Positions 1-64,000 of a DNA stretch of 64,000 nt are shown piece after piece. Position 1 is the stretch's first letter, and every line of letters starts with the position of its first letter. The stretch is from Megamonas funiformis (lineage in GTDB: Bacteria > Bacillota > Negativicutes > Selenomonadales > Selenomonadaceae), in contig NZ_CP048627.1 in assembly GCF_010669225.1 (NCBI RefSeq), positions 1,625,292-1,689,291 on the forward strand. Reading direction: 5' to 3'. A program made the position numbers and the translations under genes. The notes under the pieces are model-generated. The model did not search any database. It saw only the letters and a program-made list of their open reading frames with translations, and was not told the origin of the DNA.

Positions 1-42
1 TTAATATAACTTCTTGCATCAAAAACAGCTCTTTTCTCAATA

Positions 43-873
43 TCAATTCAAATAAAAATTAACAGGAACATTCATACTAATACTTTCACCTAAACCATGA
101 CTAAATGGACATGCACTATATACTGCATTTAAAGCAGCCTTATCTAAATTCCCATTAACGCTAGAAACTACACCTGCACTGATTAAATTTCCATTTGCAT
201 CAATAGTTACATTAATAATTACTGTGCCTTGCTGATTTAATCTAACAGCTGCATACGGATAAGATTTATGATTTTCCACAGCTTGAGCAAATCTACTTGC
301 TACACTATATCTATCTTCTGTAACATTTGCTCCGCCACTAGCTCTTCCATTATTGCCACCAGCCATGCCTTCTGCTGTGCCACCACTTCCACTGCCACTG
401 TTTTTATTTTCGCTACCAGAAAAATTCTCACCATCTCCCTGACCAATACCGTCACTGATTACTTGCGTATCATCTTCTGATATTGTATTTGTTATATTAT
501 TGGAAGCTGGTAAAATTCCATCTTCTGCACTAATTTCATCTTTTTCAATCTGCTTATTTTCTACATTATTTATTTGTTTTATATCTTTATTTTGATTTAC
601 TTCATTATTTTTATTCCTGATATTTTGATTATCATTATCACTATTATGCTTAAAAATATTTTCTATATCTCTACTAAATGAATTGAATGATGATTTTTCT
701 TGAACTTTTGCTATCTGTTCTGGTGTGTCCGCTAGATTGACTGTAATCAATTCTTCTTTTGGTCTTTGTATCTCCTGATGAAAGCCTGCTACCACAGCAC
801 CAATAGTTATGACTACTATAAAATGAAAAACAAATGATATTGAAAAAGATTTTTTCCAAATATGCTTTTTCAT
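43..873 (-). CDS. tonB: TonB energy transducer (iron-associated set)
   Basis: This is a TonB-type periplasm-spanning protein that carries the energy of the ExbB-ExbD proton channel to outer-membrane receptors. It has one N-terminal membrane segment (about residues 9-31). A long Asn/Asp- and Gly/Ser-rich linker follows (about 60-190), in place of the Pro-rich linker of enteric TonB. The C-terminal TonB fold (about 200-276) contains a YPYAA motif and ends in NFYLN. The ATG lies 3 bases after the exbD stop, so it is the last gene of exbB-exbD-tonB. The operon promoter carries a Fur box, which suggests service to iron-chelate or haem receptors; no receptor gene lies next to it here. Confidence 0.9.
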   Translation of the reverse strand: MKKHIWKKSFSISFVFHFIVVITIGAVVAGFHQEIQRPKEELITVNLADTPEQIAKVQEKSSFNSFSRDIENIFKHNSDNDNQNIRNKNNEVNQNKDIKQINNVENKQIEKDEISAEDGILPASNNITNTISEDDTQVISDGIGQGDGENFSGSENKNSGSGSGGTAEGMAGGNNGRASGGANVTEDRYSVASRFAQAVENHKSYPYAAVRLNQQGTVIINVTIDANGNLISAGVVSSVNGNLDKAALNAVYSACPFSHGLGESISMNVPVNFYLN

Positions 874-876
874 TGA

Positions 877-1278
877 TTATTTCTCCTGAGTAGCTATGGA
901 TAATTTGGTTACACCTGCACTCTTGATTTCATCCATCACTTTGATTACTTTTCCATGTTCTACATTCTCATCAGCTCTTAAAATCACAGGAGTATCTGCT
1001 TTATCAGCTAATTGTTCCACTCGTGGTTTTATTTCTTCAATGCCCACCACAGTATCACCTATACTGATTGTGCCATCTTTCATTAGTGTAATAGCCACTG
1101 GCTTTGGTGCTTCTTGATGACTAGAAGATGCTACTGGCAAATTCACAGGCATAGATTTTTGATAAACCATTTGCAAAGTGCTAAATAAGAAAAACACCAT
1201 CAAGAAAAATATAATATCTATCATCGGTATAATCATCAATCGTGGTGGTCTTGCCACGCGATTACTACGTATATTCAT
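877..1278 (-). CDS. exbD: ExbD/TolR family biopolymer transport protein
   Basis: This is the proton-channel partner of ExbB and TonB in the inner membrane, 133 aa, the usual size for the family. It has a short cytoplasmic N-terminus, then the conserved PMIDIIFFLMVFFLF transmembrane segment with the essential membrane Asp (about residue 21), then a periplasmic domain. The start follows the exbB stop by 2 bases, so the genes are probably translated together. The paralogue at 25584-25997 has the same layout, with PMIDIMFFLLVFF. Confidence 0.93.
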   Translation of the reverse strand: MNIRSNRVARPPRLMIIPMIDIIFFLMVFFLFSTLQMVYQKSMPVNLPVASSSHQEAPKPVAITLMKDGTISIGDTVVGIEEIKPRVEQLADKADTPVILRADENVEHGKVIKVMDEIKSAGVTKLSIATQEK

Positions 1279-1280
1279 TA

Positions 1281-1895
1281 TTATTTACCTCTTGCCTTAC
1301 TAATCACTACAGTACAAACATTTTCTACATCAGTTAAAACACTATCTAAGCGATTACTAAAATAGCTATGCACAATCAAGGCTAGCACGGCTACACAAAG
1401 ACCAGTAGCTGTCGCAATTAACGCCTCACCTACACCACCAGTGATTAATGCAGGATTATCACCAGCAACATCTAATACTTTAAAAGAACTAATCATCCCC
1501 ACCACTGTACCTAATAAACCTAACAGTGGAGCCATTGTAACAATAGTATCTAAATAATTTAAATTTCGTTTTAACCCATTTGCTCTAACAGAAATATATT
1601 CCTCAAAACTTTCCTTCATTGACATTGGACACTCACGATATTTTAAACCTATCGCCAATACATCACTGACAAAGCAACGATTATTAGCACATACTTTTTC
1701 TGTTTCTTGCCAATTACGCTCTTTAGCTAAAGCTAAAATTTGTTGAGCCATATCTTTATTATCGCCACAAGTCCTCTTATAATAGATAAAACGCTCAATA
1801 CCAATAGCAACAACTAAAATAGAACAAGCTAAAAGTGGATACATCACCCAACCACCATGATGAAATAATTCTAATGCACTAATAATAAAATCCAA
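1281..1895 (-). CDS. exbB: ExbB/TolQ/MotA family proton channel protein
   Basis: This is the inner-membrane channel component that uses the proton gradient to drive TonB. It has three membrane segments, with the family signature around TMAPLLGLLGTVVGM and the final GGVGEALIATATGLCVAVLAL. I chose the TTG at 1895 because an AGAAAGGTG ribosome site sits just upstream and because the paralogue at 24979 also begins with TTG at the matching position (204 and 202 aa). A longer reading frame runs back to 2003, but it crosses a leader hairpin and adds residues the family lacks. It is the first gene of the operon. Confidence 0.9.
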   Translation of the reverse strand: MDFIISALELFHHGGWVMYPLLACSILVVAIGIERFIYYKRTCGDNKDMAQQILALAKERNWQETEKVCANNRCFVSDVLAIGLKYRECPMSMKESFEEYISVRANGLKRNLNYLDTIVTMAPLLGLLGTVVGMISSFKVLDVAGDNPALITGGVGEALIATATGLCVAVLALIVHSYFSNRLDSVLTDVENVCTVVISKARGK

Positions 1896-1941
1896 TTTAA
1901 ACGCACCTTTCTCTAAATAATAATCTTCATTAAAAAGATAA

Positions 1942-2037
1942 AACTCCATAGAATAAATCCAAAATAAAATTTTCCTATGCTCTACATAAAAATAAATACA
2001 CACAAAAATTTTATTTAAAAATATATTCTATGGAGTT
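1942..2037 (-). repeat. Long nested inverted repeat in the exbB leader
   Basis: Two nested perfect inverted repeats lie between the Fur-box promoter and the exbB ribosome site. The outer arms are 14 bp (1942-1955 with 2024-2037, AACTCCATAGAATA). The inner arms are 12 bp (1962-1973 with 2005-2016, AAATAAAATTTT). In RNA they would form one long hairpin with small internal loops. There is no U-tract directly after it on the minus strand, so it does not look like an ordinary terminator. It could be an mRNA-stabilising or translation-controlling structure, or a small MITE-like insertion. Confidence 0.6.
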
Positions 2038-2067
2038 CTAGACTCTCTTTTAAAAATTACATAAATA

Positions 2068-2096
2068 ATTATATTGAAAACAATTCTCATTGTCAA
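2068..2096 (-). promoter_or_regulatory. Promoter of exbB-exbD-tonB with embedded Fur box
   Basis: On the minus strand there is a -35 TTGACA (2096-2091), a 17-base spacer and a -10 TATAAT (2073-2068). The stretch GACAATGAGAATTGTTTTC (2094-2076) matches the 19-base Fur consensus at 14 positions and fills the spacer, the classic place for iron-dependent repression. The sequence is seen directly; control by Fur is inferred. Confidence 0.75.
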
Positions 2097-2130
2097 ATAT
2101 TTTATGAACAATTTTTAAATCTATTCAATT

Positions 2131-2976
2131 TTATTTTTTAGTACATTCTAACCATTCTTGATAAATATACTCTTTCAATCTATCAAAAGTATCACTATCT
2201 TTTTTACCTACAGCTTTTCCTTCAAATTCTGTAGCACGAATACACAAATCACCAGAACTACTTACAATTACTTCATCAGCATTGATTAATTCATCTACTG
2301 TAAAAGGTCTTTCTTCTACTTCAATATTCAACGCTTTACATGCTTTTAATAAATGCGCTCTAGCAATACCAGGTAAAATATATTCATCAGCAGGATGAGT
2401 GATGAATTTCTTATCTTTGATTATATGCACATTACTATGAGCACATTCTGTAACTATATCCCCGCGATGAAATACAGTTTCATCACAATTATTTTCCTTA
2501 GCATGTTGATAAGCTACTACACTAGGAATTAAATTCAAAGTCTTAATATTACAATGCAAAAATCTTGTATCTTCCATAGAAGTCAATTTGTATTCTCTAT
2601 CTTTATCAGTTATTTTTTCTGGGCAAATTGTTATCCATAAATTAGCTTTTTGCTCTTTATCATAATTATGACTTCTAAGCCCATTACCGCCACGAGTAGC
2701 TTGCCAATATACAAACAGTTCATCATCATCTAATTTTTGTACTAATTCATTCAATAAATCTTTTAAATACTCTTTAGTAAAACCTAAATTGATATTTAAC
2801 AATCTAGCACTATTAAAAAATCTATCAACATGTTCATCAATAGCCATGGTTTTATAATTTCTAGCGCAAGTGGCATCATATACACCATCGCCAAACCAAT
2901 GGGAACGATCTGACATAGGTATCATTATTTTATCAATTTCATCATATTTTCCATTATAATAACCTAAAGTTTTCAT
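2131..2976 (-). CDS. Aminotransferase class IV (D-amino acid aminotransferase-like)
   Basis: This is a PLP-dependent fold-type IV transaminase, 281 aa. It opens with YYNGKYDEIDKIMIPMSDRSHWFGDGVYDATCARN, typical of D-alanine aminotransferase and branched-chain transaminase relatives. The PLP lysine is probably in EQKANLWI or QHAKENNCDETVF; the latter, with the YQHAK motif, fits the family best. The C-terminal ITHPADEYILPGIARAHLL segment fits the cofactor-phosphate region. The family is certain; whether the substrate is D-alanine/D-glutamate or another amino acid cannot be read here. It is monocistronic, facing the exbB operon with about 35 bases to the exbB promoter. Confidence 0.85.
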   Translation of the reverse strand: MKTLGYYNGKYDEIDKIMIPMSDRSHWFGDGVYDATCARNYKTMAIDEHVDRFFNSARLLNINLGFTKEYLKDLLNELVQKLDDDELFVYWQATRGGNGLRSHNYDKEQKANLWITICPEKITDKDREYKLTSMEDTRFLHCNIKTLNLIPSVVAYQHAKENNCDETVFHRGDIVTECAHSNVHIIKDKKFITHPADEYILPGIARAHLLKACKALNIEVEERPFTVDELINADEVIVSSSGDLCIRATEFEGKAVGKKDSDTFDRLKEYIYQEWLECTKK

Positions 2977-2997
2977 AAAAAATCTCCTTTAATTAGA

Positions 2998-3060
2998 CAA
3001 AGACCCGAAGATTACTATTAAAATATATACACAAAATTAATAGAATTCTTCGGGTTTTTA
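2998..3060 (-). terminator. Hairpin between the small unknown gene and the aminotransferase
   Basis: The arms ACCCGAAGA and TCTTCGGGT (with further partly paired ACTATT/AATAG inside) form a strong stem in the gap. The tail on the minus strand is only moderately U-rich (CTTTG), while the plus-strand side has GGTTTTTA. It probably terminates transcription of 3071-3304 or acts as a partial attenuator. Confidence 0.5.
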
Positions 3061-3070
3061 TTTCACTAAA

Positions 3071-3304
3071 TTATGCTTCTTGCGCTTCTTGTTTGCAAAT
3101 AACAACAATATCTTTTATTTCAGCACGGAAAAAATCTGCTACACGATATGTATTGCTTTCATAAAAAGAAATACAATCAGAACCAGGTAAAGATGTAGCA
3201 TCATGATCTCTAAAAATTGTAGGTTCTCCTACATATTCTCTACCATCATTACAAATAACTCTTACAATGTGACCTTTGTATTGTTTAAAATCTTCATTAA
3301 ACAT
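3071..3304 (-). CDS. Small conserved-looking protein of unknown function
   Basis: This protein has 77 aa and no signal peptide or membrane segment. It reads as a small beta-rich domain (YKGHIVRVICNDGREYVGEP near residues 9-28, then two charged strands), which faintly recalls Sm/LSM or SH3-like folds; that resemblance is only impressionistic. The ATG at 3304 sits 9 bases behind AAGGAG. A TTG two codons earlier would be too close to the ribosome site. A hairpin follows the stop. I do not recognise the function. Confidence 0.65.
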   Translation of the reverse strand: MFNEDFKQYKGHIVRVICNDGREYVGEPTIFRDHDATSLPGSDCISFYESNTYRVADFFRAEIKDIVVICKQEAQEA

Positions 3305-3380
3305 GCACAATCGCTCCTTAAAACTTTGATTATTATAATTTTACCTTATACCATCTTTATTATCAACTATTAAACAATTA

Positions 3381-3408
3381 TTTACAATATTTTATAATTT
3401 AGTATAAT
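3381..3408 (+). promoter_or_regulatory. Promoter of the Crp/Fnr gene
   Basis: A -35 TTTACA (3381-3386), a 16-base spacer and a -10 TATAAT (3403-3408) precede the Crp/Fnr gene. A short inverted repeat, TTGTTTTTCCAACAA, lies between the -10 box and the ribosome site (around 3420-3434) and could be an operator or a leader hairpin. Confidence 0.6.
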
Positions 3409-3445
3409 ATTATATACGTTGTTTTTCCAACAAAGGAGTAGTTTT

Positions 3446-4105
3446 ATGCAAAAATATTTAGATATACTCAAAAACTCAGCTTTATTTTCTGGCATTGATA
3501 CAAAGGATTTAATCAATATGTTCAAATGCCTTTTGATGAACATAAAAACTTATGAAAAAAATTCTTATATACTCAAAGCCTCTGAACCACTCGTTGAAGT
3601 AGGTATAATTTTAAAAGGTAGAGTAAATATCATCAAAGAAGATTATTGGGGCAATCGAACAATTCTCACTACGCTTTCAACAGGCGATTTATTTGGCGAA
3701 AGTTTTGTTTGCACGAATATTAACAATAATTGTTTTAGCATTGTAACTGCTGAAAAAGCTGAAATTATGTTTTTAAACTATCAAAAAATAACTTCACCTT
3801 GTCAATTTGCATGCAATTTTCATTCAAAAATTATTCAAAATATGCTTTTACTCATAGCTAAAAAAAATATACAATTAACAACAAAGATAGACCATTTAAG
3901 CAAAAAAACAACTCGTGAAAAAATCTTATCCTATCTATCTAGCGAAGCTTTAAAAAATAATAATAATTCTTTTACCATTCCCTTCAATAGACAAGAACTT
4001 GCAGATTTTCTTTCTGTTGAAAGAAGTGCTATGTCTGCTGAATTATCACGCATGCAAAAAGATAAACTAATTACTTATCACAAAAATAATTTTACTTTAT
4101 TATAA
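3446..4105 (+). CDS. Crp/Fnr family transcriptional regulator
   Basis: This is a DNA-binding regulator of 219 aa. The N-terminal cyclic-nucleotide-binding-like beta barrel covers about residues 10-125 (VGIILKGRVNIIKEDYWGNRTILTTLSTGDLFGES). A dimerisation helix follows, then a C-terminal winged helix (about 150-219, PFNRQELADFLSVERSAMSAELSRMQKD). It has three Cys in the sensor domain but no Fnr-type N-terminal Cys cluster, so oxygen sensing by a 4Fe-4S cluster is not supported. The ATG at 3446 follows AAAGGAG. An unknown gene follows 35 bases downstream and may be co-transcribed. Confidence 0.88.
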   Translation: MQKYLDILKNSALFSGIDTKDLINMFKCLLMNIKTYEKNSYILKASEPLVEVGIILKGRVNIIKEDYWGNRTILTTLSTGDLFGESFVCTNINNNCFSIVTAEKAEIMFLNYQKITSPCQFACNFHSKIIQNMLLLIAKKNIQLTTKIDHLSKKTTREKILSYLSSEALKNNNNSFTIPFNRQELADFLSVERSAMSAELSRMQKDKLITYHKNNFTLL

Positions 4106-4140
4106 TTTTTATTAAATGATTAAAATTTAGGAGTAATCAC

Positions 4141-4728
4141 ATGTTTAAATCTTTACGTTGGCTTATAAAATTTAGAAAAAATTTCCAAAATCTAAAAAAA
4201 CATTATCAAATAATCATCTATGCTACTAAAAAAGACTTTGCTTATTATCAAAAAAAACAAAGTTTAAGCGATTATCAAATAGAAGAAGTGCTTTTTTATA
4301 TAGCACGAATGCAAGATTATCATCAAAAAATCTCATCTATGTCACTTCTTCAAGCTGGCATCACTAAAAATAGAGATTTTCAAACTTATATCGGTTTATT
4401 AAAAAAAAATATGTTTAAATGCAATGAAATTTTAATGATAGGCGCTCGCCATGAATTATTGAGATTTCAACAAGATATAGATTTTCTAATCAATGATAAA
4501 AGCCATGATTTATTCAAGCACCTAAGCCCAGATATTCAAACAGCTTTTATTAATATTTATAAATTAACACATAACACCATAAAATCTATAGATGAAAACA
4601 ATTTAAGAAATTTTGCTCAATATAAATATAAATTAGATATATTTCTAGAAAAACTTAATAAACGCCTATCTCCGCAAAAATATAATACACTTTTCAACGA
4701 AATCAACAGACTTCAACAAAAATCTTAA
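4141..4728 (+). CDS. Helical protein of unknown function, next to Crp/Fnr
   Basis: This is a predicted all-helical soluble protein of 195 aa, rich in Lys, Gln, Asn and Tyr, without a signal peptide or membrane span. GGAG lies 8 bases before the ATG. No family motif is recognised. It shares its direction with the Crp/Fnr gene and is closed by a clear terminator at 4778, so the two genes probably form one unit. The helical content suggests a binding or scaffold protein, but nothing shows a function. Confidence 0.7.
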   Translation: MFKSLRWLIKFRKNFQNLKKHYQIIIYATKKDFAYYQKKQSLSDYQIEEVLFYIARMQDYHQKISSMSLLQAGITKNRDFQTYIGLLKKNMFKCNEILMIGARHELLRFQQDIDFLINDKSHDLFKHLSPDIQTAFINIYKLTHNTIKSIDENNLRNFAQYKYKLDIFLEKLNKRLSPQKYNTLFNEINRLQQKS

Positions 4729-4777
4729 CTAAAAAATTAAAAACTAAATATATAATCAACTAAATAATAAGTTTGTA

Positions 4778-4807
4778 AGAAGTAACTATATGTTACTTCT
4801 TTTTTTA
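4778..4807 (+). terminator. Rho-independent terminator
   Basis: The stem AGAAGTAAC / GTTACTTCT with a TATAT loop is followed by a run of T. It closes the Crp/Fnr and unknown-protein unit. Confidence 0.85.
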
Positions 4808-4831
4808 TGCAGATTTTATCGATTTTTTCTC

Positions 4832-4876
4832 TTGACTTCAATATAATTTAATGTATAATAATTGGTACTACCAATT
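4832..4876 (+). promoter_or_regulatory. Promoter and palindromic operator of the FadR-type gene
   Basis: A -35 TTGACT (4832-4837), a 16-base spacer and a -10 TATAAT (4854-4859) are followed directly by the palindrome AATTGGTACTACCAATT (4860-4876) over the expected start of transcription. GntR/FadR proteins typically bind TNGTnnnACNA-like sites, and TTGGTACTACCAA fits. The position predicts self-repression of the regulator and lrgAB. Confidence 0.75.
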
Positions 4877-4900
4877 ATTTAAATAGATAGGGGTACACAT

Positions 4901-5578
4901 TTGGAAGATAGAGGTTATATCTTAGTTTTAGAATATATCAAGGAATTAATCATTTCTGGTAATCTCAGTGTTGGTGATAAACTCCCTACTGAACGCAAAT
5001 TATCTGAAACACTTTCTCTAAGTCGCAATACTATCCGTGATGCAATTCGCATTATGGGAAGCATGGGTTTTATTGAAAGCCGTCAAGGTTCTGGCAATTA
5101 TTTATCTAATAAAATCAGTGGCAATATCTCCGCCACTATAAATTTCATGTTACTTTTAGAGCAATCTAATTTTACTGAAATCAATCAAATCAGACGTGCC
5201 ATTGCCTTAGAATGTTTTCGCCATGTTTTTACAAAATGCACTGATAGAGAAATAAAATTGCTACAAAAAGTAGTAACAAAAATGGAGCAATGTCATCGTG
5301 AAAGCCACTATGACAAATTATTTCATGATATTATTTTACATATCTCTCAAAACAAATTAATGATTAGCATGATGAATGCACTTTCTAACGTATGTTGTAC
5401 ATTAATTGATAATATTTTTTCCAGCGCTACAGCTGAAACCAAAAATACAATTATCAATTCACACAAAGAAATTCTAAATTGCATCATCAATCGCAATGAA
5501 TTAGCTGGTTATGCAGCTATTAATCACCATTACGATTTAGTTGATAAAGAAATATTAAAATGGAAGGCGGTTCTTTAA
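4901..5578 (+). CDS. GntR/FadR-family transcriptional regulator
   Basis: This is a DNA-binding regulator of 225 aa. The N-terminal winged helix (about residues 5-70) contains LSVGDKLPTERKLSETLSLSRNTIRDAIRIMGSMGFIESRQGSGNYL, a textbook GntR motif. The all-helical C-terminal FCD domain (about 85-220) keeps candidate metal or ligand His residues (FHDIILHIS, NSHKEIL, INHHYDL). The start is TTG behind AGGGG. It lies directly against lrgA, and the operator at 4860 suggests self-control. FCD regulators such as PdhR and LldR sense pyruvate or lactate; since LrgAB-type proteins are linked to pyruvate transport, pyruvate is a reasonable guess for the ligand. Confidence 0.87.
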   Translation: MEDRGYILVLEYIKELIISGNLSVGDKLPTERKLSETLSLSRNTIRDAIRIMGSMGFIESRQGSGNYLSNKISGNISATINFMLLLEQSNFTEINQIRRAIALECFRHVFTKCTDREIKLLQKVVTKMEQCHRESHYDKLFHDIILHISQNKLMISMMNALSNVCCTLIDNIFSSATAETKNTIINSHKEILNCIINRNELAGYAAINHHYDLVDKEILKWKAVL

Positions 5579-5944
5579 GTGAAATTACTTGAACAATTTG
5601 GTATTATCTTAACTTTAACTTTTATCGTTGAAACTTTTAAGGAACTCGTTCCATTACCTGTTCCCTCTAGTGTTTATGGCTTAGTTTTAATGCTTTTACT
5701 TTTAAAATTCAAAATTCTAAATATCTCTGCTATCAAAGATGCTAGTAAATTATTAATCGAAACTATGCCTATCATGTTCATTCCTGCTGCTGTTGGACTT
5801 TTAAATGCATGGAATGTAATTCGTGATTTATTAATTCCTTTGACCTTAGTAGTAAGCTTAACTACTGTTATTGTAATGGTTATTTCTGGTCATATAACAC
5901 AATTTATTATTGTATCTAGTAAGAAGAAAAAAGGAGCTTGCTAA
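5579..5944 (+). CDS. lrgA: CidA/LrgA family membrane protein
   Basis: This is a small holin-like membrane protein of 121 aa with four predicted membrane segments. It has the family pattern ELVPLPVPSSVYGLVLMLLLLKFK, then KDASKLLIETMPIMFIPAAVGLL. It starts with GTG immediately after the regulator stop, behind AAGGCGG. The LrgA/LrgB pair was first described in murein hydrolase control, and related pairs (PftAB in Bacillus subtilis) act in pyruvate transport. Which role applies here is not shown by the sequence. Confidence 0.88.
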   Translation: MKLLEQFGIILTLTFIVETFKELVPLPVPSSVYGLVLMLLLLKFKILNISAIKDASKLLIETMPIMFIPAAVGLLNAWNVIRDLLIPLTLVVSLTTVIVMVISGHITQFIIVSSKKKKGAC

Positions 5945-5948
5945 TTAA

Positions 5949-6644
5949 ATGTTACAGGATCTTATCTTTAATTCAGCTTTATTTGGTTTGATTATTAGCT
6001 TATTAGCCTATGAAATAGGTTTGCGCATAAAACGTAAATTAAAAATTGCCATTTTCAATCCTTTGTTAATAGCAATAGGTCTTATAATCATTTTTTTAGT
6101 AACCTTCGATATTGATTATGAAGAATATAATCGAGGCGCTAAATATTTAGGTTATTTATTAACACCAGCTACAATCTGTCTTGCTGTTCCTTTATATGAA
6201 CAACTAGAAGAATTGAAAAAAAACGTAAAAGCTATCATGGCTGGTATCATTTCTGGTGTAATCACTAGTATGAGTTGTATTTTAGCTTTATCTATTTTAT
6301 TTAGCTTTAGTCACACAGAATATGTAACACTTTTACCAAAATCTATCACAACTGCTATAGGTATTGGTATATCTGAAGAATTAGGTGGTATCGTTACTAT
6401 CACTATTGCTGTTATCATCATCACTGGTGTATTCGGCAATATGACTGCTGAATATATCTGCAAAGTATTTAAAATTTATGAACCTGTAGCTAAAGGTGTA
6501 GCAATCGGTTCATCTGCTCATGCTATGGGAACTGCAAAAGCAATTGAAATGGGCCCTATTGAAGCTGCTATCAGTAGCTTAACTATTGCCGTAGCTGGTA
6601 TTGTTACTGTAATTGCTGTTTCATTCTACGCAACTTTATTATAA
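5949..6644 (+). CDS. lrgB: LrgB family membrane protein
   Basis: This is the partner of LrgA, 231 aa, with about six membrane segments. Family motifs are [35 protein letters not shown] and [25 protein letters not shown] near the C-terminus. It begins 4 bases after lrgA behind AAGGAG and is followed by a strong terminator. The three genes form one regulator-transporter operon. Confidence 0.9.
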
Positions 6645-6667
6645 ATTTTAAAATTTATAATAAAACA

Positions 6668-6709
6668 AAAAATAACACCTTAAAATAATCTTTTAAGGTG
6701 TTATTTTTT
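6668..6709 (+). terminator. Rho-independent terminator after lrgB
   Basis: The stem AATAACACCTTAAAA / TTTTAAGGTGTTATT has a short loop and is followed by T residues. Confidence 0.88.
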
Positions 6710-6713
6710 CTAT

Positions 6714-7705
6714 ATGATGAATTGTCAATCCAAGTGCGACACTTCTTTTAAAAATAAATTAAATGGATTATCCCAATTTAAACATTTTCTTGGTCTACTA
6801 TTTAATAATATTAATTTTTTTATTAAATCATCATTAGATATTTTTCCTAAATCTGTTTTCTTTGGATAATATTCTCTTAATAACCCATTTGAATTTTCGT
6901 TACTACCTCTTTGCCATGCTGCATAAGCATCTGCAAAATATACTTTTATATTTAATTTTTCTACTTCTTTGTAACATGCAAATTCTTTTCCTCTATCTGT
7001 TGTAAATGTTTTTAATGCCTTTTTGGGTAGTACTTTCACTAACTTTTTTATTGCTTTTAGCATAGATGGGGCTGTTCTATCTTTTATTTTTATTGCCACA
7101 TAAAATCTTGTTTTTCTTTCTACAAATGTTGCTAAACAAGCCTTAGATTTTCCTCTACTAGATACTATGATATCTAACTCCCAATGTCCAAAAGTTTTTC
7201 TACTTTTTACATTTTTGGTCTAGTTGTAATAGTGAAATACCTTTTAATTTACCAATATAAATCCAGTTATAAATAGTTTTAAAGGAAAGTTTATCATTTA
7301 AAAGTGCATTAGAAATCTGTTCTGGAGACCAATTTTCATGTAATTTTTCAGAAATAAGATTAGAAAAAACATCATTATATTTACTAGAGTGAGAAGAATT
7401 TTTACGACGTTTAAGATAGTTATTGTAGGCAGATGTAGAGCAATAATTATTTTCAAATTTATTACGAGAAAGTTCTCGAGCAATAGTAGAATGATGACGA
7501 TGTAAAAATTTAGCAATAAAACGAGTAGAGTAACCTAAGATAGAAAGAACCTCTATACGAATACGTTCAGATATGGTAAGATGATGATAGCTCATTATGA
7601 ATTTTCCTTTCGTGTAGGTTTGGTGTGGTAACTTTATTTTACATGAAAATTCATAATGAGTTTTTTATTTTTTTAGGTGTCGCACTTCATTATACAATCC
7701 ATCAT
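6714..7705 (-). mobile_element. Degenerate IS30-family insertion sequence
   Basis: The element is about 990 bp and carries a disabled IS30-type transposase on the minus strand. Its ends are inverted repeats: ATTGTCAATCC then AAGTGCGACAC on the left (6721-6742), and the same with ATTGTATAATG on the right (7677-7698, reversed). A further ATGATG lies outside both ends, so the true borders are uncertain and no clear target duplication is seen. The element is shorter than usual for the family, as expected from the internal loss in its transposase. It sits between lrgB and the B12 region. Confidence 0.8.
6725..7595 (-). pseudogene. IS30-family transposase, frameshifted and internally deleted
   Basis: The N-terminal part (7595-7200) has the helix-turn-helix start MSYHHLTISERIRIEVL and the WSPEQI segment. 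The C-terminal part (about 7210-6725) keeps FGHWELD, DRGKEFACY, WQRGSNENSNGLLREYYPK and thus most of the DDE core. The two parts lie in different frames, offset by one base at about 7205. The roughly 20-30 residue stretch with the RFNIG...RPKEV motifs that normally joins them is missing, so the cause is a deletion and not only a single-base slip. It is almost certainly inactive. Confidence 0.85.
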
Positions 7706-7732
7706 TTAAATATTGTATACTTATATTTTTAG

Positions 7733-8236
7733 TTAATTTTTATATTTTGAATTTATTATATTTATATTTATTTCACCGATTACTTTTTGTTTATCAATAA
7801 TTTTTACTTTTCCTTGAGAAATATTATATTGATGAATATCTTCATTTGGTAATCTTAATTCTAAATTCAAAGGTATAATATTCTTTTTATTTTTTTCAAG
7901 CTCATCTTCTGGATTTAATTTTGGCCAAATTCCTTTTTTAGTACCTTGAGATACTATTACATCTAACTTTTCAGTTGTATATGAAAGATTTCTTGCATTT
8001 TTATCTACTTTTATACGTAAATATACACTAACTATATTAGGTTCAATGTAATATTTTACTATTCCCATATTATTAATATCAATTGTACAATCTGTAATAT
8101 AATTTTGTGTTAAATCTATTTTTTGATAAACTTTATCTGATTTATTTTCATCAGTGAATTTCTCTAGCATAAACATTGCTAATATAGTTAAAATCACTAA
8201 GACTATACTTATAATTTTTCGATTAAATTTGTTCAT
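7733..8236 (-). CDS. Membrane-anchored protein of unknown function (end of B12 unit 1)
   Basis: This protein has 167 aa, with one N-terminal membrane segment (about residues 8-24) and a predicted beta-rich extracytoplasmic domain. I recognise no family. Its start overlaps the preceding Cys-rich gene by 14 bases, which suggests translational coupling. It is the last gene of the unit that begins at the riboswitch near 18.05 kb. The neighbourhood hints at a part in corrinoid handling at the membrane, but nothing in the protein proves it. Confidence 0.65.
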   Translation of the reverse strand: MNKFNRKIISIVLVILTILAMFMLEKFTDENKSDKVYQKIDLTQNYITDCTIDINNMGIVKYYIEPNIVSVYLRIKVDKNARNLSYTTEKLDVIVSQGTKKGIWPKLNPEDELEKNKKNIIPLNLELRLPNEDIHQYNISQGKVKIIDKQKVIGEININIINSKYKN

Positions 8237-8423
8237 ACTTATTTCGCCATTTCTCTTTAATCTTTTTTAATATACATTTACTGCCTAGTATAATTATAGC
8301 TATTACTCCGGGCATACAATTTAATTGACAATTCCCACAAAAACCAGTGCAATTATTTGCCATACCTAGTGAAGATATAGGTATACCTAAAGAAATAAAG
8401 AAAGTAATAATTTTATTTTTCAT
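8223..8423 (-). CDS. Small Cys-rich membrane protein
   Basis: This is a 66-aa protein with two hydrophobic stretches around a compact cysteine motif, NNCTGFCGNCQLNC (about residues 23-36; spacing C-x3-C-x2-C-x3-C). That spacing could bind a metal or an Fe-S cluster. I chose the ATG at 8423, 2 bases after the stop of the 4Fe-4S gene; an upstream in-frame start would overlap that gene by 43 bases. The family is unknown. The tight packing suggests it works with the neighbouring membrane ferredoxin. Confidence 0.6.
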   Translation of the reverse strand: MKNKIITFFISLGIPISSLGMANNCTGFCGNCQLNCMPGVIAIIILGSKCILKKIKEKWRNKYEQI

Positions 8424-8425
8424 AT

Positions 8426-9244
8426 TTATTTTTCTCTCTTTCCATAAGAAACAGCTTTTACAGGGCAATTATACACACATTCTTCACAAATAATACAATT
8501 ATATACATTCGTTTGGGCTTTGTTTTGTACAATTTTTATTGATTCCATAGGACAAACTTTACTACATTTTTGACAACCAATACATTTTGTTTTATCAATA
8601 TTAATCCTTGATACAAAATCAAATTTACAACCTAGAGCATGAATTAGATTTTGCACTGCTCCTACAGGACATAAAAAATTGCAATATCCTCTACCACCTT
8701 GGGTAAATAATCCCAAAATAATTACCCATACAAAAGTAGTAATTATCAAAGTTGATGTTAACGAGATAAAATAACCCCAAATAAAATAATTAGTGAATAA
8801 ATCAAATAAATAAAAATTACAATAGTTACATGCTAATAATCCGCCAAAAAATGGCAAAATCATATAACCTGTAAGCATACCATAGCGAATAGGTGTTATA
8901 TCTACATATTTACTCCAATTAATTTTGTATTTCGTAGGTATTAAACGACTTAAATATTCAGTACTTGCACCTGCTGGACAAAGTTTCCCACAAAAAATAG
9001 CACCTTTAAAGAAAGATATTATCCCCAAAACCACTAAAAAAGAGACAAAAGCAATATCCATAGCAAAGAATTTTCCATCTAATAAATGCTCAATTTGAAT
9101 ACGAAAACAACTACTATGAATAGATATCTCATTGATATCTCGACCAAAAAGATAAAATATAGCCTTAGTAAATAATGCTCCAGGTGCATAAAACAATATA
9201 AAACCTAGCATATATCCAATAATTCGTTTTATTTGAAAATACAT
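8426..9244 (-). CDS. NapH/MauN-like membrane 4Fe-4S protein
   Basis: This is a polytopic electron-transfer protein of 272 aa. About five membrane segments carry two CxxxCP motifs on their edges (GKLCPAG and CNFLCPVG). Two classical ferredoxin motifs close the C-terminus (CIGCQKCSKVCP and CIICEECVYNCP). The layout matches NapH/CcoG-type quinol- or flavin-linked proteins. Inside a B12-riboswitch unit it might supply electrons for reducing the cobalt of an imported corrinoid; that role is inferred from position only. A hairpin (9271-9297) separates it from the receptor gene upstream. Confidence 0.82.
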   Translation of the reverse strand: MYFQIKRIIGYMLGFILFYAPGALFTKAIFYLFGRDINEISIHSSCFRIQIEHLLDGKFFAMDIAFVSFLVVLGIISFFKGAIFCGKLCPAGASTEYLSRLIPTKYKINWSKYVDITPIRYGMLTGYMILPFFGGLLACNYCNFYLFDLFTNYFIWGYFISLTSTLIITTFVWVIILGLFTQGGRGYCNFLCPVGAVQNLIHALGCKFDFVSRINIDKTKCIGCQKCSKVCPMESIKIVQNKAQTNVYNCIICEECVYNCPVKAVSYGKREK

Positions 9245-9270
9245 ACAAACTCTCTTTCTAGATAAATTAA

Positions 9271-9297
9271 GGATAGAGCAAAAATCACCCTATCCTT
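9271..9297 (-). terminator. Hairpin after receptor 1
   Basis: The stem AAGGATAG / CTATCCTT lies between the receptor stop and the 4Fe-4S gene. No good U-tract follows on the minus strand, so it may only reduce read-through or protect the 3' end of the receptor mRNA. Confidence 0.45.
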
Positions 9298-9323
9298 ATT
9301 AATAATTAATTACTTATTTTTAA

Positions 9324-11570
9324 TTAGAAATTATAACGTACACCTACACTATATGTGCGACCTGATGTAGCTTCACTAGAATAAAATTCTCTATCAAAAA
9401 TATTATTGATAGCAAATTGTACACTTGTTGAATCAGAAAGCTGATAATTTATAGCAGTATTTACAATAAAATATGGATCTTCTGCACCATATTCACCAGT
9501 TACATCATCAGGTGCTTGTCTTGCACTAACGTATTGACAATCAAGAAGTGCGTTCCACTTATCTTGTTTGTAATTAAATCCTGCGTGCATCAAATGTTTT
9601 GGAATACCATAATCATTACTATTTACATCTTTTAAATTAGTACCTGCAACTTTACTTTGTTCTACTTTACCAGATTGCCAAGCATAGTTAAAATATGCAG
9701 ACCAATTATCATCAAATTGATGATTTGCTTCAAATTCTATTCCACGACGTTTTTCTGTACCATAATTTTCATATTGTTTATATTCTGCTTTATTAGTACC
9801 AGGTTTATAATGTGTTGTATATAAAATTTTATCATCTGTTTTTACTTGATACAAGGACAAACCTATATTAGTTCTTTCTGATAATTGTTTTTTCATTCCG
9901 ATTTCAAATGTATTTGATGTCTCTGGATCAAGATCTGGATTAGCTATAACACCGCCCATATCACCACCACCATCACGGTATACTTGATATAATGGTGGTG
10001 GATTAAAAGAATGGCCATATGATACATAATAATTAGTATCTTCATCAGCTTGATAATTTAAAGAAATTTTAGGACTAATTTCATCATATGTTGCTGAATC
10101 ATAATTTAAACTTCGTGTTACCGCACCTGTTTTTTTATCGTAATAGATACTGTAACCATCTGTTTTTTCAAAATGATCCCATCTTACACCTAAATACATA
10201 GTTAATGGATCGCTTATTTGATATTCATCTTGAATAAATAAAGCTATATTTTTAGCTTTACCACCATGTTTTTCATATAAACCATTATTACCCCAATTGG
10301 TATTTACAGAACCATGGTCACGCCAATTATTTAAATAAATTCTATCTTGGTCAAAGCTTTCTTGTTTATAGCTACCACCAACTAAAATATTATGTTTACC
10401 GATATCTTCCCATACTTTTTGAAAATCAAAATTATATGTTTTTCCTGGATAATATGAGTCAGTACCTTCTCCATTCCAATTAATATTTTTAGCCCCACTT
10501 GCATTACTATATCCATTTTTTTTCATATCTAAATAACCAAAATTAGCACTAAATTTATTGGCCTCATCTACATAATTTAATACATGTAAATCAGATTCTT
10601 TTTTGCCGTCATAACCAAGATAACTAGAAATACTTGGCGATAAAATCAAACCATTGCCAATATCTACTTTTTCACCAAAAATAGGTTTTCCATTTACAGT
10701 TATTGTAGAAAATGGATTTTTATAGCTATATTCACTTTCTGTATGAATATAATTATATTTTAAAGATTTATCTTCATCAAAATCATATTTTATATGTGCA
10801 GAAATATTTTCGTTTTCCCATTGTTTTTCTCCACGACCACCTAACAAATACTTGCCCGTACTTAATTGTGGTGGGATATTATCTGGTTTTATATTTGCTG
10901 TACCTTTTTTGGCATTTCCTGTATAATAATAGCCTTTAAATCCATCAGATTTACGATTTTCATAGCCTAAACCTACAGATAATTTTTCATCTACTTGCAT
11001 ATTAGCATATACAGCTTTTTTCCATGTATTGTTACTACCATAATCTAAAACAGCATTGATTTTAGATTCACCTTTAGCCATAGTTTGATCTTTTGTAATA
11101 ATATTTACTACAGCACCTACAGCTCTACCACCATATAATGATGAACCAGCACCTTTTACCACTTCGATACGTTCAATATTTTCAACTGGGAGCATTTCCC
11201 ATTCCATATTGTTATTATAAGTGGTATTCATTGGCATTCCATCTAATAAAATTAAAATATTATCTGACTCAAAACCTCTAATTTGAATACCACCTTGAGC
11301 TACTTGGCTCATATATACACCTGGCAATTGTTGTAATGCCTCAGGTACAGATTTTACATTTCTTTCTTGAATATCTTGTGCTGTTACTACATCTACACTC
11401 GCTGGGGTTTCTTTTAATTCTTTTAATGTTTTAGTAGCAGTAACTACCATTTCTTGTAATTGAAAAGTAGGTACTTGTTCTGTTTCTTGAGCCATTGCAA
11501 AATTACTATTTAAAATTACACTACCACAAACTAAACTAGTTACTAATAATTTTTGTTTAATATTATACAA
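9324..11570 (-). CDS. TonB-dependent outer-membrane receptor 1 (probable corrinoid)
   Basis: This receptor has 748 aa, starts with TTG behind AGGAGG and has a Sec signal peptide (cut near NFAMAQ). The TonB box region is FQLQEMVVTATK. The plug domain (about 40-160) has IQIRGFESDNILILLDGMPM and VEVVKGAGSSLYGGRAVGAVVNIITK. A 22-strand barrel follows, ending in VGVRYNF with the terminal aromatic residue. It lies in one direction with an ABC importer downstream of a cobalamin riboswitch, so a corrinoid is the likely cargo. Iron chelate or haem cannot be excluded from the sequence. Confidence 0.88.
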   Translation of the reverse strand: MYNIKQKLLVTSLVCGSVILNSNFAMAQETEQVPTFQLQEMVVTATKTLKELKETPASVDVVTAQDIQERNVKSVPEALQQLPGVYMSQVAQGGIQIRGFESDNILILLDGMPMNTTYNNNMEWEMLPVENIERIEVVKGAGSSLYGGRAVGAVVNIITKDQTMAKGESKINAVLDYGSNNTWKKAVYANMQVDEKLSVGLGYENRKSDGFKGYYYTGNAKKGTANIKPDNIPPQLSTGKYLLGGRGEKQWENENISAHIKYDFDEDKSLKYNYIHTESEYSYKNPFSTITVNGKPIFGEKVDIGNGLILSPSISSYLGYDGKKESDLHVLNYVDEANKFSANFGYLDMKKNGYSNASGAKNINWNGEGTDSYYPGKTYNFDFQKVWEDIGKHNILVGGSYKQESFDQDRIYLNNWRDHGSVNTNWGNNGLYEKHGGKAKNIALFIQDEYQISDPLTMYLGVRWDHFEKTDGYSIYYDKKTGAVTRSLNYDSATYDEISPKISLNYQADEDTNYYVSYGHSFNPPPLYQVYRDGGGDMGGVIANPDLDPETSNTFEIGMKKQLSERTNIGLSLYQVKTDDKILYTTHYKPGTNKAEYKQYENYGTEKRRGIEFEANHQFDDNWSAYFNYAWQSGKVEQSKVAGTNLKDVNSNDYGIPKHLMHAGFNYKQDKWNALLDCQYVSARQAPDDVTGEYGAEDPYFIVNTAINYQLSDSTSVQFAINNIFDREFYSSEATSGRTYSVGVRYNF

Positions 11571-11588
11571 AATTTTTCCTCCTAAATA

Positions 11589-11948
11589 TTATTTATGTGT
11601 ACCAAAAACAACTTTAATATTATTTTTTTGCAGAAAGTCGACAATTTCTTGTATTTTAGGACAAAGAACTTTTTTATGCGTTTGTTCATCTATTATTTCT
11701 GTACAAATGCCTACATGGACAATATCTGTTTTTACAGACAATATTCTTTCTAATTTTTCTAATAAACCTTCTTGGTTATTTAATAAAACTTCATCACAAC
11801 CATTACAAGTCCAAAAAGCAACTAATTTTGTATCATCATTGGTATATTGAGTAAAAAATCCCTTTTTGTTATAAAAAGCATCTAAACAACTAGCACCTGT
11901 GCATACATCATTGGCTTTTAAACATGTTAAAATAGCGATATTTTTCAT
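11589..11948 (-). CDS. CGGC-domain-like protein
   Basis: This is a small cytoplasmic protein of 119 aa. It has conserved-looking cysteines in ILTCLKANDVCTGASCLDAF, a central FWTCNGCDEVL in place of the name-giving CGGC, then GICTE and VLCPKI near the C-terminus. The pattern matches the CGGC domain family, thought to bind metal. The ATG at 11948 has an AGAGG site at proper spacing. It lies between btuD-like and receptor genes, so a part in cobalt or corrinoid chemistry is possible; the function is unproven. Confidence 0.7.
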   Translation of the reverse strand: MKNIAILTCLKANDVCTGASCLDAFYNKKGFFTQYTNDDTKLVAFWTCNGCDEVLLNNQEGLLEKLERILSVKTDIVHVGICTEIIDEQTHKKVLCPKIQEIVDFLQKNNIKVVFGTHK

Positions 11949-11979
11949 ATACATAACCTCTTTAAAATATTTAAATTGT

Positions 11980-12750
11980 TTATTTAAAATGTTTTGGTAA
12001 AAAACGTATATTTATATTGTCATTAGGTAAAGCCTCTATTTTGGTATCAACTTCATATAAATCTTTAATAAATTTTTCAGTTAATAAGTCTTTTGGTTTT
12101 CCTGCACCTACAATTTGTCCATCTTTTAAAGCTACTAAACGATCACAATACATAGCAGCAATATTTAAATCATGAATAGCTGCTATAACTGTTAAATTTA
12201 AACTCTTTACAATATCCATGATTTGTAATTGATATTTAATATCCAAATGATTTGTTGGCTCATCCAAAACTAAACACTCTGTTTCTTGAGTTAAAGCTCT
12301 AGCTAAAATTACACGTTGTTGCTCTCCTCCAGATAAAGTAGTAAAATTTCTTTCAACAAAATCTTTTAATCCTACTTTTTCTAAAGCATTTCTAGCTATT
12401 TTATAATCAATTTCATTATCTCTTTCTAAAATTTTTTTATGTGGAGAACGACCCATTAATACTACATCTAAAACTTTAAAATCAAAATTATAAAAATTAT
12501 GTTGAGCTACTACAGCTAAATCTAATGCTGTCTGACGAAAAGACAATTCATCTATATTTTTTCCATTAAATAAAATTTTGCCTTCACTAGGTTTCAATAT
12601 ACGGTAAATACATTTTAAAAAAGTAGATTTTCCACTACCATTTGGACCTATTATTCCTAAAAACTCTTTATTTTTTACATCTATGTTTATACCCTTTAAA
12701 ATTTCTTTATTCCCAATAAACTTTTTTACTTGTTCACTTATTATTTCCAT
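11980..12750 (-). CDS. btuD: ABC importer ATPase (BtuD/FecE type), copy 1
   Basis: This is the nucleotide-binding subunit of an iron-chelate/B12-type importer, 256 aa. It has Walker A GPNGSGKST (about 35-43), Q-loop, signature LSGGEQQRV (about 139-147), Walker B CLVLDEPTNHLD and switch His in AAIHDLN. Its start overlaps the end of the permease gene (GGAGGTAATTAA holds both ribosome site and stop). Residues 1-198 are identical to copy 2 at 18143-18943, while the last 55 diverge, a sign of recent exchange. The riboswitch context favours cobalamin over siderophores. Confidence 0.9.
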   Translation of the reverse strand: MEIISEQVKKFIGNKEILKGINIDVKNKEFLGIIGPNGSGKSTFLKCIYRILKPSEGKILFNGKNIDELSFRQTALDLAVVAQHNFYNFDFKVLDVVLMGRSPHKKILERDNEIDYKIARNALEKVGLKDFVERNFTTLSGGEQQRVILARALTQETECLVLDEPTNHLDIKYQLQIMDIVKSLNLTVIAAIHDLNIAAMYCDRLVALKDGQIVGAGKPKDLLTEKFIKDLYEVDTKIEALPNDNINIRFLPKHFK

Positions 12751-13806
12751 TTAATTACCTCCAAAACCATATGTCTTCTTTATCATTAAATAAACAAAAC
12801 AAGGAGCACCTATCAAAGAAATCAAAATTCCTATTGGTAATTCAGTTTTTGGAATAATAATTCTACATAATCCATCAGCTAAAACAAGAAATATTGCTCC
12901 TGCTAAAGCCGATATAGGTACTAATTTTTTATGATCAGTACCGACTAACATCCTTATTATATGAGGAATAATTAAACCTACAAATCCAATCATTCCAGCA
13001 GCATAAACTACAAATCCTACAATTAAAGAGCTAACCAATAAATATACCTGACGATATATATGCAAATCCCGTCCCAATGTTATAGCTACTTCATCACCTA
13101 AAAGCATTAAATTTAAAATGCGACTCTGTGTCCAAAAAAATAAGATAGATATCATTACTATTGGTGCAATTATAAAAATACTATCCCACTTAGCACCAGA
13201 TAAACTACCCATTAACCAAAAAGCAATAGATTGCATTCCTTCTTTATTATTAGCAAAATACACAATAAAACTAGAAAAAGCACTACATACTGCACTTAAT
13301 GCCATACCAGCTAATAATAATTTTATCGAATTAGCCTTTCCACCAAGATTAGCAATAAATACCACACCTAATGAAATAGTAAATGCTCCAATAAAAGCAG
13401 ATATCCCTACAAAATTTTCACCCAAAGCAACACCAATACCTAGTAAAATAGCTGCTGTAGCTCCTAAAGAAGCTCCTGAAGAAATACCTAAAATATATGG
13501 ATCAGCTAAAGGATTTTTTACAATAGCTTGCATAATAACACCACATACGGCTAAACCAGCTCCAACTATTGCAGCTAAAACTAGTCGTGGTAAACGCAAT
13601 AACCAAATAATATCATGCACAGGTCCTTTTCCTATAGTTTCTATACTTGTACCACTTTGTAATTGTTCTATAATAGTGAAATATATTTTTTCTAATGGTA
13701 ATTTTACTGTTCCTATACTTAAAGCCCAAAATAATATCATAATCAAAATAATTATCAACAACAAACAAATAAATAGATAATCTGTTTTTCGAAAAAATTC
13801 TTGCAT
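12751..13806 (-). CDS. btuC: FecCD/BtuC-type permease, copy 1
   Basis: This is the membrane subunit of the importer, 351 aa, with about ten membrane helices. Family motifs include PLADPYILGISSGASLGATAAI and AGMIGFVGLIIPHIIRMLVGTDHKKLVP, the second being the coupling region for the ATPase. It starts with ATG behind AAGGAG, 1 base after the binding-protein gene. The C-terminal coding end (12751-12829) is almost base-identical to copy 2, unlike the rest of the gene. Confidence 0.9.
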   Translation of the reverse strand: MQEFFRKTDYLFICLLLIIILIMILFWALSIGTVKLPLEKIYFTIIEQLQSGTSIETIGKGPVHDIIWLLRLPRLVLAAIVGAGLAVCGVIMQAIVKNPLADPYILGISSGASLGATAAILLGIGVALGENFVGISAFIGAFTISLGVVFIANLGGKANSIKLLLAGMALSAVCSAFSSFIVYFANNKEGMQSIAFWLMGSLSGAKWDSIFIIAPIVMISILFFWTQSRILNLMLLGDEVAITLGRDLHIYRQVYLLVSSLIVGFVVYAAGMIGFVGLIIPHIIRMLVGTDHKKLVPISALAGAIFLVLADGLCRIIIPKTELPIGILISLIGAPCFVYLMIKKTYGFGGN

Positions 13807-13807
13807 T

Positions 13808-14875
13808 TTACTTCTCCTTATATAATTCTGGATATAAACCTTGTGCCATTATTCTTATACCATCATATGCTCTAATACCAGGACTATATATTGCATAAAG
13901 AGGTACAGGATATATTCTTTTATTTTTTACAGCTTTTAATCCTTGTAAAGCCTTATTTTGATAAATTCTATCTAAATACATACGTTCGTCACCATAGTGC
14001 TGTTCAGTAATAACGATAAAAATTACATCTGGATCTAAATCAATTAACTGTTCAAAACTAAAACGCTCTACATTAGGTTCCAATAATTCACCATTAACTC
14101 GTTGTAAAATATCACCAGCTAAAGTTTGTTCTCCATATACAGAAATATCTTTTCCTAAAAACTCAATAATAATTGCTCTAGGTTTTTTATTTATATTTTT
14201 AGTATGCTCTGTAACAAAAGATATTTCTTTTTTCATCTGTCCAACTAATTCATTAGCTCTATCTTTACGATCAAATATCTTACCCAAATCTAAAATATAT
14301 TGATATTCTTCATCTAAACTATGTTTAGGTTTTATTAATATATTATCATTTATAGATTTTGTTGGAGCAGATGATTTAGCTATATATGTATTTACAGTTC
14401 TACTATTCCAATAATCTGTAGTTCCTGCCACTTTTGGTGCAAAAGTAGAATACCAACCTAAAATAAAATCTGGCTCTAACATTGTTATAGTTTCTATATC
14501 TAAATTTTGTAATCCAGTATAAGGGATTTTACTATATTCTTCTCGATATTCAGGTCGAAGATATTTCTTGTCAGGAATACCTGTTCCTGCCACAATTCTA
14601 TCACCAACACCCAAAGCAATTAATGTTTCTACAGAGTTTTGCCAAAAAGCGACTACTTTTTGAGGTGGTTTTTTATATGTTAATTCAAATTCTTCATTTT
14701 TAGAGTTTATATTTTTTATTTTTATTGGATAATTATTTTCATTATATGATATATTTAACTGAGACTTTTTTTGTTCCCACAACTGTATAGTATCTGCATT
14801 TTCTTTTATAACAGGACTACAACCTGATAATATTATCAACAATACCATTAAATTTATAAATATAATATTTTTCAT
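13808..14875 (-). CDS. btuF: ABC importer substrate-binding lipoprotein (BtuF-like), copy 1
   Basis: This is a lipid-anchored binding protein of 355 aa. The signal peptide ends in the lipobox LSGC (Cys at about 19). A class III periplasmic-binding fold follows, with VVAFWQNSVETLIALGVGDRIVAGTG and LEPDFILGWYST in lobe 1 and FEQLIDLDPDVIFIV in lobe 2. It heads the F-C-D gene set directly after a strong hairpin. The ligand is inferred from the upstream riboswitch; the sequence alone would also allow a siderophore-iron protein. Confidence 0.85.
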   Translation of the reverse strand: MKNIIFINLMVLLIILSGCSPVIKENADTIQLWEQKKSQLNISYNENNYPIKIKNINSKNEEFELTYKKPPQKVVAFWQNSVETLIALGVGDRIVAGTGIPDKKYLRPEYREEYSKIPYTGLQNLDIETITMLEPDFILGWYSTFAPKVAGTTDYWNSRTVNTYIAKSSAPTKSINDNILIKPKHSLDEEYQYILDLGKIFDRKDRANELVGQMKKEISFVTEHTKNINKKPRAIIIEFLGKDISVYGEQTLAGDILQRVNGELLEPNVERFSFEQLIDLDPDVIFIVITEQHYGDERMYLDRIYQNKALQGLKAVKNKRIYPVPLYAIYSPGIRAYDGIRIMAQGLYPELYKEK

Positions 14876-14886
14876 AAAAACCTCTA

Positions 14887-14926
14887 TAGAAAAGTATAAA
14901 GTACACTAAATGTGTACTTTATACTC
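14887..14926 (-). terminator. Strong hairpin between receptor 2 and btuF copy 1
   Basis: A perfect 14-bp stem (14893-14906 with 14912-14925, AGTATAAAGTACAC) with a 5-base loop is followed on the minus strand by TTTTC. It probably ends part of the transcripts after receptor 2, giving less importer than receptor. Confidence 0.7.
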
Positions 14927-14944
14927 TTCTTATATTAAACTTAA

Positions 14945-17242
14945 TTAAAATTTATATCTCATACCTACCATATAACAACGACCAGGTTGTGGTGCTGCGC
15001 CAATTCCATTATATGCACTATAAGCATTTTCATATGCTTCATTAGTTAAGTTAGTAATAGTTACATATGCTGTTGTATCATCATTAATTTCATAATTTAA
15101 GTTCCAATCAAGTACAAAGAAATGCTTATCTGTAAATGCTGTTGTATCCATACCAGTATAATAATTAGCTAATAAACCTGTATACCATTTACCATTTTCA
15201 TAAGATAAGTTAGCAATATAATGATTCGCCGGACGTAAAGCATTTATCATTGTATTAACATTAGAATTATCATCTAAATTAATATCTGGGTCAAACTGCA
15301 TACCGTCTTTTGCTTTCCACTCATCTTTCATATGACTATATGCTAAGCTCAAATTCCAATGATCATCAAATTGATGGTCCATTGTTAAATTAATAGACTT
15401 TTTAGTTTCTTGTGCATTAACATTTTTATTCACAAAATCTTTGTCAACGTCAGACCATACAGAATAATTAGTAATAGCATTATCCATATCAGTCCAATCA
15501 TAATGAAGTGCTACACTCGTTTTATCATCAATATCTTTGCGTACACCAAACGTCCATACATCTCCTTCTTCATCTTTTAAAGGAGCTCCATTTGGTGTAT
15601 CTTTTCCATAATCTGCTGATTTTATTGGTCTATATACACTTGCCCATCCTAAATATGCACTAGTTGTATCATCAAAAGCATATTGTGTATTAATTGTTGG
15701 TGTAAAAATTATTGATGAAGTATTACCTTGAGATACTGTACCAGCATCATTTGTTTTATCAAAAGTACTATAATTAGAATAACGAATAGCTGGTGTTATA
15801 TCCCATTTATCAGATAAATGTATTTTATCTTGCACAAATCCTAAAATGCTATCTCTTTCTACATGTGTAGTTTTCCACGTATTATCTTTTCTATTTAAAC
15901 TTTTAGTATAAGTTTTAGCTTTGTCATAAGTTAAGCCAAATAATAAATCATTATTATCTATAGATTTACCATATTGAAGCTGTAATCCCTGATTTTTTTC
16001 ATTATATAAAGTAGTAGGACCTGTTTTACTAAATTGATAATTATTTATAAAATCATCCCAAGCAGGAGAGCCTGGAAATGGCACAAAACTACCATCATCT
16101 GCTACCCAATCTGGATATCTATCAACACCCCAATAATGATGATCTTGATCATAAAAACGAATAAAGCTTTCCATACCATTTTCTTTATCAAATGTATATG
16201 TAATATCAATATCATTATTACGAAAAGCATTATATGAACCACTCAAAGCATCTAATACAAATAAATTTCTATAACCTGGATTCGTAGTATTACCAAATTT
16301 ACCATCTTCGGTATCTTGAATAATTCTATTCCATTCTGTTTCATTCCAAAAACGATAATCCGGCGCAGTAATTGGATAGCCATCTTTGCCATTTCTATGA
16401 TTATACCAAATACGTAGGTTTTCTGTATCACTAAAATCTTTATCTATGCGTATATTAGCGCCTTCTTCTTTAAATTCTGTACCCCTATAAGTATAATTTC
16501 CCCCAGTAAGACCATCTTTATATTTTGTATCGCCAGACATTTCACGATCCAATGATATAAAATATTTCCATGATTTATCATCACCAGCAGAACCAGAATA
16601 AGTTACATTATAATTATGTTTTTTCCATGAACCAGTAGAAAGATCAATAGTTCCTTGATTTTCATCTGCTCCTTTACGAGTAATAATATTAATTACTCCA
16701 CCTGTAGCATCAGCTCCATAAACTGAAGCGCCAGGACCTTTAATTACTTCAATTTTTTCTACATTATTAATATTTACTACTTGATTTAAATCAACCATCG
16801 TTCTAGTCCCACTAGCATTAGAACTACCAAAACGAGTACTAGTAGCATTATCAACACGACGACCATCCACTAAAACAACTACACGAGAATCACCATTAAT
16901 TGATAAACTATTATTATATGGTGCATAGCCATATTCTCCGCCCCTATATCCAGGGTTTTGAAAAGTCACACCAGGTATACGTTTAATAGCATCTGTCAAA
17001 TCTTGATAATGACGTTTTTCAATTTCTTCACGAGTAATTACTTTTACATCTCCACCTGTACGATAATAAGACTGTTCTGTAATAGTATTACCAAATTGAT
17101 CTTTTGTAGCATCCGCTTCTACTACTACAGCATCTAAAGTATATTCATTTAAATTTTCATCAAATGCCGCTTCGGAATATGTTGTCCAATTCATAATACC
17201 AAGAATTACAGCAGCTACTAGATATTGTTTTTTTAATCTCAT
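14945..17242 (-). CDS. TonB-dependent outer-membrane receptor 2 (probable corrinoid)
   Basis: This receptor has 765 aa. Its signal peptide ends near SEAAF. The TonB box region is EYTLDAVVVEAD. The plug has AIKRIPGVTFQNPGY, RVVVLVDGRRVDNATS and IEVIKGPGASVYGADATGGVINIITRKGA. The barrel is rich in Trp, Asn and Asp and ends in VGMRYKF. It is the second gene behind the cobalamin riboswitch at about 17.9-18.05 kb, which is the best evidence that it takes up a corrinoid. It is clearly different in sequence from receptors 1 and 3, so its ligand range may differ. Confidence 0.88.
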   Translation of the reverse strand: MRLKKQYLVAAVILGIMNWTTYSEAAFDENLNEYTLDAVVVEADATKDQFGNTITEQSYYRTGGDVKVITREEIEKRHYQDLTDAIKRIPGVTFQNPGYRGGEYGYAPYNNSLSINGDSRVVVLVDGRRVDNATSTRFGSSNASGTRTMVDLNQVVNINNVEKIEVIKGPGASVYGADATGGVINIITRKGADENQGTIDLSTGSWKKHNYNVTYSGSAGDDKSWKYFISLDREMSGDTKYKDGLTGGNYTYRGTEFKEEGANIRIDKDFSDTENLRIWYNHRNGKDGYPITAPDYRFWNETEWNRIIQDTEDGKFGNTTNPGYRNLFVLDALSGSYNAFRNNDIDITYTFDKENGMESFIRFYDQDHHYWGVDRYPDWVADDGSFVPFPGSPAWDDFINNYQFSKTGPTTLYNEKNQGLQLQYGKSIDNNDLLFGLTYDKAKTYTKSLNRKDNTWKTTHVERDSILGFVQDKIHLSDKWDITPAIRYSNYSTFDKTNDAGTVSQGNTSSIIFTPTINTQYAFDDTTSAYLGWASVYRPIKSADYGKDTPNGAPLKDEEGDVWTFGVRKDIDDKTSVALHYDWTDMDNAITNYSVWSDVDKDFVNKNVNAQETKKSINLTMDHQFDDHWNLSLAYSHMKDEWKAKDGMQFDPDINLDDNSNVNTMINALRPANHYIANLSYENGKWYTGLLANYYTGMDTTAFTDKHFFVLDWNLNYEINDDTTAYVTITNLTNEAYENAYSAYNGIGAAPQPGRCYMVGMRYKF

Positions 17243-17271
17243 TTTTAAACCTGACTTTCTTAATTAATATT

Positions 17272-17673
17272 TCAAAAATTTACTCCATTTATATAAGAAA
17301 AATTATAAATAGCATCTACATTCCAATCAGTCCAATTACCATCAAATTTACCTAAATTAAAAGTAATTCTTTTTTTACTATTTGGTGCTATCTTGCACAT
17401 AGGCATTTTTTCTGGTTGTCCTATATATTGATAAGAAGTTCCATCATTATTCATAAATGTAATAATAGCTGTGAAATTATTTAATCTAGTAATTTTCAAA
17501 TCATTTCGTAAATTCTCAAATTCTCCACTCATACATAAATTTTCTCCATCTTTCCATACTTTATAAGTTTTCCATTCTAAAATCATAGTATCTGATGAAG
17601 TTTCTGCTGCAAAACTAACTGTTGGAAAAATCATTATCAATAATAAAAAAATAATACATACTTGTCTTTTCAA
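17272..17673 (-). CDS. Secreted protein of unknown function, first gene behind a B12 riboswitch
   Basis: This protein has 133 aa, starts with TTG behind GAGGAGG and has a clear Sec signal peptide ending near SFAAE. The mature part is a compact, probably beta-sandwich domain with two Cys (GENLCMSG and KMPMCKIAP) that could form a disulphide. I recognise no family. It is the gene closest to the riboswitch and lies 29 bases before receptor 2, so it may be a periplasmic or surface corrinoid-handling partner of that receptor. This is inference from position. Confidence 0.65.
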   Translation of the reverse strand: MKRQVCIIFLLLIMIFPTVSFAAETSSDTMILEWKTYKVWKDGENLCMSGEFENLRNDLKITRLNNFTAIITFMNNDGTSYQYIGQPEKMPMCKIAPNSKKRITFNLGKFDGNWTDWNVDAIYNFSYINGVNF

Positions 17674-17763
17674 AAATATCCTCCTCTCTATTTAATTAAT
17701 TATTATGGTGCTTTATCAAATATTATCATCAAAAATATTCTAATATTTAATAACGAACCAAAT

Positions 17764-17797
17764 AAAAAACCTTTCTGCTTAAAATACAGAAAGGTTT
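17764..17797 (-). terminator. Second terminator behind riboswitch A
   Basis: The stem AACCTTTCTGTATT / AATACAGAAAGGTT-type pairing (arms AAACCTTTCTG and CAGAAAGGTTT) is followed by T residues on the minus strand. It lies about 18 bases after another terminator. Confidence 0.75.
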
Positions 17798-17808
17798 TAT
17801 TTATAAGT

Positions 17809-17841
17809 AAAAAATACCTTTTTGCTGTATGCAAAAAGGTA
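17809..17841 (-). terminator. First terminator behind riboswitch A
   Basis: The stem TACCTTTTTGC / GCAAAAAGGTA is followed by TTTTTT on the minus strand. It is the probable expression platform of riboswitch A. Confidence 0.8.
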
Positions 17842-17849
17842 TAGTTATA

Positions 17850-18048
17850 CATATTCTTCACCATACCGTCTCTCGCAGTAACTTTTATTGGCTACTAAAA
17901 TTAGGCAGTTCTTCTGGCTCTGCTTCACCGCTCATCTTGCCTTCCCAGTTTCCCAGTGACATATTTAAGACTCGCTCCACATTACAGCTACGGGATAGCA
18001 CAGGTTTCACACCTGTTTCTCTATTAAGTATTGCTACACCTAACTTTA
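17850..18048 (-). ncRNA. Cobalamin riboswitch A (ahead of unit 1)
   Basis: Read on the minus strand, this shows the conserved order of the cobalamin riboswitch class: GGTGTAGC, TTAATAGAGAAACAGGTG, TGAAACCTGTGCTATCCCG, GTAGCTGTAATG, CACTGGGAAACTGGGAAGGC, and the B12 box AGCCAGAAGAACTGCC (ending at 17904). A 3' stem-loop region follows (TACTGCGAGAGACGGTA), probably the kissing partner. Two terminators come next, then the secreted-protein gene and receptor 2. Binding of cobalamin should switch the unit off. This region is almost base-identical to riboswitch B. Confidence 0.93.
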
Positions 18049-18095
18049 TCTATATTTATCTTTTCATAGATTGTATTTATCTATTACAATTTTGC

Positions 18096-18124
18096 ATTAT
18101 AAATGATAATATAGTTAATGTCAA
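18096..18124 (-). promoter_or_regulatory. Promoter of B12 unit 1
   Basis: On the minus strand there is a -35 TTGACA (18124-18119), a 17-base spacer and a -10 TATAAT (18101-18096), about 50 bases before the riboswitch core. This is a consensus-quality sigma-A promoter. Confidence 0.8.
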
Positions 18125-18142
18125 TAAAAATTTAATCCAATT

Positions 18143-18943
18143 TTAATTTTTATTATAATCCATCAATAAATTTTCCTGCCAATGATTAGGTAAATATCTA
18201 ATATTAATACTACCATTATTTAACATTTCTACTTTTGTTTCTACTTCATATATATCTTTAATAAAATTTTCTGTTAACAATTTTTTAGGACTTCCTTCGC
18301 CTACAATTTTGCCATTTTTTAGTGCAATCAATCTATCACAATACATAGATGCTATATTCAAATCATGAATAGCTGCTATTACTGTTAAATTTAGACTTTT
18401 TACAATATCCATTATTTGTAATTGATATTTTATATCCAAATGATTTGTTGGCTCATCCAAAACTAAACACTCTGTTTCTTGAGTTAAAGCTCTAGCTAAA
18501 ATTACACGTTGTTGCTCTCCTCCAGATAAAGTAGTAAAATTTCTTTCAACAAAATCTTTTAATCCTACTTTTTCTAAAGCATTTCTAGCTATTTTATAAT
18601 CAATTTCATTATCTCTTTCTAAAATTTTTTTATGTGGAGAACGACCCATTAATACTACATCTAAAACTTTAAAGTCAAAATTATAAAAATTATGTTGAGC
18701 TACTACAGCTAAATCTAATGCTGTCTGACGAAAAGACAATTCATCTATATTTTTTCCATTAAATAAAATTTTGCCTTCACTAGGTTTCAATATACGGTAA
18801 ATACATTTTAAAAAAGTAGATTTTCCACTACCATTTGGACCTATTATTCCTAAAAACTCTTTATTTTTTACATCTATGTTTATACCCTTTAAAATTTCTT
18901 TATTCCCAATAAACTTTTTTACTTGTTCACTTATTATTTCCAT
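18143..18943 (-). CDS. btuD: ABC importer ATPase (BtuD/FecE type), copy 2
   Basis: This is the ATPase subunit of the second importer, 266 aa. It has the same Walker A, LSGGEQQRV signature, Walker B and switch His as copy 1. Residues 1-198 are identical to copy 1, and the DNA over about 590 bases (18434-19022) differs from 12241-12829 at only two positions I could find. The C-terminus (EVETKVEMLNNGSINIRYLPNHWQ) has diverged. It ends about 95 bases before riboswitch A, with the promoter of unit 1 just behind its stop, so units 2 and 1 lie head to tail. Confidence 0.9.
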   Translation of the reverse strand: MEIISEQVKKFIGNKEILKGINIDVKNKEFLGIIGPNGSGKSTFLKCIYRILKPSEGKILFNGKNIDELSFRQTALDLAVVAQHNFYNFDFKVLDVVLMGRSPHKKILERDNEIDYKIARNALEKVGLKDFVERNFTTLSGGEQQRVILARALTQETECLVLDEPTNHLDIKYQLQIMDIVKSLNLTVIAAIHDLNIASMYCDRLIALKNGKIVGEGSPKKLLTENFIKDIYEVETKVEMLNNGSINIRYLPNHWQENLLMDYNKN

Positions 18944-19987
18944 TTAATTACCTCCAAAACCATATGTCTTCTTTATCATTAAATAAACAAAACAAGGAGC
19001 TCCTATCAAAGAAATCAAAATACCTATAGGAATTTCTGTAGCTGGTAATAATGTTCTACATAAACTATCTGCTATTAATAAAAAAATCGCTCCAGTTATT
19101 GCACAAAAAGGCAATAAAATTCTATGTTCTGTGCCAATCAACATACGTACTATATGTGGCACTATTAATCCTACAAAGCCAATCATTCCTGCTGAAAAAA
19201 CTACCATAGCTACTAATAAAGCACTACCTAATAAAAAAACATATCTATATTTTGCCAAATCTGTTCCTAAAGTAATTGCTGTTTCATCACCTAATAACAT
19301 CAAATTTAAAATTTTACTTTGTGTATAAAAAAATACTATTAATATAATTACTACTGGAGCTACTACATATAAATTTTCCCAACGTGTACCTGCAAAGCTT
19401 CCCATCATCCAATAAATCACAGTTTTTATACCATCTTTATCGTCAGCAAAATACACTATAAAACTAGAAAAAGCGCTACAAACAGCGCTTAAAGATATTC
19501 CTGACAATAATAATTTCATGGAATTAGTCCGTCCACCTAAATTAGCTACAAATAAGACTAATGCTGAAATCATTAACGCACCCAAAAATGCCATAATTCC
19601 CACAAAATTACTTCCCCAATAAATACCTACATTGAAAAAAATAGCTATCGTAGCACCAAGGGAAGCACCTGATGATACACCTAAAATATACGGATCTGCT
19701 AATGGATTTTGTACAATAGCCTGCATAACTACACCGCTGATAGCTAAACCAGCCCCAGCTAATATTACCAATAATATTCGTGGTATTCTAATTAACCAAA
19801 TAATATCATTTTCTATTCCATGTCCACTTTCAGTTAATGAAAAATTAGGATTAAAAATATACATCAGTGCTTTTTGAATATCTATCAAATTTAACTGTAC
19901 AGTACCAATACTAATAGCCCATATACTAATTAATAATAATATTAACATTAATCCACAAAAAAATATTCCATTTCTTATTTTTAACAT
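18944..19987 (-). CDS. btuC: FecCD/BtuC-type permease, copy 2
   Basis: This is the membrane subunit of the second importer, 347 aa, with about ten helices. It has PLADPYILGVSSGASLGATIAI and AGMIGFVGLIVPHIVRMLIGTEHRILLP. It starts with ATG behind AAGGAGG, 1 base after the btuF copy 2 stop. Outside the shared 3' end the protein is clearly diverged from copy 1 (for example GIYWGSNFVGIMAF against GVALGENFVGISAF), so the two importers are older paralogues with a recently homogenised segment. Confidence 0.9.
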   Translation of the reverse strand: MLKIRNGIFFCGLMLILLLISIWAISIGTVQLNLIDIQKALMYIFNPNFSLTESGHGIENDIIWLIRIPRILLVILAGAGLAISGVVMQAIVQNPLADPYILGVSSGASLGATIAIFFNVGIYWGSNFVGIMAFLGALMISALVLFVANLGGRTNSMKLLLSGISLSAVCSAFSSFIVYFADDKDGIKTVIYWMMGSFAGTRWENLYVVAPVVIILIVFFYTQSKILNLMLLGDETAITLGTDLAKYRYVFLLGSALLVAMVVFSAGMIGFVGLIVPHIVRMLIGTEHRILLPFCAITGAIFLLIADSLCRTLLPATEIPIGILISLIGAPCFVYLMIKKTYGFGGN

Positions 19988-19988
19988 A

Positions 19989-20951
19989 TTATTCGCCCTC
20001 CTTAAAATTAATTTCAGGATACGCTATAAGAGTAATTTCCTCTACACCCTTAATAAAATTTTGTGATGTAGAATTCAAATAATTACTATGAATTTTATAT
20101 ATTTGATTATTTTTTATAGCTGGTAAATCTTTGTATAAAGGATTTTTTAATATATCTTCAATAAAAATACTAGATTTTTCATTTACATTAAAATTCCAAT
20201 CAGAAATCATGATAATATCAGGCTTTACCTTTAATAATAATTCTTTAGGAAAAATTCCTTCAAACATTATATCTTCATCAGCAAAACAATTTTTTACTCC
20301 AGCATAATAACAAATATCACTAAAAGTGCCTTTACTACCCAATAAACCAGTTGATGTTAATACTATTACTTTTTTTCTTTTATTTTCAGGAATGTTATTT
20401 TCAACATTTTTAGTAATTGTAGCTAATTTTATTTTAAGTTCTTTTACTAAGTTTTCTCCTTTCTCTTGTTCACCAACAACTTTACTGATTTTATTAATAT
20501 AAGTAAATATTTCATCTACATTTACTGGTGTTTTACACACATATACTTTTAATCCCAAGCTTCTTAACGATTTTATAAATCCCATATTGTAATCTGGCAC
20601 TATTATTAAATCCGGTTGATAAGCTAAAATCTGTTCAATATTCCCACTAGAAACTCGTCCTTTTAGGTTTTTTACCTCTTTACTAATAGAACTAATTTTG
20701 GGATCATCGGCTAATTTAGATAATGCTACAATTCTATCTTTTTCTACTATTTCCCATAATACTTCATCAATTGAAATATTCATACTCATTATTCTAACTG
20801 GCTTCTCTTCAAAATCTAATCGTGTACCAGTCGCATCTACTACACTATATAGTATAAAAGTCTCTTTTTTATCTTGTTCCTTTTGCCAAAAACAACCACT
20901 TATATTTAGTAATATGATAAAAATTCCTATTATAAGCCACAGTTTTCTCAT
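19989..20951 (-). CDS. btuF: ABC importer substrate-binding lipoprotein (BtuF-like), copy 2
   Basis: This is a lipoprotein binding subunit of 320 aa. The signal peptide ends in the lipobox NISGC (Cys about 20). The binding fold follows: RIMSMNISIDEVLWEIVEKDRIVALS, then LAYQPDLIIVPDY and LLLKVKPDIIMISDWN. I chose the ATG at 20951 because it sits 9 bases behind GAGG; a TTG five codons earlier is badly spaced. It shows little resemblance to copy 1 in the binding lobes, which suggests a different corrinoid preference. It follows the CbiR-like gene by 11 bases. Confidence 0.85.
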   Translation of the reverse strand: MRKLWLIIGIFIILLNISGCFWQKEQDKKETFILYSVVDATGTRLDFEEKPVRIMSMNISIDEVLWEIVEKDRIVALSKLADDPKISSISKEVKNLKGRVSSGNIEQILAYQPDLIIVPDYNMGFIKSLRSLGLKVYVCKTPVNVDEIFTYINKISKVVGEQEKGENLVKELKIKLATITKNVENNIPENKRKKVIVLTSTGLLGSKGTFSDICYYAGVKNCFADEDIMFEGIFPKELLLKVKPDIIMISDWNFNVNEKSSIFIEDILKNPLYKDLPAIKNNQIYKIHSNYLNSTSQNFIKGVEEITLIAYPEINFKEGE

Positions 20952-20962
20952 AATCATTAACC

Positions 20963-21925
20963 TCAATACATTTTACAATTTCTTGATTGTGCCATTATTT
21001 TATTACGTAATAATATTAAATTATCGTAAGCAAGTTCATGAACCACATATTGTGGTTGTATATAATCTATTAAAAAACTTGGAGCTTTAGTTTGAAAAAT
21101 TTCATGTTTATCAATTTTTGTAATATGTTCCCATAATCTATGTTTATCAAATTCACAAAATTTAAATTGCTGTTCAATAAATTTTTTTTGATATTGCCCT
21201 GATAATGAACAATTTAAATGTACTCCTTTTATCAAACTCGCAAAACTACCTAAATTATTTACAATATCCTTAATAAATATACTAGCTTCTAATTCTGATG
21301 TTAAATTTATATTTGTATTCATTAAATGTCCAGTATCTAACATAATGCCAACATTATTATGTTTTAATTTCTCAAAAAAATACACTACATTCTCCATACT
21401 ATTTAAACGCAATCCTGGCCACCATAAATTTTCAAATAATATCAGTACATTATCTGGTATTATTTTTGCTACTTCATTAAAAACTTCACTAGTAGCTAAT
21501 AAAACTTGTCTATCATTATAATAAAAATTATAAGTAAATATTTCTTGAACATTTGCTTCTGACACATGCCATACTAAATATTGAGGTTTTAAATTCAGAG
21601 CCAAAGTTATATTTTTTTTTATATATTCAATCCATTCATATATATTTTGAGCTTTATAATAATGTTTCTTTTCTTCATTACTTTCAAATATATAATCTAA
21701 TCGTTGCTGATTATTCCACCAAAAATCTATCCAATAAGACCAATATTCAAGATGTACACCTATTGTTGATTCTTTATATTTTAATATCATATTATTATCA
21801 TAAATTAATTGTTCTATGCCATCTAATTTCATAGATGCTACATATTCACCTAATGATTGTCCCATCAACTGGAGTTCTTTTTCATACCAATCTATAACTG
21901 GATAATTAAATAAATATTTTACCAT
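20963..21925 (-). CDS. AP-endonuclease-2-like TIM barrel protein, candidate cobamide remodelling enzyme CbiR
   Basis: This is a predicted cytoplasmic xylose-isomerase-like TIM barrel of 320 aa. Barrel strands carry likely metal ligands: GVHLEYW (His58), YLVWHVSEAN (His120), LILFENLWWPG (Glu165), GIMLDTGHLMN (Asp197, His200), KGVHLNC (His236) and YVVHELAY (Glu297). It sits inside a B12-riboswitch region directly ahead of btuF-btuC-btuD. CbiR of Akkermansia muciniphila, a member of this superfamily, cuts the nucleotide loop of cobamides so that they can be rebuilt with another lower ligand. Fold plus context make CbiR the best call, but I could not compare the sequences. A different sugar isomerase is the alternative. 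Confidence 0.68.
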   Translation of the reverse strand: MVKYLFNYPVIDWYEKELQLMGQSLGEYVASMKLDGIEQLIYDNNMILKYKESTIGVHLEYWSYWIDFWWNNQQRLDYIFESNEEKKHYYKAQNIYEWIEYIKKNITLALNLKPQYLVWHVSEANVQEIFTYNFYYNDRQVLLATSEVFNEVAKIIPDNVLILFENLWWPGLRLNSMENVVYFFEKLKHNNVGIMLDTGHLMNTNINLTSELEASIFIKDIVNNLGSFASLIKGVHLNCSLSGQYQKKFIEQQFKFCEFDKHRLWEHITKIDKHEIFQTKAPSFLIDYIQPQYVVHELAYDNLILLRNKIMAQSRNCKMY

Positions 21926-21971
21926 AGGTTAAACCCTTTCCTCATATCCATTATTTAATTATCTTATTTTA

Positions 21972-22015
21972 AGAAGAAAACATATAGAAAATCTTTATTT
22001 TCTATATGTTTCTTC
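21972..22015 (-). terminator. Terminator or attenuator after receptor 3
   Basis: A long stem (AAACATATAGAAAAT paired with ATTTTCTATATGTTT, short loop) is followed on the minus strand by TTCTTCTT. It lies between receptor 3 and the CbiR-like gene and probably lowers expression of the downstream genes. Confidence 0.75.
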
Positions 22016-22033
22016 CTAATCTTTTATATTAAA

Positions 22034-23971
22034 TTAAAATTCATATTCCATACCAACTGCAAAATTTCTACCTGGCATACCATACCAATCACCTGGTTTA
22101 CTGCCCCACCAAATAGCATTAGTTTGTTCTGCATATTCTTGATTGAATAAATTATTTACCTTAGCAAAAACTTTTAGATTATCTTCTGGTTTATAATTTA
22201 ATCCTAAATTGAATACCCAATAATTATCACTTGGCCACCCTTTTGATTCTACCTTATTGCCATCTCTACCAATAAAACCTTTTCCATCTAATCCAATATT
22301 CCATTTATCTTTTGTATAATCTACACCAACTGTTACCATATTTTTAGGTAAATATCCATAATCTGTAGTTCCTTTTTTATTTGTATATGATAACCTCGAC
22401 CAACTCAATAATCCATGCCAAGAGTCATCAAAATATTTTTCATATTGAATATCAAAACCATGAGCTTTTTCACTGTCATTAACATAAGTATCTTCTTTCA
22501 CATCAAAACCTATATTCCTGTCAGAATCACGTTTAAAATAATGTGCATTAATCATTGAACTATCATCAATTTTATGATTAATGCCCACTTCATAATTTTT
22601 GCCTTCTTCTGGTAACAATTTAGCATTACCATAGTTAGTATCATAAAGTTGATACATTGATGGCAATACAAAATAATCATTATATGCTATATATATATTA
22701 GTATCATCTGTAAAATTATATCCTAAATTAAAACTTTTAGCTGTATTTGATTCTAATTCTACTAGACCACCAGATGGATCATCATAGCGTATACCACTTG
22801 TTAATTTCCATTTATCATCAAACATCCATTCATCTTGTAAAAAATATGATGTATTTTTTAACGATTGATATGTTTCATAGGAACGATAATCTGGTGTCCA
22901 TACTGTTGATGGATTTAAATTTTCGGATTTTATATGCTCAAGACCTACAGTAACCACATGAGTATCACCAAAAATTTTTGTTAAAGTATCATTTATCACT
23001 GTACTTTTATATCTATTATTCCAGAAATTACCCCAACTATCATCTCTTGAATTATGTAATAATCCAACATGTTCAAATTTGGCATTATTATAACTTAATA
23101 CATTGCTCAAACTATCATCTATTTTTTGATTATATATTATTTGCAAATTTCTTGACTTAGCTTCACCTTTAATATCTTGATTATATAAATGATCTAAAAA
23201 AGAAAAATCATCATCACCATTTGTATAATTTAGTATAATATTAGCATTATCTGAAAGATCTTGCTTTAACATCACTCCTATATTTTCAGAATTATCATGC
23301 GCTTTCCATTCTATATCATTACCATCTTTGAATTTTCCTGAAATAGCTTTTTGTCCATAAATTCTATAACTTGTATCTCCTAATGAACCTTCAGTACTTA
23401 TTTTATATTCTTCTTTACCAAAACGTCCTGTACTAGTAGTTATTTTGGTTTTAGGCTCAGTATCTTTCTTGGTAATAATATTTATTACTCCCCCTTTAGC
23501 ATCGCTACCATATAATACAGACGCTGAGCCTTTTAAAACTTCTATACGCTCAATATTTTCCATATCACTAACTAAATGAAATGGATATGTTTGTCCTGTA
23601 CCTGTCATTGATACACGAACACCATCAATCAATACTACAACTTGATCAGAACCATTTATTCTAACTTTTGACATACTATACCCAGGTAAATTATAATCTA
23701 AAAATTGTATACCTGTCACAGTACGCAGAGCCTCTTCTATAGTATTATAATGCATACGTTCTATATCTTCTTTTGTTATTACACTAATGTTAGCATTAGC
23801 ATCCGTTAAATTTTCTTCTCTTTTTGTAGCTGTTATAACTACTTCATCTAAATTATAAGATTTTAACTGTTCAACTGTTTCTGTTGCTTCAGTTGCTCCT
23901 ACATAATTATTGCCTAAATTTAAAGTTGCTAAACATATACACATAGCTAATTTTTTCTTTGATAAATTCAT
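22034..23971 (-). CDS. btuB: TonB-dependent outer-membrane receptor 3 (BtuB-like)
   Basis: This receptor has 645 aa and is the one closest in length to BtuB. Its signal peptide starts at the ATG at 23971 (GGAGAG site). The TonB box region is YNLDEVVITATKREENL. The plug has IEEALRTVTGIQFLDYNLPGYSMSKVRINGSDQVVVLIDGVRVS and IEVLKGSASVLYGSDAKGGVINIITKK. The barrel ends in VGMEYEF. It is controlled by two cobalamin riboswitches in series, the strongest evidence in the window for a corrinoid receptor. A 44-base hairpin separates it from the CbiR-like gene and the second importer. Confidence 0.9.
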   Translation of the reverse strand: MNLSKKKLAMCICLATLNLGNNYVGATEATETVEQLKSYNLDEVVITATKREENLTDANANISVITKEDIERMHYNTIEEALRTVTGIQFLDYNLPGYSMSKVRINGSDQVVVLIDGVRVSMTGTGQTYPFHLVSDMENIERIEVLKGSASVLYGSDAKGGVINIITKKDTEPKTKITTSTGRFGKEEYKISTEGSLGDTSYRIYGQKAISGKFKDGNDIEWKAHDNSENIGVMLKQDLSDNANIILNYTNGDDDFSFLDHLYNQDIKGEAKSRNLQIIYNQKIDDSLSNVLSYNNAKFEHVGLLHNSRDDSWGNFWNNRYKSTVINDTLTKIFGDTHVVTVGLEHIKSENLNPSTVWTPDYRSYETYQSLKNTSYFLQDEWMFDDKWKLTSGIRYDDPSGGLVELESNTAKSFNLGYNFTDDTNIYIAYNDYFVLPSMYQLYDTNYGNAKLLPEEGKNYEVGINHKIDDSSMINAHYFKRDSDRNIGFDVKEDTYVNDSEKAHGFDIQYEKYFDDSWHGLLSWSRLSYTNKKGTTDYGYLPKNMVTVGVDYTKDKWNIGLDGKGFIGRDGNKVESKGWPSDNYWVFNLGLNYKPEDNLKVFAKVNNLFNQEYAEQTNAIWWGSKPGDWYGMPGRNFAVGMEYEF

Positions 23972-24010
23972 TTCACACTCTCCATATCTATAATTCATAT
24001 AAGTTTTTAT

Positions 24011-24041
24011 AAAAAAAAACGACTACAATATATGCAGTCGT
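24011..24041 (-). terminator. Terminator of riboswitch C
   Basis: The stem ACGACTGCA / TGTAGTCGT with a short loop is followed on the minus strand by nine T. Just upstream, TGCAGT can pair instead with ACTGCA of the stem, which gives a plausible antiterminator. Confidence 0.82.
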
Positions 24042-24147
24042 TTTTTTCATAACTGCATGACAAAACAGTGCTAATTATAAACATATAAATAATATCTACG
24101 TTTATTTGCACTATTCAAATTTGTACATCGCAAATTATGAACATAAA

Positions 24148-24272
24148 AATGGCGCCCTGACTAAGATCTATGCAATATTATCCCTTTGCGAGAGGATACT
24201 GATAATACTGCTCCCAACACAGTTGCGGTACAGCTCTAGATTCTCACTAGATTCCCCATATAATTTCTCTAT
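24148..24272 (-). ncRNA. Cobalamin riboswitch C (second of a tandem pair)
   Basis: On the minus strand the core reads GGGGAATCTAGTGAGAATC, then TAGAGCTGTACCGCAACTGTG, matching the most conserved part of the cobalamin riboswitch. A shorter variable region follows (CCTCTCGCAAAGGGATAAT), then TTAGTCAGGGCGCC in place of the usual B12 box. The sequence differs strongly from riboswitches A, B and D, so it is a different subtype or a drifted one. Its own terminator stands before receptor 3. Confidence 0.82.
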
Positions 24273-24290
24273 TTATTTAAATTAAATACA

Positions 24291-24319
24291 AAAAAGCCTT
24301 TTGTTATCAACAAAAGGCG
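24291..24319 (-). terminator. Terminator of riboswitch B
   Basis: The stem GCCTTTTGTTG / CAACAAAAGGC (loop ATAA-like) is followed by TTTTTT on the minus strand. It lies between riboswitches B and C. Confidence 0.83.
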
Positions 24320-24333
24320 TAATTATGTAAAAA

Positions 24334-24526
24334 CTTCACCATACCGTCTCTCGCAGTAACTTTTATTGGCTACTAAAATTAGGCAGTTCTTCTGGCTCTG
24401 CTTCACCGCTCATCTTGCCTTCCCAGTTTCCCAGTGACATATTTAAGACTCGCTCCACATTACAGCTACGGGATAGCACAGGTTTCACACCTGTTTCTCT
24501 ATTAAGTATTGCTACACCTAACTTTA
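24334..24526 (-). ncRNA. Cobalamin riboswitch B (first of a tandem pair)
   Basis: It has the same conserved elements as riboswitch A, including CACTGGGAAACTGGGAAGGC and the B12 box AGCCAGAAGAACTGCC. About 280 bases (24334-24614) match 17856-18136 with one difference seen, so the aptamer, its 5' leader and promoter were copied as a block. Downstream the two leaders differ completely: this one runs into its own terminator and then into riboswitch C. Confidence 0.93.
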
Positions 24527-24573
24527 TCTATATTTATCTTTTCATAGATTGTATTTATCTATTACAATTTTGC

Positions 24574-24602
24574 ATTATAAATGATAATATAGTTAATGTC
24601 AA
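24574..24602 (-). promoter_or_regulatory. Promoter of receptor 3 and B12 unit 2
   Basis: On the minus strand there is a -35 TTGACA (24602-24597), a 17-base spacer and a -10 TATAAT (24579-24574), identical to the promoter of unit 1. Confidence 0.8.
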
Positions 24603-24641
24603 TAAAAATTTAATCTAATTTTAATCTTTTATCAAATACTA

Positions 24642-24670
24642 TTGTTTTTTTTTATAAAAAATGCTATACT
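24642..24670 (+). promoter_or_regulatory. Promoter of the B12-linked exbB-exbD-tonB operon
   Basis: A -35 TTGTTT (24642-24647), a 17-base spacer and a -10 TATACT (24665-24670) lie about 30 bases before riboswitch D. The promoter diverges from that of receptor 3; the two -35 boxes are only about 40 bases apart. Confidence 0.65.
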
Positions 24671-24698
24671 TCTATGCAACAAATGAATAATTCATAAT

Positions 24699-24866
24699 TT
24701 AGGTGTACTTTGTACTTAATAGAGAAATCGGTATAAGCCGATGCGGTCCCGCCGCTGTAAGGACGAGCTATATTTCATTTATGTCACTGGGAAACTGGGA
24801 AGGCGAAATTATGCAATGACTCCAAGCCAGAAGAACTGCCTATATTATCTTTCCGATTCCTGCGAG
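24699..24866 (+). ncRNA. Cobalamin riboswitch D (ahead of exbB-exbD-tonB)
   Basis: The elements in order are AGGTGTAC, TTAATAGAGAAATCGGT, AAGCCGATGCGGTCCCGCC, GCTGTAAGGACGAGC, CACTGGGAAACTGGGAAGGC and the B12 box AAGCCAGAAGAACTGCC (to about 24840). The TCCTGCGAGTGACATGGA region after it is the likely kissing-loop partner. A terminator at 24923 precedes the exbB start. The arrangement makes a TonB motor operon repressible by cobalamin. Confidence 0.93.
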
Positions 24867-24922
24867 TGACATGGATAGGAAAATATATAATATTGCTGAA
24901 TTTAAATTTATTTTATATATTT

Positions 24923-24966
24923 ATGCCTTCCTTTCTTTTCAGGTTAGGAAGGTATTTTTATTTTTA
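24923..24966 (+). terminator. Terminator in the expression platform of riboswitch D
   Basis: The stem TGCCTTCCT / AGGAAGGTA is followed by TTTTTATTTTT, 13 bases before the exbB start codon. Confidence 0.82.
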
Positions 24967-24978
24967 GGAGGTAATATT

Positions 24979-25587
24979 TTGTCTGATGTATTAATGTATT
25001 TTGAAAAAGGTGGATTAGTAATGTATCCACTACTTATTTGTTCACTAGTTATTATTTTTATTGCTATTGAACGATATCTGTTTTATAAATCTATTGATTC
25101 TGGTCATTTATTTACTAAACAATATTGCGATATTCTATCTGGAGAAACGCTAGAAAAAGCTTTTGAATTTGCTAAAACACATAAAGGAGCTTGTGCTAAT
25201 ATTCTAACTCAAGCAAGTCCTTTGCCTACAGTAGAACGTACTGAGGCTTTTATGGAAATGAAGGGTAATATTGTAATGTCTCGTTTACGTGAAAAATTAA
25301 GTTATTTAAGTGTAATTACCACATTAGCTCCACTTTTAGGACTTTTAGGAACTATTGTTGGTATGATTACCACATTTAGTATTTTTAATATTCAAGCTGG
25401 TCAACCAATGGCCATTACAGGTGGTATCGGTGAAGCTCTAATTGCCACAGCTTCTGGTCTTTGTGTGGCAATTTTATCTTTATGTGTTCATTCTTATCTC
25501 TCACATAAAATGAACAATATTATCACTAATATGGAACAATGTTTTTCTGCTTTATCTGAGGCTAAAGTCAGAGGTGCTAATAAATGA
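24979..25587 (+). CDS. exbB: ExbB/TolQ/MotA family proton channel protein (B12-linked)
   Basis: This is the channel component of the second TonB motor, 202 aa. Three membrane segments and the TLAPLLGLLGTIVGM and GGIGEALIATASGLCVAIL motifs are present. The TTG at 24979 sits 6 bases behind AGGAGGT; a longer frame begins inside the riboswitch platform and is not credible. It is the first gene behind riboswitch D. Compared with the copy at 1281-1895 it is a clear but diverged paralogue. Confidence 0.92.
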   Translation: MSDVLMYFEKGGLVMYPLLICSLVIIFIAIERYLFYKSIDSGHLFTKQYCDILSGETLEKAFEFAKTHKGACANILTQASPLPTVERTEAFMEMKGNIVMSRLREKLSYLSVITTLAPLLGLLGTIVGMITTFSIFNIQAGQPMAITGGIGEALIATASGLCVAILSLCVHSYLSHKMNNIITNMEQCFSALSEAKVRGANK

Positions 25588-25997
25588 AATTAAGAAATTA
25601 TCGTGAGACTAAACAACCTGATTTAAATATCATTCCAATGATTGATATTATGTTTTTTTTATTGGTATTTTTTATGCTTAGTACGATGTACATGGTAGAA
25701 CAAAAAACTATTCCTGTAAATTTACCACAAGCTACTTCTGCTGCTATTGATAACAAAACTAATTTTACGGTAACCCTAAAGGATGATGGTAGTATTTATC
25801 TAGAAGACCAACAAACAGATATTCAAACATTATTAATGCAAGCAACTAAAGAGCAAAAAAATAATCCATCATTTGCTATTATTATTCGAGCAGATAAAGA
25901 TATTAATTATGACAAAGTAGTTTCTTTTATTGATACATTAAAAAAAGCTGGTATCACTCGTTTTGGTTTAGCAACAAATGGAGCGGGTGGTAATTAA
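25584..25997 (+). CDS. exbD: ExbD/TolR family protein (B12-linked)
   Basis: This is the channel partner, 137 aa, with the membrane segment IPMIDIMFFLLVFFMLS containing the functional Asp (about residue 20). A periplasmic domain with ADKDINYDKVVSFIDTLKKAGITRFGLAT follows. It overlaps exbB by 4 bases (ATGA) and shares 1 base with the tonB start, so the three genes are translationally coupled. Confidence 0.93.
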   Translation: MKLRNYRETKQPDLNIIPMIDIMFFLLVFFMLSTMYMVEQKTIPVNLPQATSAAIDNKTNFTVTLKDDGSIYLEDQQTDIQTLLMQATKEQKNNPSFAIIIRADKDINYDKVVSFIDTLKKAGITRFGLATNGAGGN

Positions 25998-26848
25998 TGG
26001 ATGAACAAAAACGAAAGAAAATCAGTATAATTGGTTCATTTTTATTTCACATATTTATATTTCTTTTTATTTCTATCACTGGATTATTAAAATTCACTAC
26101 TCTACCACAATATGATGAAATTGTGGAAATAACTTCTGTAAGCGGAAGTGGTGGAGGCAGTGCATCAGCGAATATCACAGACTCTACTTATACACCACCT
26201 TTAGAGCCTGCGCCAGTAGAGCAAGCTCCTATAACTCCAGATAGTATTTTACAACATTCTGACATAGCTACCACTAATGTAACTTACGAACAAATTCAAG
26301 AATTACAAGAAAAAGTGGAAAAACATGAAATAACTACAGAGGAAGCAGTAATTGCTCCACCAATAAATAATAACGTTGAACATTCTAATCATCATAACGG
26401 TAATAATGCTACTATAAATACTAATGATGATACAGGTTCTGGTAATGGAGCTGGTACAGACTCTGGTTCTAGTGAAGGAACAGGTGATGGTGAAAGTTCT
26501 GGATCAGGCAGTGGTTCTGGTGTAGGAGATAGCGATGGTAACGATGATAATGATGATAATGTTTATAGTAACCCTGCAATTCCTCCCAGAATAATAAAAA
26601 GTCCTACTCCAAAGTATCCTATTAAAGAACGCAATAATAAAATTGAAGGCGTATCCATAGTACGTTTTCTTATTGGTAAAGATGGCAGTATAGAATCTGC
26701 TGAAATAATTTCTTCTTCAGGAAGTTCTGCACTTGATGAAGCAGCTTTAAATACAGCATATAAATGGCAATTTTTACCAGCTAAAAATACTAACGGACAA
26801 GATGTTAGATGTTATGCTACTCAACAATTTACATTTCAATTAAAATAA
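25997..26848 (+). CDS. tonB: TonB energy transducer (B12-linked)
   Basis: This TonB protein has 283 aa with an N-terminal membrane anchor (about 10-28). A Pro/Glu segment follows (PPLEPAPVEQAPITP), then a long Gly/Ser/Asp linker. The C-terminal TonB domain (about 195-283) has PKYPIKERNNKIEG and SALDEAALNTAYKWQFLPA. It is coupled to exbD and followed by a terminator. The domain is closer to classical TonB than the iron-associated copy at 43-873. Confidence 0.92.
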   Translation: MDEQKRKKISIIGSFLFHIFIFLFISITGLLKFTTLPQYDEIVEITSVSGSGGGSASANITDSTYTPPLEPAPVEQAPITPDSILQHSDIATTNVTYEQIQELQEKVEKHEITTEEAVIAPPINNNVEHSNHHNGNNATINTNDDTGSGNGAGTDSGSSEGTGDGESSGSGSGSGVGDSDGNDDNDDNVYSNPAIPPRIIKSPTPKYPIKERNNKIEGVSIVRFLIGKDGSIESAEIISSSGSSALDEAALNTAYKWQFLPAKNTNGQDVRCYATQQFTFQLK

Positions 26849-26867
26849 AATATCTATATAAAAAAAT

Positions 26868-26902
26868 AGACTAAATTCTGCACTATACAGAATTTAGTCT
26901 TA
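26868..26902 (+). terminator. Terminator after tonB
   Basis: A perfect 13-bp stem (AGACTAAATTCTG and its complement) with a 7-base loop is followed by TTAATTAAT. Confidence 0.8.
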
Positions 26903-26936
26903 ATTAATAAATAAATTAAAACTAAAAATTTAATAA

Positions 26937-27275
26937 TTATATATATTTTTTATTTAATGCCGATTTTAATAAACTTTGAATAATTGAATTTGCCTGTTCT
27001 ACAGAAGATTTCTTTCTCCCTAAAGAATAATTCATCAAAAATTGTTGATAATCCAAAGAAGTAATATCTTTTAATCTCTTTTGACCAAAATAATATTTAC
27101 CAATATTTATATTATTAATAACTATAGGCAAATCTAATTTTCTTATCTGTAAATGATATTCTTTTAACCATTTATCTGCATATTCATTAAAAGTAATATT
27201 ACTATTTACAATATTATTTGATTTATTTTTATTATAATCTTTTACCTTAAACATGAAATTATTCAAATTTGCCAT
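26937..27275 (-). pseudogene. Truncated tyrosine recombinase (N-terminal core-binding part only)
   Basis: The 112-aa reading frame resembles the SAM-like N-terminal domain of phage-type integrases (NITFNEYADKWLKEY, then LKDITSLDYQQFLMNYS and SVEQANSIIQSLLKSALNKKYI). The catalytic domain with the Arg-His-Arg-Tyr residues is absent, and the frame stops at once. It is probably the relic of a lost prophage or integrative element. I see no attachment-site repeat beside it. Confidence 0.6.
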
Positions 27276-27406
27276 AATATCACCATACCTTTAAATATTA
27301 AAGCTATTAGTTCGGAAAACTGAACTTTATAGATATTTTATCATAGATAAAATACTTTTTCAAATGAGAAATCCATTTTAATATACATAATATTTTATTT
27401 AAAACC

Positions 27407-27437
27407 TTGACTTGAAGTTCACTCCAAGTAGTATAAC
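27407..27437 (+). promoter_or_regulatory. MerR-type promoter with palindromic operator
   Basis: A -35 TTGACT (27407-27412) and a -10 TATAAC (27432-27437) are separated by a 19-base spacer. The spacer is filled by the dyad ACTTGAAGTTCACTCCAAGT (27410-27429). The overlong spacer with a centred dyad is the hallmark of MerR-family activation, and the sequence resembles sites used by AdhR-like MerR proteins in Firmicutes. No merR gene lies nearby. Confidence 0.75.
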
Positions 27438-27472
27438 AATATATAGAAAAATATTTATTTGGAGGTAATAAT

Positions 27473-27889
27473 ATGTCTACATTAAAAGAATTTAGTAATT
27501 CTTTAATTTTTCCTTTAGGAGATAAATTACCAGAACAATTCAGTAAATTTTTTATTGGTCAAGTTCATTTGAATATGCTAACTACTACAGGTGTTTCTAT
27601 TGGTAACGTTACTTTTGAACCTGCTTGTCGCAACAATTGGCATATTCATCATAAAGGCGGTCAAATGTTATTAGTAACAGCTGGCGAAGGATATTATCAA
27701 GAATGGGGAAAACCTGCTCAAAAATTAAAAGCTGGCGATGTTGTCAATATTCCTGCAGAAGTAAAACATTGGCATGGTGCTACAAAAGATAGTTTCTTTT
27801 CTCATTTAGCTATTGAAGTTCCTGCTGTTGGTGGCTCTAACGAATGGCTTGAACCTGTAACTGATGAAGAATATTTGCAATTAAAATAA
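27473..27889 (+). CDS. Cupin-domain protein
   Basis: This is a single-domain cupin of 138 aa. Metal-binding motif 1 is WHIHHKGGQMLLVTAGEG (His, His and Glu/Gln positions, about 56-73), and motif 2 is GDVVNIPAEVKHWHGA (about 90-105, His). The ATG lies behind GGAGG. Such small cupins, often annotated as carboxymuconolactone-decarboxylase-associated, are commonly induced by MerR-type regulators responding to aldehydes or quinones. The promoter here fits that picture; the substrate is unknown. Confidence 0.85.
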   Translation: MSTLKEFSNSLIFPLGDKLPEQFSKFFIGQVHLNMLTTTGVSIGNVTFEPACRNNWHIHHKGGQMLLVTAGEGYYQEWGKPAQKLKAGDVVNIPAEVKHWHGATKDSFFSHLAIEVPAVGGSNEWLEPVTDEEYLQLK

Positions 27890-27924
27890 TAAAGATTCCA
27901 GATAAAATTAAATTTATAAACTAG

Positions 27925-27976
27925 AAACTGCATTTTTAAAATTAACCTAATATAATTTTAGAAGTGCAGTTTTTAT
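27925..27976 (+). terminator. Terminator after the cupin gene
   Basis: The arms AAACTGCA and TGCAGTTT, with additional AAAATTA/TAATTTT pairing, are followed by TTTATTAT. Confidence 0.7.
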
Positions 27977-28070
27977 TATCTACTCTAAAGAAATTTAAAC
28001 TTTTAATATCTATGTATTTAATATATGTAATTAATTCTTTTTTCTTACTCTTTAGAAAAAACCTTAAGTA

Positions 28071-28134
28071 TTGACACTATATATTATAATATAGAACTAG
28101 AGAATAACCTTTACAAAATATTGCTTATTCTCTA
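28071..28134 (+). promoter_or_regulatory. Probable promoter and inverted-repeat operator of the phosphorylase gene
   Basis: A TTGACA box (28071-28076) is followed by an AT-rich stretch without a clear -10 at ideal spacing. Just beyond lies the perfect inverted repeat TAGAGAATAA / TTATTCTCTA (28098-28107 and 28125-28134) with 17 bases between the arms. It could be an operator for a sugar regulator or a leader hairpin. Confidence 0.5.
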
Positions 28135-28186
28135 ATCTAAATATAGTGGTGCATAATCAAAGTTTAATATTAAAGGAGTAGAAAAT

Positions 28187-30451
28187 ATGCAAACTAAATT
28201 AACTAATATTTTACAAACTCAATTTAATAAAACAATTGAAGATTGTACAAATGAAGAATTGTATACTGGATTATTAATGCTAGTAAAAAATTTAAGCAAT
28301 GACAGAAAACCAACTTCAACCCCTCGTAAACTTTATTATATTTCTGCTGAATTTTTAATAGGTAAATTATTATCTAACAACCTAATAAATTTAGGTATTT
28401 ATGATGAAATAAAAACATTACTTGCTGATAATGGCAAAAATTTAAGTGATATAGAAGAAATTGAACTCGAACCATCTTTAGGTAATGGTGGTCTTGGAAG
28501 ACTTGCTGCTTGCTTCTTAGACTCTATTGCAACTTTAAATTTATCTGGAGATGGTGTAGGTTTAAATTACCATTTTGGTTTATTCAAACAAAAATTTGAA
28601 AATCATCTTCAAAAAGAAGAAAAAAATCCATGGATTACAGATAAATCTTGGTTAAATGATACTAATATTGGTTTTGATGTCGAATTTAATGGTTTTACTG
28701 TTCATTCCAAACTATATGATATTGATGTATTAGGCTATCAAAAAGGATTAAATAAATTACATCTTTTCGATATTGATACTATTGACGAAACTATCGTCAA
28801 TGATGGTATTTCTTTTGACCAAAAAGACATTCGTAAAAATTTAACTTTATTCCTCTATCCTGATGATAGCACCAAAGAAGGTCAAATGCTTCGTATCTAT
28901 CAACAGTATTTCATGGTAAGCAATGCTGCACAATTAATCTTGATGGAAGAAAAAGCTAAAGGACATGATTTACATGAACTTTATAAATATGTATGTATCC
29001 AAATCAATGATACACATCCATCTATGGTAATTCCTGAATTAATCAATCGCTTAGTTTTAGAAGGTATCGATTTACATGAAGCTATTGATATCGTATCCAA
29101 AACATGTGCATACACAAACCACACTATCTTGGCTGAAGCACTTGAAAAATGGCATCTTGAAGATTTAAAACAAGTAGTACCTCAACTCATTTCTACTATT
29201 CAAGAATTAAATGCTATTGCTAAATCTCGCAGTGATAACAAAGCTGTACAAATCATTGATGAGCATAACCTTGTGCATATGGCTCATATGGATATTCATT
29301 TTGGCTATAGTATCAATGGTGTTGCTTCCTTGCATACTGAAATTCTTAAAAATAGCGAATTAAAAGCTTTCTATGAATTATACCCAGAAAAATTCAACAA
29401 CAAAACAAATGGGATCACTTTTCGCCGTTGGTTATTGCATTGCAACCATGAGTTAAGTCAATATATCACATCTTTAATTGGTGATGAATACAAAACTGAT
29501 GCTACAAAATTAAAAGATTTATTGAAATTTGTTGATGATGAAACTGTTTTAAATAAACTCTTAACTATCAAACAAAATCGTAAACAGGATTTATGCAACT
29601 ATTTAAATAAAACAATGCATTTGACTTTAAATCCAAATAGCATTTTTGATATTCAAATTAAACGTTTACATGAATATAAACGTCAACAAATGAATTTACT
29701 CTATATCATTCAACTTCTTCAAAAAATCCGCAGTGGTTATGTTCCTTCTACACCTATTACTTTCATTTTTGGCGCTAAAGCTGCACCAGCTTATATCATT
29801 GCTAAAGATATAATTCATGCTATCTTATGTCTTCAAGATATTATCGCTAAAGACCCTGTAGCTTCTAAATATATTCAAGTGGTAATGGTAGAAAACTACA
29901 ATGTAACTAACGCTGAAAAACTCATTCCTGCTTGCGATTTCTCTGAACAGATTTCTCTTGCAAGTAAAGAAGCTAGTGGTACTGGTAATATGAAATTCAT
30001 GCTCAATGGTGCTATTACAATCGGTACTGAAGATGGCGCTAATGTAGAAATTCATGAACTTGTTGGCGATGACAATATCTATATCTTCGGCGAAAGCAGT
30101 GATGATGTTATCGCTCATTACAACAACAATGATTATGATGCAGGAAAATACTATAATAATGATGAAATCATTAAAAATGCAGTAGACTTCTTAATTTCTG
30201 AAGAAATGACTTCTATTGGACAGACAGAAAATCTCCATCGTTTACATCACGAATTAATTTCTAAAGACTGGTTCATGAGTTTATTAGATTTAAAAGCTTA
30301 TATTCAAACAAAAGACCAAGCATATAATGATTACGAAGACCGCTTAGCTTGGGCTAAAAAATCTTTAATCAATATTGCTAACGCTGGTTACTTCTCCAGT
30401 GACCGCACAATAGCTGAATATAATAATGATATTTGGCATTTAGACAAATAA
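28187..30451 (+). CDS. glgP: Glycogen/starch/alpha-glucan phosphorylase
   Basis: This enzyme releases glucose 1-phosphate from alpha-1,4-glucans with phosphate and PLP, in the cytoplasm. It has 754 aa, somewhat shorter than the roughly 800 of enteric enzymes. N-terminal motifs are [13 protein letters not shown] and [20 protein letters not shown]. The middle has INDTHPSM and RRWL. The PLP lysine lies in [27 protein letters not shown] (Lys603). A strong AAAGGAG site precedes the ATG. No other glycogen gene is adjacent; the nearby PTS and 6-phospho-alpha-glucosidase also handle alpha-glucosides. Confidence 0.95.
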
Positions 30452-30481
30452 GTCTAAACAAACTTAATAATTTAATTCTAT

Positions 30482-30546
30482 AAAAAATACCTAATGAGCT
30501 ATGTATAAAGCAAAATTTATCACATAAACTCATTAGGTATTTTTTT
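30482..30546. terminator. Bidirectional terminator between convergent genes
   Basis: The arms AAATACCTAATGAG and CTCATTAGGTATTT end in a T-run on the plus side and an A/T-rich flank on the minus side. They serve both the phosphorylase gene and the NUDIX-TudS gene. Confidence 0.75.
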
Positions 30547-31351
30547 ATTCTATATCTTTTTCACTGATTACCATGATTTTATTATCTTTTAATAATTTAG
30601 CAAACAATCCATTTCCTTCTACTAATGTATGGGAAAAAGTTCCATCATAAATTGTTTTACTGCCACATGTTGGACTATTCGCCTTCAATATAGCTAAATC
30701 TATATTTTTATCTTTTAATTTTTCCCATGCCATATCTACACCATGAAGAAAAATCTCTGTCATATCCTCATTATCCTGTGTTATGACTTTATTATCTTTT
30801 ATTTCTACAGGCTTTCTAGGAATACTAAGTCCTGTCAATACTTCTGGGCAAATTTTATATACTTCTTTATCTTTTAGCAAATGCTCTATTTCTTCATTAT
30901 AATTATTTTTGCCATTATATCTACAATTACCACCTAAAAGACAAGCACTTACTGCAATCTTTGAACTTAAATATATTTTTAATTTATTTACGATTTTTTC
31001 ATCAGCTGCCAGCCAATTCACACTATCTAATTCATCTTTTGTCAGCCACTTTGCCTCATCATGTATTTCTTCATTGATTGCAAAATCATCTATACTGCAA
31101 ATATAGCAATCCATAATCATATGAAAATTAGGATACGTATAATCTATCGTAGCAAAGTAGCTATCAATTTCAATATTAGCATTTAATTCTTCTTTTATTT
31201 CTCTAATTAATGCTGTTTTTTTATCTTCTCCTTCTTCTATCTTTCCACCAGGGAATTCCCAACCACCTTTAAACTCCCCATAACTTCTTTTAGTTGCCAA
31301 AATTTTATCTTTATCTTTAATTATAGCTGCTACAACTCTTATACTTTTCAT
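30545..31351 (-). CDS. Fusion of a NUDIX hydrolase and a TudS/DUF523 desulfurase domain
   Basis: This is a two-domain protein of 268 aa. Residues 1-128 form a MutT-type NUDIX domain with the full box GGKIEEGEDKKTALIREIKEEL (35-56) that removes damaged nucleoside triphosphates. Residues 129-268 are a DUF523/TudS domain with its cysteines in SACLLGGNCRYNG (137, 143), KICPEVLTGL (168) and NSPTCGSKTIYDG (229). Characterised TudS proteins bind a 4Fe-4S cluster and desulfurate 2-thiouracil. The fusion suggests joint clean-up of oxidised and thiolated bases. No frameshift or extra start is visible at the junction, so the fusion looks real. Confidence 0.87.
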   Translation of the reverse strand: MKSIRVVAAIIKDKDKILATKRSYGEFKGGWEFPGGKIEEGEDKKTALIREIKEELNANIEIDSYFATIDYTYPNFHMIMDCYICSIDDFAINEEIHDEAKWLTKDELDSVNWLAADEKIVNKLKIYLSSKIAVSACLLGGNCRYNGKNNYNEEIEHLLKDKEVYKICPEVLTGLSIPRKPVEIKDNKVITQDNEDMTEIFLHGVDMAWEKLKDKNIDLAILKANSPTCGSKTIYDGTFSHTLVEGNGLFAKLLKDNKIMVISEKDIE

Positions 31352-31421
31352 ATCTTCACCTTATATCTTAAATTTTAATTATATTTATATCACTCTTTCT
31401 ATTATATTATAAAAATTATAG

Positions 31422-31463
31422 CAAAAAGGCAAAATATAATATTTTACCATTATATTTTGCCTT
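31422..31463 (-). terminator. Terminator after the PTS gene
   Basis: The stem AAGGCAAAATATAAT and its complement around an 8-base loop is followed on the minus strand by TTTTTGC. Confidence 0.85.
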
Positions 31464-31470
31464 AATTTTA

Positions 31471-33546
31471 TTAATATGTGCTTACAGTTGTTTTGCCTGC
31501 AATTACTTTTTGTTCTTTTTCAAATTTTAATAAGCTATATTGGTCAAAATTAGTAGCTATCATTATAGTGATTGGATTATATCCAGCTCTTTTGATTTTT
31601 TCAATATCAATTTCTACTAATTTATCGCCAACTTTTACTTCATCGCCAGCTTTGACTAAAACTTTGAAGCCATCGCCTTTCATATTAACTGTATCAATAC
31701 CTATATGAATTAAAATTTCCATATCTGTATCAAGTTTAAGACCAAGAGCGTGTCCTGTTTCTTCCATTACCATCATAACAGAACCATTAGCTGGTGCTGT
31801 AATATATTTTTCAGTTGGAATAATTGCTACACCATCGCCCATAGCACGAGAAGCAAATGCTTCATCAGGTACATTTTCAATAGACACTAAATCACCAGTT
31901 GCAAAAGCTTTTAAGCTTGGAGATTTATCTGTGTTAGAAACTAATTCTTCTTTTTGAAGTACATCAGGACCTTGAAGTAAAGCTTCAAAACGTTCACGAA
32001 CTTGTGGTACAGAAAGACCTACAATTACTTGAATAGCACAACCATTATGAACTAATCCATGAGCACCTGCTGCCATAAATACATTTGTATCTTTTACTAA
32101 ACTATCATCTTTTACAGTTACACGAAGACGAGTAGCACAGTTTGTAACATCTACGATATTATTTTTACCACCTAAAGCTTCTAAAAATGCAGCAGCTTTT
32201 CTATCACGTTCATCGCCTGCTACTTTTTGTTTGTAATCAGCTTTTCTATAAAGTTTGATTTCTTCGTCATCCCCACGACCAGGAGTCTTCAAATTAAGTT
32301 TTACAATTAAAAATCTAAATACAACAAACCAAATACATGTGAAGATTAAACCAATGATTATTTGTGTGAGATATGTGTCCCAATGATTATTGAAAAGTGG
32401 TATCCAGTTTTGGAATAAATCTGTATCAAGTAAACCACCACCAAAATTACCAGTTACACCAAAGAAATACATAGTAGCTGCTAAAGTACCAGCTAAAATT
32501 GCATGAATTAAGAACAATACAGGAGCAACGAATAAGAATGTAAATTCAAGAGGTTCAGTAATACCACATAATACTGCTACAATTGCTGCTGGGAATAACA
32601 AAGAACCCACTCTTTTACGATTTTCTTTCTTAGCAGAGAAATAAATAGCAAGTGCGATACCAGGGCAACCAAACATTTTACTCATACCATGTAAAGCAAA
32701 ACCACCTTGTGGGAATAATTCAATAAGAGGTTTTGTTGATTGAGCAAATTCTTGAATATGTTGAAGCCAATAAGCCTGTATACCACCATCTACAACTGCT
32801 GGACCATAAATAAATGGAATATAGATAAAATGATGAAGACCTGTTGGTATTAAAATACGTTCAAGGGATGTATATACCCAAACACCAAGTACACCTGCAC
32901 CAGTCAAGAAACCTTGTAATGATGCGATTAATGATTGGAAATGTGGCCAAATCAAGCAGAATAAAAGTGCTATAGGTAACATTAGTACAAAACCTGCAAT
33001 AACAACTAAAGAAGAACCTTTAAACAGACCAAGCCATTCTGGTACATCAACATCAAATAGTTTATTATGTAACCATACAGCTATTGAAGAAATTAAAATA
33101 GCACCAACCATACTTGTATCAAGTGTTTTAATATTAGCAATTGTTGTCAGACCACTACCTGGAACAGCTTCTTGTGCAAAATCTACGCCAAAACTTGCTC
33201 CCCATAAATTGAGCATTGCGGATATAAAATAATTAAAAATAAGATATATTAAAAATGCTTCCATTACAGCTCTAGCATTTTCTTTTTTAGCCAAACCAAT
33301 AGGTAGACCAATTACAAATAATAAAGGTAATTGATTAAATACTGTCCAAGCACCTTGTTCGACAATATACCAAAAATCATACCAACCCGTACCTTTTTCG
33401 GCTATAGAACCTAATATCATTGGATTTTTACACAAAATTGACACTGCTACAAAGATACCAAAAACCCCAAACATTATGACCGGTGTGAACATCGCACCAC
33501 CAAAACGTTGAATTTTTTGCATCACAACATCTTTATTAAATGCCAT
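31471..33546 (-). CDS. Alpha-glucoside-type PTS permease, EIICBA
   Basis: This single polypeptide imports and phosphorylates a sugar, 691 aa. The N-terminal EIIC (about 1-425) has ten or so membrane helices and the GITEPLEF motif. The EIIB domain has its phospho-cysteine in VTNCATRLRV (about residue 470). The C-terminal EIIA domain has the phospho-histidine in EILIHIGIDTVNMKG (about 614). The fused EIIA belongs to the glucose class. The ATG at 33546 is chosen because an upstream TTG touches the AAAGG site. The 6-phospho-alpha-glucosidase gene upstream indicates maltose or related alpha-glucosides (such as trehalulose or isomaltulose) as substrate. Confidence 0.92.
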   Translation of the reverse strand: MAFNKDVVMQKIQRFGGAMFTPVIMFGVFGIFVAVSILCKNPMILGSIAEKGTGWYDFWYIVEQGAWTVFNQLPLLFVIGLPIGLAKKENARAVMEAFLIYLIFNYFISAMLNLWGASFGVDFAQEAVPGSGLTTIANIKTLDTSMVGAILISSIAVWLHNKLFDVDVPEWLGLFKGSSLVVIAGFVLMLPIALLFCLIWPHFQSLIASLQGFLTGAGVLGVWVYTSLERILIPTGLHHFIYIPFIYGPAVVDGGIQAYWLQHIQEFAQSTKPLIELFPQGGFALHGMSKMFGCPGIALAIYFSAKKENRKRVGSLLFPAAIVAVLCGITEPLEFTFLFVAPVLFLIHAILAGTLAATMYFFGVTGNFGGGLLDTDLFQNWIPLFNNHWDTYLTQIIIGLIFTCIWFVVFRFLIVKLNLKTPGRGDDEEIKLYRKADYKQKVAGDERDRKAAAFLEALGGKNNIVDVTNCATRLRVTVKDDSLVKDTNVFMAAGAHGLVHNGCAIQVIVGLSVPQVRERFEALLQGPDVLQKEELVSNTDKSPSLKAFATGDLVSIENVPDEAFASRAMGDGVAIIPTEKYITAPANGSVMMVMEETGHALGLKLDTDMEILIHIGIDTVNMKGDGFKVLVKAGDEVKVGDKLVEIDIEKIKRAGYNPITIMIATNFDQYSLLKFEKEQKVIAGKTTVSTY

Positions 33547-33625
33547 TTCTCTCGCCAACCTTTCTCATTCCCTTAAATATTACACTAATATTACTATTTA
33601 TGTAAAACTTCTGAATACTTTATTC

Positions 33626-33669
33626 AAAAATCAAGGCACAAAGTAATATGCTCTGTGCCTTGATTTTTT
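33626..33669 (-). terminator. Terminator between the 6-phospho-alpha-glucosidase and PTS genes
   Basis: The stem AATCAAGGCACA / TGTGCCTTGATT is followed by T residues on the minus strand. It should limit read-through, so the enzyme gene may be expressed more than the permease gene. Confidence 0.8.
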
Positions 33670-33704
33670 AGTAATACAATTCTCTTAATATATACTTCTC
33701 TTTA

Positions 33705-35054
<1,350 letters not shown>

Positions 35055-35111
35055 TTAATCATAAATTTCATTTATGTATTAGTTTTTGTTTTTTATCAAC
35101 CTCATGGCTAT

Positions 35112-35140
35112 ATAATAATCTAATACACTCATAAATTCAA
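35112..35140 (-). promoter_or_regulatory. Promoter of the 6-phospho-alpha-glucosidase/PTS genes
   Basis: On the minus strand there is a -35 TTGAAT (35140-35135), a 17-base spacer and a -10 TATTAT (35117-35112). Confidence 0.65.
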
Positions 35141-35194
35141 TAGTTTCAAGGGTTTTAGGATTTTGTTACCTTCACTTGCACTTTATCACAGCCC

Positions 35195-35210
35195 ATGTGA
35201 TATATCACAT
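35195..35210. promoter_or_regulatory. CRP-like 16-bp palindrome
   Basis: ATGTGATATATCACAT is a perfect palindrome that contains TGTGA and TCACA half-sites, here 4 bases apart where CRP sites have 6. It lies about 95 bases upstream of the expected transcription start, a position used by CRP-family activators. The Crp/Fnr protein at 3446-4105 is one possible binder. The rest of the gap 35037-35362 shows no gene. Confidence 0.55.
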
Positions 35211-35362
35211 CACTATTAAAACACTATATATATTATAAATACTAATGCTTTTATTATTTCCCAAAATTGATATAAATATTTACCGAATTACTTTATCACA
35301 TAAAAAAATCAGCCTCAAATATCTTTAACAATATTCTCAGCTGATAATATATTATATTTTTT

Positions 35363-35839
35363 CTATTCATCTACTGTCAACGTATTTTGACAAATGCGAT
35401 GTAATAATTTAAATAATGTATATCTTTCTTCTGCCGTTAAGCCCTTCAATGCTTTAACACGATGTTTTGTTACTCGTTTTTCTAAAAAATCATAAAGCTC
35501 TATCGCATGCTCAGTAAGAAATATATATTTTTCTCTTTTTCCTTGAATGCGTTGACGCTTAACAAGATTTTTTTCTTCCATCTTTTTTATTGTTTTAGAT
35601 ATAGCTGCTGGTTCTACATTCAAACAATTGGCTAATTCTAACTGTGATATATTATCATGTTCTTTAACCATTTTCAAAATAGACCACTCAGAACTATATA
35701 CATCTGCTGTATAAATCTCACTATTAAGCGTTTTTGAAAAAGCTCTCATCGTTTGATAAAGTTGATGAATTAATAAATCATCTAATCTATCATCTATTTG
35801 AGGATATTTTTCACTATCCACTTCTTTTATCCTATCCAT
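35363..35839 (-). CDS. MarR family transcriptional regulator
   Basis: This is a dimeric winged-helix regulator of 158 aa. The DNA-binding part has EWSILKMVKEHDNISQLELANCLNVEPAAISKTIKKMEEKNLVKRQ (about 50-95), then the wing KREKYIFLTEHA. Helices at both ends should form the dimer. It is encoded downstream of an MFS gene whose promoter region holds two TTAACTAGTTAA palindromes, the kind of site MarR proteins bind. It probably represses that transporter in response to a small molecule. Confidence 0.88.
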   Translation of the reverse strand: MDRIKEVDSEKYPQIDDRLDDLLIHQLYQTMRAFSKTLNSEIYTADVYSSEWSILKMVKEHDNISQLELANCLNVEPAAISKTIKKMEEKNLVKRQRIQGKREKYIFLTEHAIELYDFLEKRVTKHRVKALKGLTAEERYTLFKLLHRICQNTLTVDE

Positions 35840-35916
35840 ATCATACTAATTCCTTTCTGCTAACTATATTCTTCGTTATAGCAGAAAATCTCTTATATGA
35901 CAACTCATATTTTTAT

Positions 35917-37107
35917 TTAAGCGAGTTCTTCCTGTTGATTTTGCTTTTTTACTTTCTTTTGTAAAACGAAATGATTAAACATGAAGAATGCTATAAATAT
36001 TACCATAACACCGATTACATAATAATACATATTAACATAACCAATTGAACCAGCTACACTGCCTAATAAAATAATACCACTGCTTGTACCAATATCTAAC
36101 ATATTATAAAAAGTAGCACTAGCACCACTACGACGGTCTGGAGTAACAACATTAAGCATCCATGTCATAAGAGAAGGCAATAATAAACCGCCTCCAAAAC
36201 CATAGAATACAGAAGCTACTAATAATACAGTTAAAGATTGTGCTGAAACTAATATTCCTAATCCAATCAAATATAAAATACCGCCTGGTAAAATTACCCA
36301 GAAGCCACCTTTACTATCAAAAATACGCCCGCCAAAAGGTCTAGAGATAAATACAAATATAGTACCAACTATAAAGAATAAACCTGCATTTTCAATACCT
36401 ACTTCACTAGTCATCATTGCAATAAAAGTATTTACACTGCCATATGCTGCACCAAATAAAATTGTCAATATTGAAGGTATTCCTGTACCATATTCACACA
36501 ACTTATGACGGATAGACATATGCTTTTTCTCAGTTGGTAAAGGAGCTTCTTTCGCATTACATAATTTTGCACTAACAGCAGACAAAAAGGTAACTATCAT
36601 TGAAGTAAAAAATAATATATTTGCACTAAAATCAGTCAATAACATAACACCCAAAGCAGGAGCTACAGCCATAGCCACTGTACTGCCAAGACCAAAATAA
36701 CCAATGCCTTCTCCACGTCTTTGAGCTGGAATTACATCAGCAACCAAAGCAGCTGCAAAAGTCGTACTAAGACCAAAACCTATACCATGTAAAATACGTG
36801 CTGCTATCAAAGAATAAACTGATGTAAACATATCATAGCTCAAAGTAGCTAAAAAAGAACAAAGCAAACCTAAATATAAACATTTCTTCTTACCAAATTT
36901 ACGCACACCTGCATCTGTAAATAAACGAATAAATATTGCAGAAAAACCAAAAATTCCTGTTATAATTCCAATTTCTGCACCACTAGCTCCAATTGACGCA
37001 GCATATAGTGGTAAAGTAGGTAATAAAAAATGAAAACCTGCAAATAATAATCCATTAGCACCAACTAAAGTTATAAAATTTCTTGTCCATAATTTTATAT
37101 TTGACAT
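35917..37107 (-). CDS. Major facilitator superfamily transporter
   Basis: This is an inner-membrane transporter of 396 aa with twelve predicted helices. It has the MFS signature RFTDAGVRKFGKKKCLYLG-like loop between helices 2 and 3, and helix 5 with GLGSTVAMAVAPALG. The ATG at 37107 lies behind GGAAGGG. Association with a MarR regulator suggests drug or toxic-compound efflux, but the substrate cannot be read. The gene ends about 80 bases before marR; an imperfect hairpin (TTTCTGCTAT-type arms, 35854-35884) lies in the gap. Confidence 0.85.
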   Translation of the reverse strand: MSNIKLWTRNFITLVGANGLLFAGFHFLLPTLPLYAASIGASGAEIGIITGIFGFSAIFIRLFTDAGVRKFGKKKCLYLGLLCSFLATLSYDMFTSVYSLIAARILHGIGFGLSTTFAAALVADVIPAQRRGEGIGYFGLGSTVAMAVAPALGVMLLTDFSANILFFTSMIVTFLSAVSAKLCNAKEAPLPTEKKHMSIRHKLCEYGTGIPSILTILFGAAYGSVNTFIAMMTSEVGIENAGLFFIVGTIFVFISRPFGGRIFDSKGGFWVILPGGILYLIGLGILVSAQSLTVLLVASVFYGFGGGLLLPSLMTWMLNVVTPDRRSGASATFYNMLDIGTSSGIILLGSVAGSIGYVNMYYYVIGVMVIFIAFFMFNHFVLQKKVKKQNQQEELA

Positions 37108-37137
37108 TTTACCCTTCCTTTCAATAATCCTCATGAA

Positions 37138-37184
37138 TTAACTAGTTAACTAATAAGCTATATTTATAATTAACTAGTTAATTA
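37138..37184. promoter_or_regulatory. Twin palindromic operators ahead of the MFS gene
   Basis: TTAACTAGTTAA (37138-37149) and TAATTAACTAGTTAATTA (37167-37184) are perfect palindromes sharing a 12-base core. Their centres are 32 bases apart, about three helical turns. This is typical of paired MarR-dimer binding. Confidence 0.75.
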
Positions 37185-37278
37185 TAAGACAATATTTAAT
37201 ATAAACTTTATGATTTAACATGTCAATATATCTTGAAAATGTTTATTTTATAAAATATTTTAAAATCTTCTAAATACA

Positions 37279-37313
37279 ATAAAAACAGTATTTTAAAAAT
37301 ATAAAATACTGTT
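37279..37313 (-). terminator. Terminator after the RpiR-family gene
   Basis: The stem AAACAGTATTTTA / TAAAATACTGTTT is followed by TTTATTG on the minus strand. Confidence 0.8.
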
Positions 37314-37322
37314 TAAAGTTCA

Positions 37323-38084
37323 TTACTCTATTTGTTCTGCACAATATTGGCTATAACTAACAAACCACATTTCTACTGCTAAGAAAAAACCTAACATAGA
37401 CTTATATTCAAAATCTACAGTAGCTGGCAAATCTATAGGCGTAACATATATATTTTCTGTGCTGAGTGTTGCTAATGTATTACTTTTTAATTTTGTCAAA
37501 GAAATAATAGGAATTTTTTGTAAATATAATTTTTGTGCTACATCTACTACTTTTTTAGACTCACCACTTAAAGAAATAATAATAAATAAATCATTTTCTG
37601 TTATATTTTTTAAAATAATTCCTATTTCATCAGGACCTTTTATCTCATAAACTAAAACATTACAATTAACAAATAAACGTGATATTTCACTAGCAACATT
37701 TTTCTGTACATGACCTGAAGCATAGACAAATATTCTTTTAGCATTATGTAATAATTTATTTAATCTTGTGAAATCTTGTTTTGCTATTTCTTCCCCTACA
37801 TTTTTGCATAAATTTACTGTTGCTTCAGCAATATCCATTGATGGCTTTTCTCTCGCTTGACTTATTTCCATTTTTAACATCATTTTCAAATCACTAAAAC
37901 CATCAAGACCTAATTTCTTAGCAAAACGAAGCACTGTTGTTCGTGAAACATTACAATTATCAGCTATATCATAAATAGAAATGTAACAACATTCTTTTTT
38001 ATGTGCATAAATATAACGCCATACGATTAAATCTGTCGGATTTAATTTATCTAATTTACTATTAACCAATTCTTCTAATGTCAT
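37323..38084 (-). CDS. RpiR/MurR family transcriptional regulator
   Basis: This sugar-phosphate sensing regulator has 253 aa. The N-terminal helix-turn-helix (about 1-75) has CCYISIYDIADNCNVSRTTVLRFAKKLGLDGFSDLKMMLK. The C-terminal SIS domain (about 105-240) has RIFVYASGHVQKNVASEISRLF and DLFIIISLSGESKKVVDVAQ. Such proteins usually control sugar PTS or amino-sugar genes. The alpha-glucoside PTS locus, two genes away, is a possible target. It starts with ATG behind AAGGAG. Confidence 0.9.
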   Translation of the reverse strand: MTLEELVNSKLDKLNPTDLIVWRYIYAHKKECCYISIYDIADNCNVSRTTVLRFAKKLGLDGFSDLKMMLKMEISQAREKPSMDIAEATVNLCKNVGEEIAKQDFTRLNKLLHNAKRIFVYASGHVQKNVASEISRLFVNCNVLVYEIKGPDEIGIILKNITENDLFIIISLSGESKKVVDVAQKLYLQKIPIISLTKLKSNTLATLSTENIYVTPIDLPATVDFEYKSMLGFFLAVEMWFVSYSQYCAEQIE

Positions 38085-38161
38085 TTGAATATCTCCTTAA
38101 AAAACATAATTTAATATATATTCTTCATAACAAATAGAAATCCTTGTTTTAACTAAAATTT

Positions 38162-39047
38162 TTATAATCTTTTTTGAAAGTTTCCTACTACATTTATGCT
38201 TTCATCTTCAATAATAAATACATTTTCATCATAATCACAAAGAATTTTACGCAAAATTAATGCTTCATCTTTGGACACTACTGTCAATAAAATATTAGTT
38301 TCTTCGCCACTGTATGCACCAATCCCCTTAATTTTAGTTACTCCTCGATGAACAGCTTTAAAAATCAAATCCTCAAGCTGTTCTTTTTTTGAGATAATCA
38401 ACATCGTCATAGTAATATTCTGTAAATGTACTCTATCAATAACAACAGCCGTTACTACTGCAAAAAAAATCGAATATACACCAGCTGAAATATCATATAT
38501 ATACATACAAGTAGTAAATACAAATACATTTATAATATTAAATATTTTACCTACACTCATACTTTTATATTTTTGCATCAACAATAATCCTAATATTTCT
38601 TCACCACCACCACTGCCTTTTGATAATAAAGTAATGCCAGCACCTATACCACAAAGAACTCCGCCGGCAATACATGCAGTAATATTTTCAGGCAAAAAAC
38701 TTTTTTTCTGGTACTGGCACAATACTCAACAATACACTATAACATATTACACAAAAAATAGTTTTGATGATAAAATCTCCACCAAAACGCTTTAAAGAAA
38801 TATATAACAATGGTAAATTGAGCAAAAAATAAATAATCCCTGTATAATTACCTTCACCCAAATCAATTTCTATTATATTTTCTATCACATAAATCATTAT
38901 CTGAGAAATTCCCAAAAAACCACCATTATATAAATCACAAGGCAATATAAATACATTAAATCCTATAGAATATAGCAATGAACCACTTATAATATATCCC
39001 AATGCTTTCATGTCAAATAATGACTTTAAACATAATTTTAATTGCAT
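38162..39047 (-). pseudogene. YitT family membrane protein, split by a frameshift
   Basis: The gene is read in two frames. The first part (39047 to about 38688) has the YitT-type start YIISGSLLYSIGFNVFILPCDLYNGGFLGISQI and three to four helices. The second part (about 38722 to 38162) continues with ACIAGGVLCGIGAGITLLSKGSGGGEEIL and the soluble DUF2179 domain (TMLIISKKEQLEDLIFKAVHRGVTKIKG). The frames meet in a run of 7 A followed by a run of 6 T in the coding strand (38707-38694). Removing one base there restores a full-length protein. It may be a true mutation, slippage-based switching or a sequencing error. Confidence 0.8.
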
Positions 39048-39086
39048 ATTTTCACCTTTTTCTAAAACATCTATTTTTATAGACAA

Positions 39087-39122
39087 ATAAAACCCAGAGC
39101 ATTTTGCCCTAGGTTTTATCTA
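39087..39122 (-). terminator. Terminator after the osmolyte importer genes
   Basis: The arms AAAACCTAGGGCA and TGCTCTGGGTTTT are followed by ATTTG on the minus strand. Confidence 0.7.
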
Positions 39123-39130
39123 TCACTTTT

Positions 39131-40717
39131 TTATTCAGGAAGTAGCCCTTTTTGTACTAAAAATTCATGTGCCACTTCATGAGCATCTCTACCTTCTACA
39201 TCTACAGCATAATTCATGTTTCTCATTTCTTCATCAGATATTTGACCATCTAATTTAGCAAATACATCTTTTAATTCTGGGTGCTGCTCTAATAATTTGC
39301 CTCTAGTAAATGATACTGCATAAAATGGTGGGAAAAATCCCATATCATCAGGTAACCCCTGTAAATTCAATTTTTTTAGCAAAGCGTCCGTGGAAAAAGC
39401 ATCTACTACATCGACTTCTCCATTTGCTACTGCTTGATAACGAATAGTAGCATCTAAAGCTTTTACATCTTTAAATTGTGTGCCAAATTTCGCTTCCAAT
39501 CCTGGCAAGCAATCTTCACGATGCAAAAACTCAGCTGTACAACCAAGTGTTACATCACTAGAGATAGCTAACAAATCACTCATTTTCTCTAGATTGTGTT
39601 CTTTAGCAAAATCTGGACGAACACTTAACACATAAGTATTATTAAAACCTAATGGTTTAGACGTTACTACATTATATTTATTTAATAATGTCTCTGATAC
39701 TTGATTATATACCACTTCTGAATCTGAATTCATTGGCAATTTACAAAAATTCATCAAAGCTGTACCTGAATACTCTACAAAAGTATCAATATCACCATTT
39801 GTCAAAGCACTAAAGCAAAAATCTGCACCATTTAAGTTAAAACGACGCTCTACTTTAAAATCAGTATAATGTTCAATTAAATCTTCATACATATATCCCA
39901 AAATAAATACTTCTGTAAAATTAGATGTACCTACTACAATTGTTTTCTGAGTAGCATCTTTTATATAAGCATAACCTTTAACACCAAGTGGCATTATCAC
40001 CAATAAAGTACACAATCCTGCTACTACTACTTTTTGGAATGTATGTTTTTCTAATTTATCATTTTTTATTTGTCCTGCTGGTTTTAACCCTTCTGGCACT
40101 AATAGATTTTCAGCTTTAGCTAACATATAATCAATTAATAAAGCTAAAACTGATGCTGGAATAGCTCCTAATAAAACCATATCAATATTAAGACCAATAA
40201 GCCCCATATTAATAAACCAACCTAAGCCGCCAGCTCCGGCAAAAGCAGCAATAGTCATTGTTCCCACAGCTGCTACCGTACTAATTCGTATTCCTGCCAT
40301 AATAAAAGGCATGGCAAGTGGCATTTCTACTTTAATTAATTTTTGCCAACTAGATAAACCTATTCCTTCTGCAGCTTCTCTAAGTTTAGGGTCAATACTG
40401 CTAATACCTGTATAAGTATTTTTTATAATTGGCAATAAAGCATAAATTATTACCATGATAATAGCAGGCTTTTCTCCAATGCCTACAAATGGTACAGAAA
40501 ATGCTAACAGCGCAATACATGGTATACTTTGCATTAAATTGGCTATTCCAATAACTATATTTGACGCAGTTTTATTTCTAGTTATCAAAATACCTAATGG
40601 TACCCCGATAGCTATAGATAATAATACCGCCATTGTAGTCATGTTCATATGCTCCATAAAACGAAGCCATACATCTGGATATTTATCTAAAAATAAAGCT
40701 AGTAATGAACTATTCAT
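39131..40717 (-). CDS. Glycine betaine/choline-type ABC importer, fused permease and binding protein
   Basis: This protein has 528 aa and two parts. The N-terminal permease (about 1-215) has five to six helices and the ATPase-contact loop EAAEGIGLSSWQKLIKVEMPLAMPFIMAG. The C-terminal OpuAC/ProX-like binding domain (about 255-528) begins IVVGTSNFTEVFILGYMYEDLIEH and contains a DVVDAFSTDALLKKL segment. The fusion is common in Firmicute OpuB/OpuC-like systems. Its start overlaps the ATPase stop by ATGA. The substrate is probably betaine, carnitine or choline. Confidence 0.9.
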   Translation of the reverse strand: MNSSLLALFLDKYPDVWLRFMEHMNMTTMAVLLSIAIGVPLGILITRNKTASNIVIGIANLMQSIPCIALLAFSVPFVGIGEKPAIIMVIIYALLPIIKNTYTGISSIDPKLREAAEGIGLSSWQKLIKVEMPLAMPFIMAGIRISTVAAVGTMTIAAFAGAGGLGWFINMGLIGLNIDMVLLGAIPASVLALLIDYMLAKAENLLVPEGLKPAGQIKNDKLEKHTFQKVVVAGLCTLLVIMPLGVKGYAYIKDATQKTIVVGTSNFTEVFILGYMYEDLIEHYTDFKVERRFNLNGADFCFSALTNGDIDTFVEYSGTALMNFCKLPMNSDSEVVYNQVSETLLNKYNVVTSKPLGFNNTYVLSVRPDFAKEHNLEKMSDLLAISSDVTLGCTAEFLHREDCLPGLEAKFGTQFKDVKALDATIRYQAVANGEVDVVDAFSTDALLKKLNLQGLPDDMGFFPPFYAVSFTRGKLLEQHPELKDVFAKLDGQISDEEMRNMNYAVDVEGRDAHEVAHEFLVQKGLLPE

Positions 40718-41853
40718 GCTAAAATTCCGTCCTTTTGTCTTACACTATCTTGATATTGACGACTAAGCACTGATAATAGCCTACTTTTTGTTAAATAGCC
40801 TACTAATTCATTTTTTAAATCCAATACTGGAACAATGCCGAAATGATTATAATCTACTGTATTAGTAATTTCTTTCAACGAAGTATTTTCATATACTGCA
40901 TGATAATCATCTGATATAAAATTCTTTAATGAACCACTATATGAATCAAAATTCTGTAAATCAGCTAGCCATACAATTCCCAAAAATTTATTATCTTCCG
41001 TAACTAGTACACTATCAACACGAGCATGATTCATTACTTGCAACGCTTGAATAATCGTTCTATCTACAGAAATTTTGCATGGATTTTTCAACATAATATC
41101 ACTAGCTTTGATAAATTCTGGATTAGACCACAATCTATTTTTGCCCACAAAATTTTGTACATATTCATTGGCAGGATTTTTCAAAATATTTTCTGGAGTA
41201 TCATATTGTACAATCCAACCTTTTTGAATAATACATATTTTATCAGCTAATTTTATAGCTTCGTCCATATCATGAGTTACAAAGACAATAGTCTTCTTGA
41301 ATTGCTTTTGTAATTTTACTACTGCATCTTGTAAATCACTACGTGTTACAGGGTCTAAAGCACTAAATGGCTCGTCCATTAAAATAATATCTGGATTAGT
41401 AGCAAAAGCTCTAGCTACGCCTACACGCTGCTTTTGACCTCCAGACAATTGACACGGATATAAATATTTATAACTATTTGGGTCTAAATCCACCATTTCT
41501 AATAATTCATCAATGCGATTTTCTATATTATTGCTATCATAATTATTTATTCTTAACACAGTTGCAATATTATCATAAATCGTCATATGTGGAAATAATC
41601 CTGCATCTTGAACAACATACCCAATACGTCTACGAAGCTCTAAAGTATTTTGCTGACGTATTGAAACATTATCTATCTTTATTAAGCCTCTATCCACAGT
41701 CTCCAATTTATTTATAGTTTTCAATAAAGTTGTTTTTCCACAACCAGATGAACCTATTAACACCACAAATTCACCATCATTGATTGTGAGATTAATTTTG
41801 TGTAGTACAAGTTTTTCTTTATAAGCCTTGTCTACTTCTTCAAATGTAATCAC
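40714..41853 (-). CDS. Osmolyte ABC importer ATPase with CBS domains (OpuCA/ProV type)
   Basis: This ATPase has 379 aa. It has Walker A GSSGCGKTT, signature LSGGQKQRV, Walker B IILMDEPFSALD and the switch His in FVTHDMDEA. The C-terminal part (about 255-370) holds tandem CBS domains (ACKISVDRTIIQALQVMNHARVDSVLV-like, then GIVPVLDLKNELVGYLTK), which sense ionic strength or nucleotides in this family. It starts with GTG behind AGGAGG and is coupled to the permease gene by a 4-base overlap. Confidence 0.9.
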   Translation of the reverse strand: MITFEEVDKAYKEKLVLHKINLTINDGEFVVLIGSSGCGKTTLLKTINKLETVDRGLIKIDNVSIRQQNTLELRRRIGYVVQDAGLFPHMTIYDNIATVLRINNYDSNNIENRIDELLEMVDLDPNSYKYLYPCQLSGGQKQRVGVARAFATNPDIILMDEPFSALDPVTRSDLQDAVVKLQKQFKKTIVFVTHDMDEAIKLADKICIIQKGWIVQYDTPENILKNPANEYVQNFVGKNRLWSNPEFIKASDIMLKNPCKISVDRTIIQALQVMNHARVDSVLVTEDNKFLGIVWLADLQNFDSYSGSLKNFISDDYHAVYENTSLKEITNTVDYNHFGIVPVLDLKNELVGYLTKSRLLSVLSRQYQDSVRQKDGILA

Positions 41854-41907
41854 AATAGTCCTCCTAATTGATAATTGAGATTACGTATATAATACCTTAA
41901 ATAACAT

Positions 41908-41946
41908 AAAAATAGCCTTAATACTTATCAACATAGTATTAAGACT
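41908..41946 (-). terminator. Hairpin upstream of the osmolyte operon
   Basis: The stem AGTCTTAATACT / AGTATTAAGGCT is followed by ATTTTTATG on the minus strand. It could be a second terminator behind the P-type ATPase gene or a leader attenuator of the osmolyte genes. Confidence 0.65.
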
Positions 41947-41963
41947 ATATAAAAATTCATCAA

Positions 41964-42000
41964 ATAAAAAAATAGGTATGAAAAATCACACCTATTTTAA
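41964..42000 (-). terminator. Terminator after the P1B ATPase gene
   Basis: The stem AAATAGGTGTGA / TCATACCTATTT is followed by TTTTATTT on the minus strand. Confidence 0.82.
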
Positions 42001-42008
42001 TTTATTAT

Positions 42009-44138
42009 TTATTTATTAAAAAAATTATCTTTTCCCATCAAAATTCTACTACTATTTAATACTACCGCTAAAGTAGCCGTATTATGAATAATAGCTGCTA
42101 CAAGTGGATTAATTCTACCCAAAGCACCAAGAAGCATTGCCGCCGAATTAATAGTAATTGTAGCTGTAAAATTTTGACGAATTAATTTCATAGTATTTTG
42201 ACCAAGTTCTAAAGCGTCCATTAATTTTATTGGATTATCCGAATTAATTGTGATATCCGAAGATTCTACAGCAATATCTGTTCGACGACCACCTAATGCT
42301 ACCCCTACATCAGCAAAAGCTAATGCTGGCGCATCATTTATACCATCTCCTACCATTAATACATGTCCATTTTTCTGTAGTCTATTTACAATTTCAGCTT
42401 TATCTTCTGGTAAAATTTCTGCATAATAATTGTCAATTCCCATTTTATGTGCTACAGTATTAGCTACTTCTTCACTATCTCCTGTAAGCATTACAATTTC
42501 ATCAATACCATGCCGACGCATCTGATTAAAAGTTTTTTTCATTTGTGGACGTATTGGATCATTAATAACAATTAAACCCATAAGCTTAGCATCACGTGCT
42601 ACATATAAGATATTATGACCTGGCATAGTTTCTATATCAGAAAAATTATCTAGACCTGTTACTTCTCTATCCATCATAAAATGATGACTGCCTACAATAA
42701 TATGTCCACCTTTAAATCCATCAAAATCATCCACATTTGCTTCCATACCATGAGCAACTACTGTATCTGAATCTATGTGGTCTGGTACTTTCCAACCTTG
42801 TTCCTCTACATAATTTTGAATAGCCACTGCCAATGGATGAACTGAATGAATTTCTGCTGATGCTGCTAATAATATCATTTCTTTTTCACAAACACCCTCA
42901 GCTGTATGTGTTTCTACTATTTTCGGCTCACCTACTGTAATTGTTCCTGTTTTATCCATAACTACAGTATCAATATCAGCTAAAGCTTCAATATAGTTAC
43001 CACCTTTTATTAAAATTCCTTGTTTTGCAGCAGTAGCTACTGCTGCTGATATTGCTGTTGCCGTAGATAATTTTAAACCACAAGAAAAATCAATAAATAA
43101 TAAATTAAGTACACGTTGCCAATCACGAGTTGCTCCATAAACAATAGCTGCCCCTATAAAAGAAATAGGAACTAACATATTCGCCATTCTATCAGCAAAA
43201 TTTTGTACAGGAGCTCGGCGAGCTTGTGCATCTTCTACTAAATGCACAATTCTAGCAAGAGATGTATCATCTCCTACTTTCTGTACTAAAATAGTAAGTT
43301 GTCCACCCTGTACTACTGAACCTGCATATACTGGATCATCTTGTCCTTTTAAAGCAGGATTGGATTCACCTGTTATTGAAGCTTGGTCAATTGCCGCATT
43401 ACCACTTAAAACCTTGCCATCAACGCAAATCTTTTCTCCAGTATGCACTGCAATAACATCATTTACCTTAATAGTTTCTATGGGTACTTTTACTTCATGT
43501 CCATCATCTTCTACACGCCATACATATTGTTGATCTAATTTCAACAAACTAGATATATGTTTTCTAGCTCGTTCTGCTGCATAAATAGTAAGCATTTCGG
43601 CTACATTAGAAAGTGTCATTAAACTTAAACTAGATTCTGGTTTACCTGCTAATACTGAAGCAATAACAGCTGTCGAAGTAAGTGTATCAGCATTTGGCTG
43701 ACCATCTGTTATTAAACCTTTTAAACCATTTTTAATTACATTACGTGCAATTCCCAATACAAATAAACTACGCACAATATTTAAACTTGTATATACTTGC
43801 GGAGCAAATTTTTTCAATACTTGTAAACCCACAAAGCCTACTAAAGAAATAATTGCATCTCGTTTATAAGCTTGTAATTCATTATTGATATCTTTCTTCA
43901 CTGGCAAAGTTTCTTTTGGTTTATTAACTACCGGTATATTTACTTTATAACCTAAAACCTGTATAATTGCTAATTTATTTATACTATCTTTATAAAATAT
44001 ACGTACTGCCTTTGAATAATATCTTACTAGAACAACATTTTTAATTGCATGTAAACGTAAAGTCAATTTATTTCTTTGATTTACAGTTAAATAAGATTGT
44101 AATGGAATTTGACAATATCTCATAGTTTGATTCGTCAT
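42009..44138 (-). CDS. P1B-type metal ATPase of unusual type (candidate ferrosome ATPase)
   Basis: This is a membrane ATPase of 709 aa. It has the P-ATPase core: TGES (256-259), DKTGTIT (395-401), an HP motif in HSVHPLA and GDGINDAPAL (597-606). The membrane metal motif, usually CPC, SPC or TPC, is here SCG (352-354). The N-terminal region (about 1-70) looks like a degenerate HMA fold without CxxC. These changes set it apart from Cu, Zn/Cd and Co exporters and resemble the P1B-6 group used by ferrosomes. It shares 1 base with the upstream HMA-like gene and lies next to the feo genes. The metal (iron) is inferred. Confidence 0.85.
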   Translation of the reverse strand: MTNQTMRYCQIPLQSYLTVNQRNKLTLRLHAIKNVVLVRYYSKAVRIFYKDSINKLAIIQVLGYKVNIPVVNKPKETLPVKKDINNELQAYKRDAIISLVGFVGLQVLKKFAPQVYTSLNIVRSLFVLGIARNVIKNGLKGLITDGQPNADTLTSTAVIASVLAGKPESSLSLMTLSNVAEMLTIYAAERARKHISSLLKLDQQYVWRVEDDGHEVKVPIETIKVNDVIAVHTGEKICVDGKVLSGNAAIDQASITGESNPALKGQDDPVYAGSVVQGGQLTILVQKVGDDTSLARIVHLVEDAQARRAPVQNFADRMANMLVPISFIGAAIVYGATRDWQRVLNLLFIDFSCGLKLSTATAISAAVATAAKQGILIKGGNYIEALADIDTVVMDKTGTITVGEPKIVETHTAEGVCEKEMILLAASAEIHSVHPLAVAIQNYVEEQGWKVPDHIDSDTVVAHGMEANVDDFDGFKGGHIIVGSHHFMMDREVTGLDNFSDIETMPGHNILYVARDAKLMGLIVINDPIRPQMKKTFNQMRRHGIDEIVMLTGDSEEVANTVAHKMGIDNYYAEILPEDKAEIVNRLQKNGHVLMVGDGINDAPALAFADVGVALGGRRTDIAVESSDITINSDNPIKLMDALELGQNTMKLIRQNFTATITINSAAMLLGALGRINPLVAAIIHNTATLAVVLNSSRILMGKDNFFNK

Positions 44139-44761
44139 TATTTACCAATTCCTCTCAAAATAGAAAATGCCCACCATAGCATTTGTGGTCCATTAGGACG
44201 TTGCCCCATAGTTAAAATCTTACGTATACCTCTTAAAGCAAAAAAACTTGATACTAGTACACGTAAATCTATGACATTATTTGTTTTTTTCTTAACCCAT
44301 TCATTTATCTCTTTCACTACCATTAAAATAGTATCACTAGCCATAGTAGTTGCTTGATTACTCATTTGGGTTACTTTATGTTTAAAAGCAAATACCTTGT
44401 TTTTCAACTGTGCAAATATATCATCTATAATATTTTCTACACAACTATATATAATAAGTAAACTTCCCGTATTAATATTAGTAGTAACTTCTTTTATATA
44501 TGGTAACTCTTTCAATTTTAAACTTAATACTTTAGCTAATTTTTCATTTTGTTTTAAAGCATCAATATAATAACGGCGACGCCCTTTTATAGCATGTGCC
44601 AAACGAAAACTTTGTGCTTTTATTTCTTCATTTATAGTATTCAATCCTTGATGTAGTTCTGAAAAACTAAAAATTTTATTATTTCCTCCATCTTTAGAAA
44701 AAAATTTTAATAATTGTTGTCCAATAGTTAATCCAATAGCCATACCAGATGCATATGACAT
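44138..44761 (-). CDS. Hydrophobic HMA-like protein 2 (candidate ferrosome protein)
   Basis: This protein has 207 aa. A Gly-containing hydrophobic N-terminal segment (SYASGMAIGLTIGQQLLKFF) comes first. An HMA_2-like domain (about 55-120) follows with KGRRRYYIDAL, then EVTTNINTGSLLIIYS, where metal-binding CxxC is absent and Arg residues stand in the equivalent loop. A C-terminal hydrophobic segment follows. The ATG at 44761 lies behind GGGGTGG. It lies between a similar HMA-like gene and the P1B ATPase gene, with 1-base overlap to the latter. Confidence 0.72.
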   Translation of the reverse strand: MSYASGMAIGLTIGQQLLKFFSKDGGNNKIFSFSELHQGLNTINEEIKAQSFRLAHAIKGRRRYYIDALKQNEKLAKVLSLKLKELPYIKEVTTNINTGSLLIIYSCVENIIDDIFAQLKNKVFAFKHKVTQMSNQATTMASDTILMVVKEINEWVKKKTNNVIDLRVLVSSFFALRGIRKILTMGQRPNGPQMLWWAFSILRGIGK

Positions 44762-44775
44762 AAAATCCACCCCAC

Positions 44776-45255
44776 TTATCTATTTGCACGTTTTTTTATA
44801 TATGCTTCAATCTCACAAAGTTCTTTATTAGTTTTTATTTTTGCTGGTTGATATTCAATAAGAACAGAACCTGTTATTGTATTTATAGTAACTTTGTCTA
44901 GTTCATTATATTTAGCCATAGTTTCTTCAACTTTTAACTTTAATTGTGCATTATTTATTAAAGCTTTACTATAAACACGAATACGTCCTGGTATATAAGA
45001 ACCTACTGTTACTGATTTTAAAAACCAATCCATCTTAGATGTTGGTATACCCACTGCATTTAGAATATTCATTTGACTAAAACCCTTCCTCACATTATTT
45101 TTCATCACTTTTTTATATTGATACGCATGTGCTAAAGATAAAGCTGTCCAAGCTATTCCAAATACAGTATGTATTTTTTTACTTCCTGTTACCAAAGATA
45201 AAACAGTACCTGTCATTCCAACAGCTAAAGGAATTCCTAAACTCATCTTTTTCAT
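44776..45255 (-). CDS. Hydrophobic HMA-like protein 1 (candidate ferrosome protein)
   Basis: This protein has 159 aa. Hydrophobic segments in the first half (SLGIPLAVGMTGTVLSLVTG and HTVFGIAWTALSLAHAYQY) are followed by an HMA_2-like domain (about 90-145). It reads SYIPGRIRVYSKAL, then DKVTINTITGSVLIEYQPAK, the same pattern as in HMA-like protein 2. No metal-binding cysteines are present. It starts with ATG behind GGAGAA and is the first gene of the three-gene set with the P1B ATPase. Confidence 0.72.
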   Translation of the reverse strand: MKKMSLGIPLAVGMTGTVLSLVTGSKKIHTVFGIAWTALSLAHAYQYKKVMKNNVRKGFSQMNILNAVGIPTSKMDWFLKSVTVGSYIPGRIRVYSKALINNAQLKLKVEETMAKYNELDKVTINTITGSVLIEYQPAKIKTNKELCEIEAYIKKRANR

Positions 45256-45267
45256 AATACATTCTCC

Positions 45268-45282
45268 ATATAATAATTATTT
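45268..45282. promoter_or_regulatory. Weak Fur-like box ahead of HMA-like protein 1
   Basis: ATATAATAATTATTT is symmetric and matches the 7-1-7 Fur consensus at 10 of 14 positions. The region is AT-rich, so chance is a real alternative. Confidence 0.35.
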
Positions 45283-45306
45283 TTTATAAAAATACACATA
45301 GATTTT

Positions 45307-45341
45307 AAAAAAGGAGTGTTTTAATAAACACTCCTTTTTTA
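45307..45341. terminator. Terminator between the small membrane protein and HMA-like genes
   Basis: The stem AAAAAAGGAGTGTTT and its complement has T-runs on both strands. It means the HMA-ATPase genes need their own promoter. Confidence 0.83.
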
Positions 45342-45347
45342 TTGAAA

Positions 45348-45551
45348 TTATTTAACTTCAGCAGCTTGCTGTGCAGCAATCATATCTTCTAAAGCTTCTT
45401 TTTGACGAACAAGTTCTTCCATAGACACTTGTTCTTGTCCTTCCGCAATAACAGGTTGTTGCTGAACACGATTTTGCATATATTTATAACCAAATGCACC
45501 TGCTACCACACCTACAGCTAAACCAATCCAAAAATCTGTTCTTGTAAACAT
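45348..45551 (-). CDS. Small single-span membrane protein in the iron region
   Basis: This is a 67-aa protein. One glycine-rich membrane helix (DFWIGLAVGVVAGAFGYKYMQ, about 5-25) is followed by a Glu/Gln-rich cytoplasmic helix that may form a coiled coil. The ATG at 45551 has AAGGAG at 9 bases; a TTG two codons earlier is too close. A good Fur box lies upstream. I recognise no family with certainty. Its place between feo genes and the P1B set suggests a part in iron handling or membrane organisation. Confidence 0.65.
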   Translation of the reverse strand: MFTRTDFWIGLAVGVVAGAFGYKYMQNRVQQQPVIAEGQEQVSMEELVRQKEALEDMIAAQQAAEVK

Positions 45552-45608
45552 AATCAAGACTCCTTTTAATATAATATATAATAGACCTTTTATTATAAAG
45601 CAAAATGC

Positions 45609-45623
45609 CTATAATCATTATCA
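45609..45623 (-). promoter_or_regulatory. Fur box ahead of the small membrane protein gene
   Basis: CTATAATCATTATCA matches the 7-1-7 Fur consensus at 12 of 14 positions and overlaps the stop codon of the upstream gene. A TATAAT about 20 bases downstream (minus strand) is a likely -10, so the box overlaps the -35 area. Confidence 0.7.
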
Positions 45624-45827
45624 ATGCTGTTTATCTTTGACCTTAGAAATTAGCTTATTATCTGTTCCACAGCAATCACAATGGCAACCGCCAGAACAAC
45701 CATTATTTGTACCACAAGAATCACATTTTCCTGAAGAAAAATTATGATATATGCGTTTCATACCAAAAACAAAAGCTATAAATATTATCAAAGCTATAAT
45801 CCAAGTAGCGATATCACCTGTCGTCAT
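45621..45827 (-). CDS. FeoB-associated Cys-rich membrane protein
   Basis: This protein has 68 aa: one N-terminal membrane helix (about 8-22), then a cysteine-rich tail CDSCGTNNGCSGGCHCDCC with seven Cys. Proteins of this shape are found directly after feoB in many Firmicutes and may bind or pass on Fe2+. It lies 42 bases after feoB behind GGAGG. Confidence 0.88.
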   Translation of the reverse strand: MTTGDIATWIIALIIFIAFVFGMKRIYHNFSSGKCDSCGTNNGCSGGCHCDCCGTDNKLISKVKDKQH

Positions 45828-45869
45828 TTAAAAGCCTCCGTTTATTTTTATACTAAATATCAAAATTTA

Positions 45870-47765
45870 TCAAAAACCTAATAATGTGCCTACTTGATAA
45901 ACTAATAAAGATACAACCCATGCTACAACAAAATTACCAATAGCAGATAAGAACATCCATTTCCAACCACCAGCTTCTTTCTTTATTGTACCAAGTGCTG
46001 TCATACATGGTGTATATAACTGGCTAAACACCATAAATGCTAACGCAGACATTGTCGTAAATGCCATCTGTAATCCAGTATTAGCTACCATACCTACAGC
46101 TTCAACAGTTTCAGTATCAGGGCTTAAATCAGGTAAACCATATAAAATACCCATTGTAGAAATAACAGCTTCTTTTGCCATAATACCAGTAATAACAGCA
46201 GAACCAGCTTCCCATGTATCAAAACCATGGAATACAAACAATGTGGACATAATACCACCAAGACTAGCTAATAAAGATTCAGACATATCTTCTACTTGAC
46301 CTGCAAAATTATAACTGCTTAAGAACCATAAAATTACAGACATAGCAAAAATTATTGTACCTGCTTTTATGAGATAACCTTTACCTTTATCCCATGTTTC
46401 TAACAATACTGTTTTCATATCTGGAATACGATATGGTGGTAATTCTAAAACAAAGCTTGTATTATCCTTTTCAAATACAGTTCTACTCAATATACTAGAA
46501 GCTAAAATTGCACCAATTATACCGATAAGATACATAGCAAATACAACATCACCTGCATTTTCACCAAAGAAAATAGCTCCAAATAACGCCATTACTGGAA
46601 GTTTAGCACCACAAGTTAAAAACGGCGTTACTAAAATAGTTATCATACGGTCTTTTTCTGAATCTAACGCTCTAGCTCCCATAATACCTGGAACAGCACA
46701 ACCGAAACCACAAATAATAGGCATCAATGCTTTACCACTAAGACCAGCACGACGCATAATTGGGTCCATGACAAAAGCCACACGAGCCATATATCCTGTA
46801 CCGTCTAAGAAACTCAAGCAGAAAAATAACGTGAAAATAAGTGGCACAAAAGTAAGCACTCCACCTACACCAGCTATAATACCATCACATACTAAAGAAT
46901 GTAACCAATCAGCTACACCTAATCCAGTCAACGCTTCATCTGCCCAACCATAAAAATCTTCATTTATAAGTACATCTAATTCATCAGCAATCGGTTGACC
47001 AATCCATGTAAAAGTAATCTGGAATACAAGATATAACATTAATACTAAAATAGGTAATGCCATAAAGCCATTAGCTAATACTTTATCAATCTTTTCAGTG
47101 AGATTATTACCTACATTTTCCTTAACGACAACTTGCTCTACAATTTTATCAATAAAAGCATAACGTGCTTCTATAATTGCTTCTTCTAATTTTTCTTTAT
47201 CACTAATAGTAGCTTTTAACTTTTCAATATTAGCAATATGTTCTTCCACCTGTTGAGAATTTTTATAACTATCCATTACTGTAGAAGTGAAGATATCTAA
47301 TAATTTATTAGTGGATTTTTTACTGCGACCTACAGTTTCTACTACAGGCATTCCTAATAATTTTTCTAACTTAGCTGTAGAAATTTTAATTCCTTTTTTA
47401 TTCGCTTCGTCCATCATATTAAGGTCAACTAATACAGGAATACGACGCTCTAACAATTGTAAACATAAAAATAAATTACGTTCAATATTAGAAGAATCAA
47501 TGACATCTACAATAATATCAGGTTTTTCTCCACTTAAATAGTTTTCTACGATAATTTCTTCTGGAGAACGTCCGTTTATGCTATATGTACCAGGTAAATC
47601 CATTACAGATATAGCTCTATCTTTATGTTTTGTATAACCTACTTTTTTATCTACTGTAACTCCTGGCCAGTTACCAATTTTTTGTCTAATACCAGTTAAT
47701 TCATTGAATATTGTTGATTTCCCAGTATTGGGATTTCCTGTCAACGCTACGGATAATGTTGCCAC
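45870..47765 (-). CDS. feoB: Ferrous iron transporter FeoB
   Basis: This inner-membrane Fe2+ importer has 631 aa, shorter than the 773 of E. coli but normal for Firmicutes. The N-terminal G domain has ALTGNPNTGKSTIFNELTG (G1), VMDLPGTYS (G3) and LVDLNMMDEA (G4-like NMMD). A helical spacer follows (about 160-225). The membrane core (about 230-631) has two Gate-type repeats with CGFGCAVPGIMGAR and LVTPFLTCGAKLPVM. It starts with GTG behind GGGAGGG, 23 bases after feoA. Confidence 0.96.
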   Translation of the reverse strand: MATLSVALTGNPNTGKSTIFNELTGIRQKIGNWPGVTVDKKVGYTKHKDRAISVMDLPGTYSINGRSPEEIIVENYLSGEKPDIIVDVIDSSNIERNLFLCLQLLERRIPVLVDLNMMDEANKKGIKISTAKLEKLLGMPVVETVGRSKKSTNKLLDIFTSTVMDSYKNSQQVEEHIANIEKLKATISDKEKLEEAIIEARYAFIDKIVEQVVVKENVGNNLTEKIDKVLANGFMALPILVLMLYLVFQITFTWIGQPIADELDVLINEDFYGWADEALTGLGVADWLHSLVCDGIIAGVGGVLTFVPLIFTLFFCLSFLDGTGYMARVAFVMDPIMRRAGLSGKALMPIICGFGCAVPGIMGARALDSEKDRMITILVTPFLTCGAKLPVMALFGAIFFGENAGDVVFAMYLIGIIGAILASSILSRTVFEKDNTSFVLELPPYRIPDMKTVLLETWDKGKGYLIKAGTIIFAMSVILWFLSSYNFAGQVEDMSESLLASLGGIMSTLFVFHGFDTWEAGSAVITGIMAKEAVISTMGILYGLPDLSPDTETVEAVGMVANTGLQMAFTTMSALAFMVFSQLYTPCMTALGTIKKEAGGWKWMFLSAIGNFVVAWVVSLLVYQVGTLLGF

Positions 47766-47788
47766 TATTATCTCCCTCCCATTAATTA

Positions 47789-48013
47789 TTAAGCAATTTG
47801 AGTAACTGCAATTTTTGCCGCATCAGATAAACGAATAGACATATTAAAAGAACGAATAGATATCGCAATCGGGTCTCCAAGTGGCGCTGAACGCAATACC
47901 TTTACTTTTGTACCTTTTACCATTCCCATACTCATAAGACGCTCTTTCAATTCTGAAGCCTCTATAGACTCAACTTTTACTACCATTCCTGGCTTTGCTT
48001 CCTTTAAAGTCAT
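47789..48013 (-). CDS. feoA: FeoA family protein
   Basis: This is a small SH3-like cytoplasmic protein of 74 aa needed for FeoB activity. It has the family pattern AKPGMVVKVESIEASELKERLMSMGMVKGTKVKVLRSAPLGDPIAISIRSFNMSIRLSDAAKI. Its ATG lies behind AGGAGG, and it is the first gene of the Fur-flanked feo operon. Confidence 0.94.
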   Translation of the reverse strand: MTLKEAKPGMVVKVESIEASELKERLMSMGMVKGTKVKVLRSAPLGDPIAISIRSFNMSIRLSDAAKIAVTQIA

Positions 48014-48063
48014 AATATTCCTCCTTCTATTTTAAAATCTTTCTTTATATTTGTTTTTGATTT

Positions 48064-48145
48064 TGATAATAATTATTACTTCTTTTAACAACCACATTAT
48101 ATAGCAAATGATAATCCATGTCAATAAAAATGATAAATATTATCT
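48064..48145 (-). promoter_or_regulatory. feo promoter with three Fur-like boxes
   Basis: On the minus strand there is a -35 TTGACA (48124-48119), a 17-base spacer and a -10 TATAAT (48101-48096). Fur-like boxes: TGATAATAATTATTA (48064-48078, 13 of 14), TGATAATCCATGTCA (48109-48123, overlapping the -35) and TGATAAATATTATCT (48131-48145, 12 of 14). Boxes upstream of, in and downstream of the core promoter predict strong repression by iron. Confidence 0.85.
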
Positions 48146-48173
48146 GTATAATTATATTTATTCTCAATAAAAT

Positions 48174-48206
48174 AAAAAGCAAAAGTACCATCTACCCTTG
48201 CTTTTA
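48174..48206 (-). terminator. Terminator after mnmA
   Basis: The stem AAAGCAAGGGTA / TACTTTTGCTTT with a short loop is followed by TTATTTTAT on the minus strand. Confidence 0.7.
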
Positions 48207-48217
48207 TCGTTAATATA

Positions 48218-49285
48218 TTATCTTATTATATTTTTAATTACACCGCCACCGCCAACGATTTCATCTTCGTAAAATACTACAGATTGCCCTGGTGTAATCG
48301 CTCTTTGTGGTTCACTAAATAAAATCTTAGCCAAATTGCCATTGTCTAATGGTTCCACAGTACATTCACATTCTTTAGCACCATAACGAATTTTAGCAGT
48401 AGTAACGAATTTTTCAGTGAAATCATCTCTCGTGATAAAGTTTAAATCTTTAGCTACTAATCCTTTAGCAAAAACATCTTTATTTTCACCAACAATTACA
48501 TGATTACGTTTCACATCTAAACCGACTACATATAATGGATGAGCAGCAGCTATACCTAATCCTTTTCTTTGCCCCACAGTATATAATGGTACACCTTCAT
48601 GTCGACCCAATTTATTACCATTGACATCAACAATATCACCAGGTTTTAAAATATGTGGTGCTTTTGCTTTTAAATAAGCTTTATAGTCATCATTTGGAAT
48701 AAAACAAATCTCCTGACTTTCAGGCTTATTAGCTACTGGTAAATTCATTTTTCCAGCTAATTCGCGAGTTTTTTCCTTGCTATAATTTCCAAGTGGCAAC
48801 ATAAAATGCTTTAATACATCTTGGGTCAAAGTATATAAAACATATGATTGGTCTTTTCTTACATCTAAACCTTTTTTTAATAAATATCTGCCTGTTTTTT
48901 CATCTTGTTCAATGCGTGCATAATGACCAGTAGCTACACAATCTGCACCTAATTCTAAGCAATCTTTCAATAAACTACCAAATTTTACAGTATTATTACA
49001 TCTCACACAAGGATTAGGTGTTCTACCTTTTGCATATTCACTGATAAAATATTTTATTACATCATCTTTAAATTTCTTATGATAATTAACTACATAATGT
49101 GGAATATTCAACTCATCTGCTACTTTTTTAGCATCACTGACAGCAGTTGAACCGCCTGCTTCTCTACTTTCATCACTTAAAGTCATTGTTACGCCAATAA
49201 CATCATAACCTTGTTCTATCAATAAAGCAGCTGTAAGCGAACTATCTACGCCACCACTCATAGCTACTGCTACCTTTTTTTTCAT
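48218..49285 (-). CDS. mnmA: tRNA-specific 2-thiouridylase MnmA
   Basis: This enzyme thiolates uridine 34 of tRNA-Lys, tRNA-Glu and tRNA-Gln, 355 aa. It has the ATP-pyrophosphatase loop SGGVDSS (about 9-15). Catalytic cysteines lie in NPCVRCN (about 100) and SQEICFIP (about 197). GQRKGLG is also present. The ATG lies behind GAGGGG. It is monocistronic with its own terminator. Confidence 0.96.
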   Translation of the reverse strand: MKKKVAVAMSGGVDSSLTAALLIEQGYDVIGVTMTLSDESREAGGSTAVSDAKKVADELNIPHYVVNYHKKFKDDVIKYFISEYAKGRTPNPCVRCNNTVKFGSLLKDCLELGADCVATGHYARIEQDEKTGRYLLKKGLDVRKDQSYVLYTLTQDVLKHFMLPLGNYSKEKTRELAGKMNLPVANKPESQEICFIPNDDYKAYLKAKAPHILKPGDIVDVNGNKLGRHEGVPLYTVGQRKGLGIAAAHPLYVVGLDVKRNHVIVGENKDVFAKGLVAKDLNFITRDDFTEKFVTTAKIRYGAKECECTVEPLDNGNLAKILFSEPQRAITPGQSVVFYEDEIVGGGGVIKNIIR

Positions 49286-49391
49286 CTTCTTTTCCCCTCT
49301 AAAAATCTATCTACAAATAACAAATATATATTTCCTAGTAAACAACTAAGATATATTCATATACTAACAAACTAATGCTTTTTTGTCAAAA

Positions 49392-50750
49392 TTAAGCTTT
49401 TATTTTTTCACAAAACTGCATATATCTACCAATTTTTTCTTCATATCCATTTGATGTTGGCATATAATATTTAGCATTTTTTATTTTGTCAGGCAAATAC
49501 TGTTGTTTCACTATATGATATGGATAATCATGAGCATATTTATAATCTACACCATGACCGAGTTTTTTAGCACCTTTATAATGACAATCTCTTAAGTGTA
49601 TTGGTACTTGCCCACAATCTTGACTTTTTACTTGTTCTATAGCTTTATCAATCGCCAAATAACTGGCATTACTTTTAGGCGCAGATGCTATATATGTTAC
49701 TGCTTGTGCAAGTGGTATACGAGCTTCAGGCATACCCAAAAATTGAACAGCTTGCACTGTAGCCATAGCCAAAACTAAAGCTTGTGGATCTGCATTTCCC
49801 ACATCTTCAGAAGCACAGATAGCAATTCTTCGAGCAATAAAATTAATATCTTCACCTGCTACCAACATTCTTGCTAAATAGTGCAACGCCGCATCAGGGT
49901 CGCTTCCCCTCATACTCTTGATAAATGCCGATACTATATCATAGTGATTATCACCATTTTTATCATATGTTTGAATTTTTTCACTGATAATACTTTCAAT
50001 AATTTCTTTATTGATATTATGATTTTGCTCTAACGCCACATCGCCAGCTTGCTCTAATATATTCAAAGCCACTCTAGCATCGCCACCAGCATATTGAGCT
50101 ATTATCGATAATATTTCATCATCATACTTAAATTTATATTTACCCAAACCGCGAACTTTATCTTCTAAAGCTATTTTTAAGATATCAATTAAATTTTGTT
50201 CATCTAATAATTCTAATTTTACTACACGAACTCTAGATAATAACGCATGATTTACTTCAAAATACGGATTTTCTGTAGTAGCACCAATCAAGATAATTCT
50301 ACCATCTTCAACATAAGGCAATAATACATCTTGTTGAGCCTTATTAAAACGATGTATTTCATCTAAAAATATAATTGTACGTTTACGATAATATCTTCTA
50401 TTTTCATCAGCTTTTTCAATGATTTTACGCACATCAGAGATACCAGCAGACACCGCGTTTAATCGAGAAAATTCACTTTTTGTCATACCTGCAATCATTT
50501 TCGCAAGCGTTGTCTTTCCTGTACCTGGAGGCCCATATAAAATCATCGAAGGTATTTTATCTTCTTGTACCATTCTACGCAAAAATGATTTTTTACCCAG
50601 TATTTTTTCCTGTCCTATATATTCATCAAAATTACGCGGTCTCATTCTTTCAGCTAACGGACGATAATCTTCATCCATTTCTATGGTATTTTCGCTTATA
50701 TTTTTATTATTTTCACTAGCCATTGCTGAAAATAAGTCTAAATCTTGCAT
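49392..50750 (-). CDS. rarA: Replication-associated recombination protein RarA (MgsA)
   Basis: This AAA+ ATPase acts at stalled replication forks, 452 aa. It has the family start RPRNFDEYIGQEKILG, Walker A GPPGTGKTT, Walker B IIFLDEIHRFNKAQQD, sensor 1 GATTENPYFE, and the C-terminal tetramerisation part with HLRDCHYKGAKKLGHG. I chose the ATG at 50750, right behind GGAGAA; a frame extension of ten codons would overlap dut. It is translationally close to dut (1 base between stop and start). Confidence 0.95.
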   Translation of the reverse strand: MQDLDLFSAMASENNKNISENTIEMDEDYRPLAERMRPRNFDEYIGQEKILGKKSFLRRMVQEDKIPSMILYGPPGTGKTTLAKMIAGMTKSEFSRLNAVSAGISDVRKIIEKADENRRYYRKRTIIFLDEIHRFNKAQQDVLLPYVEDGRIILIGATTENPYFEVNHALLSRVRVVKLELLDEQNLIDILKIALEDKVRGLGKYKFKYDDEILSIIAQYAGGDARVALNILEQAGDVALEQNHNINKEIIESIISEKIQTYDKNGDNHYDIVSAFIKSMRGSDPDAALHYLARMLVAGEDINFIARRIAICASEDVGNADPQALVLAMATVQAVQFLGMPEARIPLAQAVTYIASAPKSNASYLAIDKAIEQVKSQDCGQVPIHLRDCHYKGAKKLGHGVDYKYAHDYPYHIVKQQYLPDKIKNAKYYMPTSNGYEEKIGRYMQFCEKIKA

Positions 50751-50751
50751 A

Positions 50752-51201
50752 TTATTCTCCTGTTGAACCAAAACCGCCACTTCTTATAGTATCAACATTT
50801 TTTTCATCATCTATAGTTAAAAATTTATAAAAAATGGCTTGAGCTATTCTCATACCTTTAGTAATTTCTACATCTTCATCACCAAAGTTTATCAGACCAA
50901 TCATTATATGACCTTCATTATCTTCATTGTTATAATAATCTGCATCAATAACACCTTGAGAATTTACTAAATTCAAATTCTTTTTAAAAGCTAAACTAGA
51001 ACGAATATGTATACCTAAATATTCATCATCTTGCATATAAGCTTTTAATCCTGTTGCAATTACTGCCATCTGCCCAGCTTTTATGATTTTATCTTCAGCA
51101 GCTTCGATATCATAACCTGCTGATTTACTTGTTTTTCGAGTTGGTAAATTTATATATTTATCTTTAAAATCACTCACTATTTCAAAACCACGATTACGCA
51201 A
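50752..51201 (-). CDS. dut: dUTP diphosphatase
   Basis: This enzyme cleaves dUTP to dUMP and keeps uracil out of DNA, 149 aa. Trimeric dUTPase motifs in order are SAGYDIEA, RSSLAFK, GVIDADYYNNEDNEGHI, MRIAQAIF and the C-terminal RSGGFGSTGE. It starts with TTG behind AAGGAG and is coupled to rarA downstream. Confidence 0.95.
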   Translation of the reverse strand: MRNRGFEIVSDFKDKYINLPTRKTSKSAGYDIEAAEDKIIKAGQMAVIATGLKAYMQDDEYLGIHIRSSLAFKKNLNLVNSQGVIDADYYNNEDNEGHIMIGLINFGDEDVEITKGMRIAQAIFYKFLTIDDEKNVDTIRSGGFGSTGE

Positions 51202-51305
51202 AAAAACAACTCCTTAAAAATTATATTCAATATTTTTCACAGCTCAATATTTTATTATATAACAAAAATGCACTGTGCAATCACACAGTGCATAATAAAT
51301 TCATT

Positions 51306-51380
<75 letters not shown>

Positions 51381-51383
51381 GTC

Positions 51384-51458
51384 TGGAGCGGAAAACGAGG
51401 CTCGAACTCGCGACCCTCACCTTGGCAAGGTGATGCTCTACCACTGAGCTACTTCCGC
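51384..51458 (-). tRNA. tRNA-Gly (GCC)
   Basis: This tRNA has 75 bases with encoded CCA. The acceptor GCGGAAG pairs with TTTCCGC (one G-U), the D-arm is GTAGCTCAGTGGTAGAGC, the anticodon loop TTGCCAA gives GCC, and the T-arm is GAGTTCGAGCCTC. Confidence 0.97.
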
Positions 51459-51500
51459 ATTTGACGTTTTTTGTCTGCCGCTGTATCAGCGACATATATT

Positions 51501-51529
51501 ATTATATGTATAACAGAGTATTTTGTCAA
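51501..51529 (-). promoter_or_regulatory. Promoter of the tRNA-Gly/tRNA-Cys pair
   Basis: On the minus strand a perfect -35 TTGACA (51529-51524), a 17-base spacer and a perfect -10 TATAAT (51506-51501) lie about 40 bases ahead of tRNA-Gly. Confidence 0.88.
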
Positions 51530-51640
51530 CAACTTTTTTGAAAAAAATTTAAAAAATTTTTCAATGCCTCCAAAAGCCCAATAAATAAGCTATTTTCCCA
51601 TTATATAGAAATGAAAAAATAGCTTATTATTCAAAATTTC

Positions 51641-51988
51641 TTAAAGAACTTCAGAAAAATATATCACTGTTACAGTATCATCTAAAGTAATTCGACGCTG
51701 ATAAATATTTTCAAAATCTAAACGTAATTCTTCTAATGAATCAATTTCTGGATTTTGGTGACCTAAATCTTTTGAAGTTAATTCAGCGAATTTTTTTACG
51801 CGAACTTTATCAATGATTGCTGTATATAATCTTTTTTTCACTTCATATTTTTTACCAGTAGTAATCCACACTATAGAACTTTCTGGATATTGACTGCGAA
51901 CATCTCCTAAGCGAACAGTACAATTTTTTTTGCGTGACATAATCAATTCTTCATGTTTTTTTGCCTGAAAGTTTAATGCCATCATCAT
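51641..51988 (-). CDS. ASCH/PUA-like domain protein
   Basis: This is a small soluble protein of 115 aa. The start ALNFQAKKHEELIMSRKKNCTVRLGDV and the later VWITTGKKYEVKKRLYTAIIDKVRVKKFAELT follow the ASCH pattern of PUA-like beta barrels that bind RNA or modified nucleotides. It has an ATG behind GGAGG. No operon partner is seen. The specific function is unknown. Confidence 0.75.
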   Translation of the reverse strand: MMMALNFQAKKHEELIMSRKKNCTVRLGDVRSQYPESSIVWITTGKKYEVKKRLYTAIIDKVRVKKFAELTSKDLGHQNPEIDSLEELRLDFENIYQRRITLDDTVTVIYFSEVL

Positions 51989-52246
51989 AATCTACCTCCA
52001 ATTTATAAAATATAATCTAATTCTTAAAGATATTTAAAGATATATATATTATATTTTACTAAAATTTGTAAAAATCCTTTTTTCTTCTAAAATTTATTAT
52101 CTAACTTTATTGCGAATATGACTTTGTTAGGCTATTATATATTTTAACAATCAAGATTTTTATTAATCTATTTATTATATTTATATCACCTATCAAAATC
52201 TTAAAGAAAAGAGGGTAGCTATTGTTATTTTATAACAATTTTTATT

Positions 52247-53227
52247 ATGCGTTCTCAAATCTTAAATTTATTAAAACAAAATGGCAACAAATTTTTATCT
52301 GGTGAATACTTAGCTGATACGCTAAAAGTATCTCGAACTGCTATCTGGAAACATATAAAAGCATTACGTGATAATGGCTATAATATTGAAAGTGTTCCTA
52401 GAAGTGGTTATCGTTTGATTGACTCTCCAGACTTATTATCAAGTGAAGAAATAAAATCTTCTCTCACTACTAAAATATTAGGTTCTGAAATTTTATATTT
52501 TGAAACTGTAGACTCCACAAATACTCAAGCTAAAAAAGTAGCACTTCAAGGTGTTAAAGATGGTACTATCATCATCAGTGAAGAACAAGGTGGTGGTAGA
52601 GGCAGATTATCTCGCTCTTTCTTTTCTCCTAAATATAAAGGGATTTGGTTTTCTGTCATTTTAAAACCAAAATTTTTACCTCAAGAAGCACCAAAATGTA
52701 CATTGATGGCTGCTACTGCTATCACCAAAGCTATCGAAGATGTTACTGGTGTAAAAGTTGGTATTAAATGGCCTAATGATGTTTTATATGAAGGAAAAAA
52801 ATTAGTAGGTATTTTGACAGAAATGAATGCTGAAATGGATTGCATAAATTACATCATTATTGGTATGGGAATTAATGTTAATATTGATAAAGAAGAAATG
52901 CCTGAAGAAATTCAAAATATCGCTACTTCTTTGAGTCAAATTACAGGTAAAAAAATTTCTCGTTTAAAACTTTTAAATAAAATCTTGTATTACTTAGAAC
53001 ATTTGTATATAATCTGTCAAGAGGAAGGTTTTGCACCTATTCTTGATGAATGGCGTAAATATTCCATTACTTTAAATCAACATATCCGTGTAATCGGCAC
53101 AAATGAAGTCTTAGAAGGAATTGCCGTGGATATTGATGATGATGGTGCTCTTCTTGTAAATATTGATGGACAAATAAAACGTGTGTTAGCAGGCGATGTT
53201 TCTATTCGACCAGTACAAAACCGCTAA
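52247..53227 (+). CDS. birA: Biotin-[acetyl-CoA-carboxylase] ligase and biotin repressor BirA
   Basis: This is a bifunctional protein of 326 aa. The N-terminal winged helix (about 1-65) has [29 protein letters not shown]. The central ligase domain has [11 protein letters not shown], the biotinyl-AMP loop GGGRGRLSR and [19 protein letters not shown]-terminal SH3-like domain ends near GDVSIRP. The ribosome site (AGAGGG) lies unusually far upstream, with a TTGTTAT / ATAACAA hairpin between it and the ATG, which may influence translation. Confidence 0.94.
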
Positions 53228-53247
53228 ACTCACAGATGGAGGATAAA

Positions 53248-54066
53248 ATGCTTTTAGTTTTTGACATTGGTAACAGTAATATCGTTATGGGTGCTTATGA
53301 TGGTAAAAAACTTTATCGTCATTGGCGAATTTCCACCGACCGACAAAAAACTGGCGATGAGTATGGTATGCTCATAAACGAACTGTTCCGTTTCCAAGGT
53401 ATGGATATGAACGATATTGATGATATTATTATCTCATCTGTTGTTCCACCTCTTGTTATTCCTATTAGTAAAATGTGTGAACGTTATTTTAAAATAAAAC
53501 CATTACTTGTAGGTCCTGGTATAAAAACTGGCATTCGCTTAGTTTATGAAAATCCACGCCTTTTAGGTGCTGACCGTATTGTAAATGTTGTTGGTGCTTT
53601 TGAACAATATGGTGGTCCTTTGATTGTAATTGATATCGGTACTGCTACTACTTTTGATGTAGTAAATGATAAAGGTGATTTTTTAGGTGGTGTAATAGCT
53701 CCTGGTATCGGTATGTCAGCAGATGCTTTATTCCAAAAGGCTGCTAATTTGCCTCGTATAGAACTTGTTACTCCTAAAAATGTAATTTGCCATAATACTA
53801 TTACAAATATGCAATCTGGTATTATCTATGGTGCTGTAGGGCAAATAGATGGTATTGTAAATCGTATAAAAAAAGAATATGGTAAAGATATGACTGTAAT
53901 CGCAACTGGTGGACTTGCTCGCATGATTGCGGAAGAGTCTAGCACTATTGATAAAACAGATCATTTCTTAACTTTGACTGGTCTTCGCGTTCTCTATGAA
54001 CGTAATGCTGCTTCAAGAAAGGGGTACTTAGAAAGGTTAAAAAATAAGCCTTCAAATAATTTATGA
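53248..54066 (+). CDS. coaX: Type III pantothenate kinase CoaX
   Basis: This enzyme catalyses the first step of coenzyme A synthesis, 272 aa. ASKHA-fold motifs are [11 protein letters not shown] (PHOSPHATE 1), [11 protein letters not shown] and [13 protein letters not shown] (PHOSPHATE 2), with [15 protein letters not shown] after them. I chose the ATG at 53248 because the GGAGG ribosome site overlaps an earlier in-frame ATG at 53236. It follows birA closely and overlaps dusB by 4 bases, so birA-coaX-dusB form an operon. Confidence 0.95.
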
Positions 54067-55019
54067 AAATAGGAAACTTAGAAATAACTACTCCCGTATT
54101 TTTAGCACCTATGGCTGGTGTAACTGATACTGCTTATTGTATTTTAGCTCAACGTATGGGCTGTGGTCTCGTTTATTCTGAAATGGTCAGCGACCAGGGT
54201 ATTAATTTTCGCAATGAACGAACTTTAGAAATGTTAAAGACTGTTCCTGAACAAAGACCTTTAGCTATTCAATTATTCAGTGGTAATCCTGAACGTATGT
54301 ATAAAGCAGCTAGTTTTGTGGCTTCTTTGAATTGTTGTGATATGATTGACATAAATATGGGGTGCCCTGCACCGAAGATTGTACGCAATAGCGAGGGTTC
54401 AGCTTTGATGAAAGATCCTGTTTTAGCATATGAAATAATGTGTGCTACTCGTGAAGCTGTAAAAGATATGCCTGTTACTGTGAAAATGCGTAAGGGCTGG
54501 GATAGTGAACACTGTAATGTCGTTGAAATGGCTGGGCTTGCTCAAAAGGCTGGGCTTGATGCTATTGCTGTTCATGGCAGAACTAGAGAAGAATTTTATC
54601 GTGGTCATGCTGATTGGGATATTATTCGCGAAGTTAAACAGGCTGTTGATATTCCTGTCATCGGTAATGGCGATGTTAGAACTTGCCAGGATTTAAAAAA
54701 TATTTTTGAACATACTGGTTGTGATGCTGTCATGATTGGTCGTGGGGCTCAGGGTAATCCTTGGATTTTCCGCCGTTTTAAAGAATTTTTATTTACTGGT
54801 GTCGATCCTGGTGAACCTAGCATTGATGAAAGAAAACAGGTTATTTTAGAACATTTGGATATGCTTTTGAAATGGAAGGGCGATTATATTGGTCCTCGTG
54901 AAATGAGAAAGCATGCTACGTGGTATACTCATGGCTTGTATGGCAGTGCTAGTTTGAGACAAAAGTTTAATTCGGCTGTTTGTAGGGAAGATTTCGTTAA
55001 AATTTTAAATGATATGTGA
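54063..55019 (+). CDS. dusB: tRNA-dihydrouridine synthase DusB
   Basis: This is a flavoenzyme that reduces uridines in the tRNA D-loop, 318 aa. It has a TIM barrel with [10 protein letters not shown], the catalytic Cys in [43 protein letters not shown] and the FMN-phosphate GNGDV plus [11 protein letters not shown]. The start overlaps the coaX stop by 4 bases. Confidence 0.95.
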
Positions 55020-55045
55020 TTATATGATTTTATTTGGTTAAATTA

Positions 55046-55072
55046 GAGCGATGTTTTTACATCGCTTTTTAT
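55046..55072 (+). terminator. Terminator after dusB
   Basis: The stem GCGATGT / ACATCGC is followed by TTTTT. Between 55073 and 55318 I see only AT-rich sequence with no gene or clear structure. Confidence 0.82.
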
Positions 55073-55330
55073 TTATTTTTTTCGTCTAGACTTTTGCTAA
55101 GCTTGCTATTATTACATCTATTTTATGTCGTCTTTTATTTTCTTTTCTAATTGATGATTTGATTTTGTAAAATCTTTGTAAATTCTTTTTTTGTTAATTG
55201 ACTTTATTTTTTACAAACTATACAATTATAGTATGTTTTGGAAATCTCATATTAGGCATAACCTTTTATAGGCTATGTCTTTTTTATTGTCAATTTATTT
55301 TTTATTTTAGAAGGGGTTTTGTTTACTTTT

Positions 55331-56137
55331 ATGAGAAATTATGTTGTAACTTTTGCTAAGTCGTTAGTTGTTGGTTCTACCATGCTAGTTCCTGGTGTTA
55401 GTGGCGGTTCTATGGCTATGATACTTGGGATTTATACTAAATTAATTTCTTCTGTAAGTTCATTCATGAAAAATAAATTTAGAAATTCTCTTTTTTTAAC
55501 TATATTTTTAGCAGGTTCTTTAATAGGTATTGTTTCTTTTTCTAAACCTATTTTGCATTTAATTGAAACTTATCCTATGCCTATGCTTTATTTCTTTATG
55601 GGTGCTGTAGCAGGCAGTGTGCCTTTGATGTTTCGCGAGGCTAAATTAACTAAATTTTCCTGGACAGTCCCTATATATGTCGCTATTGGCTTTTTAATTG
55701 TTCTCTTTTTTGAAATGTCTCCTATCAGTAATGTAACTACAAATGATGCTACTAATTGGTACACTTATTTATTATTAGTTGTCGCTGGTTTTATAGCTGC
55801 TATTGCACTTGTTTTACCAGGAATAAGCGTTTCTTATATGCTTTTATTGATGGGATTATATGATGAAACTATGCGTGCGGCTTCTGAATTTTATTTACCA
55901 TTTTTAATTCCATTAGGATTTGGTCTAGTTGTGGGTATTTTACTAACTACTAAATTATTAGAAAATCTTATGCAAAACTATCCTCAACCTACTTTTTTAA
56001 TTATCCTTGGATTCATTTTAGGTTCTATCTTGGAACTTTATCCAGGTATTCCGCAAAATGAAGAAATTTTTATCTGTGCTTTAACTTTGATTTTAGGATT
56101 TGGTATTATTAAATATATTTCTTCTAAAGATGTTTAA
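55331..56137 (+). CDS. DUF368 family membrane protein
   Basis: This is a polytopic membrane protein of 268 aa with about eight helices. It has DUF368 features: two similar halves with GSTMLVPGVSGGSMAMILGIY near the start and ALVLPGISVSYMLLLMGLYD in the second half. Members of this family have recently been linked to polyprenyl-phosphate (undecaprenyl phosphate) translocation, which would place it in envelope synthesis; this is family-level knowledge. The ATG at 55331 is used; a TTG four codons earlier sits too near the AAGGGG site. Confidence 0.87.
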   Translation: MRNYVVTFAKSLVVGSTMLVPGVSGGSMAMILGIYTKLISSVSSFMKNKFRNSLFLTIFLAGSLIGIVSFSKPILHLIETYPMPMLYFFMGAVAGSVPLMFREAKLTKFSWTVPIYVAIGFLIVLFFEMSPISNVTTNDATNWYTYLLLVVAGFIAAIALVLPGISVSYMLLLMGLYDETMRAASEFYLPFLIPLGFGLVVGILLTTKLLENLMQNYPQPTFLIILGFILGSILELYPGIPQNEEIFICALTLILGFGIIKYISSKDV

Positions 56138-56140
56138 ACA

Positions 56141-56176
56141 AAAACTAGCAGGTATTTATTTTACTTGCTAGTTTTT
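56141..56176 (+). terminator. Terminator after the DUF368 gene
   Basis: The stem AAAACTAGCA / TGCTAGTTTT is followed by TT and further T-rich sequence. Confidence 0.8.
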
Positions 56177-56312
56177 TCTTTTTATCTAAAAATATATTCA
56201 GCTTTTAAACATATTTACAATAAATAATTTTCTTCATGTATATAAATACTTTCTATTTTGTCTATAATGTTTTATAATATAATTTATATTTTACTAAGGA
56301 GGCTATTTTTTT

Positions 56313-57578
56313 ATGAAAGACGCTACTAAATGTTTACATTCTGGATACAGCCCTAAAAATACTGAACCTCGTGTCATGCCAATTGTGCAAAGCACTACAT
56401 ATGTTTATGACTCTACTGATGATGTTGCTGCTGTTTTTGATGAACCTACTAAATCTTTAATTTATTCTCGTTTTGCTAATCCTACAGTCATGGCTGTTGA
56501 AAATAAAATTGCTGACCTTGAAGGTGGCGTTGGTGCTATGTGTACTACTTCTGGTCAAGCTGCTAACTTACTTGCTATTTTAAATATCTGTAATGCTGGT
56601 GATAGCTTTATCTCCACTACTCAAATTTATGGTGGTACTGTAAATCTTTTCGCTTTCACTTTAAAAAAATTAGGTATTGAATGTATCTTTGTTGGTCATG
56701 ATGCTACTGATGAAGAAATTCATGCTGCTTTTAAGCCTAATACTAAAGCTGTTTTTGGTGAAACTTTAGCTAATCCTGCATTAACTGTTTTTGATATCGA
56801 ACGTTATGCAAATATCGCTCATGCTCATGGTGTTCCTTTGATTGTGGATAACACTTTTGCAACTCCTATCTTATGTAAACCATTTGAATTTGGTGCTGAT
56901 ATTGTTACTCATTCCACTAGTAAATATATGGACGGTCATGCACTTCAAATCGGTGGTGTAATCGTTGATAGCGGTAATTTCAATTGGGATAATGGTAATT
57001 TCCCTGAATTAGTAGAACCAGATCCATCTTATCACGGTCTTTCCTATACAAAAACTTATGGTAAACAAGCTTATATTTTAAAAGCTAGAATGCAGTTAAT
57101 GCGTGATTTCGGTTGCTATCCAGCTGCACATTCTGCATTTTTATTAAACTTAGGTTTAGAAACTTTACCTGTACGTATGAAACAATACTGCGAAAATGCT
57201 CTTACTGTTGCTAAATATTTAGAAAGCAATGATAAAGTAGAAAGCGTTATGTACCCTGCTCTTGAAAGCAATGAATCTTATCCTCTTGCTAAAAAATATT
57301 TAAAAGGCTGCAGTGGTGTTATCACTTTTGTAATCAAAGGTGGCAAAGAAAACGCTGTTAAATTCATGGACTCCTTAAAATTAGCTTCTAATGAAGTTCA
57401 TGTTGCCGATATTCGCACTTGTGTTCTTCACCCAGCAAGTGAAACACATCGTCAATTGACAGATGAACAACTCGAAGCAGCTGGTATTAATAGTGGTATG
57501 GTTCGTTTCTCTGTAGGTCTTGAAGATATCAATGATATTTTAGATGACTTAAAACAAGCTTTTGCTAATGTAAAATAA
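56313..57578 (+). CDS. metY: O-acetylhomoserine sulfhydrylase (Cys/Met PLP enzyme)
   Basis: This PLP enzyme of the cystathionine-gamma-synthase family has 421 aa, the length of MetY. It has the start TKCLHSGYSP, YSRFANPTV, the GVGAMCTTSGQAANLLAI phosphate region and the PLP lysine in THSTSKYMDGH (about 207). EVHVADIRTCVLHPASETHRQL near the C-terminus is typical of MetY. It probably makes homocysteine from O-acetylhomoserine and sulfide. Methionine gamma-lyase is a weaker alternative. A strong AGGAGG site and a following terminator suggest a single-gene unit. Confidence 0.9.
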   Translation: MKDATKCLHSGYSPKNTEPRVMPIVQSTTYVYDSTDDVAAVFDEPTKSLIYSRFANPTVMAVENKIADLEGGVGAMCTTSGQAANLLAILNICNAGDSFISTTQIYGGTVNLFAFTLKKLGIECIFVGHDATDEEIHAAFKPNTKAVFGETLANPALTVFDIERYANIAHAHGVPLIVDNTFATPILCKPFEFGADIVTHSTSKYMDGHALQIGGVIVDSGNFNWDNGNFPELVEPDPSYHGLSYTKTYGKQAYILKARMQLMRDFGCYPAAHSAFLLNLGLETLPVRMKQYCENALTVAKYLESNDKVESVMYPALESNESYPLAKKYLKGCSGVITFVIKGGKENAVKFMDSLKLASNEVHVADIRTCVLHPASETHRQLTDEQLEAAGINSGMVRFSVGLEDINDILDDLKQAFANVK

Positions 57579-57585
57579 TTTTTTA

Positions 57586-57618
57586 AAGGCATTTGTGTAA
57601 ACAAGTGCCTTTTTTATT
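57586..57618 (+). terminator. Terminator after metY
   Basis: The stem AAGGCATTTG / CAAGTGCCTT is followed by TTTTT. Confidence 0.85.
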
Positions 57619-57777
57619 TTCCTAATCATTTTTTAGTTTAAAACCTGAAATCCTTATAAATAAAGGATTTATAGAAAATCACCAAAAATCCTTAATCGCT
57701 GGTAAAAACTTATATAAATATTGATATTTCAACCTTTATAAACTATAATTATTTATAAAAGTATTAATTTTACTGGC
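57619..57777 (+). promoter_or_regulatory. Probable CRISPR leader
   Basis: This is an AT-rich, gene-free stretch directly before the first intact repeat. It contains the inverted repeat AAATCCTT / AAGGATTT near 57650-57672 and a second AAATCCTT copy. The degenerate repeat is at the far (right) end of the array, so this side should be the leader, with transcription to the right. Confidence 0.65.
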
Positions 57778-58918
57778 ATTTAACTTTAACAAGAGTTGTA
57801 TTTGAATAATATTCTCTTAGCACCACCTATAAAATCTGTTGGTATTTAACTTTAACAAGAGTTGTATTTGAATATATTATCCCGATATCGAATAGTTATT
57901 TTACTTAAAATTTAACTTTAACAAGAGTTGTATTTGAATTCTGGTGTTTTCTTTTTCCATGTTGTATCTGATTATTTAACTTTAACAAGAGTTGTATTTG
58001 AATTATGGCATACCTAGCCAAGAATTTACGAAGTTTTATTTAACTTTAACAAGAGTTGTATTTGAATATATGATTTTTAACTTTTTCTATTAAATCTTCA
58101 CATTTAACTTTAACAAGAGTTGTATTTGAATCCGACACCAGCACCAATATAATATTCATTTTTAAAAATTTAACTTTAACAAGAGTTGTATTTGAATAAA
58201 GTGGAGTGTTATTCAGAAAGAAATGAAATACAATTTAACTTTAACAAGAGTTGTATTTGAATTGTAATTATACATTTTTAGATTGTATAGAAAAAGCAAT
58301 TTAACTTTAACAAGAGTTGTATTTGAATATGTTATTAAAATCACAATTATTAATAATTACATTAATTTAACTTTAACAAGAGTTGTATTTGAATTCTGTT
58401 GTGTAAATAATAAAAGGATTTTGTATTGATTTAACTTTAACAAGAGTTGTATTTGAATTGACTAAGTAATACTACATCACCAACTTGACAGGCTATTTAA
58501 CTTTAACAAGAGTTGTATTTGAATACGGTGTTTTACCTAGTGCAGGGCCATTAGGTATATATTTAACTTTAACAAGAGTTGTATTTGAATGTTATCAGAT
58601 ACGTATTTTCCGCACAATAGCCAGTATTTAACTTTAACAAGAGTTGTATTTGAATTGTGAACGGGCAAAACTTGTTTGTATAGCTCGTTTAATTTAACTT
58701 TAACAAGAGTTGTATTTGAATGAATAAAAACCACTTGTATTTATAGCTTTTAACATATTTAACTTTAACAAGAGTTGTATTTGAATTTATCCTGTTCCAT
58801 TTAATCACTCCCTATTAACCAAATTTAACTTTAACAAGAGTTGTATTTGAATTTCCTAGTTTCATTAGCTACTTGCTCCTCCTCTTGCATTTAACTTTAA
58901 CAAGTGTTGTACAAAAAA
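57778..58918 (+). CRISPR. CRISPR array, 18 repeats and 17 spacers
   Basis: The repeats are 30 bases, starting ATTTAACTTTAAC and ending GTTGTATTTGAAT. Seventeen are identical, with starts at 57778, 57844, 57910, 57974, 58038, 58102, 58168, 58233, 58299, 58365, 58429, 58495, 58561, 58626, 58692, 58757 and 58823. The last (58889-58918) keeps the first half but is altered after AACAAG. Spacers are 34-36 bases. The repeat resembles those of type I-B systems in Clostridia and Fusobacteria (30 bases, ending in ATTTGAAT or ATTTAAAT). No cas gene lies in this window; both neighbours are metabolic genes. Confidence 0.97.
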
Positions 58919-58920
58919 AT

Positions 58921-58965
58921 AAAAGCTGTAACAAAGAGAATTTCTCAATGTTACAGCTTTTTTAC
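58921..58965. terminator. Bidirectional terminator between the CRISPR array and lysO
   Basis: A long stem (AAAAGCTGTAACA with TGTTACAGCTTTT, inner GAGAA/TTCTC) has T-rich flanks on both strands. It ends both array transcription and the exporter genes. Confidence 0.83.
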
Positions 58966-58970
58966 TAATT

Positions 58971-59570
58971 TTATAATGTGGAAAAGAAAAAGTTTATTAA
59001 AATTGGTACGGCTACTGAACATAATACACCATTAATTACAGATATAATAATAAATTCTTCACTACTATATTTTATAAGCATAGGCAAAGTGGAATCTTCG
59101 CTTGTTGCACCTGCTGCTCCTATAGCTGCAAATGTATTTAAATATTTTACTAAAACTGGAATCATCATAAAAGCGATAAATTCTCTCATCAAGCTACTCA
59201 AAAAGGCTATTGTGCCTATCTGTGCATTTGCTAGTGATTCAAGCATTACCCCTGATAAACTATACCAGCCCATAGATGCACCAATAGATAAACTATATAC
59301 CAAATTCATATCAAAAATATAACTGCAAATAAATCCGCCAAAAACAGACCCAATAATTACACCTATAGGAATCAATAATATTGTCAAATTATAATTTTTT
59401 ATTTTCTCAATTATTGATTCATTCATGCCCACGCTTATACCCACAGAAAACATCAATAAATATAAGACATAATCTGCTAATTCACTACATAAATCATGCC
59501 ACGTACTATCAAGTACAAATTGACCAAAAATAATTCCTAAAATTAATGCACATAATGCAATATAAACCAT
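58971..59570 (-). CDS. lysO: LysO-family lysine exporter, C-terminal part
   Basis: This membrane protein has 199 aa and about six helices. It has DYVLYLLMFSVGISVGMNESI and SIGASMGWYSLSGVMLESL, then FLSSLMREFIAFMMIPVL, which match the larger C-terminal portion of LysO (YbjE/DUF340). In E. coli LysO is one chain of about 300 aa; here the N-terminal quarter is a separate gene just upstream. The ATG lies behind AGAAGG. Two-gene versions exist in other Firmicutes, so this may be functional. Confidence 0.82.
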   Translation of the reverse strand: MVYIALCALILGIIFGQFVLDSTWHDLCSELADYVLYLLMFSVGISVGMNESIIEKIKNYNLTILLIPIGVIIGSVFGGFICSYIFDMNLVYSLSIGASMGWYSLSGVMLESLANAQIGTIAFLSSLMREFIAFMMIPVLVKYLNTFAAIGAAGATSEDSTLPMLIKYSSEEFIIISVINGVLCSVAVPILINFFFSTL

Positions 59571-59591
59571 CTACAAACCTTCTTTTACTAT

Positions 59592-59876
59592 TTAAATTTT
59601 TACAATAAATAATTTGCTAAAAATGTATACTATAATTACGGAAAATACTGTAGGAATTATAGCAAATACCAAACTTTGTAATCCCATGGTCAGCATCTTA
59701 TGTGCAAAATCTTCCATACTACCTAAATTTATTCCCATGATAAAAATAATTAAAGCTACTGCTATTAACTGTACCTTATTATTTAAATTTACCACAGCTA
59801 TTCGCCTATGTTCTTTCACTTTTAACAGGCTAAATCCTGCTATTACACCTAATACCATAATCAATGTTTCTACCAA
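59592..59876 (-). CDS. LysO-family lysine exporter, N-terminal part
   Basis: This protein has 94 aa with three helices. It has VLGVIAGFSLL, NLNNKVQLIAVALIIFIMGINLGSM and an FSVIIVYIFSKLF end, matching the N-terminal part of LysO. I prefer the TTG at 59876 because AAGGAG lies 8 bases before it; a GTG three codons upstream touches the site. The stop is 21 bases before the start of the C-terminal part, in a different reading context with its own ribosome site, so this is a split gene pair and not a simple frameshift. Confidence 0.75.
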   Translation of the reverse strand: MVETLIMVLGVIAGFSLLKVKEHRRIAVVNLNNKVQLIAVALIIFIMGINLGSMEDFAHKMLTMGLQSLVFAIIPTVFSVIIVYIFSKLFIVKI

Positions 59877-59902
59877 AAAATTCACTCCTTAAATTCGTAT
59901 AT

Positions 59903-61588
59903 TTAATTATTTAATCTATATAAATTTAATCTTACATCTAAATATACTTCAAAAGTTCTTGGCCATGGGAAAAATACATCAACCTGCAAATTGCGAATAG
60001 TCAAGTCAAATACTCCCTCTGGTGTTTGCACTTTAAAAGGCATTTTAAAAACTTCACTATTATTTAATTGATTTGCTCTCTTTTGCATATCAGATTGTAG
60101 TAATTTATTCATCCAAATATAATTATGTTCCATATCCAAATCATTTACATTTTCATAACCATGATTTTTCAAGGTAATATTCATTACATCAATCACTTCT
60201 TTTAGATAATAATAATCTTCTAGAAATCTCTCATAATTTATATTTAAACGATTATACTCTACAGCAAGCATATCATTTGTTGTATTAAATGTTGGTCTTA
60301 TCGCCTTATAAATAACAGCATTCGCCAGTGCCGTACCAATGGAATTACTAGCTGTATTCCAACCAGCATAAGAAGTTAATTCATTAATCGGCACAGCTTC
60401 TTTTAATAATGTAGGAAATAATACTTCGTTTGCTGAAAAATGCTTACTTAAATCAACTAAAGCGACTTTTTTACCTTGCTCTAAATATTTTTTTATCTTT
60501 AATGCAGATTGTCTCTGTATAGACATATTTTCATCATTACCAATAAAAACATATAAAATCAAGCCAGCTTCTTGTGGTGAATTTACTTTTTTAGCATTTG
60601 CCATCACTAATTTTTCTTCTACTGTAGAGCCTACTGAGCCTGCCATAAACGGCATAACTGTACGCATAGCTTTCTCATCATTATACTCTACATATACTTT
60701 AGGTTGATAATTTGTCTTTGTCTGCACAAAATTAGCTAATAGTGATAAAGCCACCTCATCTGCGCCTTTAGTTATCATCACAACATCATTACTAATACCT
60801 AAAGAATGCACATAATTTATAAGACTTTTCTTCTCCATATTTGGTATGCCAAAATCTTCACCATCATCTTGACCAATCACTAATTTTGTTATGATGCCTT
60901 TTTTAGCTAGATTTATTAATTCTTTATTTAAAGCTGTATTGCGTCTAAATAAATCTAAATAAATATCTAAGTCTTCTTGTTTTATATCTTCTTTTAAATC
61001 TGCCAATAATTTTATATCATCTTCATTTTCAAAAATACTTATCTCATCAATAAGACGAGATATTTTTATCATTTTTTTACTATCACTTTCTAAAGTTGGC
61101 GGTGGTGTTATCCTTGGCAAAACATTAAAAGCATAAATTGGTTTATCTTTCGCTTTTGTTTTCAAATCACGCATAAAATTTAATAAAATTTGCGACTCAT
61201 CTTGTTTCGTCCCTGACTCACGTGAAGCTAATAAACCTCCATGCAATAATTGGTCAATAGACACAATTACCCCATCTGATTTATCAATATTATCCATCAA
61301 CCATTTTTGTATTTTTTTTGTATCGCCTTCTTTAGTATAATAATCCATTATCTCTGACGGCGGTGTTATAATCTGTACGCCTGCCATCTTTCCTGCATCT
61401 ACCACCATCTTTTGACATGGTGGTCTTGTATCTAACGGTATCAAAATCAATTTATATTTATAGTTTTGTTGCAATTCCACAGATACAGCAGGAGGTAGTT
61501 GAATAAAATTCATGTAATAAACAATCATTAAAGTTACTGCTATAATTGATAATAACCATTTTTGTTTTATATATGATTTAAATTTCAT
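59903..61588 (-). CDS. DUF4127 family protein
   Basis: This protein has 561 aa. An N-terminal membrane anchor or signal (about 12-30) is followed by the family motifs LILIPLDTRPPCQKMV, SIDQLLHGGLLASRESG, FNVLPRITPPPT, GQDDGEDFGIPN and TKGADEVALSLLANF. The family is widespread in Firmicutes and of unknown enzymatic function. The motifs look catalytic (Asp, Arg, His rich). It lies 18 bases upstream of the lysO pair in the same direction, so the three genes may be co-transcribed. Confidence 0.85.
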   Translation of the reverse strand: MKFKSYIKQKWLLSIIAVTLMIVYYMNFIQLPPAVSVELQQNYKYKLILIPLDTRPPCQKMVVDAGKMAGVQIITPPSEIMDYYTKEGDTKKIQKWLMDNIDKSDGVIVSIDQLLHGGLLASRESGTKQDESQILLNFMRDLKTKAKDKPIYAFNVLPRITPPPTLESDSKKMIKISRLIDEISIFENEDDIKLLADLKEDIKQEDLDIYLDLFRRNTALNKELINLAKKGIITKLVIGQDDGEDFGIPNMEKKSLINYVHSLGISNDVVMITKGADEVALSLLANFVQTKTNYQPKVYVEYNDEKAMRTVMPFMAGSVGSTVEEKLVMANAKKVNSPQEAGLILYVFIGNDENMSIQRQSALKIKKYLEQGKKVALVDLSKHFSANEVLFPTLLKEAVPINELTSYAGWNTASNSIGTALANAVIYKAIRPTFNTTNDMLAVEYNRLNINYERFLEDYYYLKEVIDVMNITLKNHGYENVNDLDMEHNYIWMNKLLQSDMQKRANQLNNSEVFKMPFKVQTPEGVFDLTIRNLQVDVFFPWPRTFEVYLDVRLNLYRLNN

Positions 61589-61746
61589 TTTTTACTTCTC
61601 CATAGATATTTATTACATTTTAAAAAATATATAAATTAGTGTCAAATGAATATCTTGTAAAATACTTTGCTATAAAAATAGTATTAGTATATAATATTGA
61701 TATACTAAATATATCATGGCTTATTTTAAAATATTAAGGTGATTTT

Positions 61747-62013
61747 ATGAATAACAAAGTAACTGTAGAAATTTTGGGAGTAAAATATCCTCTCCGCTAT
61801 TCTAAAGATAGTGATATCAATGACATTCAAGAAGCTGCTAAAATAGTAGATGAAAATATTCGTCTTATGACTAAACAAAACCAATATTTGCCACCAGATA
61901 GAGTAGCAGTATTGACGGCACTTCAAATAGCTGAACAATTAATTCGTTTGAAAAAAGATTATAATGAATTTTGGGATATTCTTGATGAAAATCGCTCTAA
62001 TAAACATAAATAA
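61747..62013 (+). CDS. zapA: Cell division protein ZapA
   Basis: This FtsZ-ring associated protein has 88 aa. It has the N-terminal KVTVEILGVKYPLR, then DINDIQEAAKIVDENIRLM, and the C-terminal coiled-coil helix with VLTALQIAEQLIRLKKDY. The ATG follows AAGGTG. Its place ahead of a U32 peptidase gene is common in Firmicutes. Confidence 0.9.
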   Translation: MNNKVTVEILGVKYPLRYSKDSDINDIQEAAKIVDENIRLMTKQNQYLPPDRVAVLTALQIAEQLIRLKKDYNEFWDILDENRSNKHK

Positions 62014-62128
62014 GCTAAAAAATAACATGAAGACATACACTAATGGTAGGCATTTTAATGGCACTACCATTTATTTTTTATACTCTGTGTATTATAATAA
62101 GCTAAGAAAATAACTGGAGGAAAATATT

Positions 62129-64000
62129 TTGATAGAATTATTAGCCCCTGCTGGAAGTATGGAAGCATTAAAAGCCGCTGTAGAAAGTGGTGCTGATGCT
62201 ATTTATCTTTCAGGCAAAATGTTCGGTGCAAGAGCTTATGCCAATAATTTTGATGAACAAGGCTTAAAAGAAGCCATTGAATTTGCTCATTTACGCAATG
62301 TAAAAATCCATGTAACTGTAAATACTTTAGTAGACAATTCTGAAATACCTGCACTTGCAGATTATTTTCGTTTTCTTTATGAAATAGGTGCTGATGCTGT
62401 ACTCGTTCAAGATTTAGGTGCTGCACGTTTGGCTCAACTTGTAGCTCCTGATTTACCATTACACGCTAGTACACAAATGACAGTGAATAATTTAGCTGGT
62501 GTTCTTGCTCTTCAAGAACTTGGTTTTTCACGTGTCGTTTTATCTCGTGAAGTAACATTAAAAGATATTATTCATATCTGCCGTAATAGCGATGTAGAAA
62601 TTGAAGTTTTCGCTCATGGTGCCTTATGTGTATGCTATTCCGGTCAATGCTTAATGAGTAGTATGATTGGTGGCAGAAGTGGTAACCGTGGTCGCTGTGC
62701 TCAACCATGTCGTCTACCTTATACTTTAGTTGATAAAAATAATAACAATGTTTTAAAAGATGCTGGACAATATTTATTGAGTCCTCGCGACATGAATACA
62801 CTTGAATTAATTCCTGAATTTATCGAAGCTGGTGTCGTTTCTTTAAAACTTGAAGGACGCATGAAAAAACCAGAATATGTAGCTGTCGTTGTTGACGCTT
62901 ACCGCCAAAAAATCAACTCTTATTATAGCCATACAGAACTTCAAGAAGATATTCAAAAAAATCTTTCTCAAATATTCAATCGTGATTTTACTACTGCTTA
63001 TTTAGAGAAAAAACAAGGTAAATTCATGATGAGCGATAAACGACCAAACAATCGTGGTCGCCTCGTAGGTAGAGTAATTCGTTATGATGATAATAAACGT
63101 CAAGCTATCATGAAACTCACTGATGATGTAAATATCGGTGATACTATTGATTTCTGGGTAAAAGTCGGCGGTCGTGTAAGTACTAATGTATCTAAAATCA
63201 TCTATAAAAATAAAGAAATAACTTCTGCTAGTGCTGGCATGGAAGTCATCATTCCTGTACCAAATCGCGTACACCCACATGACCGTATATTTAAAGTTTT
63301 TGATGCTAATCTCATGCAAAAAGCTCGCAGTTATTATACTAGTGCTTCACCAATACGCAAAATAAATTTAAATATCGAAGCTATTGCTAAACTCAATGAG
63401 CCTTTTATATTAAAAGCTACTGATGAAGATGGTTATAGTGCTCAAATAACTAGTGATTTCCTTGTGGAAACAGCTCTAAAACGCGCTATGGATAAATCAA
63501 CAGTGCAAAAACAGATGGAACGTTTAGGCAATACTATTTATCAATTAGAAAATTTATCTTGCACTATTGATGAAAATGTCATTGTGCCTATGAGCGTCAT
63601 GAATGATACTCGTCGCTTATTAATTGAAAAATTAATGTCCATGCGCCTTGAAGCTTATCATCGTCCACAGATTGCTAAAATTGATAATACTATTTGGCAA
63701 CAGGATTTAGCTTCCAAATCATTCAATCAAACAAATAAACCTCAACTTGTAGTCGCTGTTGATACTATTGCTAAAGTACAGACAGCTATTGATAATCAAG
63801 CAGATATTGTTTTATTCGGTGGCGAATCTTATAATCATCAATTCATCACTGCTGAAATGTATGCTGAAGCTACAAGACTTTGCCGTGAAGCTAATATTAA
63901 AATTGCTTTTGCTACACCTCGTATCATGCGCGATAATGAACAAACAGCTTTTACAAATTGGCTTACAAAAATAAAAGATATCGCTCCAGATATGATTTAT
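62129..64000 (+). CDS. Peptidase U32 family protein (runs off the window)
   Basis: This frame is open for 624 codons to the window edge, so the C-terminus is missing. It starts with TTG behind GGAGG: IELLAPAGSMEALKAAVESGADAIYL. The U32 signature lies at about residues 165-200: EVFAHGALCVCYSGQCLMSSMIGGRSGNRGRCAQPCRLPY, with clustered Cys. A DUF3656-like collagenase region should follow. U32 proteins include RlhA, which hydroxylates 23S rRNA, and TrhP, which hydroxylates tRNA; which role applies is not certain. A long antisense frame in this region is not a gene. Confidence 0.9.
   Translation, partial: MIELLAPAGSMEALKAAVESGADAIYLSGKMFGARAYANNFDEQGLKEAIEFAHLRNVKIHVTVNTLVDNSEIPALADYFRFLYEIGADAVLVQDLGAARLAQLVAPDLPLHASTQMTVNNLAGVLALQELGFSRVVLSREVTLKDIIHICRNSDVEIEVFAHGALCVCYSGQCLMSSMIGGRSGNRGRCAQPCRLPYTLVDKNNNNVLKDAGQYLLSPRDMNTLELIPEFIEAGVVSLKLEGRMKKPEYVAVVVDAYRQKINSYYSHTELQEDIQKNLSQIFNRDFTTAYLEKKQGKFMMSDKRPNNRGRLVGRVIRYDDNKRQAIMKLTDDVNIGDTIDFWVKVGGRVSTNVSKIIYKNKEITSASAGMEVIIPVPNRVHPHDRIFKVFDANLMQKARSYYTSASPIRKINLNIEAIAKLNEPFILKATDEDGYSAQITSDFLVETALKRAMDKSTVQKQMERLGNTIYQLENLSCTIDENVIVPMSVMNDTRRLLIEKLMSMRLEAYHRPQIAKIDNTIWQQDLASKSFNQTNKPQLVVAVDTIAKVQTAIDNQADIVLFGGESYNHQFITAEMYAEATRLCREANIKIAFATPRIMRDNEQTAFTNWLTKIKDIAPDMIY

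Follow-up and report, generated by a model that had tools for sequence, protein, structure and literature searches.

To our knowledge, few bacteria have been shown to make ferrosomes. In Clostridioides difficile, Fur represses FezA and FezB, and ferrosomes depend on both (PMC12574912). The N-terminus of C. difficile FezB resembles HMA_2 and narrowly misses the cut-off (E=4e-6); the neighboring gene encodes a DUF6110 protein. PacL (DUF1490) and DUF6110 have been reported to be relatives that form platforms (PMC9374683, PMC13043812), and an HN motif in TM6 has been named as a feature of P1B6 ATPases (PMC9374683). The mycobacterial PacL1-CtpC system, a DUF1490 protein with a P1B6-like ATPase, serves zinc efflux.

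Here we compare these systems with a locus of the anaerobe Megamonas funiformis (NZ_CP048627.1). Positions refer to the window, that is, the whole stretch of 64,000 nucleotides that was analysed.

Gene content of the M. funiformis locus

A cassette of four genes, encoding a P1B ATPase, two HMA_2 proteins and a small TM protein, occupies 42009-45557 on the minus strand. Directly upstream of the HMA_2 genes, on the same strand, run feoA, feoB, the gene of a Cys-rich protein and then the small TM gene itself. The features are as follows:

41969-41998, minus strand: terminator-like site 3' of the ATPase gene, closing the gene row
42009-44138, minus strand: P1B6-type ATPase (FezB-like, SCG lineage), 709 aa, assigned by catalytic motifs and clade position
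44138-44770, minus strand: long HMA_2 protein, 210 aa (Pfam HMA_2 E=1.2e-34, alignment, AlphaFold model)
44776-45255, minus strand: short HMA_2 protein, 159 aa (Pfam HMA_2 E=8.2e-15, alignment)
45310-45337, minus strand: terminator-like hairpin, 12-bp stem plus T-run, between the small TM gene and the HMA_2 genes
45348-45557, minus strand: small single-helix membrane protein (putative FezA/DUF6110/PacL-like counterpart), 67-69 aa
45609-45623: predicted Fur-type box TGATAATGATTATAG, two mismatches to the 7-1-7 consensus, before the small TM gene
45621-45827, minus strand: FeoB-associated Cys-rich membrane protein (weak PF12669 match, E=0.27; gene order, composition)
45870-47765, minus strand: feoB, Fe(II) transporter (TIGR00437 E=2.3e-178)
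47789-48013, minus strand: feoA (Pfam FeoA E=3.3e-20)
48064-48078: predicted Fur-type box TGATAATAATTATTA, one mismatch, before feoA
48096-48124, minus strand: perfect sigma-70 consensus promoter TTGACA-17-TATAAT, before feoA

The first-pass annotation had given the same genes and coordinates, the same feo neighbors and Fur boxes on the feo and small-protein promoters, and all of this stands, the boxes as predictions. Its core of three genes has become four: the cassette, small TM gene included, was intact in all 30 relatives with a contig covering the locus.

That annotation had also described two HMA-like proteins without metal-binding cysteines that share a sequence pattern, and both points were borne out. 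Neither HMA_2 protein contains CxxC, and KGRRR or PGRIR loops and TGS(V/L)L motifs are present in the pair. The long protein consists of an N-terminal helix, an HMA-like domain with the GRRR loop and a helical C-terminal part with two predicted membrane helices; in the short one, a hydrophobic N-terminus precedes the HMA_2 domain with its PGRIR loop. A Foldseek search with the model of the long protein returned no significant match, and the weak ones included copper-chaperone HMA folds. Elsewhere in the host genome CopA- and CadA-type ATPases are encoded, and its ferritin-domain proteins are rubrerythrins only.

Placement of the ATPase and its small partner

Read directly, TM4 of the ATPase is FIDFSCGLKLSTATA (FIDFSCGLKLS), with SCG as first annotated and CPC, SPC and TPC absent, and TM6 holds an HN motif (IHNTAT). 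The TGES, DKTGT, P1B HP and GDGIND motifs are all intact; by its motifs, the protein is a catalytically complete P1B ATPase. HN was present in TM6 of all 13 SCG and all 10 SCA sequences, and each of these 23 combined it with D-aromatic-x-C-(A/G/V)-x-(K/R) in TM4 and no CPC. The P1B2 sequences lacked these hallmarks. P1B4 Fe(II) exporters (PfeT/FrvA) carry SPC in TM4, where the M. funiformis protein has SCG.

In a maximum-likelihood tree the SCG family was the sister clade of the SCA P1B6 ATPases (support 100/99), although long branches of about 0.4 and 1.3 changes per site part the two. The SCA clade includes the sole P1B6 ATPase of three C. difficile genomes, which were retrieved through a tpi-gene pattern; we take this pump to be FezB because it is the only P1B6 pump in these genomes. 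The grouping was kept (SH-aLRT 95) after removal of the TM4/TM6 metal-motif columns. The joint clade falls outside the P1B1, P1B2 and CtpC-like clades, the last being the next clade out, in a tree that covered P1B1, P1B2, P1B6 and CtpC-like ATPases and had FezB represented by C. difficile. Tree and motifs place the ATPase in P1B6, where its lineage is sister to that of C. difficile FezB. Among the SCG-lineage sequences found, there was no characterised member with an assigned substrate, and a PDB search matched other P-type ATPases only, with no P1B6 structure.

The small TM protein, whose likely start is the ATG at 45551, was modelled as a TM helix followed by a cytoplasmic helix, and its tail, QKEALEDMIAAQQAAEVK, is without His or Cys. 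When a DUF6110 model was run against 3063 small ORFs, 27 of the 28 next matches were cassette small proteins; the reverse search, with a cassette small-protein model, next picked DUF6110s, that of C. difficile included. Real HMM scores exceeded those of composition-matched shuffles (p=2e-24), while direct profile-profile comparison gave a weak result (hhalign, 17.7%). The Pfam DUF6110 cut-off was passed by the C. difficile small protein and not by the M. funiformis one. By the reciprocal searches, the latter appears to be related to DUF6110, with which FezB is paired in C. difficile.

The cassette resembles C. difficile FezA-FezB in its P1B6 hallmarks, in an HMA_2-type region without CxxC and in having the gene of a small single-helix partner ahead of the pump gene. 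For C. difficile fez, control by Fur has been reported; for the cassette it is predicted from boxes. In contrast, the C. difficile pair has the SCA motif, has no separate HMA_2 genes and lies away from feoAB. Mycobacterial PacL1-CtpC likewise combines a small TM protein that has a charged cytoplasmic tail with a pump carrying HN in TM6; it differs in the CPC of TM4, in the metal-binding tail of PacL1, and in having neither HMA_2 genes nor a tie to Fur or feo. Plasmids of Priestia megaterium (pBM400), as well as Fusobacterium vincentii, Intestinibacter bartlettii and Peptostreptococcus anaerobius, have cassettes whose pumps belong to this lineage (SCG or ICG) and which also encode HMA_2 proteins and a homolog of the small TM protein. 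In these the small TM gene comes last, an extra HMA_2 gene mostly follows the ATPase and, unlike in M. funiformis, no feo neighbor was seen.

Gene neighborhood and predicted regulation

Close to the cassette, feoB was found in 9 of 34 loci, in genomes that hold about 1-3 feoB, and a flavodoxin gene in 7 of 34; feoAB is a frequent yet optional neighbor. A ZIP-family gene lies near the cassette in two relatives. Outside the Negativicutes, HMA_2/P1B6 cassettes mostly do not adjoin feo, and those of Priestia lie near a permease/TIGR03943 pair instead. In one family of Negativicutes (f139; L222, L223) the order is feoA-feoB-DUF6110-P1B6(SCA). The canonical pair thus occupies the same slot behind feoAB as the cassette does here, in the same class and order, but with an SCA pump and DUF6110 and without HMA_2 genes. 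DUF6110 and SCG cassettes never overlapped in 398 genomes, a signal too weak to argue from, and a plasmid tblastn with SCA pumps gave only a Deinococcus DUF6110-P1B6.

Among the relatives, a Fur-type box stood before the cassette in 18 of 32 cases and at 24 of 304 other promoters, an enrichment with p=2e-10. Boxes of the Zur type (2/32) and the unrelated palindromes used as a control were not enriched. A PerR-like pattern occurred in 10 of 32, and control may be by PerR. Selenomonadaceae-type relatives showed the Fur-type enrichment; the cassettes of Fusobacterium, Priestia and I. bartlettii did not. In a relative of the same genus (L039) the box is missing before the small TM gene, which may share the feoA promoter there. 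Recurrence of the cassette in every covered relative, together with the box enrichment, makes the locus pattern more than chance. Terminator-like hairpins stood at the equivalent site in 13 of 26 relatives, where shuffles gave an expectation of 0.28.

Function of the cassette

The Fur-type boxes and the feo neighbors point to iron. On balance we favor the reading that the cassette encodes a pump system of the ferrosome type (Fez-like) that is controlled by Fur, sequesters Fe(II) and represents a P1B6 lineage of its own (SCG/HMA_2), and consider it rather probable. The first-pass annotation had proposed a ferrosome cluster. In favor of this are the P1B6 clade shared with C. difficile FezB, the DUF6110-like partner, the Fur-type boxes and the feo neighbors; the proposal needs qualifying in that the lineage is a sister one, with SCG rather than SCA and two added HMA_2 proteins, and in that FezC is absent. 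FezC, the DUF4405-like cytochrome of the D. magneticus type, was not found within the cluster; nor was it seen beside the C. difficile pair, and so it is not a universal Fez feature.

Another reading, which we consider unlikely, is a cytoplasmic-membrane platform for the efflux of Fe(II), or of divalent metals more broadly, akin to the mycobacterial PacL-CtpC effluxosome; the small TM protein would cluster the pump, which would expel metal from the cell without any organelle. The described kinship of PacL and DUF6110, the PacL-type TM-plus-charged-tail build of the small protein and the position of CtpC-like ATPases in the tree all speak for it. However, repressor boxes of the Fur type and the pairing with the importer FeoB imply expression at low iron, which would be odd for an exporter; moreover, the small protein lacks the C-terminal His/Asp metal-binding motif of PacL1, and the CPC of CtpC is missing from TM4. 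It is less probable still that the pump moves another metal (Zn, Mn, Ni, Co) and lies beside feoAB by chance. Such a role would suit the cassettes outside the Negativicutes, mostly away from feo, and the ZIP-family gene of two relatives, but not the enrichment of Fur-type rather than Zur-like boxes, the recurrence of feoB and flavodoxin genes, or the DUF6110-P1B6 pair in the same slot.

That the ATPase simply exports Cu or Zn/Cd, its metal site having decayed, we regard as highly improbable. TIGR01512 (Cd family) does score it above cut-off, but this model takes in many P1B ATPases, and the genome has CopA and CadA types of its own. The tree, in which the ATPase stands apart from P1B2, and the motif conservation contradict this reading: the SCG of TM4 and the HN motif are conserved across the clade, and the site is therefore not a product of decay. 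Had the ATPase grouped with exporters of Cu, Zn/Cd or Co/Fe, this would have counted against the first-pass proposal; it fell in the P1B6 clade, in a tree without P1B4 and P1B5.

For a Fez-like sequestering system, we infer that Fe(II) is the substrate, that Fur binds the boxes and that iron is stored in a vesicle. When iron is scarce, release of Fur would switch on feoAB and the cassette. Like PacL/FezA, the small TM protein would enter the membrane and gather the pump into a patch. The two membrane-anchored HMA_2 proteins, with GRxR loops in the place of metal-binding cysteines, would be structural or docking modules of this patch rather than Cu/Zn chaperones. Once iron returned through FeoB, the ATPase would move cytosolic Fe(II) into a membrane-bounded compartment, where it would be stored.

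More tentatively, and with somewhat less than even confidence, we suggest a second ferrosome lineage in diderm Firmicutes, in which an SCG-type P1B6 pump, two dedicated membrane-anchored HMA_2 proteins without metal-binding cysteines and a FezA/PacL-like scaffold made in terminator-driven excess would replace DUF6110-P1B6 behind feoAB in Negativicutes.

The cassette is a specific, testable ferrosome candidate in the Negativicutes. With it, the P1B6 signature takes in SCG besides SCA. The cassette also suggests a single class of pumps with which FezA, PacL and the new family of small proteins all pair, and offers a first hypothesis for the function of an uncharacterised HMA_2 family. As far as its genes can tell, M. 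funiformis probably stores iron behind membranes, and one locus would join FeoAB import with this probable storage.

The gene row beside feoAB

Two HMA-like proteins without metal-binding cysteines and an SCG-type P1B ATPase had been described in the first-pass annotation as a tight row, directly beside feoA-feoB, a Cys-rich protein and a small membrane protein. Gene calls and motifs confirmed the row, and the coordinates, all on one strand, its position.

Genes in row order
47789-48013, minus strand: feoA
45870-47765, minus strand: feoB
45621-45827, minus strand: FeoB-associated-type Cys-rich protein
45348-45557, minus strand: small membrane (TM) protein
44776-45255, minus strand: short HMA_2 protein
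44138-44770, minus strand: long HMA_2 protein
42009-44138, minus strand: P1B ATPase

Both HMA_2 proteins have GRxR-type loops and lack CxxC. The ATPase retains intact TGES, DKTGT, HP and GDGIND motifs, its TM4 is FIDFSCGLKLSTATA, and it is the sole P1B6-type pump among the five E1-E2 ATPases of the M. funiformis genome (2.57 Mb), which include CopA-like and CadA-like pumps.

Placement of the pump

We compared ATPases from the window family, Clostridia, Fusobacterium and Priestia “plasmid” records, Rhodococcus (CtpC-like) and three C. difficile genomes located via a tpi-gene pattern. The Fusobacterium vincentii “plasmid” record NZ_CP084075, at 2.1 Mb, is evidently a chromosome. Each of the three C. 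difficile genomes has one P1B6-type pump (TM4 SCALKLS), adjoining a small protein that matches Pfam DUF6110; none was found in genome 173070, a fourth labelled C. difficile. FezB is a P1B6 ATPase, and for this reason, together with the published properties of the Fez proteins, we take the C. difficile pair to be fezA-fezB. Of the two, FezA sits in the membrane and FezB acts as a transporter; ferrosomes depend on both, and Fur represses both (PMC12574912).

In the tree, the SCG group (13 rows, including the window pump) and the SCA group (10 rows, including C. difficile) were each monophyletic and were sisters with support 100/99; CtpC-like CPC pumps lay outside them and P1B2 further out. With the TM4 and TM6 motif columns removed, the sister relation still had an SH-aLRT of 95. 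In all 23 SCG and SCA sequences TM4 has the form D-aromatic-x-C-(A/G/V)-x-(K/R) and TM6 contains HN, which PMC9374683 lists as a P1B6 trait. By tree placement and shared motifs the window pump is thus a P1B6 ATPase in a lineage of its own; in the subgroup check set in advance by the first-pass annotation it fell outside the Cu and Zn/Cd exporters, and it is no SPC-type exporter either.

In a different Negativicutes family, two genomes have the order feoA-feoB-DUF6110-P1B6 (SCALKLS; L222:6726-12341, L223:6703-12333), so the canonical Fez-type pair stands directly behind feoAB, in the exact slot held by the cassette in the window. Among 17 sampled genomes of the window's class, 14 had the SCG cassette, two (these same genomes) DUF6110 and none both.

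Other loci carry related arrangements. At a clostridial locus (L156:8574-11430), an SCA P1B6 pump and DUF6110 lie beside a small winged-helix regulator, DtxR- or MarR-like in appearance, with feoAB ~4 kb away, a further iron link for P1B6. Priestia megaterium plasmids (e.g. pBM400; L076:4826-8652, L078) bear a plasmid-borne form of the window's system, HMA2-HMA2-ATPase(ICG)-HMA2-small protein, near a permease/TIGR03943 pair. P-type ATPases of ~1530 aa, with a GRxR N-terminus and TM4 like that of Ca pumps (AAIPEGLPAVVTIAL), are divergent to adjoining CtpC-like CPC pumps (L141:9438-14021, L143:10235-14851).

Conservation and probable roles of the small proteins

The long HMA_2 protein was present in 34 of 60 relatives, and in its neighbourhoods the four cassette genes occurred together in all 30 relatives whose contig spans the cassette; two cut contigs lacked only genes beyond their ends. 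The small TM protein, set aside in the first-pass annotation, is a core part, since it occurs in every covered cassette and, at 49-78% identity, ranks among the best-conserved small parts (conserved DFWIGLAVG...GY and L..QKE.LED.IA). In some relatives an extra short HMA_2-like gene follows the ATPase (L055:5900-6379, L056:6640-6930, L057:4715-5218, L068:10901-11167).

A DUF6110 profile of seven sequences, C. difficile included, was searched against 3063 small ORFs. After its own seeds, 27 of the next 28 matches were cassette small TM proteins, and the reverse profile next found DUF6110 proteins, again including C. difficile. Individual scores were marginal (best E = 0.0035); they exceeded composition-matched shuffles (median 6.6 vs 0.0 bits, p = 2e-24, the rows being related so that p-values overstate independence), and Pfam cut-offs and hhalign (17.7%) are insufficient alone for homology. 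In the predicted model a helix in the membrane is joined by a linker to a cytoplasmic one, the same architecture as reported for PacL and DUF6110 proteins. These have been proposed to collect P1B6 pumps into platforms in the membrane (PMC9374683, PMC13043812).

In the HMA_2 proteins, as modelled for the long one, membrane helices tether an HMA-like domain. The GRxR module of the HMA_2 proteins is also present in CtpC-like pumps and C. difficile FezB, in both cases at the N-terminus. Because of these tethers, the lack of metal-binding cysteines and the shared module, a docking or scaffold role is more likely for the HMA_2 proteins than one as chaperones.

Predicted iron control and the storage reading

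A predicted 7-1-7 Fur-type box with one mismatch precedes feoA, along with a perfect sigma-70 promoter, and one with two mismatches precedes the small TM gene; the first-pass annotation had named Fur boxes at both promoters. A TGAYAATNATTRTCA-type site within the top 5% of its own locus lay just before the cassette in 18 of 32 loci; among other promoters the figure was 24 of 304 (p = 2e-10). Control palindromes before the cassette were not enriched (Zur-like 2/32, unrelated 3/32 loci), and a PerR-like palindrome was partly so (10/32).

In 13 of 26 relatives (0.28 expected) the small TM gene is followed, ahead of the HMA_2 genes, by a terminator-like hairpin, which would yield more small TM protein than pump. 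In the window (45310-45337) and in relatives its sequence is often GACTGCC...GGCAGTC.

In the window's genus feo adjoins the cassette immediately. Of 34 cassettes across relatives, 9 have feoB nearby, on either side or in divergent orientation, and 7 have flavodoxin, a classic low-iron gene; the genomes mostly carry one to three copies of feoB.

P1B pumps move metal out of the cytosol, and the only ferritin-type proteins in the genome are rubrerythrins, with no dedicated ferritin. Pump direction, Fur-type control, FeoB pairing, lack of a dedicated ferritin and kinship to FezB fit a reading in which the putative substrate, Fe(II), would be stored behind a membrane instead of exported. The ferrosome reading first proposed for this cluster is partly supported, strengthened by the P1B6/Fez kinship, Fur-type boxes and feo link; the organelle remains a candidate. 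The cassette is a variant within the already known P1B6/Fez class, with organelle formation putative.
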